DNA from: Bradyrhizobium sp. CB1650
GTDB lineage: Bacteria; Pseudomonadota; Alphaproteobacteria; Rhizobiales; Xanthobacteraceae
DNA: 64,000 nt
Assembly (NCBI RefSeq): GCF_029761915.1
Contig: NZ_CP121695.1
Coordinates: forward strand, 434,001-498,000
Direction: 5' to 3'
Shown piece by piece: positions 1 through 64,000 of this stretch. Under the pieces are notes generated by a model. It saw only the letters and a program-made list of their open reading frames with translations, made no database searches and had not been told where the DNA came from. The translations under genes and the position numbers were made by a program. The first letter of the stretch is position 1. Every line of letters starts with the position of its first letter.

Positions 1-308
1 ACGCTCAGCGCCGGCTTCAAGGCGTCGCGATGACCGAGATAATGGCACTGCTCGGGGAGCGTCAGCTCGGCATCGCCGCCCTCGAGCGCGATCGTGCCGC
101 CGGCCGGAACAAGCAGGCCCGCGATCAGCCGCAGCAGCGATGTCTTGCCCGAACCGTTGCGGCCCACCACCGCCACCGCCTCGCCGGAAGTCGCCTCCAA
201 ATCGAGCCCGGCAAACACCTCGCGGCCGCCACGCACGCATGTCAGCCCGCGTCCGGAGAGCCGAATCTCGCCTCGTGTCGAAGCCCTCAACCGAGCCCCC
301 AGGAACAC
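1..308 (-). CDS. ccmA: Heme exporter ATP-binding protein CcmA (partial)
   Basis: This gene is cut by the left edge, so only about the first 100 residues are present. CcmA is the ATPase of the CcmABC heme export complex used in cytochrome c maturation (System I) at the inner membrane. The reverse-strand translation shows a typical ABC N-terminus with a Walker A motif [13 protein letters not shown] near residues 49-60 and a following stretch [16 protein letters not shown] that is characteristic of CcmA. There is no ATG start: the reading frame offers GTG at 308 or TTG at 290, so the start is uncertain by six codons. It is divergent from acnA and shares about 210 bp of upstream DNA with it. The family call is firm. 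Confidence 0.85.
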
Positions 309-388
309 CGCAAGGAAAACTTGGGGTAGCGCATCAGAATTTTTGGCTCGTGAATTGCCGCGGTACGATTGTGGCTGTGGCGGCGCGG

Positions 389-405
389 TTAGAAAGCTTC
401 TATAA
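389..405. promoter_or_regulatory. Candidate Irr box (iron control element) upstream of acnA
   Basis: The sequence TTAGAA-AGC-TTCTATAA contains the perfect inverted repeat TAGAA-n3-TTCTA. It matches the reported Irr-box/ICE pattern TTAGAA-n3-TTCTAA at 11 of 12 fixed positions. Irr represses genes for iron-using proteins in rhizobia when iron is scarce, and aconitase is a 4Fe-4S enzyme, so the position 115 bp upstream of acnA fits. Binding is inferred. It could also act on the divergent heme-export gene ccmA. Confidence 0.45.
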
Positions 406-420
406 GCCCGGAACTACTTG

Positions 421-498
421 ATGCAGCAACTCAACCTGCCCCTGCAAGCGACCCAGCCGGATTCGCTGACGGTGTTAAAGTACCCTCGCCGGGTATAA
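421..498 (+). CDS. Possible 25-residue leader ORF upstream of acnA
   Basis: An ATG-initiated frame of 25 codons ends in TAA 21 bp before the acnA start. Third codon positions are mostly G or C (about 19 of 25), as in the neighbouring real genes, which is the only sign of coding. I see no clear ribosome binding site and do not recognise the peptide. It lies just downstream of the candidate Irr box, so if transcribed it would be a leader peptide of acnA. It may equally be chance. Confidence 0.25.
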   Translation: MQQLNLPLQATQPDSLTVLKYPRRV

Positions 499-519
499 CT
501 AACAATTGGGATTTCCTAC

Positions 520-3240
<2,721 letters not shown>

Positions 3241-3290
3241 GCGCGGATTTGTGAACGGTGGCTCACTGCGAAGTGAGTAGAAGGTTAGAT

Positions 3291-3318
3291 GAAGGCGGCC
3301 TATCAAAAGGCCGCCTTC
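3291..3318 (+). terminator. Hairpin terminator after acnA
   Basis: A perfect 10-bp stem (GAAGGCGGCC / GGCCGCCTTC) with an 8-nt loop lies 50 bp after the acnA stop. No clear U-run follows, so the terminator role is inferred from position and stem strength. Confidence 0.6.
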
Positions 3319-3460
3319 GCGCGTTGCGGCACGCTTCAGATGGGCCCGCCCGGCGGAAATCTCCGCCTCGGTCGGATGAAAGTGCCGCGCCCCGTAAGAC
3401 TACGGTGACCATCAAGCGATACGATCTTTCCCCCACGAGCTAGGATGTGCGACCTTCGAC

Positions 3461-4237
3461 ATGACTGACATGATGGCGACTAATCTGATTTCGCGCTGGT
3501 CCGGTGCATTCTGGTCGGGCGCACTCAGCGTCTGTGCCATCATCGCCATCGTTCGTCCCGCCCACGCCGATCCACGCGCTGTGGTCGAGCTCTTCACCTC
3601 GCAGGGCTGCTCCTCCTGTCCACCCGCCGACAAGATCATCGGCGAGCTTTCCAAGGATCCCTCGATCATCGCGATGAGCATGCCGATCGACTATTGGGAT
3701 TATCTCGGCTGGAAGGACACGCTGGCGGACTCGCGCTTCTCTGCGCGGCAGCGGGCCTATTCGCGCATGCGCGGCGACCGCGAGGTCTATACGCCGCAAG
3801 TCGTAGTCAACGGCTCGACACACGTCATCGGCAGCGATCTCGCCGGCATCGAAAGCGCGATCGGCAACACGGTCAAGAATGAATCGGTGATGAGCGTGCC
3901 GGTGACGATGTCGCTCGCCGGCAAGCAGATCAGCGTGTCGGTCGCCGCGAGCAGGGAGCCGGCGGTCTCGCACGGTGAGGTCTGGATCTGCTCGATCGCG
4001 AAGTCGGTGCCGATCTCGATCGGCCGCGGCGAAAATCGCGGACAACAGATCACCTATCACAACGTCGTACGCAACGTGCTCAAGGTCGGTGACTGGAACG
4101 GTCGTCCGGAAAGCTGGACGGTGCCGCTGGAGAATCTGACGCGCGACGGCGTCGACGGCGCGGTGGTCTACGTCCAGGACGGCAGCCGCGAGAGGCCTGG
4201 TCCGATGCTGGGCGCGGCGTACACGTCGCTGCACTGA
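3461..4237 (+). CDS. Secreted DUF1223 family protein (thioredoxin-like)
   Basis: The product has 258 residues. Residues about 13-36 form a hydrophobic signal sequence ending at AHA, so it is probably exported to the periplasm. The mature part begins VVELFTSQGCSSCPPAD with a CxxC pair (C50, C53), followed by PIDYWDYLGWKDT and YTPQVVVNG, the hallmarks of DUF1223, whose fold resembles thioredoxin. The biochemical role of this family is not established; a thiol redox function is suggested only by the CxxC pair. Two methionines (residues 1 and 4-5) could be starts. It stands alone between acnA and a region holding repeats and a possible RNA. Confidence 0.9.
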   Translation: MTDMMATNLISRWSGAFWSGALSVCAIIAIVRPAHADPRAVVELFTSQGCSSCPPADKIIGELSKDPSIIAMSMPIDYWDYLGWKDTLADSRFSARQRAYSRMRGDREVYTPQVVVNGSTHVIGSDLAGIESAIGNTVKNESVMSVPVTMSLAGKQISVSVAASREPAVSHGEVWICSIAKSVPISIGRGENRGQQITYHNVVRNVLKVGDWNGRPESWTVPLENLTRDGVDGAVVYVQDGSRERPGPMLGAAYTSLH

Positions 4238-4272
4238 AGCCGCGCAGATCGTTTCAGGAAAATGAGTCTTTC

Positions 4273-4331
4273 GTCATTCCGGGACGCACTTTGCGCGCCC
4301 CCATTTGCGCAATCGCGCAATGTGGAGTGAC
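4273..4331. repeat. Degenerate copy of a dispersed palindromic repeat
   Basis: The start GTCATTCCGGGACG matches the left end of the repeat family found intact at 5113, 13050 and elsewhere. The right end (GTGGAGTGAC) is diverged. The centre holds a GCGCAATCGCGCAAT stretch similar to one in the copy at 43754. Confidence 0.4.
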
Positions 4332-4359
4332 GAGATGGCAGGCACACCGCGATGCAAAC

Positions 4360-4385
4360 AAAAAAGGACCAACTCGCGTTGGCCC
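4360..4385 (-). terminator. Intrinsic terminator on the minus strand
   Basis: On the minus strand GGGCCAAC-GCGA-GUUGGUCC forms an 8-bp stem (one G-U pair), followed directly by six U residues. No minus-strand protein gene precedes it, which is why an RNA gene is proposed here. Confidence 0.7.
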
Positions 4386-4471
4386 TCCTTGTCATGCGTA
4401 CAGACCCGATCCTGACGACCCCGGGGGGCTGGGGGCTGAGGAATCCGGAACCGAAAGGACCGGGCCAACGC
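4360..4471 (-). ncRNA. Candidate structured RNA with alternative terminator stem
   Basis: Read on the minus strand, this stretch ends in a clear intrinsic terminator (stem at 4366-4385, then six U). About 80 nt upstream, GCGUUGGCCC (4471-4462) is perfectly complementary over 10 bp to GGGCCAACGC (4385-4376), which is also the left arm of the terminator hairpin. The two pairings exclude each other. The sequence between them (C-rich centre, then GGGG) can fold into an imperfect long hairpin. No protein-coding frame is evident. The 5' end and promoter are not determined. I considered the 6S and signal recognition particle RNAs and could not match their conserved segments. Confidence 0.45.
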
Positions 4472-4729
4472 ACGTGAGTCTTTTCGCAGTGCAGGGCGGC
4501 AGTCGCTAGGCGGAAAAGAGGCGAGACTATGATTCCTGCTAACGATCCCGTGACGGTTTGCCGCTGAGAAGTTCCACCGTTGCGTGCGCTGATTCGCTCA
4601 CGATTTGACGGGTTTGGGCGCCAGCCTCTTGCGGTGGGGAACGGTTGGCGCGATCATGCAACTGTCATGATCCGCGGGTCCCGCGACGGTTCCGCGGAGG
4701 CGGCCATGTTGTGCGACAGGAGGCGCTCC

Positions 4730-5101
4730 ATGAGTCTGACGTCGGAGGATGCCGATCCGAGCGAGCAGCGCGCAGTGGCGCGTGTCGCCGCTGCGAACTC
4801 GCAGGGGAGCCGGGTGACGTTCAACCGGCTCGAACTGCATCGCATCCTCAATCTCTATGGCCGCATGGTCGCCGATGGCGAGTGGCGCGACTATGCCATC
4901 GACTTCCTCAAGGACCGTGCGGTGTTCTCGGTCTATCGCCGCGCCTCCGAAGTGCCGATCTACCGCATCGAGAAAGATCCGCGGCTGGCGCGCAAGCAGG
5001 GCATGTACAGCGTGATTTCGGCGACCGGCCTGATCCTGCGCCGCGGCCACGAGCTCGAGCGCGTGCTGCTGGTGATCGATCGCAAGCTGGCGGTGGTTTG
5101 A
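4730..5101 (+). CDS. DUF2794 domain-containing protein
   Basis: A 123-residue protein with the DUF2794 pattern: VTFNRLELHRILNLYGRMVADGEWRDYAIDF followed by RAVFSVYRRASEVPIYRIEKDP and a C-terminal RRGHELERVLLVIDRKL. The family is small and limited mainly to alphaproteobacteria; its function is unknown. The frame is open for 50 more codons upstream (to 4580), but AGGAGG at 4718-4723 lies at proper spacing before the ATG at 4730, which decides the start. There is no signal peptide or membrane segment, so it is cytoplasmic. Confidence 0.85.
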   Translation: MSLTSEDADPSEQRAVARVAAANSQGSRVTFNRLELHRILNLYGRMVADGEWRDYAIDFLKDRAVFSVYRRASEVPIYRIEKDPRLARKQGMYSVISATGLILRRGHELERVLLVIDRKLAVV

Positions 5102-5112
5102 CGACCTGGGTC

Positions 5113-5216
5113 GTCATTCCGGGGCGCGCGCCAGCGCGAACCCGGAATCTCGATCCGCATCTTCGCTCACCACCTCCGGATTCCGAGTTCGATGCTGTAC
5201 ATCACCCCGGAATGAC
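5113..5216. repeat. Dispersed palindromic repeat, GTCATTCCGGGG family
   Basis: The element begins GTCATTCCGGGGCG and ends with the inverse CCCCGGAATGAC. Inside it has CCCGGAATC and a matching GGATTCCGAG, giving a long imperfect hairpin. Related copies sit at 13050, 28587, 35756, 43754 and 46251-46317 in this window. Confidence 0.8.
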
Positions 5217-5224
5217 GGCCTGGA

Positions 5225-5755
5225 TCACTTCCCCGGCACCGTGCGCCCACCCTCGCCGAGATCGCGCTGCATCATCACCGTGTCCAGCCAGCGGCCGAAC
5301 TTCAGCCCGACGTTCGGATGCGTGCCGATCATGTTGAAGCCGCATCTGGTGTGGACGCCGATCGAGCCGGCATTGGCGGAATCGCCGATGACGGCGATCA
5401 TCTGGCGGAAGCCACGCGCCTCGCATTCGGCGATCAGCCGCTCCAGCAGCAACAGGCCGATGCCGCGGCGGTGGAAGCGCGGATCGAGATAGATCGAGTT
5501 CTCGACCGTGAAGCGGTAGGCCGGCCGCGGCCGGTAGGCGCCGGCATAGGCATAGCCCGCCACGCGTCCGTCGAGCACGGCGACGAAGTACGGATAGCCC
5601 CCATCCATCAGCGCGCGATAGCGCCGCGTCATCTCGGCAAGCTCGGGCGGTTCCAGCTCGAACGTCGCCGTGCCTTCGCGGACGGCCTGCTGGTAGATGG
5701 CGGTGATGGCGGGAAGGTCGGCCTCGGTTGTGGGCCTGATCTCAGGTGCGGACAT
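5225..5755 (-). CDS. GNAT N-acetyltransferase, phosphinothricin-acetyltransferase type
   Basis: The 176-residue protein has the GNAT fold: an N-terminal IRPTTEADLPAITAIYQQAV, the acetyl-CoA motif A RFHRRGIGLLLLERLI, and a C-terminal IGTHPNVGLKFGRWLDTVMMQ typical of the Pat/Bar/MnaT subgroup. Members acetylate phosphinothricin or methionine sulfoximine and similar amino acid analogues, so a detoxification role is plausible but the substrate is inferred. It is a single gene flanked by a repeat and by the terminator of the BI-1 gene. Confidence 0.88.
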   Translation of the reverse strand: MSAPEIRPTTEADLPAITAIYQQAVREGTATFELEPPELAEMTRRYRALMDGGYPYFVAVLDGRVAGYAYAGAYRPRPAYRFTVENSIYLDPRFHRRGIGLLLLERLIAECEARGFRQMIAVIGDSANAGSIGVHTRCGFNMIGTHPNVGLKFGRWLDTVMMQRDLGEGGRTVPGK

Positions 5756-5825
5756 GGGGCGAGACTAGAGCCTCCCCGCAGCTGCCGGAAGGGGGCAATG
5801 ACGGTGTTTGCGTATGCAGGCGGGC

Positions 5826-5856
5826 AAACAAAAACCCCGGCCTTTCGGCCGGGGTT
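5826..5856 (-). terminator. Terminator of the BI-1 gene
   Basis: A perfect 10-bp GC-rich stem AACCCCGGCC / GGCCGGGGTT with a 4-nt loop is followed, on the minus strand, by a run of U residues (A-tract at 5826-5834). It lies 22 bp after the stop of the BI-1 gene. Confidence 0.85.
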
Positions 5857-5878
5857 GGTGTCGTTTGCTCGGGTCTGG

Positions 5879-6670
5879 TTAGTCGCGCTGACCGAGGAGC
5901 TGCAGCAGCAGCGTGAAGAGGTTGATGAAGTTCAAGTACAGCGACAGCGCGCCGGTAATCGCCGCACGCTCTGCGATGTCACCGCCGGCCGAAGCGTAGC
6001 CGTAGATGTAGTCGTTCTTCAGCCGCTGCGTGTCCCAGGCGGTGAGGCCCGCGAACACCAGCACGCCCACCACCGACACGATGAACTGCAGTGCCGAGCT
6101 GGCCAGGAACAGGTTCACCAGGCTGGCGATGATGATACCGATCAGGCCCATGAACAGGAACGAGCCCATTCCGCTCATGTCACGCTTGGTGGTGTAGCCA
6201 TAGAGGCTCAGCGCGCCGAAAGTGGCCGCGGTGATGAAGAACACCCGCACGATCGAGGTGTGCGTGAACACCAGAAAGATCGAGGACAACGAAATGCCCA
6301 TCAGCGCCGAGAACACCCAGAACAGGATCTGGGCGGTCGAGGGGGCAAGGCGGTTGATGCCGGCCGAGATCACGAACACCATGGCGAGAGGCGCCAGCAT
6401 GAACAGCCATTTCAGCGGGCTCACGAACATCGCATAGCCGAACGGCGTCAGGAACAGCTTACCGACACGGACGGCTTCCGGGGTCGGAACGTCCGTCACG
6501 GCGGCCATGTAGACACCGAGCGCGGCCAGGCCGGTGATGGCGAGGCCAATGCTCATGTAGTTGTAGATGCGCAGCATGTAGGCGCGCAGACCGGCGTCGA
6601 CCGTCGCGGCGTCAACACGCCCGGCGGCCCTGCCGAAAGGAGAAGCGTAGTTACGGTCTAGGTCCGACAT
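5879..6670 (-). CDS. Bax inhibitor-1/YccA family membrane protein
   Basis: A 263-residue inner-membrane protein with about seven hydrophobic segments. The family pattern is visible in YNYMSIGLAITGLAALGVY near the N-terminus and in the C-terminal GALSLYLNFINLFTLLLQLLG. Bacterial BI-1 proteins are multi-pass channels or modulators, linked to calcium leak and to membrane protease control (YccA-FtsH), but the role here is not shown. ATG at 6670 was chosen because it gives the usual N-terminus MSDLDRNYASPFGR; the frame runs 11 codons further upstream. It is monocistronic, with a strong terminator after it. Confidence 0.92.
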   Translation of the reverse strand: MSDLDRNYASPFGRAAGRVDAATVDAGLRAYMLRIYNYMSIGLAITGLAALGVYMAAVTDVPTPEAVRVGKLFLTPFGYAMFVSPLKWLFMLAPLAMVFVISAGINRLAPSTAQILFWVFSALMGISLSSIFLVFTHTSIVRVFFITAATFGALSLYGYTTKRDMSGMGSFLFMGLIGIIIASLVNLFLASSALQFIVSVVGVLVFAGLTAWDTQRLKNDYIYGYASAGGDIAERAAITGALSLYLNFINLFTLLLQLLGQRD

Positions 6671-6939
6671 GGTCGAATTCCCGTTGGTTGTCCGGTCCGG
6701 CACGAGGGTCCATGCCGCCGGTTCGTCAAATTCTATCTCGGATACCGATGCCTGCCGACATTAAATTTGGCTAACAATCGGGGCTCCGAACCCGTTGGAT
6801 ATGTGGGAAACTAACACATTCACCGCAACCGTCCACGCGCGGCTGAATGTCGCCCTCGCGGCGCAATCCTGACGAGCGGGCGTGGTTAATCGCAGGAATC
6901 GTGCGATTTGGCTACCGCGCGGCCGCCCGCTACATTTTG

Positions 6940-9510
6940 TCACAAATTCCGCAACACCGTGGCGGGTTTTTTGTTCAACGCCAGCAGCGTGCCGGCAAGT
7001 CCAAGCCCGACGGTCACAACGAGGGCGGCCGCGACCACGCCGGCGGCGCTGCCGGCCTGCCAGACGAAGCTCAGCGTCATCAGCCGCGTCACGATCATCC
7101 AGGCCGCGAAGCTACCGGCGATCACGCCGAAAACCGCGGTGGCAAGCCCGATCAGCAGGTATTCGAGTGCATAGGCGCCGAGCAGCCGCAGCCGCGTCGC
7201 ACCCAGCGTCTTCAGGATCACCGCATCGTACACCCGGTGACGGTGGCCCGCGGCGAGCGCCCCGCCCAAGACCAGGATCGCCGAGATCAGGGTCACGGCG
7301 CTGGCGCCGCGGATCGCCAGCGCGAGATTGGTGACGACCGAGCCGACCGTCTCCATCACCTCGCGCACGCGCACGCTCGTCACCATCGGGTAGGCATCCG
7401 CAACCTGCTTGATGATCTTGCCGTCGCCCGTCGCGTCGCTTCCGGTTTCCGTCAGTGTCGCGATGTGGGTATGCGGCGCGCCCTTGAAGGCGTTCGGCGA
7501 GAACACGAGCACGAAATTGATGCCGAGCCCCTGCCAGTCGATGTTGCGCAGATTGCTGATCCTCGCCGGGATGTCGCGGCCGAGCACGTTGACCACGACC
7601 TCATCGCCGATCTTCAAGGAGAGCCCGTCGGCGATCTTCTTCTCCATCGAGACCAGCGGCGGTCCGGAATAGTCGGCGCCCCACCATTCGCCCTCCACCA
7701 CCTTGGAGCCCTTCGGCAGCTCGCCGGTATAGGTCAGGCCACGGTCGCTTTGCAGTACCCATTCGGAATCGGTCGTGGGCTTGAGGTCCTCGGCGCGGAC
7801 GCCGCGTGCGGCGACGATGCGCCCGCGCAGCATCGGCACGTCCTCGATCTTCGCGCCCGGCACGATCTGGTGGAGATAGTCGTCGAACTGCGCAGCCTGC
7901 GTGCTCGGAATGTCGATGAAGTAGAACGACGGCGCGCGGTCCGGCAGCGCCGCCAGGAACTGCCGGCGCAGATTGCCGTCGATCTGGGTGATGGTGACGA
8001 GCACGGCGAGCCCGAGTCCCAGCGACAGCACAACGGAGGGTGTCAGCGCGCCCGGCCGGTGGATGTTGGCGATCGCGAGGCGCAGCATCGGCAGCCGCGT
8101 GCGCGGCAGCCGCCGCGCAATCGCCATCAAGAGAGCGGCGATGCCGCGGAGCAGCGCGAACACGACAACGGAGGAGACCACGAACACCGCGGCGATGCGC
8201 TTGTCGAAGGACAGGCCGATCACGACCGCGACGAGCAGTGCGATCACCGCGCCCATCAAGGCGAGATAGCGCCAGCGCGGCCGGTGCCATTCGGCGCTGA
8301 TGGTGTCGCGGAACAGCGCCGCGACCGGCACGTCGTGCACCCGCCCGAGCGGCCACAGGCCGAAGGCAAGCGCGGTCAAGAGGCCGTAGACGAACGACAG
8401 CGCAAGCTCGTCGGCATGCAGGGCCGGCACCACCGGCAGAGGCAGCAGCTTGCCGAATAGGCCGACGATGGCGAAAGGCATCGCGGCGCCCAGCGCAAGT
8501 CCGATCACCGAACCGATTCCGGCGAGCAGGATCACCTGCGCGAGATAAATGCCGAACACGTCGCGGCCAGTGGCGCCGATGGCTTTGAAGGCGGCGATCA
8601 CTTCGAGCCTGCGGTCGATATGGCTTTTCACGGCATTGGCGACGCCGACGCCGCCGACCAGCAGCGCGGCAAGGCCGACTAGGGTCAGGAACTGCGTGAA
8701 CCGGTTGATGTTGCGCTCGAGCTGCGGCGAAGCATTCGAGCGGCTGCGGATCTCCCAGCCGGCCTGCGGCGCGGCGTTGCGGGCCTCATCGATGAAGGCC
8801 TCGGTGGCGCGCTCGCTGTTGGCATTGTCCGGCAGTCTCACGCGGTAGACCCAGCGCACCAGGCTGCCGGGCTGGATCAGGCCGGTGGCGCGCAGGGCCG
8901 CCTCGCTGATCAGGAAGCGCGGGCCGAAGCCGATGCCGCCGGCGAGCTTGTCGGGCTCGGCTTCGACGGTGCTGCGGATCTGGAAGGTCGCAGCGCCAAT
9001 GGAGACGCGGTCGCCGGTCTTCAGGGAGAGCCGCGCCAGCAGCGTCGGATCGGCGGCCGCGCCATACGCGCCGTCGCGCTCCGCGAGCAGATCGGACAGC
9101 GGCATCGGCGGCGCCAGCGTCAACTGGCCGAGCATGGGATAGGAGCCGTCGACCGCCTTCATCTCGACCAGCGCGAGCTTGCCTTCGGCCGAGCGCGCCA
9201 TGCCGCGCAGAGTGGACGCGATGGAGACGGTGCCGCGCGAGCGCAGGAACGCGACCTCTTCGGGCCTGGCCTCGCGCTGAAACAGCACGAAGGAGACGTC
9301 GCCGCCCAGCAGCGTACGGCCCTCGCGCGCGAGACCGTCGCTGAGGCTCGCCGAAACGGAGCCGACGCCGGCGATCGCCATCACGCCAAGCGCGATACAG
9401 GCGATGAAGACGTAGAAGCCGCGCAGGCCCCCGCGCAATTCGCGCAGCGCGTAACGCAGCGACAGCGCGAGGCCGCTGCCCCGCGCAAACGGTTCGGCCG
9501 TGGCGCTCAT
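6940..9510 (-). CDS. ABC transporter permease, FtsX/YbbP type
   Basis: An 856-residue permease with two FtsX domains. There is one membrane segment near residues 30-50, a large periplasmic region, then a block of membrane helices in the middle and three more at the C-terminus. This is the layout of E. coli YbbP and other MacB-like mechanotransmission systems that handle lipids or lipoproteins rather than import solutes. Its start overlaps by 4 bp the stop of the ATPase gene at 9507-10229, so the two are translated together. With divergent tesA this reproduces the tesA-ybbA-ybbP neighbourhood of many proteobacteria. The substrate is unknown. Confidence 0.9.
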   Translation of the reverse strand: MSATAEPFARGSGLALSLRYALRELRGGLRGFYVFIACIALGVMAIAGVGSVSASLSDGLAREGRTLLGGDVSFVLFQREARPEEVAFLRSRGTVSIASTLRGMARSAEGKLALVEMKAVDGSYPMLGQLTLAPPMPLSDLLAERDGAYGAAADPTLLARLSLKTGDRVSIGAATFQIRSTVEAEPDKLAGGIGFGPRFLISEAALRATGLIQPGSLVRWVYRVRLPDNANSERATEAFIDEARNAAPQAGWEIRSRSNASPQLERNINRFTQFLTLVGLAALLVGGVGVANAVKSHIDRRLEVIAAFKAIGATGRDVFGIYLAQVILLAGIGSVIGLALGAAMPFAIVGLFGKLLPLPVVPALHADELALSFVYGLLTALAFGLWPLGRVHDVPVAALFRDTISAEWHRPRWRYLALMGAVIALLVAVVIGLSFDKRIAAVFVVSSVVVFALLRGIAALLMAIARRLPRTRLPMLRLAIANIHRPGALTPSVVLSLGLGLAVLVTITQIDGNLRRQFLAALPDRAPSFYFIDIPSTQAAQFDDYLHQIVPGAKIEDVPMLRGRIVAARGVRAEDLKPTTDSEWVLQSDRGLTYTGELPKGSKVVEGEWWGADYSGPPLVSMEKKIADGLSLKIGDEVVVNVLGRDIPARISNLRNIDWQGLGINFVLVFSPNAFKGAPHTHIATLTETGSDATGDGKIIKQVADAYPMVTSVRVREVMETVGSVVTNLALAIRGASAVTLISAILVLGGALAAGHRHRVYDAVILKTLGATRLRLLGAYALEYLLIGLATAVFGVIAGSFAAWMIVTRLMTLSFVWQAGSAAGVVAAALVVTVGLGLAGTLLALNKKPATVLRNL

Positions 9511-10229
9511 GCTTGCGAATGCTGCGTATCGATGCGCCCGGATCGGAGGCGGATCACGCGATCGCAGCGATGCGCGAGCGAGGAATCGTGTGTCACCAGC
9601 ACCAGCGTCATGCCGCGCTCGGCGTGCTTGGTAAAGAGCAGGTCGACGATCTGCTTTCCGGTCGCCTCGTCGAGATTGCCGGTCGGCTCGTCGGCAACGA
9701 GGATCGCGGGATCGGGCGCCAGCGCGCGGGCGAGTGCGACGCGCTGCTGCTCGCCGCCCGAGAGCTGCGTCGGATAGTGGTGCAGGCGGTCGCCAAGCCC
9801 GACCGATTGCAGCTCCTGCGCCGCGCGTATCGCAGCATCCGGATTTCCGGCGAGCTCGAGCGGCACGGCGACGTTCTCAAGTGCAGTCATTGTCGGGATC
9901 AGGTGAAAGGATTGGAAGACGATGCCGACTTGGCGGCCGCGGAAGCGGGCGAGCGCGTCTTCGTCGAGGGCATTGAAAGGCGTGCCATTGACCACCACCT
10001 CTCCGCTATCAGGACGCTCCAACCCCGCCATCACCATCAGCAGCGTGGATTTGCCCGAGCCTGACGGGCCGATCAGGCCGATCGTCTCGCCCGAGGCGAC
10101 CCGCAGGCTGATATCCTTGAGGATGTGGACGCGTGCCGCGCCCGTACCCAATGAGAGATTGATGTTGGAGATGGCGATGGTGTCCGGCGCGGTGCCGGCG
10201 AGCGAAGAGGATTCGATGCGACTGTCCAT
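9507..10229 (-). CDS. ABC transporter ATP-binding protein, YbbA/LolD type
   Basis: A 240-residue ATPase with Walker A GPSGSGKSTL, Q-loop in VGIVFQSFHLIP, signature LSGGEQQRVALARAL, Walker B ILVADEPTGNLD and the H-loop VTHDSSLA. The phrase DEPTGNLD and FQSFHLIPTMTALENV place it in the LolD/MacB/YbbA group. It powers the permease encoded directly downstream with a 4-bp overlap. The ATG at 10229 is preferred; a TTG six codons upstream is also open. The ATG lies inside CCATGG, whose other strand gives the possible ATG of tesA. Confidence 0.92.
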   Translation of the reverse strand: MDSRIESSSLAGTAPDTIAISNINLSLGTGAARVHILKDISLRVASGETIGLIGPSGSGKSTLLMVMAGLERPDSGEVVVNGTPFNALDEDALARFRGRQVGIVFQSFHLIPTMTALENVAVPLELAGNPDAAIRAAQELQSVGLGDRLHHYPTQLSGGEQQRVALARALAPDPAILVADEPTGNLDEATGKQIVDLLFTKHAERGMTLVLVTHDSSLAHRCDRVIRLRSGRIDTQHSQA

Positions 10230-10929
10230 GGTCCGGTCATATGGCAACTCCGCGGGCCCGGTCGAGAGGCGTTACGGATTGTTCATGCACATAGCCGTGT
10301 TGATGTTCGCTTTGATGACGGCGGCGGCTCCGGCATTGGCCGAGGACGAGCCCGCGGCAAAGCCGATCAAGCTCGTCGTGCTCGGGGATTCCTTGAGTGC
10401 AGGCCTTGGCCTGCCGGGCCAGGAAGCGTTCCCGGCCAAGCTCAGAAAAGCCTTGCAGGACAAAGGCATAACCATCGACATGACCAATGCCGGGGTGTCC
10501 GGCGACACCTCCTCCGGGGGCCGCGACCGGCTCGACTGGTCGGTGCCGGATGGAACCGAGGGGGTCATCGTCGAGCTCGGCGCCAACGACGCGCTGCGCG
10601 GCATCGATCCCGACCTGACGCGGGCGGCGTTGAGCGACATCGTCGCGCGACTGAAGGCGCGCAAGATCGCGGTGATGCTCTGCGGCATGCTGGCGCCGCC
10701 GAATTACGGCGCCGATTATGCCGCGCGCTTCAATTCGATTTATCCGGAGCTGGCGAAGAAGTTCGACGTGCCGCTCTATCCGTTCTTCCTCGATGGCGTC
10801 GCGGCCGATGCCAAGCTCAACCAGGCCGACGGCATCCATCCGACCGCGGCCGGTGTTGACATCATCGTCAAGAACATCATGCCCACAGTGGAGGCATTCC
10901 TTGGCACGTTAAGCGAGCAGCGCCGTTGA
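10228..10929 (+). CDS. tesA: Arylesterase / lysophospholipase, TesA type (SGNH hydrolase)
   Basis: A secreted GDSL esterase. Block I GDSLSAGLG holds the catalytic Ser, block III GANDALRG the oxyanion Asn, and block V DGIHPTAAG the Asp-His pair. Family members hydrolyse thioesters, aryl esters and lysophospholipids in the periplasm. A signal sequence (HIAVLMFALMTAAAPALA) precedes the mature domain. The start is uncertain: ATG 10228 gives an N-terminus with Arg residues before the hydrophobic core, as expected for export; TTG 10279 has GAGAGG nine bases upstream; ATG 10285 is the shortest option. It is divergent from the ABC ATPase gene, a conserved arrangement. Confidence 0.92.
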   Translation: MVRSYGNSAGPVERRYGLFMHIAVLMFALMTAAAPALAEDEPAAKPIKLVVLGDSLSAGLGLPGQEAFPAKLRKALQDKGITIDMTNAGVSGDTSSGGRDRLDWSVPDGTEGVIVELGANDALRGIDPDLTRAALSDIVARLKARKIAVMLCGMLAPPNYGADYAARFNSIYPELAKKFDVPLYPFFLDGVAADAKLNQADGIHPTAAGVDIIVKNIMPTVEAFLGTLSEQRR

Positions 10930-11096
10930 AAAGAAGGCAGCGTCAACCCTAATTCCCAGGGTTTTCCCGGGGTGGCGCGCGCCAAGCTTCGCAGAGTCAC
11001 ACAACTGCGATAGGAATCAGGGTACCGGTGATTCGCCGGCTCTAATTCGGATATGGTCCTGCTTGAGGGCTGTACCCAAGCATCGGGAGATGAACG

Positions 11097-11633
11097 ATGC
11101 CGCGTTTGTTCACGGGTCTGGAAATCCCGGCCGAGGTCGGCCAAACGCTTTCCAACTTGCGGGGTGGCCTTCCCGGCGCCCGCTGGATCGATCCCGAAAA
11201 TTATCACGTCACCTTGCGCTTCATCGGCGACATCGACGGCGCCTCCGCCAACGAGATCGCCTCGATGCTGTTTCGCGTCAACCGCAAGCCGTTCGAGGTG
11301 AAGGTGCAGGGACTGACGAGCTTCGGCGGCCGCAAGCCGCGCGCGGTCGTTGCGGCCATCGAGCCGAGCAGGCCGTTGATCGAGCTGCAGGCCGAGCTCG
11401 AACGGATGATGCAGCGGATCGGCCTCGATCCCGAGGGTCGCAAATTCATCCCGCATGTCACGCTGGCGCGGCTGCACGACGCCTCGAGCCAGGACGTCGC
11501 CGACTATCTATCGGTGCGCGGCTACTTCCCGAGCAAGGTCTTCACTGCCGACCGCTTCGTGCTGTTCTCCTCGCGCGCCTCGACCGGCGGCGGCCCGTAT
11601 GTGGTCGAGGATTCCTACGATCTTTGCGCGTGA
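11097..11633 (+). CDS. thpR: RNA 2',3'-cyclic phosphodiesterase (LigT/ThpR)
   Basis: A 178-residue protein of the 2H phosphoesterase superfamily. Both HxTx motifs are present as HVTL, at H37 and H120, which form the active site opening 2',3'-cyclic phosphates to 2'-phosphates. The N-terminus MPRLFTGLEIP and GRKFIPHVTLARL are typical of LigT/ThpR. Length matches the family. The physiological substrate in bacteria is unsettled. It appears to be a single-gene unit between tesA and zapE. Confidence 0.93.
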   Translation: MPRLFTGLEIPAEVGQTLSNLRGGLPGARWIDPENYHVTLRFIGDIDGASANEIASMLFRVNRKPFEVKVQGLTSFGGRKPRAVVAAIEPSRPLIELQAELERMMQRIGLDPEGRKFIPHVTLARLHDASSQDVADYLSVRGYFPSKVFTADRFVLFSSRASTGGGPYVVEDSYDLCA

Positions 11634-11835
11634 GGTAGCTCTCGCGCTCCGGATGCAGCGCAGCGTGACAGCGATGCGCTGCTGCGCCGGCCCATCACTC
11701 CGCGATGAAGGAAAACGAGGGTCCCGGCTCTGTGCAGCAGCGGTTCACGCTGCTGCGCGCCCGGGACCGAAATCCGCATACCCCTCACACCAATTCTCGG
11801 CTTGCAATTTGCCGCCGTCTCTGGCGGTAAGGGGC

Positions 11836-13023
11836 ATGCTGTCCACTCAAAGTTCCTCATTCCGCGCGGAGTATCAGGCCGAGATCGCCTCCGGCGCAAT
11901 CGAACCCGATGCGGCGCAGGCCGAGGTCGCCGAGGCCTATGCGGCGCTCGACGCGCGGCTTGCGACCTACAAGCCGCAGCGCAAGCAGGGCTTGCTCGGC
12001 CGTCTCTTCAAGAACGGCGACAAGGACGAGGCGCCGCGCGGTCTCTACATTCATGGCGAGGTTGGTCGCGGCAAGACCATGCTGATGGATCTGTTCTTCC
12101 AGCACGCCTCGGTCGAGTACAAGCGGCGCGCGCATTTCCACGAATTCATGGCCGAGGTGCATGAGCGCATCTACGACTATCGCCAGAGCATCGCGCGCGG
12201 CGAGATCGCAGACGGCGACGTCATCGCGCTGACGGCGAATGCGATCTTCGAGGAGAGCTGGCTGCTCTGCTTCGACGAATTCCACGTCACCGACATCGCG
12301 GACGCGATGATCCTCGGCCGTCTGTTCGCAAAGCTGTTCGAGCTCGGCACGGTTGTTGTCGCAACCTCCAACGTCGCGCCCGATGATCTCTACAAGGGTG
12401 GCTTGAACCGCGCGCTGTTCCTGCCGTTCATCGCACAGATCACCGATCACATGGACGTGCTGCGGCTGGATGCGCGCACCGATTTCCGGCTGGAAAAGCT
12501 CCAGGGGGTGCCGATGTGGCTGACGCCGGCGGATGCCGACGCCGACACGGCGCTGGATCGCGCCTGGATCAAAATGACCGGCGGCGCCAAATGCAAGTCG
12601 CACGACATTTCGATCAAGGGCCGCACCTTGCACGTACCGTGCTCGGCGCATGGCGTGGCGCGGTTCTCGTTCGCGGATCTCTGCGAGAAGCCGCTCGGCG
12701 CATCCGACTACCTGAGGCTCGCGCACGACTATCACACCATCCTGGTCGACCATATTCCAGTGATGGAGTTCGCCCAGCGCAACGCCGCCAAGCGTTTCAT
12801 CACGCTGATCGATACGCTCTATGACAATGCCGTGAAGCTGATGGCCTCGGCCGAAGCCAATCCGGTGTCGCTGTATCTGGCGAGCGAAGGCAACGAGGCC
12901 AACGAGTTCAAGCGGACCTCGTCGCGCCTGATCGAAATGAGCTCGGAATCCTATCTGGCGCTGCCTCACGGCCGGAAGGATTCCACTGCCAGCGGCTCCA
13001 CCAAGGGGCTGGTGGAGACTTAA
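11836..13023 (+). CDS. zapE: Cell division protein ZapE (AFG1-like ATPase)
   Basis: A 395-residue AFG1-type P-loop ATPase with Walker A GEVGRGKTMLMDLFF and Walker B WLLCFDEFHVTDIADAMIL, followed by TSNVAPDDLYKGGLNR and a C-terminal RLIEMSSESY that are diagnostic. ZapE associates with the Z-ring at late division in E. coli; the mitochondrial homologue AFG1 acts in respiratory-complex quality control. The frame is open far upstream, but the preceding DNA reads as non-coding and ATG 11836, with TAAGGGG before it, gives the family N-terminus. It lies upstream of mdh, an arrangement common in alphaproteobacteria, but a repeat separates the two genes. Confidence 0.93.
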   Translation: MLSTQSSSFRAEYQAEIASGAIEPDAAQAEVAEAYAALDARLATYKPQRKQGLLGRLFKNGDKDEAPRGLYIHGEVGRGKTMLMDLFFQHASVEYKRRAHFHEFMAEVHERIYDYRQSIARGEIADGDVIALTANAIFEESWLLCFDEFHVTDIADAMILGRLFAKLFELGTVVVATSNVAPDDLYKGGLNRALFLPFIAQITDHMDVLRLDARTDFRLEKLQGVPMWLTPADADADTALDRAWIKMTGGAKCKSHDISIKGRTLHVPCSAHGVARFSFADLCEKPLGASDYLRLAHDYHTILVDHIPVMEFAQRNAAKRFITLIDTLYDNAVKLMASAEANPVSLYLASEGNEANEFKRTSSRLIEMSSESYLALPHGRKDSTASGSTKGLVET

Positions 13024-13049
13024 GTCCTATTCCCGTCGAAGGTACCGCT

Positions 13050-13154
13050 GTCATTCCGGGGCGCGACGAAGTCGCGAGCCCGGAATCCATTCGTCCACGG
13101 ACTCTGAGGCCCGATGGATTCCGGGCTCGCCGCTTCGCGACGCTCCGGAATGAC
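13050..13154. repeat. Dispersed palindromic repeat, GTCATTCCGGGG family
   Basis: It begins GTCATTCCGGGGCGCGACG and ends CGCTCCGGAATGAC. The internal pairs GCGAGCCCGGAATCCAT and ATGGATTCCGGGCTCGC are exact inverse copies, giving one long hairpin between zapE and mdh. Confidence 0.85.
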
Positions 13155-13199
13155 GGCGTTGCTATTGCTGGTCGGAATCTCGGCAAGCCCGACAATTGA

Positions 13200-14255
<1,056 letters not shown>

Positions 14256-14266
14256 GCGCGACAATC

Positions 14267-14304
14267 CCGCCGAAGATCGAAAAACGGTCTTCGGCGGTTT
14301 CATT
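14267..14304 (+). terminator. Terminator after mdh
   Basis: A 10-bp perfect stem CCGCCGAAGA / TCTTCGGCGG with an 11-nt A-rich loop, followed by TTTCATTT, lies 11 bp after the mdh stop. It indicates that sucC has its own promoter in the 180 bp that follow. Confidence 0.85.
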
Positions 14305-14482
14305 TCCGGACCCCGGCTGGCAGCCGGCGGACGGGTTCCGGGCAAGTCCAGTGATTTCGCAGTCCAGAGATCTCGAACGTATTGAAGAATCCGGGTTGCA
14401 GTTCCTGTGGTATATGGTATGCCAGCCACAAGACTGAGGTGGGCCCTGGGGGTCACCGCCCGCGGGTTCAGGGAGCGACCAG

Positions 14483-15679
<1,197 letters not shown>

Positions 15680-15683
15680 GGCC

Positions 15684-16163
15684 ATGACCCAAGACCATCT
15701 CGCCGCATCATCCCCGTTGCCGGAGCACGCGCGTCTCGCCGCGTTCGCCGGCGAGTGGAATGGCGAGGAGATGGTCTACCCGTCGCGCTGGACCGCCGGC
15801 GGTCCGGCCACCTCGCGCATCGTGGCGCGCATGGATCTCAACGGCTTCTATCTGATCCAGGACGGTGTCCAGATGCGCGACGGCAAGCAGGTCTTCGCCA
15901 CCCACGGCATCTTCACCTACGATCGCGACGACCGGACCTACAAATTGTTCTGGTACGACTCGCTCGGCTACACGCCGCCCTCGCCCGCCTCGGGCGGGTG
16001 GGTCGGCAAGACCCTGACACTGGTGCGCGGCTCGCTGCGCGGCAATGCGCGCCACGTCTACGAGATCATCGACGACAATTCCTACGCGTTGAAGATCCAG
16101 TTCTCGCCGGACGCGGAAGGCTGGGCCGACGTGCTCACCGGCGTCTATCGTCGCATCCACTGA
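15684..16163 (+). CDS. DUF1579 family protein inserted between sucC and sucD
   Basis: A 159-residue protein beginning LPEHARLAAFAGEWNGEEMVYPS, with the repeated beta-strand pattern and FYLIQDGVQMRDGKQVFATHGIFTYD typical of DUF1579, a lipocalin-like beta-barrel family. No catalytic residues can be assigned and no signal peptide is seen. It starts 4 bp after sucC and ends 33 bp before sucD, so it must be co-transcribed with them. That suggests a role near succinyl-CoA metabolism, but this is inference from position only. Confidence 0.8.
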   Translation: MTQDHLAASSPLPEHARLAAFAGEWNGEEMVYPSRWTAGGPATSRIVARMDLNGFYLIQDGVQMRDGKQVFATHGIFTYDRDDRTYKLFWYDSLGYTPPSPASGGWVGKTLTLVRGSLRGNARHVYEIIDDNSYALKIQFSPDAEGWADVLTGVYRRIH

Positions 16164-16196
16164 CCTCTCACTGTTAGTTTCGCGAAAGCAGACCTC

Positions 16197-17081
16197 ATGT
16201 CCATCCTGATCGACAAGAACACCAAGGTCATCTGCCAGGGCTTCACCGGCAAGAACGGCACCTTCCACTCCGAAGCCGCGCTCGCCTACGGCACCAAGAT
16301 GGTCGGCGGTACCTCGCCGGGCAAAGGCGGCGCGACGCATCTGGGCCTGCCGGTGTTCGACACCGTGCGCGAGGCGCGTGAGAAGACCGGCGCGGATGCC
16401 TCGGTGATCTACGTGCCGCCGCCGGGCGCGGCCGACGCGATCTGCGAAGCCATCGACGCCGAGATCCCGCTGATCGTCTGCATCACCGAAGGCATTCCGG
16501 TCGTCGACATGGTGCGCGTGAAGCGCTCGCTGGCCGGCTCCAAATCGCGCCTGATCGGCCCGAACTGCCCGGGCGTCATGACCGCCGGCGAGTGCAAGAT
16601 CGGCATCATGCCCGCCAATATCTTCAAGACCGGCAGCGTCGGCATCGTCTCGCGCTCCGGCACGCTGACCTATGAGGCGGTGTTCCAGACCTCGCAGGAA
16701 GGCCTCGGCCAGACCACCGCGGTCGGCATCGGTGGCGACCCGGTCAAGGGCACCGAGTTCATCGACGTGCTGGAGATGCTGCTCGCCGACCCCAAGACCG
16801 AATCGATCATCATGATCGGCGAGATCGGCGGTTCCGCCGAGGAGGACGCCGCCCAGTTCATCAAGGACGAGGCCAAGCGTGGCCGCAAGAAGCCGATGGT
16901 CGGCTTCATCGCCGGCGTCACCGCACCTCCCGGCCGCCGCATGGGCCATGCCGGCGCGATCATCTCCGGCGGCAAGGGCGATGCCAATTCCAAGACCGAA
17001 GCGATGAAATCGGCCGGAATCACCGTCTCGCCGTCGCCCGCCCGCCTCGGACACACCCTTGCCGAAAAGTTGAAAGGCTAA
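16197..17081 (+). CDS. sucD: Succinyl-CoA synthetase alpha subunit
   Basis: The 294-residue alpha subunit carries the CoA-binding Rossmann part ([21 protein letters not shown]) and the phosphohistidine loop [17 protein letters not shown] near residue 245, whose His is phosphorylated in catalysis. Length is normal. It follows the DUF1579 gene by 33 bp. After its stop, 137 bp without a gene precede sucA, room for a separate promoter. Confidence 0.98.
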
Positions 17082-17218
17082 TTCACTCCTTCGTGTTTTT
17101 CCGGGCGAAGTTTCGCAGCAAATAGGGTAAACGGTGCCTGTCGCGTCGAGCCTCTGCCGGGGAGCTCGGCGCCAGCGCTGTTTGTTATGCGCGAACCGAA
17201 ATCGCCAGGAACTCAAGT

Positions 17219-20176
17219 ATGTCTCGCCAAGACGCGAACGCAGCCTTTGCCCTCTCATCCTTTTTGCAGGGCACCAACGCCACCTACATCGACGAAATCT
17301 ACGCCCGCTATGAGAAGGATCCATCCTCGGTCGACGCCGAGTGGCAGGAGTTCTTCAAGAGCCTGAAGGATCAGCCGGACGACGTCCGCAAGAACGCCGA
17401 GGGTCCGTCTTGGGAGCGCGCCAACTGGCCGCTGACCCCGCAGGATGACCTGACCTCCGCCCTGGACGGCAACTGGGTGGAAGTCGAGAAGGCGGTCGGC
17501 GGGAAGATCGCCGCCAAGGCGCAGGCCAAGGGCGCGGATATCTCTTCGGCCGACGTGCTCCAGGCGACGCGCGACTCCGTCCGCGCGCTGATGTTGATCC
17601 GCGCCTACCGCATGCGCGGTCATTTCCATGCCAAGCTCGACCCGCTCGGCATCGAGGCGCCGCGCAACCGCGAGGAGCTCGATCCGCGCACCTACGGCTT
17701 CAGCGAGGCCGATTTCGACCGCAAGATCTTCCTCGATCACGTGCTCGGCCTCGAATACGGCAGCTTGCGCGAGATCGTCGCGATCTGCGAGCGCACCTAT
17801 TGCCAGACGCTCGGCGTCGAGTTCATGCATATCAGCAATGCCGCGCAGAAGGCCTGGATCCAGGAGCGCATCGAGGGACCGGACAAGGAGATCTCGTTCA
17901 CCCGCGAAGGTCGCCGCGCCATCCTGACGAAGCTGATCGAAACCGAAGGCTTCGAAAAATTCTGCGACACCAAATTCACCGGCACCAAGCGTTTCGGACT
18001 CGACGGCGGCGAGTCGCTGATCCCCGCGCTCGAGCAGATCATCAAGCGCGGCGGCAATCTCGGCGTGAAGGAGATCGTGCTGGGTATGCCGCATCGCGGC
18101 CGCCTCAACGTGCTCACCCAGGTGTTGGCCAAGCCGCACCGTGCGCTGTTCCACGAATTCAAGGGCGGCTCGGCCAACCCCGAAGACGTCGAGGGCTCCG
18201 GCGACGTCAAATATCACCTCGGCGCGTCCTCGGACCGCGAGTTCGACGGCAACCGCATCCATCTGTCGCTGACCGCGAACCCCTCGCATCTCGAGATCGT
18301 CGATCCCGTCGTGCTCGGCAAGGTGCGCGCCAAGCAGGACCAGCACGGCGATCCGCCGGACATGCGCATCTCGGTGATGCCGCTCCTGATGCACGGCGAC
18401 GCGGCGTTCGCCGGCCAGGGCGTGGTCGCGGAATGCTTCGGCCTGTCGGACCTGAAGGGCTACCGCACCGGCGGTTCCGTGCACTTCATCGTCAACAACC
18501 AGATCGGCTTCACCACCTATCCGCGTTACTCGCGCTCCTCGCCGTATCCGTCGGATGTGGCGAAGATGATCGACGCGCCGATCTTCCACGTCAACGGCGA
18601 CGATCCGGAAGCCGTCGTGTTCGCGGCCAAGGTCGCCACCGAGTTCCGGCAGAAGTTCCACAAGCCCGTCGTCATCGATATGTTCTGCTACCGCAGGCAT
18701 GGTCACAACGAGGGTGACGAACCGGCCTTCACCCAGCCGGTGATGTACAAGAGGATCGCGGCGCATCCGTCGACGCTCGAGCTCTACGCCCGCCGTCTCA
18801 TCAGCGAAGGCGTGATCACCGAGGGCGAGGTCGACAAGGCCAAGGCCGATTGGCGCGCCCGGCTCGATGCAGAGTTCGAGGCCGGCACCAGCTACAAGCC
18901 GAACAAAGCCGACTGGCTCGACGGCAAGTGGGCCGGCTTCAAGATCGCTGACCAGGAAGAGGATGCGCGGCGCGGCGTCACCGGCGTCGACATCGCCGAG
19001 CTGAAGGACATCGGCCGCAAGATCACCAAGGTGCCGGACGGCTTCCGCGTTCATCGCACCATCCAGCGCTTCCTCGAGAACCGTTCGAAGGCGATCGACG
19101 GCGGCAACGGCATCGATTGGGCGACCGGCGAGGCGCTGGCGTTCTGCTCGCTCCTGCTCGAAAACCACCATGTGCGCCTGTCCGGACAGGACTCCGAGCG
19201 CGGCACCTTCTCGCAGCGCCATTCGGTGCTGATCGACCAGGAGGACGAGAGCCGCTACACGCCGTTCAACCATCTCGGCACCGACCAGGGGCATTACGAG
19301 GTCATCAACTCGCTGCTCTCGGAAGAGGCGGTGCTCGGCTTCGAATACGGCTACTCGCTGGCCGAGCCGAACACGCTGACGCTGTGGGAAGCGCAGTTCG
19401 GCGACTTCGCCAACGGCGCGCAGGTCGTGTTCGACCAGTTCATCTCCTCCGGCGAACGCAAATGGCTGCGCATGTCGGGCCTCGTCTGCCTGCTGCCGCA
19501 CGGCTATGAGGGCCAGGGTCCCGAGCACTCCTCGGCGCGTCTCGAGCGTTACTTGCAAATGTGCGCCGAGGACAACATGCAGGTCGTCTATCCGACGACG
19601 CCGGCGAACTACTTCCACGTGCTGCGGCGCCAGCTCCACCGCGAGATCCGCAAGCCGCTGATCCTGATGACGCCGAAGTCGCTGCTGCGTCACAAGCGTG
19701 CGGTGTCACGGCTCGAAGAGCTCGCCAAGGGAACGACCTTCCACCGCATCCTCTATGATGACGCCCAGATGCTGCCGAACGAGGCGCTCAAGCTCGTTCC
19801 GGACGAGAAGATCCGCCGCGTCGTGCTCTGCTCCGGCAAGGTCTATTACGACCTCTACGAGGAGCGCGAGAAGCGTGGCATCGACGACATCTACCTGATG
19901 CGCGTCGAACAGCTCTATCCGGTGCCGCTGAAGGCGCTGGTCATCGAGCTGTCGCGTTTCAAGAAGGCGGAAGTGATCTGGTGCCAGGAAGAGCCGCGCA
20001 ACATGGGTGCGTGGCACTTCATCGAGCCTTATCTGGAATGGGTGCTGAACCAGGTGAACGGCGCGAGCCGGCGTCCGCGCTATGTCGGCCGCGCCGCCTC
20101 CGCCGCGACCGCCACTGGCCTGATGTCCAAGCATCAGGCGCAGCTAAAGGCGTTCCTGGACGAAGCATTGAGCTGA
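17219..20176 (+). CDS. sucA: 2-Oxoglutarate dehydrogenase E1 component
   Basis: E1 (985 residues) decarboxylates 2-oxoglutarate with thiamine diphosphate and passes the succinyl group to the lipoyl arm of E2. The N-terminal segment SFLQGTNATYIDEIYARYE binds the E2 core; the TPP region contains GMPHRGRLNVL, GDAAFAGQGVV and a following NNQIGFTT; the C-terminal transketolase-like domain has GFEYGYSLAEPNTLTLWEAQFGD. Length is standard for rhizobia. It heads the sucA-sucB-SDR-lpdA stretch. GGAA precedes the ATG. Confidence 0.98.
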   Translation: MSRQDANAAFALSSFLQGTNATYIDEIYARYEKDPSSVDAEWQEFFKSLKDQPDDVRKNAEGPSWERANWPLTPQDDLTSALDGNWVEVEKAVGGKIAAKAQAKGADISSADVLQATRDSVRALMLIRAYRMRGHFHAKLDPLGIEAPRNREELDPRTYGFSEADFDRKIFLDHVLGLEYGSLREIVAICERTYCQTLGVEFMHISNAAQKAWIQERIEGPDKEISFTREGRRAILTKLIETEGFEKFCDTKFTGTKRFGLDGGESLIPALEQIIKRGGNLGVKEIVLGMPHRGRLNVLTQVLAKPHRALFHEFKGGSANPEDVEGSGDVKYHLGASSDREFDGNRIHLSLTANPSHLEIVDPVVLGKVRAKQDQHGDPPDMRISVMPLLMHGDAAFAGQGVVAECFGLSDLKGYRTGGSVHFIVNNQIGFTTYPRYSRSSPYPSDVAKMIDAPIFHVNGDDPEAVVFAAKVATEFRQKFHKPVVIDMFCYRRHGHNEGDEPAFTQPVMYKRIAAHPSTLELYARRLISEGVITEGEVDKAKADWRARLDAEFEAGTSYKPNKADWLDGKWAGFKIADQEEDARRGVTGVDIAELKDIGRKITKVPDGFRVHRTIQRFLENRSKAIDGGNGIDWATGEALAFCSLLLENHHVRLSGQDSERGTFSQRHSVLIDQEDESRYTPFNHLGTDQGHYEVINSLLSEEAVLGFEYGYSLAEPNTLTLWEAQFGDFANGAQVVFDQFISSGERKWLRMSGLVCLLPHGYEGQGPEHSSARLERYLQMCAEDNMQVVYPTTPANYFHVLRRQLHREIRKPLILMTPKSLLRHKRAVSRLEELAKGTTFHRILYDDAQMLPNEALKLVPDEKIRRVVLCSGKVYYDLYEEREKRGIDDIYLMRVEQLYPVPLKALVIELSRFKKAEVIWCQEEPRNMGAWHFIEPYLEWVLNQVNGASRRPRYVGRAASAATATGLMSKHQAQLKAFLDEALS

Positions 20177-20192
20177 ACTTTTTCGAACTAAA

Positions 20193-20290
20193 GTCATGCC
20201 CCGCGCAAGCGGGGCATCCAGTGTGCCGTGGCGTCCGTCGTCGATGCGAACGTCCCGGCTTGCTGGACCGCCCGCTTTTCGCGGGCGGCG
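20193..20290. repeat. Dispersed repeat, GTCATGCCC family
   Basis: GTCATGCCCCGCGCAAGCGGGGCATCC forms one hairpin, and ACCGCCCGCTTTTCGCGGGCGGCGG a second. The pair fills most of the gap between sucA and sucB. Similar GTCATGCCC-type elements lie at 24427, 32010 and 46192-46357. Confidence 0.65.
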
Positions 20291-20338
20291 GCATCTCAAA
20301 TTCACGACCGCATTGGCGATCTCCTTAAGGAAAAGACC

Positions 20339-21586
<1,248 letters not shown>

Positions 21587-21601
21587 TTCCTGATGCCTTG
21601 A

Positions 21602-21633
21602 ATACGCCGTCGCCTGCGCAGGCGACGGCGTAT
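21602..21633. repeat. 32-bp perfect palindrome after sucB
   Basis: Bases 21602-21633 form a perfect inverted repeat centred between 21617 and 21618 (left arm ATACGCCGTCGCCTGC). It lies 15 bp after the sucB stop and 20 bp before the SDR start. It could fold as a stem that protects or stops the sucAB message. No U-run follows. Confidence 0.85.
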
Positions 21634-21653
21634 GTGCAAAGATGGAGGCGAAC

Positions 21654-22403
21654 GTGACGGACAAGGTTGCGATCATCACCGGCGGTAGCCGCGGCATCGG
21701 GCGGGCGACTGCGATCGCTGTGGCCGCGCGCGGCTTTCGCGTCGTCGTCGGCTATGCCAGCAACAAGCAGGCCGCCGACGAGGTCGTCGCCCAGATCGAG
21801 GCCAGCAACGGCAAGGCCATCGCGGTGAAATGCGATGTCGCCGAGGAAAGCGATATCCTCGCGCTGTTCAAGGCGGCGGACAAGTTCGGCACGCTTGGCG
21901 CGCTCGTCAACAATGGCGGTATTGTCGGCAAGAGCGGCGTGCGCGTCGACGAGATGTCGGCCGAGCGCATCCAGCGCGTGATGGCGGTCAATGTCACAGG
22001 CTCCATCCTCTGCGCGCGCGAGGCGGTGAAGCGGATGTCGACCAAGCACGGCGGCAAGGGTGGCGTCATCGTCAACCTGTCGTCGGTCGCTGCCAAGCTC
22101 GGCTCGCCCAACACCTATGTCGACTATGCCGCCTCCAAGGGCGCGATCGATTCCTTCACCATCGGCCTCGGCTATGAGGTCGCCGGCGAAGGCATCCGCG
22201 TCGCGGGCATCCGCCCCGGCCTGATCGACACCGACATCCACGCCTCCGGCGGCGAACCCGACCGCGCCCATCGTCTGGCCCATATGGTGCCGATGAAGCG
22301 CGTCGGCACCGCGGAGGAAATCGCCAACGCCATCGTCTGGCTGATATCGGACGATGCCTCCTACGTCACCTCAGCCATTCTCGATGTGTCCGGCGGACGC
22401 TGA
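21654..22403 (+). CDS. SDR family oxidoreductase
   Basis: A 249-residue short-chain dehydrogenase/reductase. The cofactor motif TGGSRGIGRATA is at the N-terminus, NNGG and NLSS follow, and the catalytic Tyr and Lys are in YVDYAASKGAIDSF. It is similar to FabG-like or glucose-dehydrogenase-like SDRs, but the substrate cannot be told. GGAGG at 21645-21649 is well spaced for GTG 21654, which I prefer over ATG 21642, as that ATG would lie upstream of the ribosome site. It sits between sucB and lpdA, where 2-oxoglutarate dehydrogenase clusters often carry an extra gene. Confidence 0.9.
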   Translation: MTDKVAIITGGSRGIGRATAIAVAARGFRVVVGYASNKQAADEVVAQIEASNGKAIAVKCDVAEESDILALFKAADKFGTLGALVNNGGIVGKSGVRVDEMSAERIQRVMAVNVTGSILCAREAVKRMSTKHGGKGGVIVNLSSVAAKLGSPNTYVDYAASKGAIDSFTIGLGYEVAGEGIRVAGIRPGLIDTDIHASGGEPDRAHRLAHMVPMKRVGTAEEIANAIVWLISDDASYVTSAILDVSGGR

Positions 22404-22440
22404 CACGTCTCTTCACGCTTAACTTACGGGACTTGCTCTC

Positions 22441-23841
22441 ATGGCTACCTACGATCTCGTCGTCATCGGCACCGGACCGGGCGGTTACGTCTGCGCGGTG
22501 CGCGCAGCACAGCTCGGCATGAAAGTCGCGGTGGTGGAAAAGAACCCCACGCTCGGCGGCACCTGCCTCAATGTCGGCTGCATGCCCTCCAAGGCGTTGC
22601 TGCACGCCTCCGAAATGTTCGAGGAAGCCGGGCATTCCTTTGCCAAGATGGGCGTATCGGTCCCGGCGCCGAAGCTCGACTTGCCGTCGATGATGAACTT
22701 CAAGCAGCAGGGCATCGACGGCAACGTCAAGGGCGTCGACTTCCTGATGAAGAAGAACAAGATCGACGTCTTGAAGGGCACCGGCAAGATCCTCGGCACC
22801 GGCAAGGTGGAAGTGTCCGCCGACGGCAAGTCGCAGGTGGTCGAGACCAAGAACATCGTCATTGCCACCGGTTCGGACATCGCGCGGCTCAAGGGTATCG
22901 AGATCGACGAGAAGCGCATCGTGTCGTCGACCGGCGCGCTGTCGCTGGAGAAGGTGCCTGGCAGGTTGCTGGTCATCGGCGCCGGCGTGATCGGGCTTGA
23001 GCTCGGCTCGGTGTGGCGCAGACTCGGCTCCGAAGTCATGGTCGTCGAATTCCTCGATCGCATCCTGCCCGGCATGGACGGCGAGATCGCGAAGCAGTTC
23101 CAGCGCATCCTGGAAAAGCAGGGATTTGCATTCAAGCTGGGCTCGAAGGTCACCGGCGTCGAAGCGAACAGCAAGGCATTGCTCGCGAAAATCGAGCCGG
23201 CTGCAGGCGGTGCCGCCGAGACCATCGAGGCCGACGTCGTTCTCGTCTGCATCGGCCGCGTGCCCTATACGGATGGCCTGGGCCTGAAGGAAGCCGGCGT
23301 CGCGCTCGACATTCGCGGTCGCGTGCAGATCGACCCGCATTTCGCCACCAGCCTCAAGGGCGTCTATGCCATCGGCGACGTGGTCGCCGGTCCCATGCTT
23401 GCACACAAGGCCGAGGATGAAGGCGTTGCGGTGGCGGAGATTCTCGCCGGGCAAGCCGGCCACGTGAACTACGACGTTATCCCGGGTGTCGTGTATACCA
23501 CCCCGGAAGTGTCCTCCGTCGGCAAGACCGAGGAGGAGCTGAAGCAGGCGGGCGTTGCTTATACCGTCGGAAAGTTTCCCTTTACCGCCAACGGCCGTTC
23601 CAAGGTCAACCAGACCACTGACGGCTTTGTGAAGGTCCTCGCGGATGCGAAGACCGACCGTGTGCTCGGCGTGCACATTATTGGCCGCGAAGCCGGCGAA
23701 ATGATCCAGGAAGCGGCGGTTCTCATGGAGTTCGGCGGCAGTGCGGAAGATCTTGCCCGCACCTGCCATGCGCATCCGACCCGCTCGGAAGCCATCAAGG
23801 AAGCCGCGCTTGCGGTCGGCAAGCGGGCCATCCATATGTAG
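22441..23841 (+). CDS. lpdA: Dihydrolipoyl dehydrogenase (E3)
   Basis: E3 (466 residues) reoxidises the lipoyl arm of the 2-oxoacid dehydrogenase complexes with FAD and NAD. FAD-binding [17 protein letters not shown] starts the protein, the redox disulfide is in [17 protein letters not shown], the NAD-binding [13 protein letters not shown] is in the middle and the C-terminal active-site His-Glu is in [14 protein letters not shown]. It is the last enzyme gene of the TCA cluster and probably serves the 2-oxoglutarate complex encoded next to it. Confidence 0.98.
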
Positions 23842-23875
23842 GCGACGCCCCGAGCCGAATCGGGCGGGACAACAC

Positions 23876-24406
23876 ATGCTGCGCCGCCTCCTTCAACCGG
23901 TCTGGGTCCTGCTGGCGATCATCTTCCTGATCGAAGCCTGGCTGTGGGACCATCTCGAGCCGATCGTCGCGCGGGTCGTCGCGGCGATTCCTCTCGCGCG
24001 ATTCAAGCAATGGCTGACGGAGCGCGTCGATGCGCTGTCGCCGGCCATGACGCTGATCGTATTCGCGGTCCCAATCATCCCGCTGTTTCCGCTCAAGCTG
24101 GTCGGGCTGTGGCTGCTCACGCACGAATACTGGTTCAGCGCGGCGTTCACCATCCTGTTCGCGAAGATGCTCGGCGTCGGCGTCACCGCCTTCGTCTTCG
24201 ACGTGACGCGCGACAAGCTCTTGGAGATGCAGTGGTTCGAGCGGCTCTACGAGCTCGTCCTGAAGCTGCGCGCCAAGGCCGCCGAGCTCGTCAATCCGAT
24301 CAAGCAGCGCATCAAGGACCTCATCAGCGGCAACGGCGAAGGCTGGTCCTCCCGCACGCTCCGCCTGATCCAGCGTTTCCGCAAGAGCGTGCACGAAGCG
24401 CGCTGA
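23876..24406 (+). CDS. Membrane protein of unknown function
   Basis: A 176-residue protein I do not recognise as a named family. It has three hydrophobic segments: about residues 7-24, 58-84 and 88-110. These are followed by a charged, helical C-terminal part rich in Lys, Arg and Glu with a KLRAKAAELVNPIKQRIKDL stretch. It begins 35 bp after lpdA on the same strand, so it may be carried on the lpdA message. GGGCGGGAC precedes the ATG. It is probably an inner-membrane protein with its basic tail in the cytoplasm. Confidence 0.75.
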   Translation: MLRRLLQPVWVLLAIIFLIEAWLWDHLEPIVARVVAAIPLARFKQWLTERVDALSPAMTLIVFAVPIIPLFPLKLVGLWLLTHEYWFSAAFTILFAKMLGVGVTAFVFDVTRDKLLEMQWFERLYELVLKLRAKAAELVNPIKQRIKDLISGNGEGWSSRTLRLIQRFRKSVHEAR

Positions 24407-24426
24407 ACGCCGCGATCAACGCTGCA

Positions 24427-24526
24427 GTCATTGCCCGCGAAGGCGGGCAATCTCGTATTCCAGAGACGGTGATGTGATTCGGGTAAGCTGCAGCGTAGTG
24501 GATGCCCCGCCTTCGCGGGGCACGAC
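24427..24526. repeat. Dispersed repeat, mixed GTCATTGCCCG / GTGCCCCGC ends
   Basis: GTCATTGCCCGCGAAGGCGGGCAATC forms one hairpin and GGATGCCCCGCCTTCGCGGGGCACGAC a second. The element fills the gap between the convergent membrane-protein and DUF4337 genes. Confidence 0.65.
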
Positions 24527-24566
24527 ATCGTCGATGTCACGGCTTTCACCCGCGCCGCCTCAGCAA

Positions 24567-25157
24567 TCAATGCAAGTGCAGCAGATGTGGCCACCACAAT
24601 CCGAGCCCGGTCATGACGAGGCCGGCGAGCGTCAGGATGCCGCTGACATAGGCGAGCGCGAGCATGCCGGTGATGATGGTGGCCGATGCCAGCACGATGC
24701 CGATCTGGAAGGCGGCGGACGCAAGCTCGAAGTGATGGTATTTCGCAGTGGCTTCGTCGCGCTCGTGCTCGGCGTGCTTGGCCTTCTCGGCGAGCTGCTC
24801 GGTGCCTTCGCCGGTCTCGGGCTCTGAGCGGTAGCGCGCCGCGGTCTTCTGCCAGTCATCGATCTGCTTCTGCACCGCCGCCTTGGTGGCGTCGTCGGTC
24901 GTAATTCCCAACGCGAGCTTGCCCTGCTCGCCCGCGGTCTGCACGACGGTTCGTCGGATGCTCTTGGCCTGGAAGAAGGCCCAGAGGTTGGCGGCTTCGA
25001 CGTTCTTGCTGATGGCTTCGGTCTGTGCGCCCTTGCCGAGCGTCTCCGAGATCGCCAGGAACAGCGCCAGCACGGCAATCAGAAGAGCGATCTTCCTGTT
25101 CTCGCCGGACGCGTGTTCGGCGTGCTCGGCATGCTCCATGCTTTCATGTGCGCTCAT
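24567..25157 (-). CDS. DUF4337 domain-containing membrane protein
   Basis: A 196-residue protein with an His/Glu-rich N-terminus (HAEHAEHASGENRK), a first membrane segment (IALLIAVLALFLAISETLG), a charged central region, and two C-terminal membrane segments. The pattern KNVEAANLWAFFQAKSIR is typical of DUF4337. Function is unknown. GGAGGG sits correctly before ATG 25157, which rules out the longer frame starting at 25211. Confidence 0.85.
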   Translation of the reverse strand: MSAHESMEHAEHAEHASGENRKIALLIAVLALFLAISETLGKGAQTEAISKNVEAANLWAFFQAKSIRRTVVQTAGEQGKLALGITTDDATKAAVQKQIDDWQKTAARYRSEPETGEGTEQLAEKAKHAEHERDEATAKYHHFELASAAFQIGIVLASATIITGMLALAYVSGILTLAGLVMTGLGLWWPHLLHLH

Positions 25158-25246
25158 ATTTCCCTCCTGGTGTCGCCCGCTACGATTGACCGAACAGCGA
25201 GAACCGCGCAAGGGGCAAGCGCGTCATGACAGGTTCATGTCAGCTT

Positions 25247-26212
25247 TCACCGCCGCGGATGCGCGCTGGCATAGACTTCGAGCAGGCGCTCGGAATCGAT
25301 TCCGGTATAGACCTGCGTGGTCGAGAGCGAGGAATGGCCGAGCAATTCCTGGATCGCGCGCAGGTCGCCGCCGCGCGACAACAGGTGCGTGGCGAAGGAA
25401 TGTCTGAGTGCGTGCGGCGTCGCGCTGTCGGGCAGACCGAGCGCGCCGCGCAGCCGCTCCATCGCGAGCTGAATGATGCGCGGGCTCAACGGGCCGCCGC
25501 GTGCGCCGACGAAGATCGGCCCCTCGGGAGGCAACGAATGGGGGCATATCGCGACATATTCGTCGATCAGCGCCAGCACGTTCTGCAGCACCGGCACCAT
25601 GCGGGTCTTGTTACCCTTGCCGGTGACGATGAGCACGTCACCTTCGCCGGGCCGTGGCACCTCGCGGCGCTTCAGGCCCAGCGCTTCGGAGATACGCAGG
25701 CCCGAGCCGTAGAGCAGCGCCATCACCGCGGCGTCGCGGACCAGGATCCAGGTGTCGCGCTCCTCGCCGGCGCGCTCGTCGGCGTCCGCGAGGCGTTTGG
25801 CCGACGCCATCGGCAGCGGCTTGGGCAGGCTTTTCGCCACCTTCGGCGCCCGGATCGCCGACAGCGCGCCGACCTTGCCTTTGCCTTCACGCTCGAGGAA
25901 GCGGCCGAAGGAGCGCAGGCCCGCCAGAGCCCGCATCAGCGAGCGGCCGGAAACGTCGTCGGCACGGCGCATCGCCATGAAGGCGCGGACGTCAGTTGCT
26001 TCGAGCGCGGCAAAGCGCGCCAGCGTCACGCGCTCGCCCCAATGGGTGCAGAGGAAATCCAGGCATTGCCGCAAGTCGCGGGCATAGGCGTCCAGCGTCT
26101 TCGGCGACAGCCGCCGCTCGGCACCGAGATGCGACAGCCAGCGCGCCATCTCCTGCGCGATCGACGCGTCGGCGCTCGGCAGCTCGATCTGTGGTGTGGC
26201 GGCTTTGCTCAT
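25247..26212 (-). CDS. xerC: Tyrosine recombinase XerC
   Basis: With XerD it resolves chromosome dimers at dif during division. The 321-residue protein has the N-terminal core-binding (SAM-like) domain and the catalytic domain. The catalytic residues are visible: Arg in YGSGLRISEALGL, Lys in GKGNKTRMVPV, His-Arg in HALRHSFATHLL, His in LGHSSLSTTQ and Tyr in VYTGID. Being beside priA and far from any integrase-type element, it is the housekeeping recombinase. It is divergent from priA with 146 bp between. Confidence 0.95.
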   Translation of the reverse strand: MSKAATPQIELPSADASIAQEMARWLSHLGAERRLSPKTLDAYARDLRQCLDFLCTHWGERVTLARFAALEATDVRAFMAMRRADDVSGRSLMRALAGLRSFGRFLEREGKGKVGALSAIRAPKVAKSLPKPLPMASAKRLADADERAGEERDTWILVRDAAVMALLYGSGLRISEALGLKRREVPRPGEGDVLIVTGKGNKTRMVPVLQNVLALIDEYVAICPHSLPPEGPIFVGARGGPLSPRIIQLAMERLRGALGLPDSATPHALRHSFATHLLSRGGDLRAIQELLGHSSLSTTQVYTGIDSERLLEVYASAHPRR

Positions 26213-26358
26213 GGCTCTGGACGTGATGATTCCGCACAGTATATCGCATCACAGCCGTTTATCGTTCGCTAAGGCCGTCTGCTGGCGCTAGCCTGACGGC
26301 CCAAAGTTCCGATTCTCCACCCAAGATCACCGCCCAGGATCTCCGCCCAAGACCATTC

Positions 26359-28569
26359 ATGGATCATTCGCCGCGCAACAGCACCACCTCGGCCAGCGCG
26401 ACCCGTATGGTCGACGTGCTGGTGCCGGTTGCGCTCGACCAGACCTATTCCTACCGCGTGCCGCGCGGCATGGAGCTGAAGGCGGGCGATCTCGTCGGCG
26501 TCCCGCTCGGCCCGCGCGAGGTGCTCGCCGTGGTGTGGGCGGAAAATGCCAATCCCGATCCGCGTCTGCACAACCGCCTGAAGGACGTCAGCGAAAAGCT
26601 CGATCTGCCGCCGCTGACAGGCGAGCTGCGCTCGGTGGTCGACTGGGTCGCCAACTACACGCTGAGCCCGCGCGGCATGGTGCTGCGCATGTGCCTGCGC
26701 ATGGGCGAGAACCTCGGACCGGAGCGGGTGCGCGCCGGCGTGCGCCTGATCGGCGATCCACCGCGGCGCCTGACACCGGCGCGGCGCCGCGTGATCGAGG
26801 TGCTGTCGGACCGGCTGCTGCACGGCAAGTCCGAGGCCGCCAAGGAGGCGGGCGTCTCGGCCGGCGTCATCGACGGTCTGGTCGATGAGGGCACATTGGC
26901 GATCGAGCCATTGCCGCCGCCTCCGCCGCCGCCTGCACCCGATCCCGCCTATGGCCGGCCGGATTTTTCGCCGCTGCAGCGGGCCGCAGTGGATGCGATG
27001 CGCGCGCTCGCGGCCAACGGCACCTTTCACGTGGCGCTGCTGGACGGCGTCACCGGCTCCGGCAAGACCGAGGTCTATTTCGAGGCGGTTGCGGAGACCA
27101 TCAGGCGCGGCAAACAATCGCTGATCCTGATGCCGGAGATCGCACTGACCGGCCAGTTCCTCGACCGCTTCGCGCAGCGCTTTGGCGTGCGGCCGCTGGA
27201 ATGGCATTCCGAGCTCACTCCGCGCACCCGCGCGCGCAACTGGGCGGCGATCTCCGAGGGAAGTGCGCCGGTCGTGGTCGGCGCGCGCTCGGCGCTGTTC
27301 CTTCCCTACGCCAATCTCGGGCTGATCGTCGTCGATGAAGAGCACGATCAGGCCTACAAGCAGGATGACGGCGTGCACTATCACGCCCGCGATATGGCGG
27401 TGGTGCGGGCGCATATCGCCAAGATTCCGATCGTGCTGGCCTCCGCGACGCCCTCGGTCGAGTCCGAGGTCAACGCGCGCAGGAACCGCTATCAGCGCAT
27501 CGCGCTGCCCTCGCGCTTCGGCGGCCAGCACATGCCGCATATCGAGGCGATTGATCTGCGCCGCGAGCCGCCCGCGCGCGGCCGCTTCATCTCGCCGCGG
27601 CTCGCCGGCGAGATCAGGACCGCGATCGAGCGGCGCGAGCAGGCGCTTTTGTTCCTCAATCGCCGCGGCTATGCGCCGCTGACGCTGTGCCGCGCCTGCG
27701 GCCACCGCTTCGCCTGCACCATCTGCGACGCCTGGCTGGTCGATCACCGCTTCCGCCAGCGGCTCGTCTGTCATCACTGCGGCTTCTCGATGCCGCGCCC
27801 GCAACTCTGTCCGAACTGTTCGGCGGAGGAATCGCTGGTCGCGGTCGGGCCCGGCGTCGAGCGCCTGCAGGAGGAGGCGGCCGCGTTGTTCCCCGACGCG
27901 CGCACCATGGTGCTGTCGAGCGACCTCATCACCACGATCGAGACGATGCGCACCGAGCTCGCCGAGATCGCGGAGGGCCGCGTCGACATCATCATCGGCA
28001 CGCAGCTTGTGGCCAAGGGCCACAACTTTCCGCGGCTCAATCTGGTCGGCGTGGTCGATGCGGATCTCGGCCTCAGCAACGGCGATCCGCGCGCGGCGGA
28101 ACGGACCTGGCAATTGCTCAACCAGGTGATCGGCCGCGCCGGACGCGAGCAGGGCCGCGGCGTCGGCTATCTTCAAACGCACCAGCCCGACCATCCCGTG
28201 ATGAAGGCGCTGATCGCCTGCGACCGCGAGGCCTTCTACGACAGCGAGATCGAGCTGCGCGAGCGCACGCTCTATCCGCCGTTCGGGCGGCTCGCGAGCC
28301 TGATCATCTCCGCAGGCGACCGCCCGAGCGCCGAAGGTTTCGGGCGGAGGCTCGTTGCGCTCGCGCCGCGCGACGAGCGCGTGCAGGTCCTTGGGCCGGC
28401 GGAAGCCCCGCTCGCCGTGATCAAAGGCCGCTACCGCTTCCGCATCCTGGTGAAGTCGGCGCGCGGCTTCGACCTGTCGGATTATTTGCGCAACTGGCTT
28501 GCCGTCAGTCCGAAGCCGACGGGCAATCTCAAGCTCGAGGTCGACGTCGACCCGCAGAGCTTTTTGTAG
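26359..28569 (+). CDS. priA: Primosomal protein N' (replication restart helicase PriA)
   Basis: PriA recognises stalled forks and loads the replicative helicase. The 736-residue protein has the 3'-binding N-terminal domain (VDVLVPVALDQTYSYRVP), a Pro-rich stretch, Walker A GVTGSGKTEVYFEA, the DEEHD box, and a zinc-binding insertion with four CxxC-type pairs between CRACGHRFACTICDAW and CPNCSAEES. Motifs V and VI (GTQLVAKGHNFP, NQVIGRAGREQGRG) follow. Length is standard. Start choice between M1 and M17 is not certain. Confidence 0.96.
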   Translation: MDHSPRNSTTSASATRMVDVLVPVALDQTYSYRVPRGMELKAGDLVGVPLGPREVLAVVWAENANPDPRLHNRLKDVSEKLDLPPLTGELRSVVDWVANYTLSPRGMVLRMCLRMGENLGPERVRAGVRLIGDPPRRLTPARRRVIEVLSDRLLHGKSEAAKEAGVSAGVIDGLVDEGTLAIEPLPPPPPPPAPDPAYGRPDFSPLQRAAVDAMRALAANGTFHVALLDGVTGSGKTEVYFEAVAETIRRGKQSLILMPEIALTGQFLDRFAQRFGVRPLEWHSELTPRTRARNWAAISEGSAPVVVGARSALFLPYANLGLIVVDEEHDQAYKQDDGVHYHARDMAVVRAHIAKIPIVLASATPSVESEVNARRNRYQRIALPSRFGGQHMPHIEAIDLRREPPARGRFISPRLAGEIRTAIERREQALLFLNRRGYAPLTLCRACGHRFACTICDAWLVDHRFRQRLVCHHCGFSMPRPQLCPNCSAEESLVAVGPGVERLQEEAAALFPDARTMVLSSDLITTIETMRTELAEIAEGRVDIIIGTQLVAKGHNFPRLNLVGVVDADLGLSNGDPRAAERTWQLLNQVIGRAGREQGRGVGYLQTHQPDHPVMKALIACDREAFYDSEIELRERTLYPPFGRLASLIISAGDRPSAEGFGRRLVALAPRDERVQVLGPAEAPLAVIKGRYRFRILVKSARGFDLSDYLRNWLAVSPKPTGNLKLEVDVDPQSFL

Positions 28570-28586
28570 AGCTGCCGGCTGATCAT

Positions 28587-28662
28587 CATTCGGGGGCGAT
28601 GCGCAGCATCGAACCCGGAATCTCGAGATTTCGGGTTCACGCTTCGCGTGCCCCGGAATGAC
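28587..28662. repeat. Dispersed palindromic repeat, GTCATTCCGGGG family
   Basis: It runs from CATTCGGGGGCGATGCG to CGTGCCCCGGAATGAC, with the internal palindrome CCCGGAATCTCGAGATTTCGGG. It sits between priA and the bidirectional terminator. Confidence 0.75.
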
Positions 28663-28673
28663 AGGAATAGAAA

Positions 28674-28703
28674 AAGCCCGCCGTCCCCCAAGGCGGCGGG
28701 CTT
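28674..28703. terminator. Bidirectional terminator between priA and the rlpA-like gene
   Basis: A 10-bp perfect stem AAGCCCGCCG / CGGCGGGCTT is flanked by A residues on the left and TTGTTT on the right, so it can stop transcription from both of the convergent genes. Confidence 0.85.
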
Positions 28704-28788
28704 GTTTCACGCGCGCAGCAAGCCGCTCATGTCGTTGCGGACGATGACGAGTGTTGCGCTTGTGATGAAAGGCGCTGGTCGCGCGCCG

Positions 28789-29277
28789 TTAGGAGACGAC
28801 TTCCGCGGTGACGCGACCGACGCCGGCACCCGTGAGGCCGATGGCGCGGGCGGCGCCGGTGGAGAGGTCGAGGACACGGCCGCGAATGAACGGGCCGCGG
28901 TCATTGACGGTCACGATCACGCTGCGGCCGCCATGGGTCACGCGCAGCTTGGTGCCGAACGGCAGCGAACGGTGCGCCGCGGTCATGGCGTTCTGGTTGA
29001 AGCGCTGGCCCGACGCGGTCCGGCTGCCGGACTCGTTGCCGTAGAAGGAAGCCATGCCGGAGAAGCTGTGACCCGTACCGGACGTCGGGTTCATCGCGCC
29101 GTTGGCATTGCGCCAGTCCGAATTGGCCTCGTTCTGGCGGTGATGGTGATGGTAGCGGTGATGCCTGGATTTGGCGGATGCCTCGGTGGCAGTTCCACCA
29201 ATGAGGAGAGTTGCGGCGACGAAAGCGATCGCCGTGTTCGGCCGGGTTACGTACCCCAGCGTCTTCAATGTCAGCAT
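28789..29277 (-). CDS. RlpA-like septal ring lytic transglycosylase (DPBB protein)
   Basis: A 162-residue exported protein. A signal sequence covers about residues 1-34 (ending EASA), followed by a His-rich linker and a double-psi beta-barrel domain starting GMASFYGNESGSRTASGQRF. Conserved parts are TAAHRSLPFGTKLRVTH and VTVNDRGPFIRGRVLDLS. RlpA proteins cleave naked glycan strands at the septum in some species. There is no SPOR domain, so targeting to denuded glycan is not evident. A candidate CtrA site lies about 180 bp upstream. Confidence 0.88.
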   Translation of the reverse strand: MLTLKTLGYVTRPNTAIAFVAATLLIGGTATEASAKSRHHRYHHHHRQNEANSDWRNANGAMNPTSGTGHSFSGMASFYGNESGSRTASGQRFNQNAMTAAHRSLPFGTKLRVTHGGRSVIVTVNDRGPFIRGRVLDLSTGAARAIGLTGAGVGRVTAEVVS

Positions 29278-29912
29278 TGACTGGTCCCTACGCTAGTATT
29301 GCCACACATGTGGCCAGTGGAGCCCCCATCAGTTTGCGAGCGGATTGGCGTTTCGTTTCGCAATGCGGCGTGAATTTGGCAGTAGTTCCCGTATGTGTGC
29401 GATTGAAACATCTTGTTACTCGAATCGATATTCGAGGGATGTTCCGTAATATTCGGCTTTAACGATTAATTAACCTAATGAATACTTGCGAATATTGTAG
29501 AACGAAGTCATTGCCCCTGACGTTTAGAATTGGGTAAGTATTCGGCGAGTGAAACGAGGACCCGTGGATTCACGGCTCTGCGAGCCGTGTTCATGGCGGC
29601 TATGCGCTGGGGGCAGGAACGAAAGGGACGTTTGCTGCGCGGGGTCGCTGCCAATTCCGTGCTGCGGCAGGTCGGGGTCGCGGCATCGTGACGTGCGACC
29701 AACTGTCGAAGGAGGGCGGCGCCTTTAATTTGGCGTCATGTTGCACCTGCGCGCCTGCCATGCTAGCAAAGCCGCGATTTTAACGAACCCGATGCTTCCT
29801 GTGTCGGTCGAAAATCGAAGTCCCGCTTGAATTCCAAGGGCTTGGATCGCTTGGCGCCGCTTCGTGGCGACGGTTTTTCCCTTGCGAATTTGACAGCTAA
29901 AAGAGCGCGTCT
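29278..29912. other. Intergenic region upstream of the rlpA-like gene and atpH
   Basis: These 635 bases separate the divergent rlpA-like and atpHAGDC units and must hold both promoters. The part from about 29280 to 29530 is clearly more AT-rich than the surroundings and contains the candidate CtrA box. From 29540 on, base composition returns to normal. Short open frames here have no ribosome binding site and no recognisable product, so I call no gene. Confidence 0.6.
29459..29475. promoter_or_regulatory. Candidate CtrA binding site
   Basis: TTAA-CGATTAA-TTAACC fits the CtrA consensus TTAA-N7-TTAAC exactly. CtrA is the alphaproteobacterial cell-cycle regulator. The site is 180 bp upstream of the rlpA-like septal gene and about 440 bp upstream of atpH, so the septal gene is the more likely target. 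Binding is inferred; the AT-rich context raises the chance of a random match. Confidence 0.4.
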
Positions 29913-32002
<2,090 letters not shown>

Positions 32003-32009
32003 AAGAGCC

Positions 32010-32121
32010 GTCATGGCCGGGTGAAAGCGCGAAGCGCGTCTTCGCATTTGATGTCCCGGCCATCACGCAACACCGCGTGGACGGCGAAGACGTGGATGCC
32101 CGGCACAAGGCCGGGCATGAC
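32010..32121. repeat. Dispersed repeat within the ATP synthase operon
   Basis: It begins GTCATGGCCGGG and ends GGCCGGGCATGAC, with GTGGATGCCCGGC inside. It belongs to the GTCATG(G/C)CC family seen also at 20193 and 46192. It occupies most of the atpA-atpG gap. Confidence 0.8.
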
Positions 32122-32176
32122 GAATGGATAGGGTTGCGGTCGGATCCAAAGATCGGATCGCCGGGGTGAACGAAGA

Positions 32177-33049
32177 ATGGCGTCACTTAAAGACATGCGG
32201 GTCCGCATCGCCTCCACCAAGGCGACGCAAAAGATCACCAAGGCGATGCAGATGGTTGCGGCCTCGAAGCTGCGCCGCGCGCAGACCGCCGCTGAAGCAG
32301 CTCGCCCCTACGCCGACAAGATGAGCGCGGTGATCGGCAACATTGCGAGCGCGGCCGCGGGTTCGCCCGGCGCGCCGGCGCTTCTGGCCGGCACCGGCAA
32401 GGATCAGGTGCATCTGCTGCTCGTCTGCACCGGCGAGCGCGGTCTGTCCGGCGCCTTCAACTCCTCGATCGTTCGTCTGGCCCGCGAGCGTGCGCTGGCG
32501 CTGATGAACGAAGGCAAGGAAGTCAAATTCTTCTGCGTCGGCCGCAAGGGCTACGAGCAGCTCCGCCGCCTGTTCGACAAGCAGATTGTCGAGCACTTGG
32601 ACCTTCGCTCTGTCCGCCAGCTCGGCTTCGTCAACGCCGAGGATATCGCAAAGAAGGTGCTGGCGCGCTTCGAAGCCGGCGAGTTCGACGTCTGCACGCT
32701 GTTCTACTCGCAATTCAAGTCGGTCATCGCCCAGATCCCGACCGCCCAGCAGATCATCCCACTGGTCGTCGAGGAGGGCGCCAGCGCCAACGCGACGTCT
32801 TACGAATACGAGCCGGAGGAGGACGAGATCCTCACTCGCCTCTTGCCGCGCAACCTGGCGGTCCAGATCTTCCGCGCTCTGCTCGAGAACAACGCCTCGT
32901 TCTACGGTGCGCAGATGAGCGCGATGGACAACGCGACGCGCAACGCCGGCGAAATGATCCGCAAGCAGACGCTGGTCTACAACCGCACGCGTCAGGCCCA
33001 GATCACCAAGGAACTCATCGAAATCATCTCCGGCGCAGAAGCAGTCTGA
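32177..33049 (+). CDS. atpG: ATP synthase F1 gamma subunit
   Basis: The gamma subunit (290 residues) is the rotating central shaft. The N-terminal helix [20 protein letters not shown] and C-terminal helix [19 protein letters not shown] are the conserved coiled-coil parts; [14 protein letters not shown] is the signature of the globular part. GGGGTGAACGAAGA precedes the ATG. atpD follows 34 bp later. Confidence 0.97.
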
Positions 33050-33083
33050 CCGGAAGCGAAATTCGGATCGAAGGAGACAGTAA

Positions 33084-34526
<1,443 letters not shown>

Positions 34527-34536
34527 GCCAGCGGAT

Positions 34537-34604
34537 AGCGAATGGGGAATGGCGAATAGCTGCTCCCTGTTTTCGCTCCTCGCCATTCGCTACTCACCAT
34601 TCGC
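34537..34604. repeat. Inverted repeat of GCGAATG units between atpD and atpC
   Basis: The left arm contains TAGCGAATGGGGAATGGCGAA and the right arm CGCCATTCGCTACTCACCATTCGC, which is roughly its inverse. Each arm is built from short repeated CGAATG words. It can fold into a long hairpin within the operon and leaves atpC with no obvious upstream Shine-Dalgarno sequence. Confidence 0.7.
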
Positions 34605-34613
34605 AGGTTTCCC

Positions 34614-35021
34614 ATGGCCACCTTCCACTTCGATCTCGTCTCTCCCGAAAAGCTCGCATTCTCGGGCGAGGTCGATCAGGTCGACATTCCCGGCGTCGAG
34701 GGCGATTTCGGCGTGCTGGCGGGGCACGCGCCGGTCGTGGCTGCGATCCGTCCGGGCATCCTCACCGTCACCACTGGCGGCAAGCACGAGAAGATCATCG
34801 TGCTCGGCGGTCTCGCCGAGATCTCGGAGAACCGCCTGACGGTGCTCGCTGATGTTGCCACCTCGATCCAGGAGATCGATCGCGCCCAGTTCGCCGAGAC
34901 GATCGCGGAGATGGAAGAGGGCTTGAAGGAGAAGGAAGGCGGCGAGCTCGATCAGGCGATCGAACGCCTCGACCACTTCAAGAGCATCCAGCACGAGCTC
35001 AATACGACGGCTATGCACTAA
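34614..35021 (+). CDS. atpC: ATP synthase F1 epsilon subunit
   Basis: The epsilon subunit (135 residues) sits on the rotor and regulates ATP hydrolysis. The N-terminal beta-sandwich [20 protein letters not shown] and [22 protein letters not shown] are typical; a short helical C-terminus follows, rich in Glu. It ends the operon, with a GC-rich hairpin directly behind the stop. Confidence 0.96.
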
Positions 35022-35045
35022 GCCCCGGGGCACCGCTCCGGGGCT
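35021..35045 (+). terminator. Hairpin after atpC
   Basis: AGCCCCGG / CCGGGGCT forms an 8-bp stem starting at the last base of the atpC stop codon. No U-run follows, so it may act with Rho or as a message-stabilising stem. Confidence 0.5.
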
Positions 35046-35239
35046 CGAACGAAATTCCTGAACAAGTTCAGCGCTCGTCACCACCGTGGCGGGCGCTGAT
35101 ACTTTGTTGCACCGCGCCGCCCGCCTCTCTCGGCAACGTGTCCTCGGCACTGGCCGACTGCGCCAAGCGTGAGAGCGATTGCCACGCCATCGCGATCGGC
35201 CCGTTCACGGTGGGGCCGACGAACAAAGCTTGTTTCTGC

Positions 35240-35740
35240 CTAACGTGCGAACGCTACGAACTGCTCCGCCACCGCGCGGTAAACGTCGCGGCGGAACGGC
35301 ACCACGAGATCGGCGACTCGATCGAGATTTTCCCAGCGCCACGCGTCGAACTCGGCGGGCTGGCCGTTGCGCGGCGTCAGCGGATCGATCTCGTCCTCGC
35401 GTCCCGTGAAGCGCAGCGCGAACCATTTCTGGCGCTGGCCACGGAATTTCGCCAGCCGGTGTGTCTGAGGCCCGTCATAGGGCGGGAATTCGTAAGTGAA
35501 CCAATCGGTCTCGCCGAGATATGCGGCACTGGTGACACTGGTCTCTTCCCAGAGCTCGCGCATCGCCGCATCGCGCAGGTTCTCGCCTTCATCGACGCCG
35601 CCCTGCGGCATCTGCCAGTCAAGGCCGGGCAAGATGATCTCGGGCCCGTCGCCCTTGAAGCGATGGCCGATCAGCACGCGGCCATGGGCATTGAAGAGGG
35701 CGATCCCGACATTGGGGCGGTAGGGCTTTTGATTGGTCAC
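35240..35740 (-). CDS. rppH: RNA pyrophosphohydrolase (RppH-type Nudix), first copy
   Basis: A 166-residue Nudix hydrolase. The Nudix box is complete in GGVDEGENLRDAAMRELWEE, followed by the RppH pattern GQRQKWFALRFTGREDEID. RppH removes pyrophosphate from 5'-triphosphate mRNA ends (or cleaves dinucleoside polyphosphates), which starts decay. GTG at 35740 gives the normal start VTNQKPYRPNVG. A second RppH-type gene lies 115 bp upstream on the same strand, with a repeat between them. Which copy is the true RppH cannot be told from sequence alone. Confidence 0.9.
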   Translation of the reverse strand: MTNQKPYRPNVGIALFNAHGRVLIGHRFKGDGPEIILPGLDWQMPQGGVDEGENLRDAAMRELWEETSVTSAAYLGETDWFTYEFPPYDGPQTHRLAKFRGQRQKWFALRFTGREDEIDPLTPRNGQPAEFDAWRWENLDRVADLVVPFRRDVYRAVAEQFVAFAR

Positions 35741-35755
35741 TCGTGTGTTTCCGTC

Positions 35756-35847
35756 GTCATTCCGGGGCGATGCGCAGCATCGAACCCGGAAATCTCGCAC
35801 CACAATTTCTGAATTCCGGGTTCGTGCTCCGCGCGCCCCGAAATGAC
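35756..35847. repeat. Dispersed palindromic repeat, GTCATTCCGGGG family
   Basis: It runs from GTCATTCCGGGGCGATGCG to GCGCCCCGAAATGAC with inner CCCGGAAATC and GAATTCCGGG. It lies between the two rppH-type genes. Confidence 0.8.
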
Positions 35848-35855
35848 GATGCTAA

Positions 35856-36362
35856 TCACTCCTCCGCCAGCGCGGAAAATTCCTTCACCACGCGCTCGTA
35901 GACCGGGCGCTTGAAGGGAATGATCAGCTCGGTGAGATTCTTCATCGGCTCCCAGCGCCAGGTCACGAACTCGGCCTTGTGGCCACCGCCGCCGGGATGT
36001 TCGACGTTGATCTCGCTGTCCTTGCCGGTGAAGCGCACCGCGTACCATTTCTGGCGCTGGCCGCGGTAGCGTCCCTTCCAGGCGCGGCCGGCGACCGTGC
36101 GAGGAATGTCGTAGATCAGCCAGTCCGGGACCTCGCCGAGCCGCTCCACCGAGCGCACGCTGGTCTCCTCGTAGAGCTCGCGCTTGGCGGCTTCCCAGGT
36201 GTCCTCGCCGGGATCGACGCCGCCTTGCGGCATCTGCCAGACGTGGCTCTCGTCGACATGCTCGATGCCGCCCGCGCGGCGGCCGATGAAAACCAGCCCC
36301 TTCTTGTTGATCAACATCACGCCGACGCAGGTTCGGTAGGGCAGATCCTCGTAACGCGCCAT
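35856..36362 (-). CDS. rppH: RNA pyrophosphohydrolase (RppH-type Nudix), second copy
   Basis: A 168-residue Nudix protein with [21 protein letters not shown] at the N-terminus, the complete Nudix box [20 protein letters not shown], and [19 protein letters not shown]. It is closely similar to the copy downstream (35240-35740) over the whole length, so the pair looks like a tandem duplication. It lies at the downstream end of the ctpA / deacetylase gene series, 73 bp after the YibQ-type gene. Confidence 0.92.
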
Positions 36363-36435
36363 TCCGCCAAACCTCTCGCATTCTGCCGGCAGGCATGCCG
36401 GACCGCCAAGACCCGTGCCGAACCAATTCGTTGAT

Positions 36436-37650
36436 TTAGCTGGATCTTGATTTCAGCATCGCGGTTGTCAATGGCGCCAATAGGATACCCCGGTCACCCA
36501 GCGTCTTGATCCAGGCGCCGATCCGCTCGATCGAGACCGGAAGCGCCGAGGCGGTTCCGACGGCGACGCCGCGTTCGCGCGCGACCGATTCGAGCTTGTT
36601 CAGGGCACGGTCGATCTCGGCCGGGGTCGGCACGGCGTCGAGGGCGATATCGCCCTTGCCGAACGGCAGCGACTGGCCGGCTGCGGCCTGGGACGCGATG
36701 CTGCGCGGCGAGGAGCCGTCGTCGAAGAAGCCGAGTCCGCGCTTGGCCGCCTCGCGGATGATCGGCTGCATCGCCGCGTCCGTCGCGACGAATCGCGCGC
36801 CCATGAAATTGGTGATGCCGGCATAGCCCTGCATCCGGCTCAGGTGCCAGTACAGACGGTCGAGGTTCTGATCCTGGCTAAGCGAAGTCAGCAGCGTCTG
36901 CGGCCCCGGGTCATTGTCGGGGAAGTCGTAAGGCTCCATCGGGATCTGAAGGAAGATCTCGTGGCGCTGCGCGCGAGCCCGCTCGGCGAGCTTGCCGGGA
37001 TCGGAGCCATAGGGTGTGAAGGCCAGAGTCACCGCCGGCGGCAGCTTCATGATCGCATCGGTGGTCTTGGCGGCGCCGACGCCGAGGCCACCGATCACGA
37101 TGGCGACCACCGGCATCTTGGCGGCCTTGGCGCGGTCGGCATCGGCCGCATAGACGTTGAACGGCTTCACCCCGTCGGCGACCACCGGAATCATGCCGTA
37201 GCGCGATTTCTCCAAGAGCTTCTGGTCGATCCCGGCCATGACGGGCGGCGGCGCGGACGCCGCGCCCTTGTCGCCCGCCTCGTCGCCGGCGCCGATCACC
37301 ACGTCGTGGCGCGCGCCGCTGGAGCCATCGATGATGGTGACAGTCTTCTGATCGCCCGGGGCGGCCTGCCTCGGCGCCTCCCTGGTCTCGTGCTTGCTCT
37401 CGTGGCCGTGGCCGGACGCAGCCGGCGCCGGCTTGTCTTCGGTGGCCTTCGGCTCGCGGATCGCGATCCGCGTCATCGGCTCGCCGCCGAGTGGATCCTT
37501 GTTGAAGATGGCGAAGCCGGCAAAGGTGACCAGGAACAGGCCGAGCGGCACGGCCAAAGCCTGCATGAAGGTGAACGGCAGCCGCAGCCGTTTCCGGCGC
37601 GGCTTGTGCTGTCCGAGCGGCGCGCTCAGATCATCGGCCGTTTCAGTCAT
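36436..37650 (-). CDS. Divergent polysaccharide deacetylase family protein (YibQ type)
   Basis: A 404-residue protein with a basic N-terminus (RRKRLRL), one membrane anchor ([18 protein letters not shown]), a linker rich in Lys, Glu and Ala, and a C-terminal divergent polysaccharide deacetylase domain starting near [14 protein letters not shown]. The domain contains [29 protein letters not shown] and FFDDGSS parts found in YibQ. It is expected on the periplasmic side and to act on a cell-wall sugar, but activity is unproven. envC-ctpA-yibQ is a conserved neighbourhood. ATG 37650 is preferred; TTG 37671 is also open. Confidence 0.88.
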
Positions 37651-37744
37651 GCGCGATCCCGAATCACTCAAGCCGACGATACCACGCCGTGGTCAAGCGG
37701 CGGCAGGCCGGGATTGGCCGGGGGCGAGGTGCAGAAGTCCAAGC

Positions 37745-37775
37745 AAAAAGGGCGGCTCCAGGAGCCGCCCTTTTT
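37745..37775 (-). terminator. Terminator after ctpA
   Basis: A 15-bp symmetric element (AAAAAGGGCGGCTCC and its inverse) gives a GC stem followed by five U on the minus strand, 20 bp after the ctpA stop. It is symmetric and so could also stop plus-strand transcription. Confidence 0.9.
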
Positions 37776-37795
37776 CGACAGGTATTGTGATCCGC

Positions 37796-39154
37796 TCAGT
37801 TTGCCGCTTTGGGCTTGTCGGTCGTCGTGCCCTTGTCGCCGCCCGGGGCCGGCGCTGCGGAGGCGCTGTTCTTGATGCCGTGGAGGAGGTCGTCGGCCAT
37901 CTTCAGTGCCTTGTCATCCTTGGCGTCCGGCGGGACGTAGGACTGCGAGCCGGTCTTTTCGTCGCCGTCGTTCTTCAGATGGCCGCGCAGCGAGGCCTCG
38001 CCCTTGGTATCGGTGCGCGACTTCAGCTCGTCCGGCACATCCTGCAGCACCTCGATGTCGGGCACGATGCCCTTGGCCTGGATCGACTTGCCCGACGGCG
38101 TGTAGTAGCGCGCCGTGGTCAGCCGCAGCGCGCCGTTGCCCGAGCCGAGCGGGATGATGGTCTGCACCGAGCCCTTACCGAAAGAGCGCGTGCCGACGAT
38201 GGTCGCGCGCTTGTGGTCCTGCAGCGCGCCGGCGACGATTTCCGACGCCGAGGCCGAGCCGCCGTTGATCAGCACGATCACCGGCTTGCCCTTGGTCAGG
38301 TCGCCCGCATGGGCGGTGCGGCGCTGGGTCTCCTCGGCATTGCGGCCGCGGGTCGACACGATCTCGCCCTTCTCCAGGAACGAGTCGGAGACGGTGACGG
38401 CTTCTTCCAAAAGGCCGCCCGGATTGTTGCGCAGGTCGATGATGAAGCCCTTCAGCTTGTCGCCGATCTGGTTGGAGAGGTTCGCAACCTCCTTCTTCAG
38501 GCCTTCGGTGGTCTGCTCGTTGAAGGTGGTGATGCGGATATAGGCGATGTCGTCGGCTTCGACGCGCGCGCGCACCGAGCGGACGCGGATGTTGTCCCGC
38601 ACCAGCGTGACATCGATCGGATTGTCCTGGCCCTTGCGGATGATCTTGAGCTTGATCTTGGTGTTGACGGGCCCGCGCATTTTCTCGACCGCCTGGTTCA
38701 GGGTCAGGCCCTGCACCGCCTCGTCGTCCAGATTGGTGATGATGTCGTTGGCCATGATGCCGGCGCGCGAAGCCGGGGTGTCGTCGATCGGCGAGACCAC
38801 CTTGATCAGGCCGTCTTCCATGGTGACCTCGATGCCGAGGCCGCCGAACTCACCGCGGGTCTGCACCTGCATGTCGCGGAAGCTCTTGGCGTCCATATAG
38901 CTCGAATGCGGATCGAGGCCGGTGAGCATGCCGCTGATGGCGGATTCGATCAGCTTGGTATCGTCGGGCTTCTCGACATAGTCGGAGCGCACGCGCTCGA
39001 AGACGTCACCGAACAAATTGAGCTGGCGATAGGTGTCCGCGGTCGCAGCCCGTGCGCTCGAGCCCATGAACACCGCGCGCGGCTGGGTCACGAACAGCGT
39101 CAGCGCCGCACCGGTGGCCGCGCTGAGGAGGATAACTGAAGTCTTGCGCATCAT
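37796..39154 (-). CDS. ctpA: Carboxyl-terminal processing protease CtpA (S41)
   Basis: A 452-residue periplasmic serine protease of family S41. An N-terminal signal/anchor (VILLSAATGAALTLFV) is followed by a PDZ domain (GGLGIEVTMEDGLIKVVSP) and the protease core with catalytic Ser in NGGSASASEIVAGAL and Lys in GTRSFGKGSVQT. Such proteases trim or degrade envelope proteins, including cell-wall hydrolases. The start overlaps the envC stop by 4 bp, so expression is coupled. The C-terminus is Ala/Pro/Lys-rich. Confidence 0.96.
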   Translation of the reverse strand: MMRKTSVILLSAATGAALTLFVTQPRAVFMGSSARAATADTYRQLNLFGDVFERVRSDYVEKPDDTKLIESAISGMLTGLDPHSSYMDAKSFRDMQVQTRGEFGGLGIEVTMEDGLIKVVSPIDDTPASRAGIMANDIITNLDDEAVQGLTLNQAVEKMRGPVNTKIKLKIIRKGQDNPIDVTLVRDNIRVRSVRARVEADDIAYIRITTFNEQTTEGLKKEVANLSNQIGDKLKGFIIDLRNNPGGLLEEAVTVSDSFLEKGEIVSTRGRNAEETQRRTAHAGDLTKGKPVIVLINGGSASASEIVAGALQDHKRATIVGTRSFGKGSVQTIIPLGSGNGALRLTTARYYTPSGKSIQAKGIVPDIEVLQDVPDELKSRTDTKGEASLRGHLKNDGDEKTGSQSYVPPDAKDDKALKMADDLLHGIKNSASAAPAPGGDKGTTTDKPKAAN

Positions 39155-40497
39155 CCGCGAACCTTCTCGCCTTCATTTGCGGCCCACCATGGGCCTGGAT
39201 CGATTGGAGTGCCGTCTTTGCGGAACTCGACATACAACACAGGTTGACTCGCATTGGTGGCGAGAATGGAGGCGACTTGGGATGTCGACCCCATGGTCGC
39301 GACCGGCTCCCCCGTGAGCACAAACTGGCCGATGTTGACCGAAATGCGCTCCATCCCGGCGATCAGGACATGATACCCGCCACCGGCATTGAGGATCAAG
39401 AGTTGTCCATAGCTGCGGAAGGGGCCGGCATAGACCACCCAGCCGTCACACGGCGTTGTGACCTGAGAGCCGGGCCGACTTGCCAAAGAAATACCCTTTT
39501 GCACACCCCCGACACCGTCGGAACCGCCAAAGTCCCTGATCTTGTTACCGTTAACCGGCAAATGCAGCAGGCCCTTGGCCGCAGCGAAGGCGATTGCCGG
39601 GGCGGTCCGGGAACGGTCCTTGAAAGCGGCCGGACCAGACTTGGCGCTGGCGGCCGCCGCGGCCTGCTTTGCGGCCTCAGCCGCCTTGGCGGCGCTTTGC
39701 AGGTCCTGCTCCATCTTGGCGATGAGGCCTTGGAGGTCACCCACCTGCCTGGACAGTGCGATGGCGCGCGTCTTTTCGGCGTCGAGGTCGTTTTCCCGCG
39801 ATGCTTGCTGGCGCTGCCGTTCGTCGACCAGGGCAGTCAGCCGGGTCTGGTCGTTGCGGATCTTGTCGCGGTCGGCGGCGAGCTGATCACGCTCGACGGC
39901 GATGCTCTTGCGCAGGTTGACGAGCTCGCCGAGCTCGCCCACGATTCTTTCAGCGCGGCCGCGCAATTCCGGCACCACCGCGCCGAGCAGCATCGCGGTG
40001 CGCAATGATTGCAGCGCGTCCTCGGGGCGCACCAAGAGCGCCGGCGGCGTGCGCCGGCCGGCGCGTTGCAGCGCGGCCAGAACCTCGACGATGTCGGCGC
40101 GGCGCGAATCAAGCGAGGCGCGCATCTGCCGCTCGCTGCCGTTCAGGTTTTGCAGCCGTGCCTCGGCCTCGTCGATCTTGGTCTCGACCGTGCGTACATT
40201 GGCGGCGGTGTCGATCAACTGCTGATTGAGCTGGGTGCGGTCCTGGCCGAGGGCGGTGATCTCGGCCTTGAGCTTGGCCTGCGCTTCCTCGGCGCTCTTC
40301 TGCTGCGCGCGGGCGGCTTCCAGCTCCTGCTCGCGCTGCTTGATCGCATCGGACGAGACGGCCGCGGTCTGCGGTGCCGGCGTCGCCGTCTGGGCTTGCG
40401 CGGGGCTTGCGCCGGCCAAGCCCGCGATCAGCAACACTGTGAGGCTCGGCGCGCGCTGCATCACTTGAGAGAATCGTTTCGTCCGGGCGCGGATCAC
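39151..40497 (-). CDS. envC: Murein hydrolase activator EnvC family protein
   Basis: A 448-residue exported protein with a signal sequence (LTVLLIAGLAGASPAQAQ), two long coiled-coil stretches (about residues 45-130 and 185-290, rich in Glu, Gln, Ala and Lys) and a C-terminal LytM/M23 domain. The zinc ligands of active M23 peptidases are not present: the usual HxGxD is QKGISLA and the terminal HxH is VLYVEF. This matches EnvC, a degenerate LytM factor that activates amidases at division. It overlaps rlmH upstream and ctpA downstream by 4 bp each. Confidence 0.92.
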   Translation of the reverse strand: MIRARTKRFSQVMQRAPSLTVLLIAGLAGASPAQAQTATPAPQTAAVSSDAIKQREQELEAARAQQKSAEEAQAKLKAEITALGQDRTQLNQQLIDTAANVRTVETKIDEAEARLQNLNGSERQMRASLDSRRADIVEVLAALQRAGRRTPPALLVRPEDALQSLRTAMLLGAVVPELRGRAERIVGELGELVNLRKSIAVERDQLAADRDKIRNDQTRLTALVDERQRQQASRENDLDAEKTRAIALSRQVGDLQGLIAKMEQDLQSAAKAAEAAKQAAAAASAKSGPAAFKDRSRTAPAIAFAAAKGLLHLPVNGNKIRDFGGSDGVGGVQKGISLASRPGSQVTTPCDGWVVYAGPFRSYGQLLILNAGGGYHVLIAGMERISVNIGQFVLTGEPVATMGSTSQVASILATNASQPVLYVEFRKDGTPIDPGPWWAANEGEKVRG

Positions 40498-40976
40498 GCG
40501 CGATGATAGGGATGGCCGGCCAGGATGGTTGCGGCCCGATAAAGCTGTTCCAGAATCATGATGCGGACCATTTGATGCGGCCAGGTCGCCGAGCCGAACG
40601 CGATCGCGAGCTTGGCCTTACGGCGCAATTCGGGCGAAAGTCCGTCCGCCCCTCCGATCACGAAGATAGTATGACCGGCGCCCTCGTCGCGCCAGCGGCC
40701 GAGATGCCGTGCGAATACGGTGGAATCGAGATTTTGGCCGCGCTCGTCGAGCGCCACCAGGATCGACTTGTCCGGGATGTGCGCGCTGATTGCCGCGGCC
40801 TCTTCCGCCATTCGCGTCGCCGCATCGCGCGCGCGGCTTTCGGAAATTTCGTGGACGGTGAGCTCGCGAAAGCCGAGCTTGCGGCCAAGCTCGTCGAACC
40901 GCTCGAAATAGCGGTCCGCAAGCTCCCTCTCGGGGCCTTGCTTCAGCCGGCCGACCGCAATGACAGCAACACGCAT
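40494..40976 (-). CDS. rlmH: 23S rRNA pseudouridine(1915)-N3-methyltransferase RlmH
   Basis: A 160-residue SPOUT-fold methyltransferase that modifies pseudouridine 1915 in helix 69 of 23S rRNA on 70S ribosomes. The knot region FVIGGADGLSPELRRKAKL and the C-terminal TWPHQMVRIMILEQLYRA with final HPYHR are diagnostic. ATG 40976 gives the family N-terminus MRVAVIAVGRLK; the frame is open 18 codons further. Its stop overlaps envC by 4 bp. Confidence 0.96.
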   Translation of the reverse strand: MRVAVIAVGRLKQGPERELADRYFERFDELGRKLGFRELTVHEISESRARDAATRMAEEAAAISAHIPDKSILVALDERGQNLDSTVFARHLGRWRDEGAGHTIFVIGGADGLSPELRRKAKLAIAFGSATWPHQMVRIMILEQLYRAATILAGHPYHRA

Positions 40977-41077
40977 GACGTCTTCTAGAAGCCGCGTTTT
41001 CAAGACCGCGCGCACCACACGCGCGCGCACGACGCTAGCATGCGCGTCAGCCGATTCGAAATCGGCTCGTTCCGCCT

Positions 41078-41500
41078 CTAGATCGCCTTCGCCGCCCCTG
41101 GGCCCTGCGTATACAACCTCTCGAGATTGTAGAACTCACGGACCTCGGGTCTGAACACGTGCACGATCACATCGCCGGAATCGATCAGCACCCAGTCGCA
41201 ATTGGGCAAGCCCTCGACATGGATGTTCTTGATGCCGTTTTCCTTGAGGCCCTTCGTGACGTTGTCCGCGATCGCGCCGACGTGCCGGTTGGCCCGGCCG
41301 GTGGTGACGATCATGTAGTCGGAATACGCCGATTTGCCGCGAAGGTCGATGGTGACCGTCTCTTCCGCCTTCATATCCTCGAGGCGGGAGAGGATCAGGC
41401 TCAGCGTCTTGTCGGCGTCGGGTTGCGCCTTCAAGGCCGCAGCTTTGGTCGATGTTTTACGCGTCGGTTTCGCTACCTTGGGTAAAACAGACTTGGACAA
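41078..41500 (-). CDS. rsfS: Ribosome silencing factor RsfS
   Basis: The protein (140 residues from TTG 41500) binds ribosomal protein L14 and blocks subunit joining in starvation. The RsfS domain is clear: DLRGKSAYSDYMIVTTGRANRH and GLPNCDWVLIDSGDVIVHVF. A Lys/Ala-rich N-terminal tail precedes it. There is no ATG: TTG 41500 or CTG 41515 are the candidates. The CTG has AAAGGA seven bases upstream and would add MATSV, so the longer form is quite possible. It lies between nadD and rlmH, the standard order. Confidence 0.93.
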   Translation of the reverse strand: MSKSVLPKVAKPTRKTSTKAAALKAQPDADKTLSLILSRLEDMKAEETVTIDLRGKSAYSDYMIVTTGRANRHVGAIADNVTKGLKENGIKNIHVEGLPNCDWVLIDSGDVIVHVFRPEVREFYNLERLYTQGPGAAKAI

Positions 41501-41641
41501 TACAGACGTGGCCAGGGACCATTCCTTTCACTGTATCGCGAACGCCGAATCCGACGCTCATCGGTTACACTACATCATGTGGGGTTAAGGGTTTCAATAT
41601 GCCAGAGAGCCTAGGTCCGCACACTCCCTCCCAACTGTGTC

Positions 41642-42286
41642 TCACTTCGTACCTTTCCAGCTTCCGTCCGGGTTCCGCAGCCCGGTTGAGGAGAGGTTCA
41701 GTTTCAACCCTGTGAGGAAGACCCAGGCCGGCGCCGGCCGATCCGCGAGCGATGCTGCTTCCGCTTCAGGCACGCGGTAGCGCGAGAGCGCCTGGGCGGC
41801 GGGCGAGGCCAGGGCGCGGAAGCTCTGCGGCGGTCGATCGATGACTGCCATCGGCACCTGGGCGGCGATACGCCGCCAGTCCTGCCAACGATGGAATTGA
41901 GCGAGGTTGTCGGCGCCCATAATCCAGACAAAGCGCAAGCCGCTGAGGCGGCGGCGCAAGGTGTTGATCGTGTCGATAGTGTAGCGCGTACGGATGACGG
42001 ATTCGAGACAGCTCACCTCGATCCGGGGATCACTCGCGACGTCGCGCGCCGCCTGCATGCGCGCGCCGAGTTCATGCAGCGTTCCGTTCTCCTTCAGCGG
42101 ATTGCCCGGCGTCACCAGCCACCAGACGCGATCGAGCTGCAGGCGCCGCAGCGCGAACCGGCTGATGGCGCGATGCGCCTGATGCGGCGGATTGAACGAG
42201 CCGCCGAGCAGGCCGATGCGCATGCCCTGCGTGTAGGGCGGGATCGCTTGCGCCAGGAAACGCGGCAGGACGAATTTGTTGCTCAA
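41642..42286 (-). CDS. nadD: Nicotinate-nucleotide adenylyltransferase NadD
   Basis: NadD adenylates nicotinate mononucleotide in NAD synthesis. The 214-residue product has the nucleotidyltransferase motif [15 protein letters not shown], then [14 protein letters not shown], and the C-terminal SSTGLR variant of the ISSTxIR motif. The first 21 residues before MRIGLLGG are an extension; start TTG 42286 or the internal ATG before RIGLL are both possible. It follows proA by 19 bp on the same strand. Confidence 0.94.
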
Positions 42287-42304
42287 TGCCCGCGCCTCGC
42301 GACG

Positions 42305-43600
42305 TTACGGCCGCGTCTGCCCGGTGCCGTGGACCCGATATTTGAAGCTCGTCAACTGCTCGGCGCCGACCGGGCCGCGGGCGTGAAAGCGGCCGGTGGC
42401 GATGCCGATCTCGGCGCCGAAGCCGAACTCGCCGCCATCGGCAAACTGCGTCGAGGCGTTGTGCAGCACGATCGCGGAATCGACCTCGCTCAAAAATTTC
42501 TTCGCGGCGGCCTCATCCTGGCTCACGATCGCATCGGTGTGATGCGAGCCGTGGTTCTGGATGTGCGCGATCGCGCCGTCGACGCCGTCGACCACTTTCG
42601 CCGCGATGATCGCGTCGAGATATTCGGTGTCCCAATCGTCATCGCTCGCAGGTTTTACGCGCGCATCAATCTTTTGCACGGCATCGTCGCCGCGCACTTC
42701 GCAGCCGGCGTCGATCAGCATTTCCACCAGCGGCTTCAGGCTCTTTGCGGCGGCCGCGCGGTCGACCAGCAGCGTCTCGGCCGCGCCGCAGACGCCGGTG
42801 CGCCGCATCTTGGCGTTGAGCACGATCGACTTCGCCATGGCGAGGTCGGCGCCGGCATCGACGTAGACGTGGTTGACGCCTTCGAGATGCGCGAACACCG
42901 GCACGCGCGCTTCCGCTTCGACGCGAGCGACCAGGCTTTTTCCCCCGCGCGGCACGATCACGTCGATCGCGCCGTTCAGTCCGGACAGCATCATGCCGAC
43001 CGCCGCGCGATCTCGCGTTGGCACCAGCGTGATCGCGGCATCCGGCAGGCCTGCTTCGCGCAGGCCCTGCACCATGCATTCGTGGATCGCGCGGCAGGAG
43101 CGGAAGCTGTCGGAGCCGCCGCGCAGGATCACGGCATTGCCCGCCTTCAGGCACAGCACACCGGCATCAGCGGCGACGTTGGGCCGGCTCTCGAAGATCA
43201 CGCCGACGACGCCGAGCGGCACGCGCACACGCTCGATGGTCATGCCGTTCGGCCGTTGCCAGCTTTCGGTGACGACGCCGATCGGATCGGCGATGCCGCG
43301 CACGGTGGCGATGCCGTCGGCCATGCCATCGACGCGCGATTGCGTCAGCGTCAGGCGGTCGATGAAAGAGGAGGTCATGTTGCCGGACGCGCGGGCCTCC
43401 GCGACGTCCTCGGCATTGGCCGCGAGAATGGCCGCTGCGTTGTTGCGGATCGCCCGCTCCATGGCTTCCAGCGCCCGGTTCTTCCGCTCCGGCGGCGCCA
43501 GCGCCAGCACGCGCGCGGCCGCGCGGGCTTTGGCGGCGAGATCGGACATCAGCGCCTGGAGATCGGCATTGCCGTCGACGGCTTTGAGGGGGGCGGCCAT
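42305..43600 (-). CDS. proA: Gamma-glutamyl phosphate reductase ProA
   Basis: ProA (431 residues) reduces gamma-glutamyl phosphate to the semialdehyde in proline synthesis. It is an ALDH-superfamily enzyme: [27 protein letters not shown], the catalytic Cys in [15 protein letters not shown] and the end [15 protein letters not shown] are present. ATG 43600 gives the usual start; the upstream open frame runs into a repeat and is not coding. proB lies upstream across that repeat. Confidence 0.97.
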
Positions 43601-43753
43601 TGGGGTCAACCTTCTGCTAAGGGCGTGTCCTAGCACGGAAATCCCGCGGCTGCGAAGGGCGGGGAGGGTATGGCTGGTCTCCCTCGTGCGGGCCGGCCAG
43701 GTCATTGGCCCGGTCCTCGGCCTCGACCCGGCTCCCTGCGTCGCCTTGCGGCG

Positions 43754-43875
43754 CCATTCCGGGGCGGTGCGCCAGCACCGAACCCCAATGCGCAATTGCG
43801 CATTGTGGAATCTCGAGATTCCCCGAAGCGCAATTGCGCTCGGAGGTCTTGTCCTTCGGACCCTGCCGGAATGAC
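43754..43875. repeat. Dispersed palindromic repeat between proB and proA
   Basis: It runs from CATTCCGGGGCGGTGCG to CCTGCCGGAATGAC. The centre holds GGAATCTCGAGATTCC and additional ATGCGCAATTGCGCAT and AGCGCAATTGCGCT palindromes, an expanded version of the family. It belongs to the GTCATTCCGGGG group. Confidence 0.75.
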
Positions 43876-43886
43876 GGAGCTACGGG

Positions 43887-45008
43887 CTACCCGCCCACCA
43901 CGAGGTCGTCGCGGTGGATCATCTCGGAGCGCCCGCTGATGCCCAGGATGGCCATCACGTCGGGCGAGGAGCGGCCCTTGATCCGCTCGGCATCTTCGGC
44001 GTCGTAGGCGATCAGGCCGCGGCCGACCTCGCTGGCGTCGGGGCCGCGCACGATCACGGCATCGCCGCGGGCGAACTGGCCCTCGACCCTGATCACGCCG
44101 GCCGGCAGCAGGCTGGCGCCGGCGCGCAGCGCCGCGACCGCACCCGCGTCGATCGTCAGCGTGCCCTTCGGCTCCAGCGAGCCCGCGATCCAGCGCTTTC
44201 GCGAGGTGATGGGGTTGGCGGGGGTCAGGAACCAGGTGCAGCGGCCGCCATCGGCGATCACCTGCAGCGGATGCTCGACCTTGCCCGAGGCGATCAGCAT
44301 ATGGGTGCCGCCGGTGGTGGCGATCTTGGCCGCCTCGACCTTGGTGCGCATGCCGCCACGCGACAATTCCGACTCGGCGTCACCCGCCACCGCCTCGATC
44401 TCCGATGAGATGCTCTCGACCACGGGAATGAGCTTTGCGTTCGGATTGTTCTTCGGCGGGGCGTCGTAGAGGCCGTCGATGTCGGAGAGCAGCACCAGGA
44501 GGTCGGCGCTCGCCATGGTGGCGACACGCGCGGCGAGGCGATCATTGTCGCCGTAGCGGATCTCGTTGGTGGCGACCGTGTCGTTCTCGTTGATCACCGG
44601 GATCGCGCGCCAATCCAGGAGCTTGCCGATCGTGGAGCGTGCATTGAGATAGCGCCGGCGCTCCTCGGTGTCCTGCAGCGTCACCAAAATCTGGCCGGCG
44701 CCGATGCCGTGCGCGCCGAGCACCTCCGACCAGATGCGGGCGAGCGCGATCTGGCCGACGGCGGCTGCCGCCTGGCTCTCCTCCAGCTTCAGCGGGCCGC
44801 GCGGCAATTTGAGGCGGCTGCGGCCGAGCGCGATCGAGCCGGAGGAGACGACAAGGACGTCGCGTCCCTCGTGGTGCAGCTTGGCCATGTCGTCGGCGAG
44901 CGCGGCCAGCCATGACGCCCGCACCTCGCCCCTGTCGGAATCGACCAGCAGCGCGGAGCCGACCTTGACGACGATGCGGCGGAATTGACTGAGTTGCGGG
45001 CTGGCCAT
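43887..45008 (-). CDS. proB: Glutamate 5-kinase ProB
   Basis: ProB (373 residues) phosphorylates glutamate in the first step of proline synthesis. The amino-acid kinase domain begins [14 protein letters not shown], with [12 protein letters not shown] and [20 protein letters not shown] further on; the C-terminal part (from about 280) is a PUA domain as in other long ProB proteins. ATG 45008 was chosen because it gives the family N-terminus. Upstream of it, genes of another kind separate proB from obgE. Confidence 0.97.
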
Positions 45009-45199
45009 GGCGCGTGCGACGAATTGCTCGGATTGGTGACGGCGGATCAAAAGCCGGCGCCGATGAGGCCTGCTTTTGCAGCAGGACGATGGCCGGCGCA
45101 AGGCGGCCGGCATGGTAAACGGCATGAGCATGGGCCTTGCCCGGGGCGCCGGGCAGGCTCTAATGCCGCCGACCAGGTGAGCTCAAGAGGGGGAAACGA

Positions 45200-46165
45200 A
45201 TGGATCGCCGCAAGTTCATGGCCGGATGTCTCGGACTGCCGCTGCTGGCACAGACGGGGGGCGTGCAAGCCCAGGCCGGGCTGACCAAGATCATCTTCCC
45301 GTTCGCGGCAGGCGCAGGCGGCGACACGCTGTGCCGGCTGGTTGCGCAGGAAATGGCGCCGGTGCTGCAACGAACCATCGTGGTCGAAAACCGAACCGGC
45401 GGTGACGGGCTGATCGGCATCAAGGCGGTGAGGGGTGCGAGCGCCGATGGCAGCATGGTGCTGGTGACGACCGGCCCCACCATGTACCTGCTGCCGATGG
45501 TGGAGACGACGCCGAGCTTCGATACCGCGAGGGATTTCATGCCGGTGTCGCTGCTGGCGCGGTTCGAATTCGCACTCGTGATCGGCCCGGCGATCACGGC
45601 AAAGGATTTCAAGGAATTCGTCGCCTGGCTGAAGGCCCATCCCGACAAGGCGACGTTCGGCGTGCCGAGCAACGGCACGATCCCGCATTTCATGGGCTCG
45701 AAGCTCGAGAAGGAGCTCGGCATTCCCCTCAGCCGCGTGCCCTATCGCGGCAGCGCGCCGATCCTCAACGACCTCATCGGCGGCCACATGCCGTTCGGCA
45801 TCACGACGCTGGCCGATGCGCTGCCGCAGCATCGTGCCAAGGGCGTGACCATCCTCGCCGTATCGAGCGCGGAGCGTTCGCCATTTGCGCCTGACGTCCC
45901 GACGCTGAAGGAGAGCGGCATCGATCTCGTCGCGGATGCCTGGTACGGCATGTGGCTTCCCGCCGGCAGCCCGCCGGAGTTTTCGAGCAAGCTCAGCGCG
46001 GCTGCAGGTGCCGCGCTCGCCAAGCCCGAGGTGAAGGAGAAGCTCACCGCAATCGGCCTGATCCCGGTCGGCAGCACCGCGGATGGGCTGTCCAAGGAGC
46101 TCGCCGCGAACACGGCGTTCTGGCAGCCGATCGTGAAGGCGACGGGGTACAAGATCGAGAATTAG
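45200..46165 (+). CDS. Bug family tripartite tricarboxylate transporter substrate-binding protein
   Basis: A 321-residue periplasmic solute-binding protein of the TctC/Bug family. The N-terminus MDRRKFMAGCLGLPLLAQ is a signal peptide with an RR pair (Tat-like). The mature part starts TKIIFPFAAGAGGDTLCRLV, the family's ligand-loop motif, and includes PYRGSAPILNDLIGGHMP. Bug proteins bind carboxylates, often with no cognate membrane components nearby, as here. It is inserted, in opposite direction, between obgE and proB, next to a sulfatase-type hydrolase. Confidence 0.92.
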   Translation: MDRRKFMAGCLGLPLLAQTGGVQAQAGLTKIIFPFAAGAGGDTLCRLVAQEMAPVLQRTIVVENRTGGDGLIGIKAVRGASADGSMVLVTTGPTMYLLPMVETTPSFDTARDFMPVSLLARFEFALVIGPAITAKDFKEFVAWLKAHPDKATFGVPSNGTIPHFMGSKLEKELGIPLSRVPYRGSAPILNDLIGGHMPFGITTLADALPQHRAKGVTILAVSSAERSPFAPDVPTLKESGIDLVADAWYGMWLPAGSPPEFSSKLSAAAGAALAKPEVKEKLTAIGLIPVGSTADGLSKELAANTAFWQPIVKATGYKIEN

Positions 46166-46191
46166 GCTTCGGCAGCGCCACACACTCCGTC

Positions 46192-46357
46192 GTCATGGCC
46201 GGGCTTGACCCGGCCATCCACGCGCATCCGCGATGCACTGTCATTCCGGGGCGACCGAAGGGCGAACCGGAATCTCGAGATTCCGGGTTCGATGCTCTGC
46301 ATCGCGCCGGAATGACAGCACCAAGACGTGGATGCCCGGGTCAAGCCCGGGCATGAC
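46192..46357. repeat. Composite dispersed repeat (two families nested)
   Basis: An outer element GTCATGGCCGGGCTTGACCCGGCCATCCACG ... GTGGATGCCCGGGTCAAGCCCGGGCATGAC encloses an inner GTCATTCCGGGGCG ... GCCGGAATGAC copy (46251-46317) with the palindrome GGAATCTCGAGATTCC. One family has been placed inside the other. Confidence 0.8.
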
Positions 46358-46383
46358 GAGTTGAAAGAGTTGCGCCCTCTCAC

Positions 46384-48018
46384 TCACATCTTCGCGCGCT
46401 GCGCGATGCCGTCCTTGATGGCCGCTAGTTCGGCTTCGTCCCAGATGCCGATGAGAATGCCGCCCTTCACCTGGAGCTGGTTGTCGGCATAGGCCGCGAT
46501 CTTCTCGCGCGGCGTGGTGATGTGATCGTTCGGATGCAGCGCCCAATCGAACAGCTCGGCTTGCAATCGCGCGATGATGCCGGCGCAATCCGGGTCGTCG
46601 CCGCGATCGACGAACTCCTGCGGATCGGTTTCGAGGTCATACAGCAGCGGGCGGAAGCCGGAAGCGTGGATGTATTTCCAGCGGCCGTCGAACACCATGA
46701 ACAGACGGCAGCGCTCGATCGGCTGGTTCAGCTTCAGCCGCACATCCTGCATGGCATAGTCGTATTCGGAGAACGCCACCTTGCGCCAATCCGGGGGTGT
46801 CGGGCCGCGCAGCAGCGGCAGCAGCGAGCGCCCTTCCAGGATATGCGCCGGCACCTTGCCACCGAAATAATCGACGAAAGTCGGCGCCAGATCGATGCCT
46901 TCGACCAGCGCATCGCTGCGCGTGCCGCGCGTGGCGTCGGCTTCCCTGGAGGGATCGATGACGATCAACGGGATTTTTGCCGACTGTTCGTGGAACAGGT
47001 CCTTCTCGCCCATCCAGTGATCGCCGAGATAGTCGCCATGATCGGAGGTGAAGACGATCATGGTCGTGTCCACGAGGCCGCGCTCCTCCAAAAACTTCAT
47101 CAGCACGCCCATCTGGTCGTCGATCTGCGTGATCAGGCCCATATAGGTCGGGATCACCTTCTCGCGGGCATCGTCGCGCGCCATGTTGCGCGAGTAGCGC
47201 ATGTCCATATAGGCGCCGAACACCGGATGCGGGTCCTGCCGCTCGCGTTCGGAGCGGATCACCGGAATCATGTCCGCCGTCGAGTACATGCTGGCATAGG
47301 GCTCGGGCGCGATATAGGGCCAGTGCGGCTTGATGTAGGACAGATGCAGGCACCACGGCCGTCCGTCGGTCTCGGCCTCGCTGATGAAATCCATCGCGCG
47401 CCGCGTCATGTAGGGCGTCTCGGAATGCTCGTCCGGCACGCGCGCGGCCTTGTCGGCGTGCACCAGCAGCCAACCGTTCTGCAAGCTGCCATCTTCCGCC
47501 GCGCCCGAATTCGCCCAATGCTCCCAGGGATTGGTGCCTTCGAATCCTTGCGCGCGGAGATACTCATCGTATTTCGGGCGTGGCCGGCCGGTCGGATGCA
47601 GGCCGTCGTCGCGCTCATAGGGTTCAAAACCGCATTCGGCGACATGCACGCCGATGATCGATTCCGGGGGGATGCCGAGCGTCTTCATGCCTTCGAGGTC
47701 GGGCGCCATGTGGGTCTTGCCGACCAGCACGTTGCGCACGCCGATCTTCTTGAGGTGGTCGCCGAGCGTGGGCTCGCCGACGCGCAGCGGCCAGCCGTTC
47801 CAGTGCGAGCCGTGCGAGCGCATGTAGCGTCCGGTGTAGAACGACATCCGCGACGGGCCGCAGATCGGCGACTGCACATAGGCGTTGCTGAAGAGCACGC
47901 CGCGCCTGGCCATGGCGTCGATGTTGGGCGTCTTCAGCGACGGATGGCCGGTGCAGCCGAGATAGTCGTAGCGAAGCTGGTCGCACATGATCCAGAGTAC
48001 GTTTTTTGCGCGCGCCAT
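46384..48018 (-). CDS. Sulfatase-like hydrolase, phosphonate monoesterase type
   Basis: A 544-residue alkaline-phosphatase-superfamily enzyme. The N-terminal metal Asp is in IMCDQLRYDYLG (D13), the formylglycine site is C53 in PICGPSRMSFYTGRY, and the second metal pair is in VFTSDHGDYLGDHWMGEK. The arrangement resembles phosphonate monoester hydrolases of rhizobia, which are promiscuous on phosphate and sulfate esters. C53 should be converted to formylglycine to be active. There is no signal peptide, so it is cytoplasmic. Its substrate is unknown. Confidence 0.9.
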   Translation of the reverse strand: MARAKNVLWIMCDQLRYDYLGCTGHPSLKTPNIDAMARRGVLFSNAYVQSPICGPSRMSFYTGRYMRSHGSHWNGWPLRVGEPTLGDHLKKIGVRNVLVGKTHMAPDLEGMKTLGIPPESIIGVHVAECGFEPYERDDGLHPTGRPRPKYDEYLRAQGFEGTNPWEHWANSGAAEDGSLQNGWLLVHADKAARVPDEHSETPYMTRRAMDFISEAETDGRPWCLHLSYIKPHWPYIAPEPYASMYSTADMIPVIRSERERQDPHPVFGAYMDMRYSRNMARDDAREKVIPTYMGLITQIDDQMGVLMKFLEERGLVDTTMIVFTSDHGDYLGDHWMGEKDLFHEQSAKIPLIVIDPSREADATRGTRSDALVEGIDLAPTFVDYFGGKVPAHILEGRSLLPLLRGPTPPDWRKVAFSEYDYAMQDVRLKLNQPIERCRLFMVFDGRWKYIHASGFRPLLYDLETDPQEFVDRGDDPDCAGIIARLQAELFDWALHPNDHITTPREKIAAYADNQLQVKGGILIGIWDEAELAAIKDGIAQRAKM

Positions 48019-48087
48019 GCCTCGCCCCTGGTTTTCTTGATTGTTTGATGCTGCGCCATCGCGTCGGCGAAGACAAGCGGGCCGGAC

Positions 48088-49224
<1,137 letters not shown>

Positions 49225-49236
49225 TTAACCCGGCGA

Positions 49237-49716
49237 TCACGCCGGCCGGCGGCGGATCAGGAATTTCTGAATACCCTCCAGCACCAGCTCCTTGCGCTGG
49301 TTGAACACGGTGCTCGTCAGCGTCACCACGCCGGTCGAGCGTCCCGGCACGAGCTCGGTGACCTCGAGCGCGGGATAGATGGTGTCGTCGGCGAACACGG
49401 ATTTAAGGAACCGGCTCGACTGCTCGAGGAAACCGACGAGGGACTCCTCGACCATGAACGGAAACAGGCCCGCACCGGGCGCGGTGTGGATCAGCGTCTG
49501 GAAACCGTGCGCGAGCAGGTGCGGCATGCCGCGGGCGCGGCAATATTCGACATCATAGTGCACCGGGTGGGTGTCGCCGCTCGCGGTCTGGAACGCCGCG
49601 AATACCGCCGAGGTCTGGGTGCGGCTCGGCAGCACGAAGCGCTCGCCGACCACGAAATCCTCAAACCAGCGTTGTGTTGGGATCATGCGGTGCTGGGTCG
49701 GATCGAACTCGGTCAT
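49237..49716 (-). CDS. MaoC family dehydratase
   Basis: A 159-residue hot-dog-fold protein. The hydratase motif appears as ASGDTHPVHYDVEYCRARGMP, with the Asp-His pair of MaoC (R)-specific enoyl-CoA hydratases, followed by LLAHGFQTLIHTAPGAGLFP. The exact acyl substrate is not evident. ATG 49716 gives the usual N-terminus. It is 96 bp upstream of obgE on the same strand. Confidence 0.88.
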   Translation of the reverse strand: MTEFDPTQHRMIPTQRWFEDFVVGERFVLPSRTQTSAVFAAFQTASGDTHPVHYDVEYCRARGMPHLLAHGFQTLIHTAPGAGLFPFMVEESLVGFLEQSSRFLKSVFADDTIYPALEVTELVPGRSTGVVTLTSTVFNQRKELVLEGIQKFLIRRRPA

Positions 49717-49871
49717 GTCTTCAGCTCTTTCATCGGTGAACCACCTACCGCTACCGCGATGCGAAGGGTGCGACAATCCGTTCAATTCGCTCGCCGTGGG
49801 CTTGTCCCGCGCGCCTGCGCCATTAAAACGGCGTGTGCCGGTCATATCGATCGCGGTGCCGTCCGCTCTCT

Positions 49872-49955
49872 GTCATTGCGAAGAGCGTAGCGACGAAGCA
49901 ATCCAGGCTGCCGCCGCGGAAACGGTCTGGATTGCTTCGCTTCGCTCGCAATGAC
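49872..49955. repeat. Dispersed repeat, GTCATTGCGA family
   Basis: GTCATTGCGAAGAGCGTAGCG and AAGCAATCCAG pair with TCTGGATTGCTT and CGCTCGCAATGAC to form a long hairpin. This is a third repeat type, distinct from the CCGGGG elements. Confidence 0.85.
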
Positions 49956-49979
49956 GAGCTCACACTTAGACTCGTTTCA

Positions 49980-50894
49980 ATGCCCCTCTTCAAGAATCTC
50001 TCCACTTATGACGACCGCTCCGCGCGCCTGGCCGGCATTGCGCTGATGGTGCTGTCGATCTTCCTGTTCTCGTTCGGCGACGCCATGGGCAAGTTCATCG
50101 TCGCGACCTATTCGGTGGGCCAGCTCCTGTTCCTGCGCGCTTGCGCGGCGCTGTTGGTGCTGTCGCCGCTGATCTGGCGGCAGCGTCATGATTTCGTGCG
50201 GCTGGAACGGCCGTGGCTGCAGCTCTTTCGCGTCACGCTGTCGACGCTGGAGGTGGCGGCCTTTTTTCTCGCGACCGTCTATCTGCCGCTCGCCGACGTC
50301 ATCACCTATTATCTCGCGGGCCCGATCTTCGTCACCGCCATGTCGGCGATCTTCCTCGGCGAGAAGGTCGGTTGGCGGCGCTGGACGGCGATCCTGGTCG
50401 GCTTCTGCGGCGTCTTGATCGCGCTGCGCCCCTCGGCACAGACGATCAGCCTGCCGGCGCTGATAGCGCTCGGCGGCAGCCTGTCGTTTGCGACCCTGAT
50501 GCTGATCACGCGCAGCCTGCGCAAGACGCCCGACATCGTGATGGCCTCCTCGCAATTCGTCGGCACATTCCTGCTGGGTGCGGCGCTGTCGGCATTCCAC
50601 TGGGTGCCGCCGACCAAGGGCAGCCTGGTGATCTTCGCGCTGGCGGGATGCGTCTCGGTAACGGCGCTGTTCTGCGTCAACCGCTCGCTCAAGCTGGCGC
50701 CAGCCAGCGTCGTCGTGCCCTATCAATATTCCATGATCGTCTGGGCCGTGATCTTCGGCTTCGCCGTGTTCGGCGACGTGCCGTCGGTCGCCACCATCGT
50801 CGGCGCCGCCATCATCATCGGCGCCGGCCTCTACATTTACTTGCGCGAACGGGATCTCGGCCGGAAGGACGAGCGGGTGAATCCACCGGTGTAG
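49980..50894 (+). CDS. DMT family transporter (EamA type)
   Basis: A 304-residue inner-membrane protein with about ten hydrophobic helices in two EamA repeats; the second repeat begins near ISLPALIALGGSLSF. GEKVGWRRW and the C-terminal ASVVVPYQYSMIVWAVIFGF are typical. Members export metabolites or amino acids, but the substrate is unknown. ATG 49980 is the start of the hydrophobic protein; the upstream open frame crosses a repeat. Confidence 0.88.
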   Translation: MPLFKNLSTYDDRSARLAGIALMVLSIFLFSFGDAMGKFIVATYSVGQLLFLRACAALLVLSPLIWRQRHDFVRLERPWLQLFRVTLSTLEVAAFFLATVYLPLADVITYYLAGPIFVTAMSAIFLGEKVGWRRWTAILVGFCGVLIALRPSAQTISLPALIALGGSLSFATLMLITRSLRKTPDIVMASSQFVGTFLLGAALSAFHWVPPTKGSLVIFALAGCVSVTALFCVNRSLKLAPASVVVPYQYSMIVWAVIFGFAVFGDVPSVATIVGAAIIIGAGLYIYLRERDLGRKDERVNPPV

Positions 50895-50959
50895 AACGGC
50901 TCCGCAACGTCGCCCCGGCCTTCGCCGGGACGACAGTTGCGAATGCTGGGCGCTTCCGC

Positions 50960-51553
50960 CTACCTCACCCTTCGTGCGCTGCTCCAGCTCTTCAGCGAAG
51001 ACCACACGCCGCGCGAGAGGCGGAAGCAGTCGACGGGCGTGGAGGAGCCCAGCGCGAGGAAACGGTGCAGCTCGACGCCGCTCCACTGGAAGCCGCACTT
51101 CTCCAGCACGTTGCGCGAGGCCGGATTGGTGACGCGCGCGCCGGCACGGAGGTGATCGTCGTCGAACTCCTCGAAGAAGAAGTCGATGGCGCCGCGCGCG
51201 GCCTCGGTGGCAAAACCCTTGCCCCAGTGCTCGACGCCGAGCCAGTAGCCGAGCTCGGCGCTATCGGGCGTGGAGCAGTCGATACCGACCATGCCGACCG
51301 GCGTGGTGTCGTGCTCGATCAGGAACACGGTCTCGCTGCCGAGCGCGGCGGTGGCGCGAACGAATTCGACGGCGTCATCCGGCGAATAGGGATGCGGCAG
51401 GCGGCGGGTGTTCTCCGCGATGCGGCGGTCGTTGGCGAGCTGGGCGATGGTCCTGACGTCGGCGAGCGTCGGGCGGCGCAGCGTCAGCCGCTCGGTGGCG
51501 ACGACGCTCGGTCTCGCCTCGCGCAAGGTCGCGCTCGAAAAATCCTGCAACAT
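50960..51553 (-). CDS. GNAT N-acetyltransferase, RimJ/RimL type
   Basis: A 197-residue acetyltransferase with the RimJ/RimL pattern: ATERLTLRRPTLADVRTIAQL near the N-terminus, ELGYWLGVEHWGKGFATEAARG as acetyl-CoA site and ASRNVLEKCGFQWSG near the end. It may act on a ribosomal protein or a small molecule. ATG 51553 with GGAG six bases upstream is preferred over GTG 51574. It follows rpmA but a terminator separates them. Confidence 0.88.
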   Translation of the reverse strand: MLQDFSSATLREARPSVVATERLTLRRPTLADVRTIAQLANDRRIAENTRRLPHPYSPDDAVEFVRATAALGSETVFLIEHDTTPVGMVGIDCSTPDSAELGYWLGVEHWGKGFATEAARGAIDFFFEEFDDDHLRAGARVTNPASRNVLEKCGFQWSGVELHRFLALGSSTPVDCFRLSRGVWSSLKSWSSARRVR

Positions 51554-51587
51554 CTTCGGCTCCGTAAAAATCACTAAGTCAAACGAA

Positions 51588-51614
51588 AGGGGAGGCCGGT
51601 TTCCCGCCTCCCCT
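51588..51614 (-). terminator. Terminator of rplU-rpmA
   Basis: On the minus strand AGGGGAGGC / GCCTCCCCT forms a 9-bp stem, followed by TTTCGTTT. It is the second of two hairpins after rpmA. Confidence 0.8.
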
Positions 51615-51627
51615 GGAGCCTGCTTGA

Positions 51628-51663
51628 GGACTCCGCCGGTTCGGTCAGGACCCGGCGGACTCC
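51628..51663 (-). terminator. First hairpin downstream of rpmA
   Basis: On the minus strand GGAGTCCGCCGG pairs with CCGGCGGAGTCC over 12 positions with one mismatch, 16 bp after the rpmA stop. No U-run follows. Confidence 0.6.
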
Positions 51664-51679
51664 AAATTTGATCCGCCGT

Positions 51680-51949
51680 CTATTCAGCCGCCTCTGCGAT
51701 CGGAAGCACCGACACGAATGTGCGGCCGTTGGCTTTGGCCTGGAACGCAACACGACCTTCCACCTTGGCGAACAGAGTGTGGTCCGTGCCCATGCCGACA
51801 TTAAGGCCGGGATGCCAGGTGGTGCCGCGCTGACGTGCGATGATGTTGCCGGGAATCACACGCTCCCCGCCGAACACCTTGATGCCAAGGCGCTTGCCCT
51901 TTGAATCGCGTCCGTTACGCGATGAACCGCCTGCTTTTTTGTGAGCCAT
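51680..51949 (-). CDS. rpmA: 50S ribosomal protein L27
   Basis: L27 (89 residues) reaches the peptidyl transferase centre with its N-terminus. [39 protein letters not shown] and [12 protein letters not shown] are invariant parts. There is no N-terminal extension needing cleavage. It follows rplU by 102 bp, in the usual order rplU-rpmA. Confidence 0.99.
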
Positions 51950-52051
51950 GGCCCGTCTCCGAAATCCTGCGTATCTCTAGATCAATTCCTTGAAGGAATC
52001 ATTTCACTTTTTCTCACGCATCAATTCGTGAATTGGCGTGATCACGTTTGG

Positions 52052-52426
52052 TTATTCGGCGGCTTCCTTCGCCACCTTTTCCTTCTTCGGACGCGGGCCC
52101 TTGGTGGGCTTGGCGTTGTCCGTCAGGATCTCGGTGACGCGCAGCACCGTGATCTCGTCGCGGTAGCCGCGCTTGCGGCGCGAGTTCTTGCGGCGGCGCT
52201 TCTTGAACGCGATGACCTTCGGACCACGCTTGTGGTCGAGCACCTCGGCCGCAACAGATGCACCGGCAACCGTCGGGACGCCGAGGACCGGCGTATCGCC
52301 GCCGACCACCAGAACTTCATTCAACTGCACGATCGTGCCGACTTCGCCGGCGATCTTGCCAACTTCCAAGACATCATCCGGAACGACACGGTACTGCTTG
52401 CCGCCGGTTTTGATGACTGCGAACAT
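52052..52426 (-). CDS. rplU: 50S ribosomal protein L21
   Basis: L21 (124 residues) binds 23S rRNA in the large subunit. [20 protein letters not shown] and [20 protein letters not shown] are standard. The C-terminus has an extra Lys/Glu/Ala-rich tail ([14 protein letters not shown]), frequent in alphaproteobacteria. The upstream region contains GC-rich hairpins, one followed by T-rich DNA, that could work as a leader attenuator. Confidence 0.99.
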
Positions 52427-52762
52427 CGTTTTCTTCCTTCGTGTTCAATCCCGGCCTCGGGACACATAGGCGCCCGGGTCGGCTTTTTGTCAGTCGCTAT
52501 GGGTTTACGATTTTTGCGCGGCTGGGTTATCCCATTGAAAAACCACACAAAAGCAAGCGGCGCGAGAATTCCCGCGCCGGATGGCCGGACTTATAGCCGC
52601 TTGAGGCCGCGAGTCAAGGAAAACCGGGCCGAAAGCGGCCCGAATCTGAAGGATTTGGCCGGCTTTGATAGCTCCGGACGTGCGTGCGGATAATCGGCCG
52701 CGGCTGCAACCAACGGGTTCCGCCGCCGTTGTCACCTCGCATTCCAGCGGGCAAGGGCTCCC
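52427..52762. other. Promoter/leader region between rplU and the ROK gene
   Basis: No gene is seen in these 336 bp. They hold divergent promoters. Read on the minus strand toward rplU there are hairpins at about 52625-52642 (CGGGCC / GGCCCG) and 52558-52579 (CGGCGCGGG / CTCGCGCCG, loop AATT). The latter is followed by CTTGCTTTTGTGTGGTTTTT, so it resembles an attenuator. Confidence 0.5.
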
Positions 52763-53893
52763 ATGGCAACAGACGAGTTGGTCAAGACGACGGGCATCGC
52801 CAACCACGGCGCGGCGCGGCTGCCGTCGGTGGATGTCGACAGCTTCAACATCGAGATGAAGGACGAGGACGGCTTTCTCGGCGACCGCGCCAGCAAGGGC
52901 GCATTCCGCGAGATTCTCGACCGCTGGCGCAAGCCGCTGCGCAAGACCGGGGAGGACCCGTTCGGCAAAGAGCCGTCGGAGAACATCAGCAAGAAGACGC
53001 TGGATGAGATCCTGGTCGGAGACGACACCGAGGCGTCGGCCGTGGTGCACAGCGCGATCGAGGAATTCGCCCAGGAGCTCGCCCATGTCACGCGCCGCTT
53101 CCTCAAGTCGAAGGCCTGGGCCAAGACCGAGCGGATCGTGGTCGGAGGCGGCTTTCGCGATTCCAGGCTCGGCGAGCTCGCAATCGCGCGCGCCGAGATC
53201 ATCCTGATCTCCGAGGGCTTCAAGATCGACATGCGGCCGATCCGGCATCATCCGGACGAGGCCGGGCTGCTCGGCGCGCTGCATCTGGCGCCGTCATGGA
53301 TTTTCGAGGGTTACGACGGCATTCTCGCCGTCGATATCGGCGGCACCAACATCCGCTGCGGTGTGGTGGAAACCTCCTGGAAGAAGGCGAAGGACCTGTC
53401 GAAAGCCTCGGTCTGGAAGTCCGAGCTGTGGCGTCATGCCGACGATGAGCCCACCCGCGAAGGCGCGGTGAAAGGGCTGACGAAGATGCTGAAGGGATTG
53501 ATCGAAGAGGCCGACGGCGACGGGCTGAAGCTTGCACCGTTCATCGGCATCGCCTGTCCCGGTGTGATCAACGAGGACGGTTCAATCGAGAAGGGCGCGC
53601 AGAACCTGCCGGGCAACTGGCAGAGCAGCAAATTCAACCTGCCGGCGAGCCTGATCGAGGGCATCCCGCAGATCGGCGAGCACGACACTGCGATCCTGAT
53701 GCACAATGACGGCGTGGTTCAAGGCCTTTCGGAAGTGCCGTTCATGCAGGATGTCGAGCGCTGGGGCGTGCTCACCATCGGCACCGGACTTGGCAACGCA
53801 CGCTTCACCAACCGCCGCAAGAACGGCGGCAACGGCAAGGACCGGGACTCTACGGAGAGCGGCAAGAAAAAGGGCAAGAACGATAAGGAGTAA
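52763..53893 (+). CDS. ROK-family protein with circularly permuted domain order
   Basis: A 376-residue protein whose parts match ROK sugar kinases but in swapped order. Residues about 90-176 hold the normally C-terminal half: a helix AIEEFAQELAHVTRRFL, the adenosine motif ERIVVGGG (123-130) and EAGLLGALHLA (166-176). Residues 187-349 hold the normally N-terminal half: phosphate-1 AVDIGGTNIRCG (189-200), GIACPG (262-267), the catalytic Asp in HND (314-316) and phosphate-2 TIGTGLGN (338-345). A Lys/Gly-rich tail ends the protein. The CxCGxxGC zinc motif is absent. Sugar kinase activity is plausible, but the substrate is unknown. It is a single gene followed by a strong hairpin. Confidence 0.85.
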   Translation: MATDELVKTTGIANHGAARLPSVDVDSFNIEMKDEDGFLGDRASKGAFREILDRWRKPLRKTGEDPFGKEPSENISKKTLDEILVGDDTEASAVVHSAIEEFAQELAHVTRRFLKSKAWAKTERIVVGGGFRDSRLGELAIARAEIILISEGFKIDMRPIRHHPDEAGLLGALHLAPSWIFEGYDGILAVDIGGTNIRCGVVETSWKKAKDLSKASVWKSELWRHADDEPTREGAVKGLTKMLKGLIEEADGDGLKLAPFIGIACPGVINEDGSIEKGAQNLPGNWQSSKFNLPASLIEGIPQIGEHDTAILMHNDGVVQGLSEVPFMQDVERWGVLTIGTGLGNARFTNRRKNGGNGKDRDSTESGKKKGKNDKE

Positions 53894-54017
53894 CCTTGAC
53901 TGGTTAGGTTAAGGGACGGATTGCGTTGCGGGGCAGCGGCCGCACGCTAGGGTCGAATCGTCGCTTCACCTGGCCGGCGAAGCCGCCCTTCCCGGCTAGC
54001 ATTTCAATGAGCGGCAC

Positions 54018-54051
54018 GGGACCGCCAGTGTTTACCGCGTCTGGCGGTCCC
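54018..54051. terminator. Terminator between the ROK gene and the alpha/beta hydrolase
   Basis: GGGACCGCCAG / CTGGCGGTCCC is an 11-bp perfect stem with a 12-nt loop. It lies between convergent genes and can serve both. Confidence 0.7.
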
Positions 54052-54063
54052 ACCCGTTCGGGG

Positions 54064-54927
54064 TCAGCTCCAGCCGATGCGCTGAAAGAACGCCGCGATC
54101 TCCGTCGCGGCGCGATCCGGATTCTCGCGATGCGGGAAATGTCCGACGTCCGGAAGCATCGCAAGATCGAGATCGCCAAAGGTCTCGCCCAGCCGATCGG
54201 TCCAGGCATAGGGAAACAGCGGATCGTGCTCGGCCCAGCGCACGCAGGTCGGCACGGTGATTGGTGGCAGCGGCAGTGCCTCGCCCTTCATCATCTTGAT
54301 TCGGCCCGCATGCGCGGCGCGATAATGCGCAAAGCCGCCGGCGAGATTGCCGTCCTTGAAGAAGTTGTCGGCGAAGGTGTCGAGGACGTCATCGAACGCC
54401 TCCTTGCGGTGGGCCCAGCCTTTGAGAAAGTGGCTGATGTAGAGACGGCAGCTCTCGCGGCTGGCGCCGACGAGCCTGGGTGCCATCTCCATCTGATGGA
54501 AGGATTGGTACCAGACGTGGTTGAGCCGGTCGGGCGCGGCCATGCGCGGTCCGATGCCGGGGTAGACGAAATCGAAGAAGAGCAGCCCTGCGAGCCGCTC
54601 CGGCGCTTGCCTCCCCAAGACCTGCATCACGGCGCCGCCGACGTCGTGGCCGACGATGCCGAATCGCTCGATGCCGAGCCCATCCACCAGCGCCAGCATG
54701 TCCGCGGCATGGCCATCCGGACCATAAGGGCCATCCGGCTTGTCGCTGTCGCCGAAGCCACGCAGATCGGGCGCGATCAGCGCGAAACGGTCCGAAAGCC
54801 GCGTCATCACCGGCTCCCAGGTCAGCCAGAATTCGGGCCAACCATGCAGAAAAAGCAGTGGTTTGCCCAGGCCAGTGCGGACCAGGTGAAAGTGCGCGCC
54901 GTTAGCCTTGATCGTAAGATGCTCCAT
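54064..54927 (-). CDS. Alpha/beta hydrolase, epoxide hydrolase / dehalogenase type
   Basis: A 287-residue enzyme with HGWPEFW (28-34, oxyanion), nucleophile D95 in GHDVGGAV, a cap domain in the middle, the acid in AEHDPLFPYAW and His in DVGHFPHREN. An Asp nucleophile in GHDxGG points to epoxide hydrolases and haloacid dehalogenases rather than Ser esterases. The true substrate is unknown. ATG 54927 with GGGGGAACTGCC before it is preferred over the longer frame. Confidence 0.9.
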   Translation of the reverse strand: MEHLTIKANGAHFHLVRTGLGKPLLFLHGWPEFWLTWEPVMTRLSDRFALIAPDLRGFGDSDKPDGPYGPDGHAADMLALVDGLGIERFGIVGHDVGGAVMQVLGRQAPERLAGLLFFDFVYPGIGPRMAAPDRLNHVWYQSFHQMEMAPRLVGASRESCRLYISHFLKGWAHRKEAFDDVLDTFADNFFKDGNLAGGFAHYRAAHAGRIKMMKGEALPLPPITVPTCVRWAEHDPLFPYAWTDRLGETFGDLDLAMLPDVGHFPHRENPDRAATEIAAFFQRIGWS

Positions 54928-55062
54928 GGCAGTTCCCCCTGGGGATGACGGAGAGGTGAAACGGGCGGCGGATTTTCGCCTTTCGCGCCTTGTCTGTCCC
55001 GCCATCCTCGCCTATTACACGCCCCGACCACAGGGGGTTCCTGCCCCTCATCGGCGCCCAAA

Positions 55063-55152
55063 GGAGAGGTGGCAGAGTGGTTGAATGCACCGCACTCGAA
55101 ATGCGGCATAGGTGCAAGCCTATCGGGGGTTCGAATCCCTCCCTCTCCGCCA
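55063..55152 (+). tRNA. tRNA-Ser(CGA)
   Basis: A full cloverleaf is visible: acceptor GGAGAGG / CCTCTCC, anticodon arm CCGCA-CTCGAAA-TGCGG with anticodon CGA (reads UCG), a long variable arm, T-arm GGGGGTTCGAATCCCTC and encoded CCA at 55150-55152. The long variable arm confirms a class II tRNA. It sits at the left border of an accessory-looking block. I found no second copy of its 3' end in the window. Confidence 0.97.
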
Positions 55153-55539
55153 TAAACGGCCCACGGACGGAAACTCGGATCTTGTGAGCCGAAAGTTGCC
55201 GCTGGAGTATTCGCGAGGGATGATCACCATCATCGACCGCAAAGGCCTCGAAGCGGCCTCGTGCCATTGCCAGCAACTGGACCACGCAAGAATACCATCG
55301 TCCGTTGAACAGCAGCGGGTCCCCACGCGGCGAAAGAAAATAACGGCGGATCCCCGAATCTAAAATCTTTCGGCGATGGGAACGTCGGCCGCAGCGAGCC
55401 GTTGGGACAACAGTGAACGGTCGATGCTAAAGCAAGCCAAACCGAAAAGAATGGCGAAGTGAAAGCAAAGATCAGTTCACATGCCCCGTCAGATTACTTC
55501 GGTAACTGGCGGGGTCCTTGTTTCGGGGGGACAGTCTGA
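55153..55539. other. Intergenic region after tRNA-Ser, no protein gene seen
   Basis: This 387-bp stretch has no frame with a ribosome site and recognisable product. It contains, from 55484, a strong terminator hairpin of its own, so some transcript probably ends here, either the tRNA precursor or an unannotated small RNA. Possible remnants of an integration site could not be confirmed. Confidence 0.5.
55484..55514 (+). terminator. Terminator hairpin with UUCG tetraloop
   Basis: CCCCGTCAG-(A)-TTAC / GTAA-CTGGCGGGG pairs with one bulged A and closes on a stable C(UUCG)G loop, followed by TCCTTGTTT. It lies 330 bp after tRNA-Ser with no protein gene between. Confidence 0.75.
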
Positions 55540-55854
55540 ATGGGCAGGCCGCGCGAGACCGCGCCCGAGATTTCTGGTGAGGATCGCGTCGAAGCGGAAC
55601 CCGAACCTCGGGAGATGCCCATGAGCGCAGCGAACCAAAAGCCTCCGATTTCCCAGCGGGATCCGGCTGAGGGATCTCGCGAAGTCATCGATCGTGAATT
55701 GGAGCGGCAAAAGTCCGACAAAAATCAACAAAACCAAAATCGCAGCAGCTCAGGCAAGACGACTGAACCAGGTCACATGCCTCCGCAAAGAATAGAGAAA
55801 GAACAGCCGAAGAAAACAGGCCGGAGCGTGTCGGACGCGGCCGGAAACCGGTGA
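55540..55854 (+). CDS. Small hydrophilic protein of unknown function
   Basis: A 104-residue protein rich in Glu, Arg, Gln, Ser and Pro, with no hydrophobic segment; it is probably unstructured. The segment ISQRDPAEGSREVIDRELER is the most ordered-looking part. GGGGGGA lies ahead of ATG 55540, but ATG 55621 with GGGAG upstream is a good alternative. I do not recognise the family. It ends 32 bp before the stop of the convergent nhaD gene. Confidence 0.55.
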   Translation: MGRPRETAPEISGEDRVEAEPEPREMPMSAANQKPPISQRDPAEGSREVIDRELERQKSDKNQQNQNRSSSGKTTEPGHMPPQRIEKEQPKKTGRSVSDAAGNR

Positions 55855-55886
55855 ACGGAAGCAGGGAAAGCGGGAACAACGAGAGC

Positions 55887-57161
55887 TCAGGGCATCAGCC
55901 TGTACTGGACGATGTAGACCGCCGCTCCGGCAAGATATCCGAGCAGTGCGAGTCCGCTGATCTTTCGCAGATACCATCCGAACCGGATCTTCTCTATCCC
56001 CATCGCCGCCACTCCGGCCGCAGAGCCGATGATCAGGATCGAGCCCCCGGTGCCGGCGCAGTAGGCGATGAACTCCCAGAGGAAGCTGTCGGCGGGAAAC
56101 CGCGACAGATCGTACATGCCCATCGCGGCGGCAACGAGTGGCACGTTGTCGATGATGGCGCTGAGAAGTCCGAGCAGGAGGACGATCACGTCCTGCCGAC
56201 CGACGGCCGCGTCCAGCCAGCCCGCAAGAGCGGTCAGAATCTTCGAATGCTCCAGCGTAGCGACGGCGAACAGAATCCCGACGAAGAACACGATGGAGCT
56301 CATGTCGATCTGCGTGAGCGCATGGGCGACGGTCACCCGATGTTTCGCTTCCGGATCCTTCCGCCTGTGAACGAGTTCGCCCACCAGCCAAAGCAGTCCC
56401 AGGCCGAACAGGATACCCATGAACGGCGGCAGGTGCGTCACTTGCTTGAACGCCGGAACCAGCACCAAAACCCCCAGTCCCGAGGCGAACATCAGCTTGC
56501 GCTCAAACGCAGGGGTCTCCGAACGACCGAAGCCGCCGGCGGGAGCGAAGGGGCGTCGCGCGAGCCAGCGTCCGACGACGAGAAGCGGAACGATCAGGTT
56601 GACGAGTGAGGGCAGGAACAGCGCCTTCACGATCCCGACGGCCGTAACCTGGCCGCCGATCCACAGCATCGTCGTGGTAACGTCCCCCATCGGCGACCAG
56701 GCGCCGCCAGCGTTCGCGGCGATCACGATCATGGACGCGAACAGCAGGCGATCCGATTCCTCGTCGATGATCTTCCGGATCAGCGAGACCATGACGATCG
56801 CCGTCGTGAGATTGTCGAGGATGGCGCTCAGGACGAACGTAACCCAGCAGATCAGCCACAGCAGCGCGGTCAGGCTGCGTGTCCGGATCCGGGAGGTGAC
56901 GATCTCGAAGCCGTCGTGCGCGTCGATGACCTCGACGATCGTCATCGCGCCCATGAGGAAGAACACGATCTGCGCCGTCACGGCCACGGTTTCGTTCAGC
57001 TCATGGCCGATGCGTTCGTGATCTCCGGTCGAAACCGCGTAGATCGTCCACAACAGACCCGCGCCAAGCAGCGCGGAAGCGGACTTGCTGACGCCAACGG
57101 GATGCTCGAAAGCGATGGCGGCGTAGGCGAAGGCAAAAATGACGACGAGTGCGACGAGCAA
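55887..57161 (-). CDS. nhaD: Sodium:proton antiporter NhaD type
   Basis: A 424-residue inner-membrane protein with 11-12 hydrophobic helices. NhaD features include LSAILDNLTTAIVMVSLIRK, IAANAGGAWSPMGDVTTTMLWI and the C-terminal AIIDNVPLVAAAMGMY. NhaD antiporters expel Na+ or Li+ for H+ at alkaline pH. The start is TTG 57161, the first possible codon after an in-frame TGA, with GAGGA six bases upstream. It is transcribed away from the MFS gene. Confidence 0.9.
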   Translation of the reverse strand: MLVALVVIFAFAYAAIAFEHPVGVSKSASALLGAGLLWTIYAVSTGDHERIGHELNETVAVTAQIVFFLMGAMTIVEVIDAHDGFEIVTSRIRTRSLTALLWLICWVTFVLSAILDNLTTAIVMVSLIRKIIDEESDRLLFASMIVIAANAGGAWSPMGDVTTTMLWIGGQVTAVGIVKALFLPSLVNLIVPLLVVGRWLARRPFAPAGGFGRSETPAFERKLMFASGLGVLVLVPAFKQVTHLPPFMGILFGLGLLWLVGELVHRRKDPEAKHRVTVAHALTQIDMSSIVFFVGILFAVATLEHSKILTALAGWLDAAVGRQDVIVLLLGLLSAIIDNVPLVAAAMGMYDLSRFPADSFLWEFIAYCAGTGGSILIIGSAAGVAAMGIEKIRFGWYLRKISGLALLGYLAGAAVYIVQYRLMP

Positions 57162-57485
57162 GACGAATCCTCACGTTGTGCCGCCCCTCTATGCTTCATC
57201 GAAGCCCGTGCGGCCATGCGGCCAGTTGCAGCGGCCAAAAATCGTCCAGTCAGTAGCTCAGAAGTCGTGTTTCGACGAGAAAGGCCTGCCGCTAGTCCTC
57301 CATCGCTTCGCCGGTAAACTCTCTCAGGCGGGTTTTCGCTAAAGCAAGTCCCTTCTTCCCGAGCGGAACGGCCCCGGCGGGCGACCGTTAACGCGGGAGC
57401 GGGACGGCCTCGAGACGATGGTGGCCCGCGTCGCTCGACTGGAGCAACAGATGGGAATCCACGAGCTCGATCAGTTCACGCCCCG
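57162..57485. other. Intergenic region between nhaD and the MFS gene
   Basis: These 324 bp hold the divergent promoters. The only coding-like signal is a short frame from about 57418 that runs into the MFS start and is listed separately. No repeat of the dispersed families is present. Confidence 0.5.
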
Positions 57486-57489
57486 ATGA
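57418..57489 (+). CDS. Possible 23-residue leader peptide coupled to the MFS gene
   Basis: ATG 57418 opens MVARVARLEQQMGIHELDQF, ending TGA at 57487-57489. The stop overlaps the MFS start in ATGA, the usual mark of translational coupling. The frame is open further upstream without a start codon, so it could instead be the tail of a lost gene. I see no good ribosome site. Confidence 0.3.
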   Translation: MVARVARLEQQMGIHELDQFTPR

Positions 57490-58685
57490 TCAGGCCCCGC
57501 GCCCCGTCAAGCTTCTCCTCGCCGGCCTTCGTTTTCGTGCTGACGACAGGGGTCGTCAATCTCTTCGGCGACATCACCTACGAAGGGGGTGCGAGCATCA
57601 ACGGTCCGTTCATGGCCTCGCTGGGGGCGAGCGCCGCCATCGTCAGCATCACGGCGGGTCTCGGAGAGTTTCTCGGCTACGCGCTGCGTCTGCCGGCCGG
57701 ATTTGCGGCGGATCGAACCGGCAGATATTGGCTGATCACCTTCGTCGGCTACGTCATCAACCTGTTCGCCGTCCCTGCGATGGCGTTCGCCGGAAGCTGG
57801 CAATTCGCGGCCGCTCTCGTCCTGGCCGAGCGCATCGGACGTGCGCTGCGCAAGCCCACCGTCGAAGCGATGCTCTCCTACACCACCAACGAACTGGGAA
57901 AAGGATGGGTGTATGCGCTCAACACGGCGCTGGACGAGATCGGAGCGACCGTCGGCCCTCTCCTGATCGCGCTGGTCCTGCTGTTGAAGGGCGACTACCG
58001 GACCGGATACGCGCTTCTGCTGATTTCCGCGATGGCCGCGCTCATCACGCTGGTGGTCGCGCGCGTGAACTTCCCGCTTCCGTCCCGTCTCGAGCAGGGG
58101 AGCACGGCGCCCGCCGAAGACCTGACGCCGGCATACTGGCTCTACATGCTGGCCGGCGCCCTATTTGCCGCCGGGCTGATGAGCTTCGAACTGATCTCCT
58201 ATCATCTGTCCAAGTCGAAAGTCGCATCGGAACAGTGGATCCCGTTGATGCTCGCGATCTCGACGGCATTCGGCGTCCTGGCGAGCCTGGCCTTCGGGAA
58301 ACTCTACGATCGCTTCGGTCTGCCCGTCGTCATCGCGGCCGTCTTGATCTCGGCCGCGTTCTCGCCGTTCGTGTTTCTGGGTGGCTTCTACCTGGTGCTG
58401 TTCGGGATGCTGCTCTGGGGCATCGGCTACGCGACCCAGGATACCCTGCTCAAGGCGATCGTCGCCGAAGTTCTCCCGGAAGGAAAACGCAATGTCGCGT
58501 TCGGGCTTTATTACGCGGGCTACGGCGTCGGCTGGCTCGTCGGCAGCGTTGCAACCGGCTTCCTCTACGAACGCTTCCGGGTCGCGATGATCGTGTTCTC
58601 GATTGCGGTCCAACTCGCGTCCGTGCCGGTGTTCGTTTGGGCCAGGCGTCGGCAGGAAACCTCGCGGCAGGAAACCTCGCGGTAA
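57486..58685 (+). CDS. MFS transporter
   Basis: A 399-residue major facilitator with about 12 membrane helices. The N-terminal half carries RLPAGFAADRTGRYW, the loop 2-3 motif of the MFS (GxxxDRxGR type), and the centre a hydrophilic loop (PSRLEQGSTAPAEDLTPAY). The substrate is unknown. The last residues RQETSRQETSR come from a 15-bp tandem duplication. It is followed 91 bp later by the DUF2267 gene. Confidence 0.9.
   Translation: MIRPRAPSSFSSPAFVFVLTTGVVNLFGDITYEGGASINGPFMASLGASAAIVSITAGLGEFLGYALRLPAGFAADRTGRYWLITFVGYVINLFAVPAMAFAGSWQFAAALVLAERIGRALRKPTVEAMLSYTTNELGKGWVYALNTALDEIGATVGPLLIALVLLLKGDYRTGYALLLISAMAALITLVVARVNFPLPSRLEQGSTAPAEDLTPAYWLYMLAGALFAAGLMSFELISYHLSKSKVASEQWIPLMLAISTAFGVLASLAFGKLYDRFGLPVVIAAVLISAAFSPFVFLGGFYLVLFGMLLWGIGYATQDTLLKAIVAEVLPEGKRNVAFGLYYAGYGVGWLVGSVATGFLYERFRVAMIVFSIAVQLASVPVFVWARRRQETSRQETSR
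58650..58682 (+). repeat. 15-bp tandem duplication at the MFS C-terminus
   Basis: CGGCAGGAAACCTCG occurs twice in a row plus a third CGG, encoding RQETSRQETSR just before the stop. It keeps the frame and looks like recent slippage. Confidence 0.9.
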
Positions 58686-58776
58686 GAGATCAACAGCGCG
58701 CCGGAGGAACGGCGCATCGACCTGCCTGTTGGATTCACGAGCGCAAGAATCCAAGCAAGAATCCAGGGAGGTCATC

Positions 58777-59223
58777 ATGGGTTCCTCCGCCGTCCCGGCA
58801 TTCGACAGCACCGTTCAGACCACCCATGTGTGGCTGAAGGAAATCGAGCAGGATGCCGGCTTCGATGCCCAGCTCTCATGGCATGTGCTTGGTGTCATCC
58901 TGCGGGCGATCCGCGATCGCCTGCCGCTCGGTCTTGCCGCGCATTTGGGCTCTCAACTGCCGCTTCTCGTTCGCGGCATCTACTATGACCAGTTTCGTCC
59001 ATCGGAACTGCCGGGGCACGCCCGCACACTCGATGAGTTCCTGGAGACGATCGAGCCCGAAATGCGGTTCAGCAAGACTGTCGACACAAAGGCTGCGCTG
59101 CGAGCCGTGTTTCACGTCCTTTCGCGGCATCTGACCTCTGGCCAGGCGGCCAACGTGAGAGACGCGTTGCCCGAACAAGTGCGTGCGCTTTGGGATGATC
59201 CGGCGCCTGCCGGACGTGCCTAG
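58777..59223 (+). CDS. DUF2267 domain-containing protein
   Basis: A 148-residue protein with the DUF2267 pattern: WLKEIEQDAGFDAQLSWHVLGVILRAIRDRLP and LPLLVRGIYYDQF, then LRAVFHVLSRHLTSGQAANVRDALPEQV. It is all-helical and cytoplasmic, in a family of unknown function often found near stress-response genes. AGGGAGG lies before ATG 58777, which decides the start. Confidence 0.88.
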   Translation: MGSSAVPAFDSTVQTTHVWLKEIEQDAGFDAQLSWHVLGVILRAIRDRLPLGLAAHLGSQLPLLVRGIYYDQFRPSELPGHARTLDEFLETIEPEMRFSKTVDTKAALRAVFHVLSRHLTSGQAANVRDALPEQVRALWDDPAPAGRA

Positions 59224-59335
59224 TTTGTGGTTGATCGACGATGATTCGCCCTCGACCGCCCGGGGGGCGGATCGTGGCTTGGCGTCTGTAGCGACGGCGA
59301 TCAGGAACGAAGTCCAGCTCGCGCGTTGTTACGTT

Positions 59336-59509
59336 ATGGTTCGTGAAGGTCCAGCAGAGCCGCCCCCTCCTCCCAAAGAACCCTACCCGGGAGAAAAGGC
59401 GCGGGGCGGAGAGATCATTCTTCGCACGCCGGCAAGACGAGCAATCTTCTTGGCCGGGCTGATTGGCGCCCTTGTGCTCGCAGCACTGATCCTCGTTTTT
59501 GCGCGCTAG
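59336..59509 (+). CDS. Small membrane protein of unknown function
   Basis: A 57-residue protein with a Pro-rich N-terminus (GPAEPPPPPKEPYPGEK) and one C-terminal membrane helix (AIFLAGLIGALVLAALILVF). The same frame is open from 59183, overlapping the end of the DUF2267 gene by 41 bases; I prefer the shorter form because it removes the overlap, though it has no clear ribosome site. Probably a single-pass inner-membrane protein. Confidence 0.55.
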   Translation: MVREGPAEPPPPPKEPYPGEKARGGEIILRTPARRAIFLAGLIGALVLAALILVFAR

Positions 59510-59648
59510 GTGCATCGCGCGGACCGGCGAACGGGCGTTCGAAGGTTCCGCACCCCGCTGTCATGCTTGATGGATATGTCGCAGAATACGCAAGCCAGCC
59601 ACATCCTTCACATAGGTTAAGGTCGCTATCGGAAATCCATAAATAGTC

Positions 59649-60236
59649 GTGCCAATCAAAAAAATAGCAACCGTGGTCGACGATCTTGGTTGGGCCGCAG
59701 ACAGGCCTCGAACCGCTTTACGAGCCCCAATGATGGAAGCGAACGCGACGTCGTGGAATGTCATGAACGAGAATCTTGGGGACCGCGGCTACTTTGTCGC
59801 GCCGCTCGATGATCTCGTCACATGGGCGCGATCCGGATCCCTGATGTGGATGACGTTCGGGCTGGCCTGTTGTGCCATCGAGCAGATGCAGGTTTCCATG
59901 CCTCGTTACGACGTCGAACGCTTCGGATGCGCGCCTCGCGCCTCGCCAAGGCAGTCGGACTGCATGATCGTCTCGGGAACGCTCTGCAACAAGATGGCCC
60001 CGGCGCTGCGCAAGGTTTACGACCAAATGCCGGAGCCGCGATACGTCATTTCAATGGGCTCCTGTGCCAATGGCGGCGGCTACTATCACTATTCGTACTC
60101 AGTCGTCCGCGGATGCGACCGCATCGTTCCCGTCGACGTGTACGTGCCCGGCTGCCCTCCGACCGCAGAGGCTCTGCTTTACGGGATCATGCTGCTTCAG
60201 AAGAAGATCAGACGAACGGGTACGATAGAGCGATAG
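59649..60236 (+). CDS. nuoB: NuoB-type NADH-quinone oxidoreductase subunit B, orphan paralogue
   Basis: NuoB holds cluster N2 of complex I, the last iron-sulfur centre before quinone. The 195-residue protein has the paired Cys in [11 protein letters not shown], the third in [16 protein letters not shown] and the fourth in [12 protein letters not shown], so all N2 ligands are kept. No other nuo genes are near, so it is an orphan copy; a full nuo operon should exist elsewhere. The start is GTG 59649, with ATG 59730 as alternative. A small Cys-rich gene follows by 44 bp. Confidence 0.92.
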
Positions 60237-60280
60237 ACCCGTGGACGTGTTGCGTGGCCATGGATTTGATGGAGAGCCAA

Positions 60281-60514
60281 ATGCCAAGATGTGAAACCTG
60301 CGGCAACGACTACGACAAGGCCTTTCAAGTCGTAATGGAGGGTGACCCCCACGTCTTCGACAGCTTCGAGTGCGCGATCCAGGCGCTGGCGCCCCGATGC
60401 AAAACCTGTGGAACGCGGGTGCTTGGTCACGGGCTCGAGGCTGGCGGCAATATCTACTGCTGCAATCACTGCGCCGGCAGAGATGGTGTCACCGGGCTCG
60501 CCGATCGTTCGTAG
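60281..60514 (+). CDS. Small cysteine-rich, probably zinc-binding protein
   Basis: A 77-residue protein with C4-x2-C7, C31, C40-x2-C43, H50 and C60-C61-x2-C64. The spacing suggests two zinc-ribbon-like sites. The central part HVFDSFECAIQAL is typical of a small family seen in rhizobia. It may bind zinc or another metal; its function is not known. GGAGAG five bases before ATG 60281 sets the start; ATG 60260 lies upstream. It seems co-transcribed with nuoB. Confidence 0.7.
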   Translation: MPRCETCGNDYDKAFQVVMEGDPHVFDSFECAIQALAPRCKTCGTRVLGHGLEAGGNIYCCNHCAGRDGVTGLADRS

Positions 60515-60522
60515 CCGGCCAA

Positions 60523-61944
60523 TCAACGGGGGGAGATCGCCTTCAACGCGCGCCGCATCACGTCCCACATCCGCGGATCGTTCGATTGCGCCACGTTGAA
60601 CCGCAGGAACGGGCTTGCCGTCTGCGACACGCTGAAGACATTGCCCGGCGCAAGCACCACGTCCTCCTGCAACGCCGCGCGGGCAACTTGCGTCGCGTCC
60701 TGGCCGTCAACGAGGCGGCACCAGAGGAAGAAGCCGCCACGCGGCGTCAGCCAGGGCTCGATGCCCAAGGCCTGAAGTTTTCGCGCCACGTCACGCCTTG
60801 CGCGTGCGAGCTTTTGCCTGAGCTCGTCCATGTGCTTGCGGTAGCCGCCGCCGGCCAGGATTCTTGAGATGATTTCGGTTGCAACCGGGCTCGGGCCGCC
60901 AAAGCTGGTCGCGACCTGGAGGTCGACGAGATGCTCGATCCAGTCGGCGCGCGCGGCGATATAGCCGCACCGCACCGAGGCCGAGAGCGTCTTGGAGAAG
61001 CTGCCGATGCGGATCACGCGGCTGAGCCCGTCGAGCGCGGCGAGGCGCGGTGATCGCTCCGGCTCGAAGTCGCCAAAAATGTCGTCCTCGATGATGGTCA
61101 GGTCGTGCGCCGCGGCCGCGGTCAGCAGCCGGTGCGCGATCGGAAGCGAGAGCGTCGCGCCGGTCGGGTTGTGCAGCGCTGAGTTGGTGATGTAGAGGCG
61201 CGGCCGCTCGGCGGCGAGGATGGCTTCGAAGCGCGCGACATCCGGGCCCGATGGCGTGTAGGGGACGCCGACGATCTTGACCTGGTGCGCCCTGAGCAGT
61301 GCGCGAAAATTGAAATAGCAGGGATCGTCCACCAGCACCGTGTCGCCGGGACGCAACAGGAAGCGGCAGACGAGGTCGGTGCCTTGCGTGCCGGAGCCCG
61401 TGAGCATGAGCTGGTCGACCGATGCCGCGATCGCGTCGTCGGCAAGCCGTGCGAGCAGCAGGCGGCGCAGCGCAGGCGCGCCGCGCGCGCTGCCGTAGTC
61501 GGTCAACAAGCCGTCATCGGCGCGTGCGAGCGCGCGGACGGCGCGGCGCAAGGCGGCTTCCGGCATCCAGTCCGGCGGCAGCCAGCCGCAGCCTGGCTTC
61601 AGCACGGCGGGGTCGGCATCGAGCGATTGCCGCGAGACCCAGAACGGATCGACCGCCCGGTCGCGGCGGGGCTCGACCTCGCTGAGCGCCAGCGGCGGCA
61701 TGACGGTCGGCGAGACGTAGAAGCCCGAGCCGCGGCGGGCGAGGATCTGGCCCTCGGCCGCGAGGCGCTCATAGGCTTCGACCACGGTGGACGGCGAAAC
61801 GCCCATGCTCGCGGCAAGACTGCGGATCGAGGGCAGGCGGTCGCCGGCGGCAAGCGCGCGGCCGGCGATCTTGGCGCGGATCGCATCCATCACCTCAGTG
61901 GTGCGGGTTCCGCTCCGGCCGCTCTTTCGCGTCTCAGCGTCCAA
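60523..61944 (-). CDS. MocR-type transcriptional regulator with aminotransferase domain
   Basis: A 473-residue GntR/MocR regulator. The N-terminal winged helix has DRLPSIRSLAASMGVSPSTVVEAYERL; the rest is an aminotransferase class I fold with the PLP Lys in IGSFSKTLSASVRCGY. Such proteins sense PLP or amino compounds and often control the divergent gene. TTG 61944 (LDAETRKSGRSG) has GGAAGG nine bases upstream and is preferred; the longer frame to 62016 crosses the operator and promoter. The divergent gene is an EamA exporter, a frequent partner. Confidence 0.9.
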   Translation of the reverse strand: MDAETRKSGRSGTRTTEVMDAIRAKIAGRALAAGDRLPSIRSLAASMGVSPSTVVEAYERLAAEGQILARRGSGFYVSPTVMPPLALSEVEPRRDRAVDPFWVSRQSLDADPAVLKPGCGWLPPDWMPEAALRRAVRALARADDGLLTDYGSARGAPALRRLLLARLADDAIAASVDQLMLTGSGTQGTDLVCRFLLRPGDTVLVDDPCYFNFRALLRAHQVKIVGVPYTPSGPDVARFEAILAAERPRLYITNSALHNPTGATLSLPIAHRLLTAAAAHDLTIIEDDIFGDFEPERSPRLAALDGLSRVIRIGSFSKTLSASVRCGYIAARADWIEHLVDLQVATSFGGPSPVATEIISRILAGGGYRKHMDELRQKLARARRDVARKLQALGIEPWLTPRGGFFLWCRLVDGQDATQVARAALQEDVVLAPGNVFSVSQTASPFLRFNVAQSNDPRMWDVMRRALKAISPR

Positions 61945-61947
61945 AGT

Positions 61948-61963
61948 GTATGACCTTCCATAC
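61948..61963. promoter_or_regulatory. Candidate MocR operator
   Basis: GTATG-ACCTTC-CATAC is an inverted repeat located just upstream of the MocR start. It contains, on the minus strand, the GGAAGG ribosome site, so occupancy could repress mocR itself. A further TGATACAG lies beside it toward the exporter gene. Confidence 0.4.
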
Positions 61964-62051
61964 TGATACAGTTTAGCCGAATTGTACTGGATTGTCGCTG
62001 GCCGCGCCACCGCCAATCGCCGAGAAAGGCCTCCAGCAAAGGCGAGGCGAC

Positions 62052-62912
62052 ATGCAATCTGCGGGCAGCGGCTGGGGCAACGGACTTCTTGGCGTGATCA
62101 TCTTCAGCGGTTCGTTGCCGGCGACGCGCGTCGCGGTCGGGGGCTTTTCGGCGTTGTTCCTGACCTCGGCGCGCGCCGCCATCGCGGCGCTGCTCGGGGC
62201 GGCCCTGCTGGGCCTGCTCGATCAGGTGCGGCCGGAGCGCAAGGATCTCACCTCGCTGGCGATCGTTTCGATCGGCGTCGTGGTCGGCTTCCCGCTGCTG
62301 ACGGCGCTCGCGCTGCAGCACATCACCTCGGCGCATTCGATCGTGTTCATCGGGCTGTTGCCGCTGTCGACCGCCGTCTTCGGCGTGTTGCGCGGCGGCG
62401 AGCGGCCGCAACCGCTGTTCTGGCTGTTCGCGATCCTCGGCAGCGCCACGGTGGCGGGCTTTGCCCTGTCGAACGACGGTTCGGCGTCGCTCGTCGGCGA
62501 TCTCCTGATGGTGGCCGCGATCGTGCTGTGCGGACTCGGCTATGCCGAAGGCGCCGCGCTGTCGCGCCGCCTCGGCGGCTGGCAGGTCATCTCCTGGGCG
62601 CTGCTGCTGGCGCTGCCGCTGATGGTGCCGGTCGCGATCCTGACCTGGCCGTCGACATGGACCGGCATCGGCGCGCCCGCCTGGGTCGGGCTCGCTTACG
62701 TCTCCGTCTTCAGCATGTTCGTCGGCTTCGTGTTCTGGTATCGCGGGCTCGCGATCGGCGGCATCGCCCGCGTCGGTCAGTTGCAGCAGCTTCAGCCGTT
62801 TCTTGGCCTCGCGCTCGCCGGACTGCTTCTGCATGAGCCCGTCGCATGGAGCATGATCGCCGCGACCGCCCTCGTGGTCGTCTGCGTCGCCTGCGCGCGG
62901 CGATACGCGTGA
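62052..62912 (+). CDS. EamA family exporter
   Basis: A 286-residue DMT-superfamily membrane protein with ten helices in two EamA halves. SGSLPATRVAVGGFSALFLTSARA begins the first and GLLLHEPVAWSMIAATALVV ends the second. It is divergent from the MocR gene with the operator between, so it is the probable target; amino-acid or related export is plausible. ATG 62052 with GAGG upstream is preferred over TTG 61992, which lies close to the promoter. Confidence 0.88.
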   Translation: MQSAGSGWGNGLLGVIIFSGSLPATRVAVGGFSALFLTSARAAIAALLGAALLGLLDQVRPERKDLTSLAIVSIGVVVGFPLLTALALQHITSAHSIVFIGLLPLSTAVFGVLRGGERPQPLFWLFAILGSATVAGFALSNDGSASLVGDLLMVAAIVLCGLGYAEGAALSRRLGGWQVISWALLLALPLMVPVAILTWPSTWTGIGAPAWVGLAYVSVFSMFVGFVFWYRGLAIGGIARVGQLQQLQPFLGLALAGLLLHEPVAWSMIAATALVVVCVACARRYA

Positions 62913-62922
62913 GGCAGGCGCC

Positions 62923-64000
62923 TCACTCCCTTCCCATCACCGTCCGCGTCAGCGCGCTCCTTGCGAACTTCTTCAGCGGCATTGGCTTGCCGAACAGAAA
63001 ACCCTGCACGAGGTCGAAGCCGAGCTCGTTGGCGGCCATGAGGTCGGCGCGGTTCTGGACGCCCTCGGCCACGGTGCGAACGCCGTAACCCTTAGCGAGC
63101 TCCACGATGTCGCGGCACACCGTCCGCTTCAGACGGTCATTGCCGCAGCCGGTGACGAATTGTCTGTCGGCCTTCAGCTTGACGAAGGGGATCCTGTCCA
63201 GGCCCATCAGGTCCGGCCAGTTGGCGCCGAGATTGTCGATCGACAGGCCGATATTGTGGAGGCCGACTTCGCGCGCGACCTCGCTCAGGACGTCGAGATC
63301 GCGGATCGCCTCCTCGCTGGCGATCTCGATGGTCAAGCCTCCGAAGGCGGGATGCGTCGGCACGCGCCGGCAGAGATCGCGTACGGCTTGCGGCTCGGTC
63401 AGAAACGAGGCGGGCAGATTGATCGACAGATCGACCGTGCTCTGCCGCTCCATGAGATAGTACCAGTCCTGCATGGCCCGCTCGATCACGAACTCCGAGA
63501 GCTCGCGGAAATGCGGGTCATCGGCTTCGGGGATGAAATAGGCCGGCGGCACCACGCCCCAGGTCGGATGCCGCATCCGCACCAGCGCCTCGGCGCCGCA
63601 GCGGACCAGCGTCCGCGCGTCAATCCTGGGCTGATACCAGAGCTCGAGCCAGCCCGCATGCAGGGCTTCGCCGACATGCACGGCCGGGCTCGGCGCCGGC
63701 TCCTCCGGCAGCAGCATCGCGATGCGCTCGCGCAGCGTTTCGGCGGCGAAGGGCGTCGTCAGCGACGGCAGCATCGCAAGGCCATATTCCTCGCCGACCT
63801 GCTGCACCGCCTTCAGGATGATCGACTCGCGGGCTCCGACAGCCAGCACCTTGCCGCCGAACGCCTCGCGCACCAGCGTCTCCAGAAACTTGCCCGGCTC
63901 GATGCCGTCGGCGGCAACGCCGAACAGGATCAGGTCCGGCAATTCGTTGGCGAGCACGCCCTGCAGCTCGTCCGCGCTGGCGCATTCGCTGGTGACGAAG
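62923..64000 (-). CDS. EAL-domain protein with receiver-like N-terminus (partial)
   Basis: The 5' end is beyond the right edge; about 359 residues are present. The visible N-terminal part (about 90 residues) resembles a CheY-like receiver domain. A C-terminal EAL domain follows: EALVRMRHP, SINLPASFL, TIEIASEE, VKLKADRQF, VAEGVQN and DLVQGFLFGKP correspond to the usual motifs. The loop-6 motif DDFGTG is replaced by DNLGAN, so one metal-binding Asp is lost and c-di-GMP hydrolysis is doubtful. It may act as a c-di-GMP receptor or protein-binding module. It lies 10 bp from the stop of the convergent exporter gene. Confidence 0.9.
   Translation of the reverse strand, partial: FVTSECASADELQGVLANELPDLILFGVAADGIEPGKFLETLVREAFGGKVLAVGARESIILKAVQQVGEEYGLAMLPSLTTPFAAETLRERIAMLLPEEPAPSPAVHVGEALHAGWLELWYQPRIDARTLVRCGAEALVRMRHPTWGVVPPAYFIPEADDPHFRELSEFVIERAMQDWYYLMERQSTVDLSINLPASFLTEPQAVRDLCRRVPTHPAFGGLTIEIASEEAIRDLDVLSEVAREVGLHNIGLSIDNLGANWPDLMGLDRIPFVKLKADRQFVTGCGNDRLKRTVCRDIVELAKGYGVRTVAEGVQNRADLMAANELGFDLVQGFLFGKPMPLKKFARSALTRTVMGRE

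Follow-up and report, generated by a model that had tools for sequence, protein, structure and literature searches.

The ROK kinases (PF00480), such as NagK, NanK, Mak and glucokinase/hexokinase, share a phosphate-1 motif, a catalytic Asp, a phosphate-2 motif and a GGG motif. According to the accessible part of PMC2742894, every ROK member is characterized by the zinc motif GHx9-11CxCGx2G(C/H)xE. For NagK, the accessible part of PMC10031466 gives D105 as the base, D6 as the residue holding the metal, and T10 and T132 as those coordinating the phosphate; the sugar is contacted by N104, E154 and D187, with E154 and H157 being the ExGH residues. Polyphosphate/ATP glucomannokinase (1woq) and polyphosphate--glucose phosphotransferase (NF045942) have their motifs in sequential order, unlike the protein described here.

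We have studied an open reading frame in a 64,000-nucleotide stretch of the Bradyrhizobium sp. CB1650 genome (hereafter the window), whose product the initial annotation had described as a ROK kinase with swapped motif order and a Lys-rich tail. The order was confirmed, with GGG (residues 128-130) and EAGLLGALHLA (166-176) preceding DIGGT (191-195), HND (314-316) and GTGLG (340-344), and the positions given earlier were exact; the tail was found from about residue 353. The features are listed below, the conservation values referring to a 400-row alignment (360 search hits and 40 genome loci; 398 distinct sequences, with the window protein present twice) whose rows are far from independent.

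52763..53893, + strand: permuted ROK-type kinase gene, 376 aa, ATG to TAA; Pfam ROK match above the cut-off
52763..53308, + strand: residues 1-182, counterpart of the ordinary ROK C-terminal half (~residue 144 to the end) by Pfam, hhalign and the structure model
52805..52807, + strand: His15, candidate counterpart of the GExGH sugar-binding His; H in 394/400 rows, 5 gaps, 1 Pro
52883..52885, + strand: Asp41 in GFLGDRAS, candidate near the place of the ROK GCxE Glu; D in 400/400 rows
53144..53152, + strand: GGG adenosine motif, residues 128-130; in 400/400 rows
53291..53323, + strand: short link, residues 177-187, connecting the former C-terminal helix with the former first strand (helix 178-182 and strand 186-192 in the model)
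53309..53818, + strand: residues 183-352, counterpart of the ordinary ROK N-terminal half (1 to ~144)
53333..53347, + strand: phosphate-1 motif DIGGT, residues 191-195; D191, G193 and G194 in 400/400 rows, position 195 being T in 378, S in 21 and K in 1
53702..53710, + strand: HND, residues 314-316; N315 in 400/400 and D316 in 399/400 rows, Asp316 being the putative catalytic base
53780..53794, + strand: phosphate-2 motif GTGLG, residues 340-344; G340, T341, G342 and G344 each in 400/400 rows
53819..53890, + strand: residues 353-376, a Lys-rich tail that varies between members and is probably disordered (low pLDDT)

The promoter and terminator scan returned one promoter-like site, at 52665-52694, against 0.3 expected. 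Downstream of the gene, a tRNA-Ser (anticodon cga) lies at window positions 55063-55152 on the + strand.

The whole protein matched Pfam ROK with 34.9 bits (cut-off 22.9), the best stretch placing residues 188-356 on profile positions 2-147 of 294 only. When the halves were searched separately, residues 183-376 again matched positions 2-147 (E 7.7e-6, 26.1 bits), and residues 1-182 fell on positions 191-292 of 294 with a score below the cut-off (E 0.073, 13 bits). The NCBIfam models gave weak matches to part of the protein, with residues 98-176 on positions 213-286 of the 288 of NanK (17 bits vs. a cut-off of 450) and half of the protein on NF045942 (23.8 bits vs. 250). Classical glucokinase Glk is an ASKHA sugar kinase, and the activity proposed for the permuted protein would be the same; residues 183-376 matched its family (PF02685) weakly (E 0.072, 12.5 bits vs. 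a cut-off of 22.1).

A profile of ordinary ROKs was then compared with that of the permuted family. It was built, with E. coli NagK as its first row, from the 22 of the 30 fetched loci that carried DxGGT plus CxCGxxGCxE together with three E. coli proteins; one of these 25 (L141) was removed for its overlong frame, leaving 24 sequences, and because of this selection pattern the profile is biased toward zinc-bearing ROKs. The hhalign comparison placed residues 188-353 on NagK 3-144 (E 1.2e-8) and residues 12-178 on NagK 152-302 (E 4.6e-5). Once the ordinary-ROK profile was doubled, the family aligned to it in one unbroken match, residues 12-353 on 152-447, with an E of 5.7e-13 and a score of 103.7 against 67.3. 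The three ordinary ROKs used as controls (NanK, Mak and L150) stayed inside one profile copy, none crossing the boundary, and a reversed alignment gave no match (best E 0.25). Each of four single family members tested crossed the boundary, in alignments that started only at residues 63-97; P0001 was entered in the doubled-profile control with its alignment gaps. The permutation break lies between NagK residues 144 and 152, directly ahead of GEFGH.

The AlphaFold2 model of the 376-residue protein had a pLDDT of 90, with means of 59, 43 and 54 in its last three blocks. Its input alignment contained 55 proteins, i.e. 53 of the 360 search hits (<76% mutual identity, 340-400 aa) and two from Bradyrhizobium. 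The model matched several ROK crystal structures as two complementary, swapped pieces meeting near residue 143-144. On 3vov, residues 185-351 covered 1-144 and residues 22-173 covered 143-289; on 5nck, residues 21-166 covered 144-275. No solved structure of the permuted family was found by sequence search. Both halves thus match ROK kinases by profile and predicted fold, and neither the profiles nor the model returned the linear ROK order, with phosphate-1 N-terminal and GGG near the C-terminus. Profiles, two-piece model and conservation together support a permuted ROK-type fold and, with it, the new topology first suggested by the motif order.

The permuted order is shared by a large family. 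Searches with three queries, each capped at 8000 candidates, returned at least 8000, 7885 and 7896 matching proteins (E<=1e-3); the top 120 per query were inspected, and the weaker matches could include ordinary ROKs. Among the matches listed, the named genera were Bradyrhizobium, Pseudoxanthomonas, Luteimonas, Lysobacter, Stenotrophomonas, Acidovorax, Polaromonas and Bordetella, and the database names were "ROK family protein" or "glucokinase." The motif columns were aligned in all 400 rows; a text search recovered the motif order in 376 of them and looser patterns in 399, and in the remaining row the letters HND also occur once before the true motif. Such common columns are compatible neither with chance nor with a sequencing error joining two genes, an event that the initial annotation had named as refuting its proposal. 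Relatives were encoded in 228 genome-contig stretches (80 retained), in 40 of 297 genomes and 15 of 122 genera of the order sample (G227 and G230 through fragments only), and in 22 of 398 genomes and 11 of 212 genera of the phylum sample. They were also present in 205 plasmid records, 190 of which belong to Rhizobium or Sinorhizobium.

Several individual loci deserve mention. The window's genome carries a second, broken permuted copy (C1:2011298-2011827; L121 and L122), consisting of pieces 3-51 and 232-365 with 78-79% identity and internal stops, and two genomes of one genus carry two full copies each (G194, L087 and L119; G171, L089 and L120). Among the Bradyrhizobium loci is an 86% identical copy (L039, 6001-7137) from a record labelled Frankia sp. 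RB7, which may be mislabelled or misassembled. On pSymB of S. meliloti 1021, a 60% identical relative occupies positions 477068-478090 (L184), where the plasmid table has no annotated gene. The tail after A346 ranged from 5 to 104 aa across the 400 rows (median 11). In P0339, P0349 and P0354 (two of them from Bordetella), a Lys/Ala-rich tail of ~100 residues similar to the tail of H1-type proteins follows the phosphate-2 hairpin.

The claim that all core residues are kept stood for phosphate-1, HND, phosphate-2 and GGG, but not for the zinc and sugar-binding segment. The residues D191, G193, G194, N315, G340, T341, G342, G344, GGG 128-130, D165 and D41 were invariant in 400/400 rows, and the family-specific invariants of the same rows include W223, H225, Q280, N281, W286, H314, Q320 and N345. 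The CxCG of the ROK zinc motif was found in none of the 400 rows, and residue 12, which takes the place of the sugar-binding Glu (NagK E154), was mostly I (137 rows) or L (121 rows). From the reading of the motifs, D316, D191, T195, T341 and N315 would correspond to NagK D105, D6, T10, T132 and N104, respectively. His15 may stand for NagK H157, the hhalign register being two residues off, and Asp41 may stand for the GCxE acid. Compared with ROK kinases, the family thus has its halves reversed, new ends before the GExGH segment, no CxCG and an ExGH Glu that is not conserved. The other ROK motifs (DxGGT, GTGxG, a catalytic Asp after Asn, and GGG) are present, in columns conserved in 378-400 of the 400 rows; lacking the linear order and the zinc motif, however, the protein has been filed as a permuted relative and not as a textbook ROK member.

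We have also inspected the gene neighborhood. An OtsB match lay 149-730 bp from the permuted gene in 11 of 48 carrier genomes (counting gene or fragment), these 11 belonging to four genera and three families, with seven in one genus; 10 of them had OtsA and a GH15 gene within 4.3 kb. Pfam confirmed OtsA (L165), OtsB (L167 and L172) and, in L164, a GH15 whose N-terminal domain is trehalase-like, and on a Rhizobium bangladeshense plasmid the annotated otsB is the divergent neighbor of the permuted gene. In the order sample, OtsA was present in 38 of 40 carriers vs. 122 of 257 other genomes (Fisher p 2e-9, kinship ignored). No OtsB neighbor was found in the other 37 of the 48 carriers, and 17-kb stretches from S. 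meliloti pSymB and from Phyllobacterium yielded no match to the otsB query. The distance between the permuted gene and otsB-otsA is ~106 kb in the window's genome. The flanking genes recur across the three Bradyrhizobium loci compared (window, L015 and L060), which is uninformative because these are close kin. Near some relatives, at individual loci and outside any systematic count, we found DUF892 (L175 and L180), SDR (L168), PfkB (L165 and L175) and a HAD-type phosphatase (L176). Since the gene adjoins otsB, otsA and the GH15 trehalase-like gene in several other genera, glucose, recycled from trehalose or glucans, is probably the substrate and constitutes our best guess.

A replacement of classical glucokinase was considered and rejected: Glk is equally frequent in carriers and others (26/40 vs. 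165/257, Fisher p 1.0), which leaves this idea without support. The window's genome has its own Glk (C1:4813339-4814268).

The same data bear on what the protein could be other than a kinase. The permuted fold might have turned into a regulator or a sensor of sugar or ATP, like many ROK repressors, as would suit the loss of CxCG and of the ExGH Glu and the fact that three other ROK loci in the genome look regulatory, with winged-helix matches of varying strength. Yet D191, N315, D316, T341 and the glycine loops were kept in 399-400 of the 400 rows and no DNA-binding domain was matched in the permuted protein, so that we regard this role as unlikely. Still less credit goes to an end-to-end fusion of two ASKHA pieces of unrelated origin, for the family profile put the N-terminal half on ROK 152-302 at the E of 4.6e-5, the doubled profile joined both halves in a single alignment, and the halves complemented each other near residue 143-144 of identical ROK entries. 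A fusion of halves from two ROK copies is itself one possible route to the permutation.

As to the possibility that the gene is a pseudogene or a product of faulty sequencing or assembly, the broken second copy shows that this genome does contain a decayed form of the gene. The window copy, nevertheless, has an open frame and conserved motifs, and its relatives, in 228 stretches and in 40/297 order and 22/398 phylum genomes, refute such an origin, to which we assign a negligible chance. With good, if not full, confidence we regard the protein as a ROK sugar kinase that has undergone circular permutation in nature and lost the zinc motif, and which would act as an ATP-dependent hexose kinase, probably on glucose. 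That it works as an active, ATP-dependent kinase is likely, judging from its sequence.

According to the computed alignments and model, the chain of this permutant starts just ahead of the segment in which ordinary ROKs carry the zinc motif and GExGH. The former C-terminal half comes first and is joined by a link of about ten residues to the former N-terminal half, which ends just past the phosphate-2 hairpin, the variable tail aside. The two lobes would still close on a single ATP/sugar cleft, in which the metal would be bound by D191 and the phosphates by T195 and T341, with D316 as the putative base that activates the 6-OH. The sugar site may have been remodelled around H15, D41, H225, N281, W286 and N315. 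A ROK gene that was duplicated in tandem and then lost the two outer halves is the probable origin of the arrangement.

To our knowledge, natural circular permutation is uncommon for enzymes that depend on the closure of two lobes. We have found no description of a permuted ROK kinase in the literature searched, whose coverage was incomplete and mostly outside subscription papers. The fold of 2-dehydro-3-deoxygluconokinase and ADP-dependent glucokinase, two enzymes related by a segment swap, differs from that of ROK. That swap is reported in the accessible part of PMC2213659; in that of PMC7701253, a ROK glucokinase and a circularly permuted ATP-grasp protein merely share one table. Neither these two nor the accessible parts of PMC1079889, PMC2742894, PMC10031466 and PMC2876114 describe a permuted ROK kinase.

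The permutation would be fixed in a large family filed as "ROK family protein" or "glucokinase," of whose members tools that assume a sequential order can confidently locate just one half. The family may form a widespread class of zinc-free glucokinases, permuted from the hexokinase/actin-like ROK fold, with new ends beside the sugar pocket and serving the trehalose cycle, an extension that we put forward tentatively and as somewhat short of an even chance. In this reading, the free ends, which in some members bear long Lys-rich tails, could act as a lid or provide partners with a handle. The family would offer a natural test of how chain order and structural zinc matter in ROK kinases, and a candidate for the glucose-phosphorylating step near the trehalose genes of rhizobia and their relatives.
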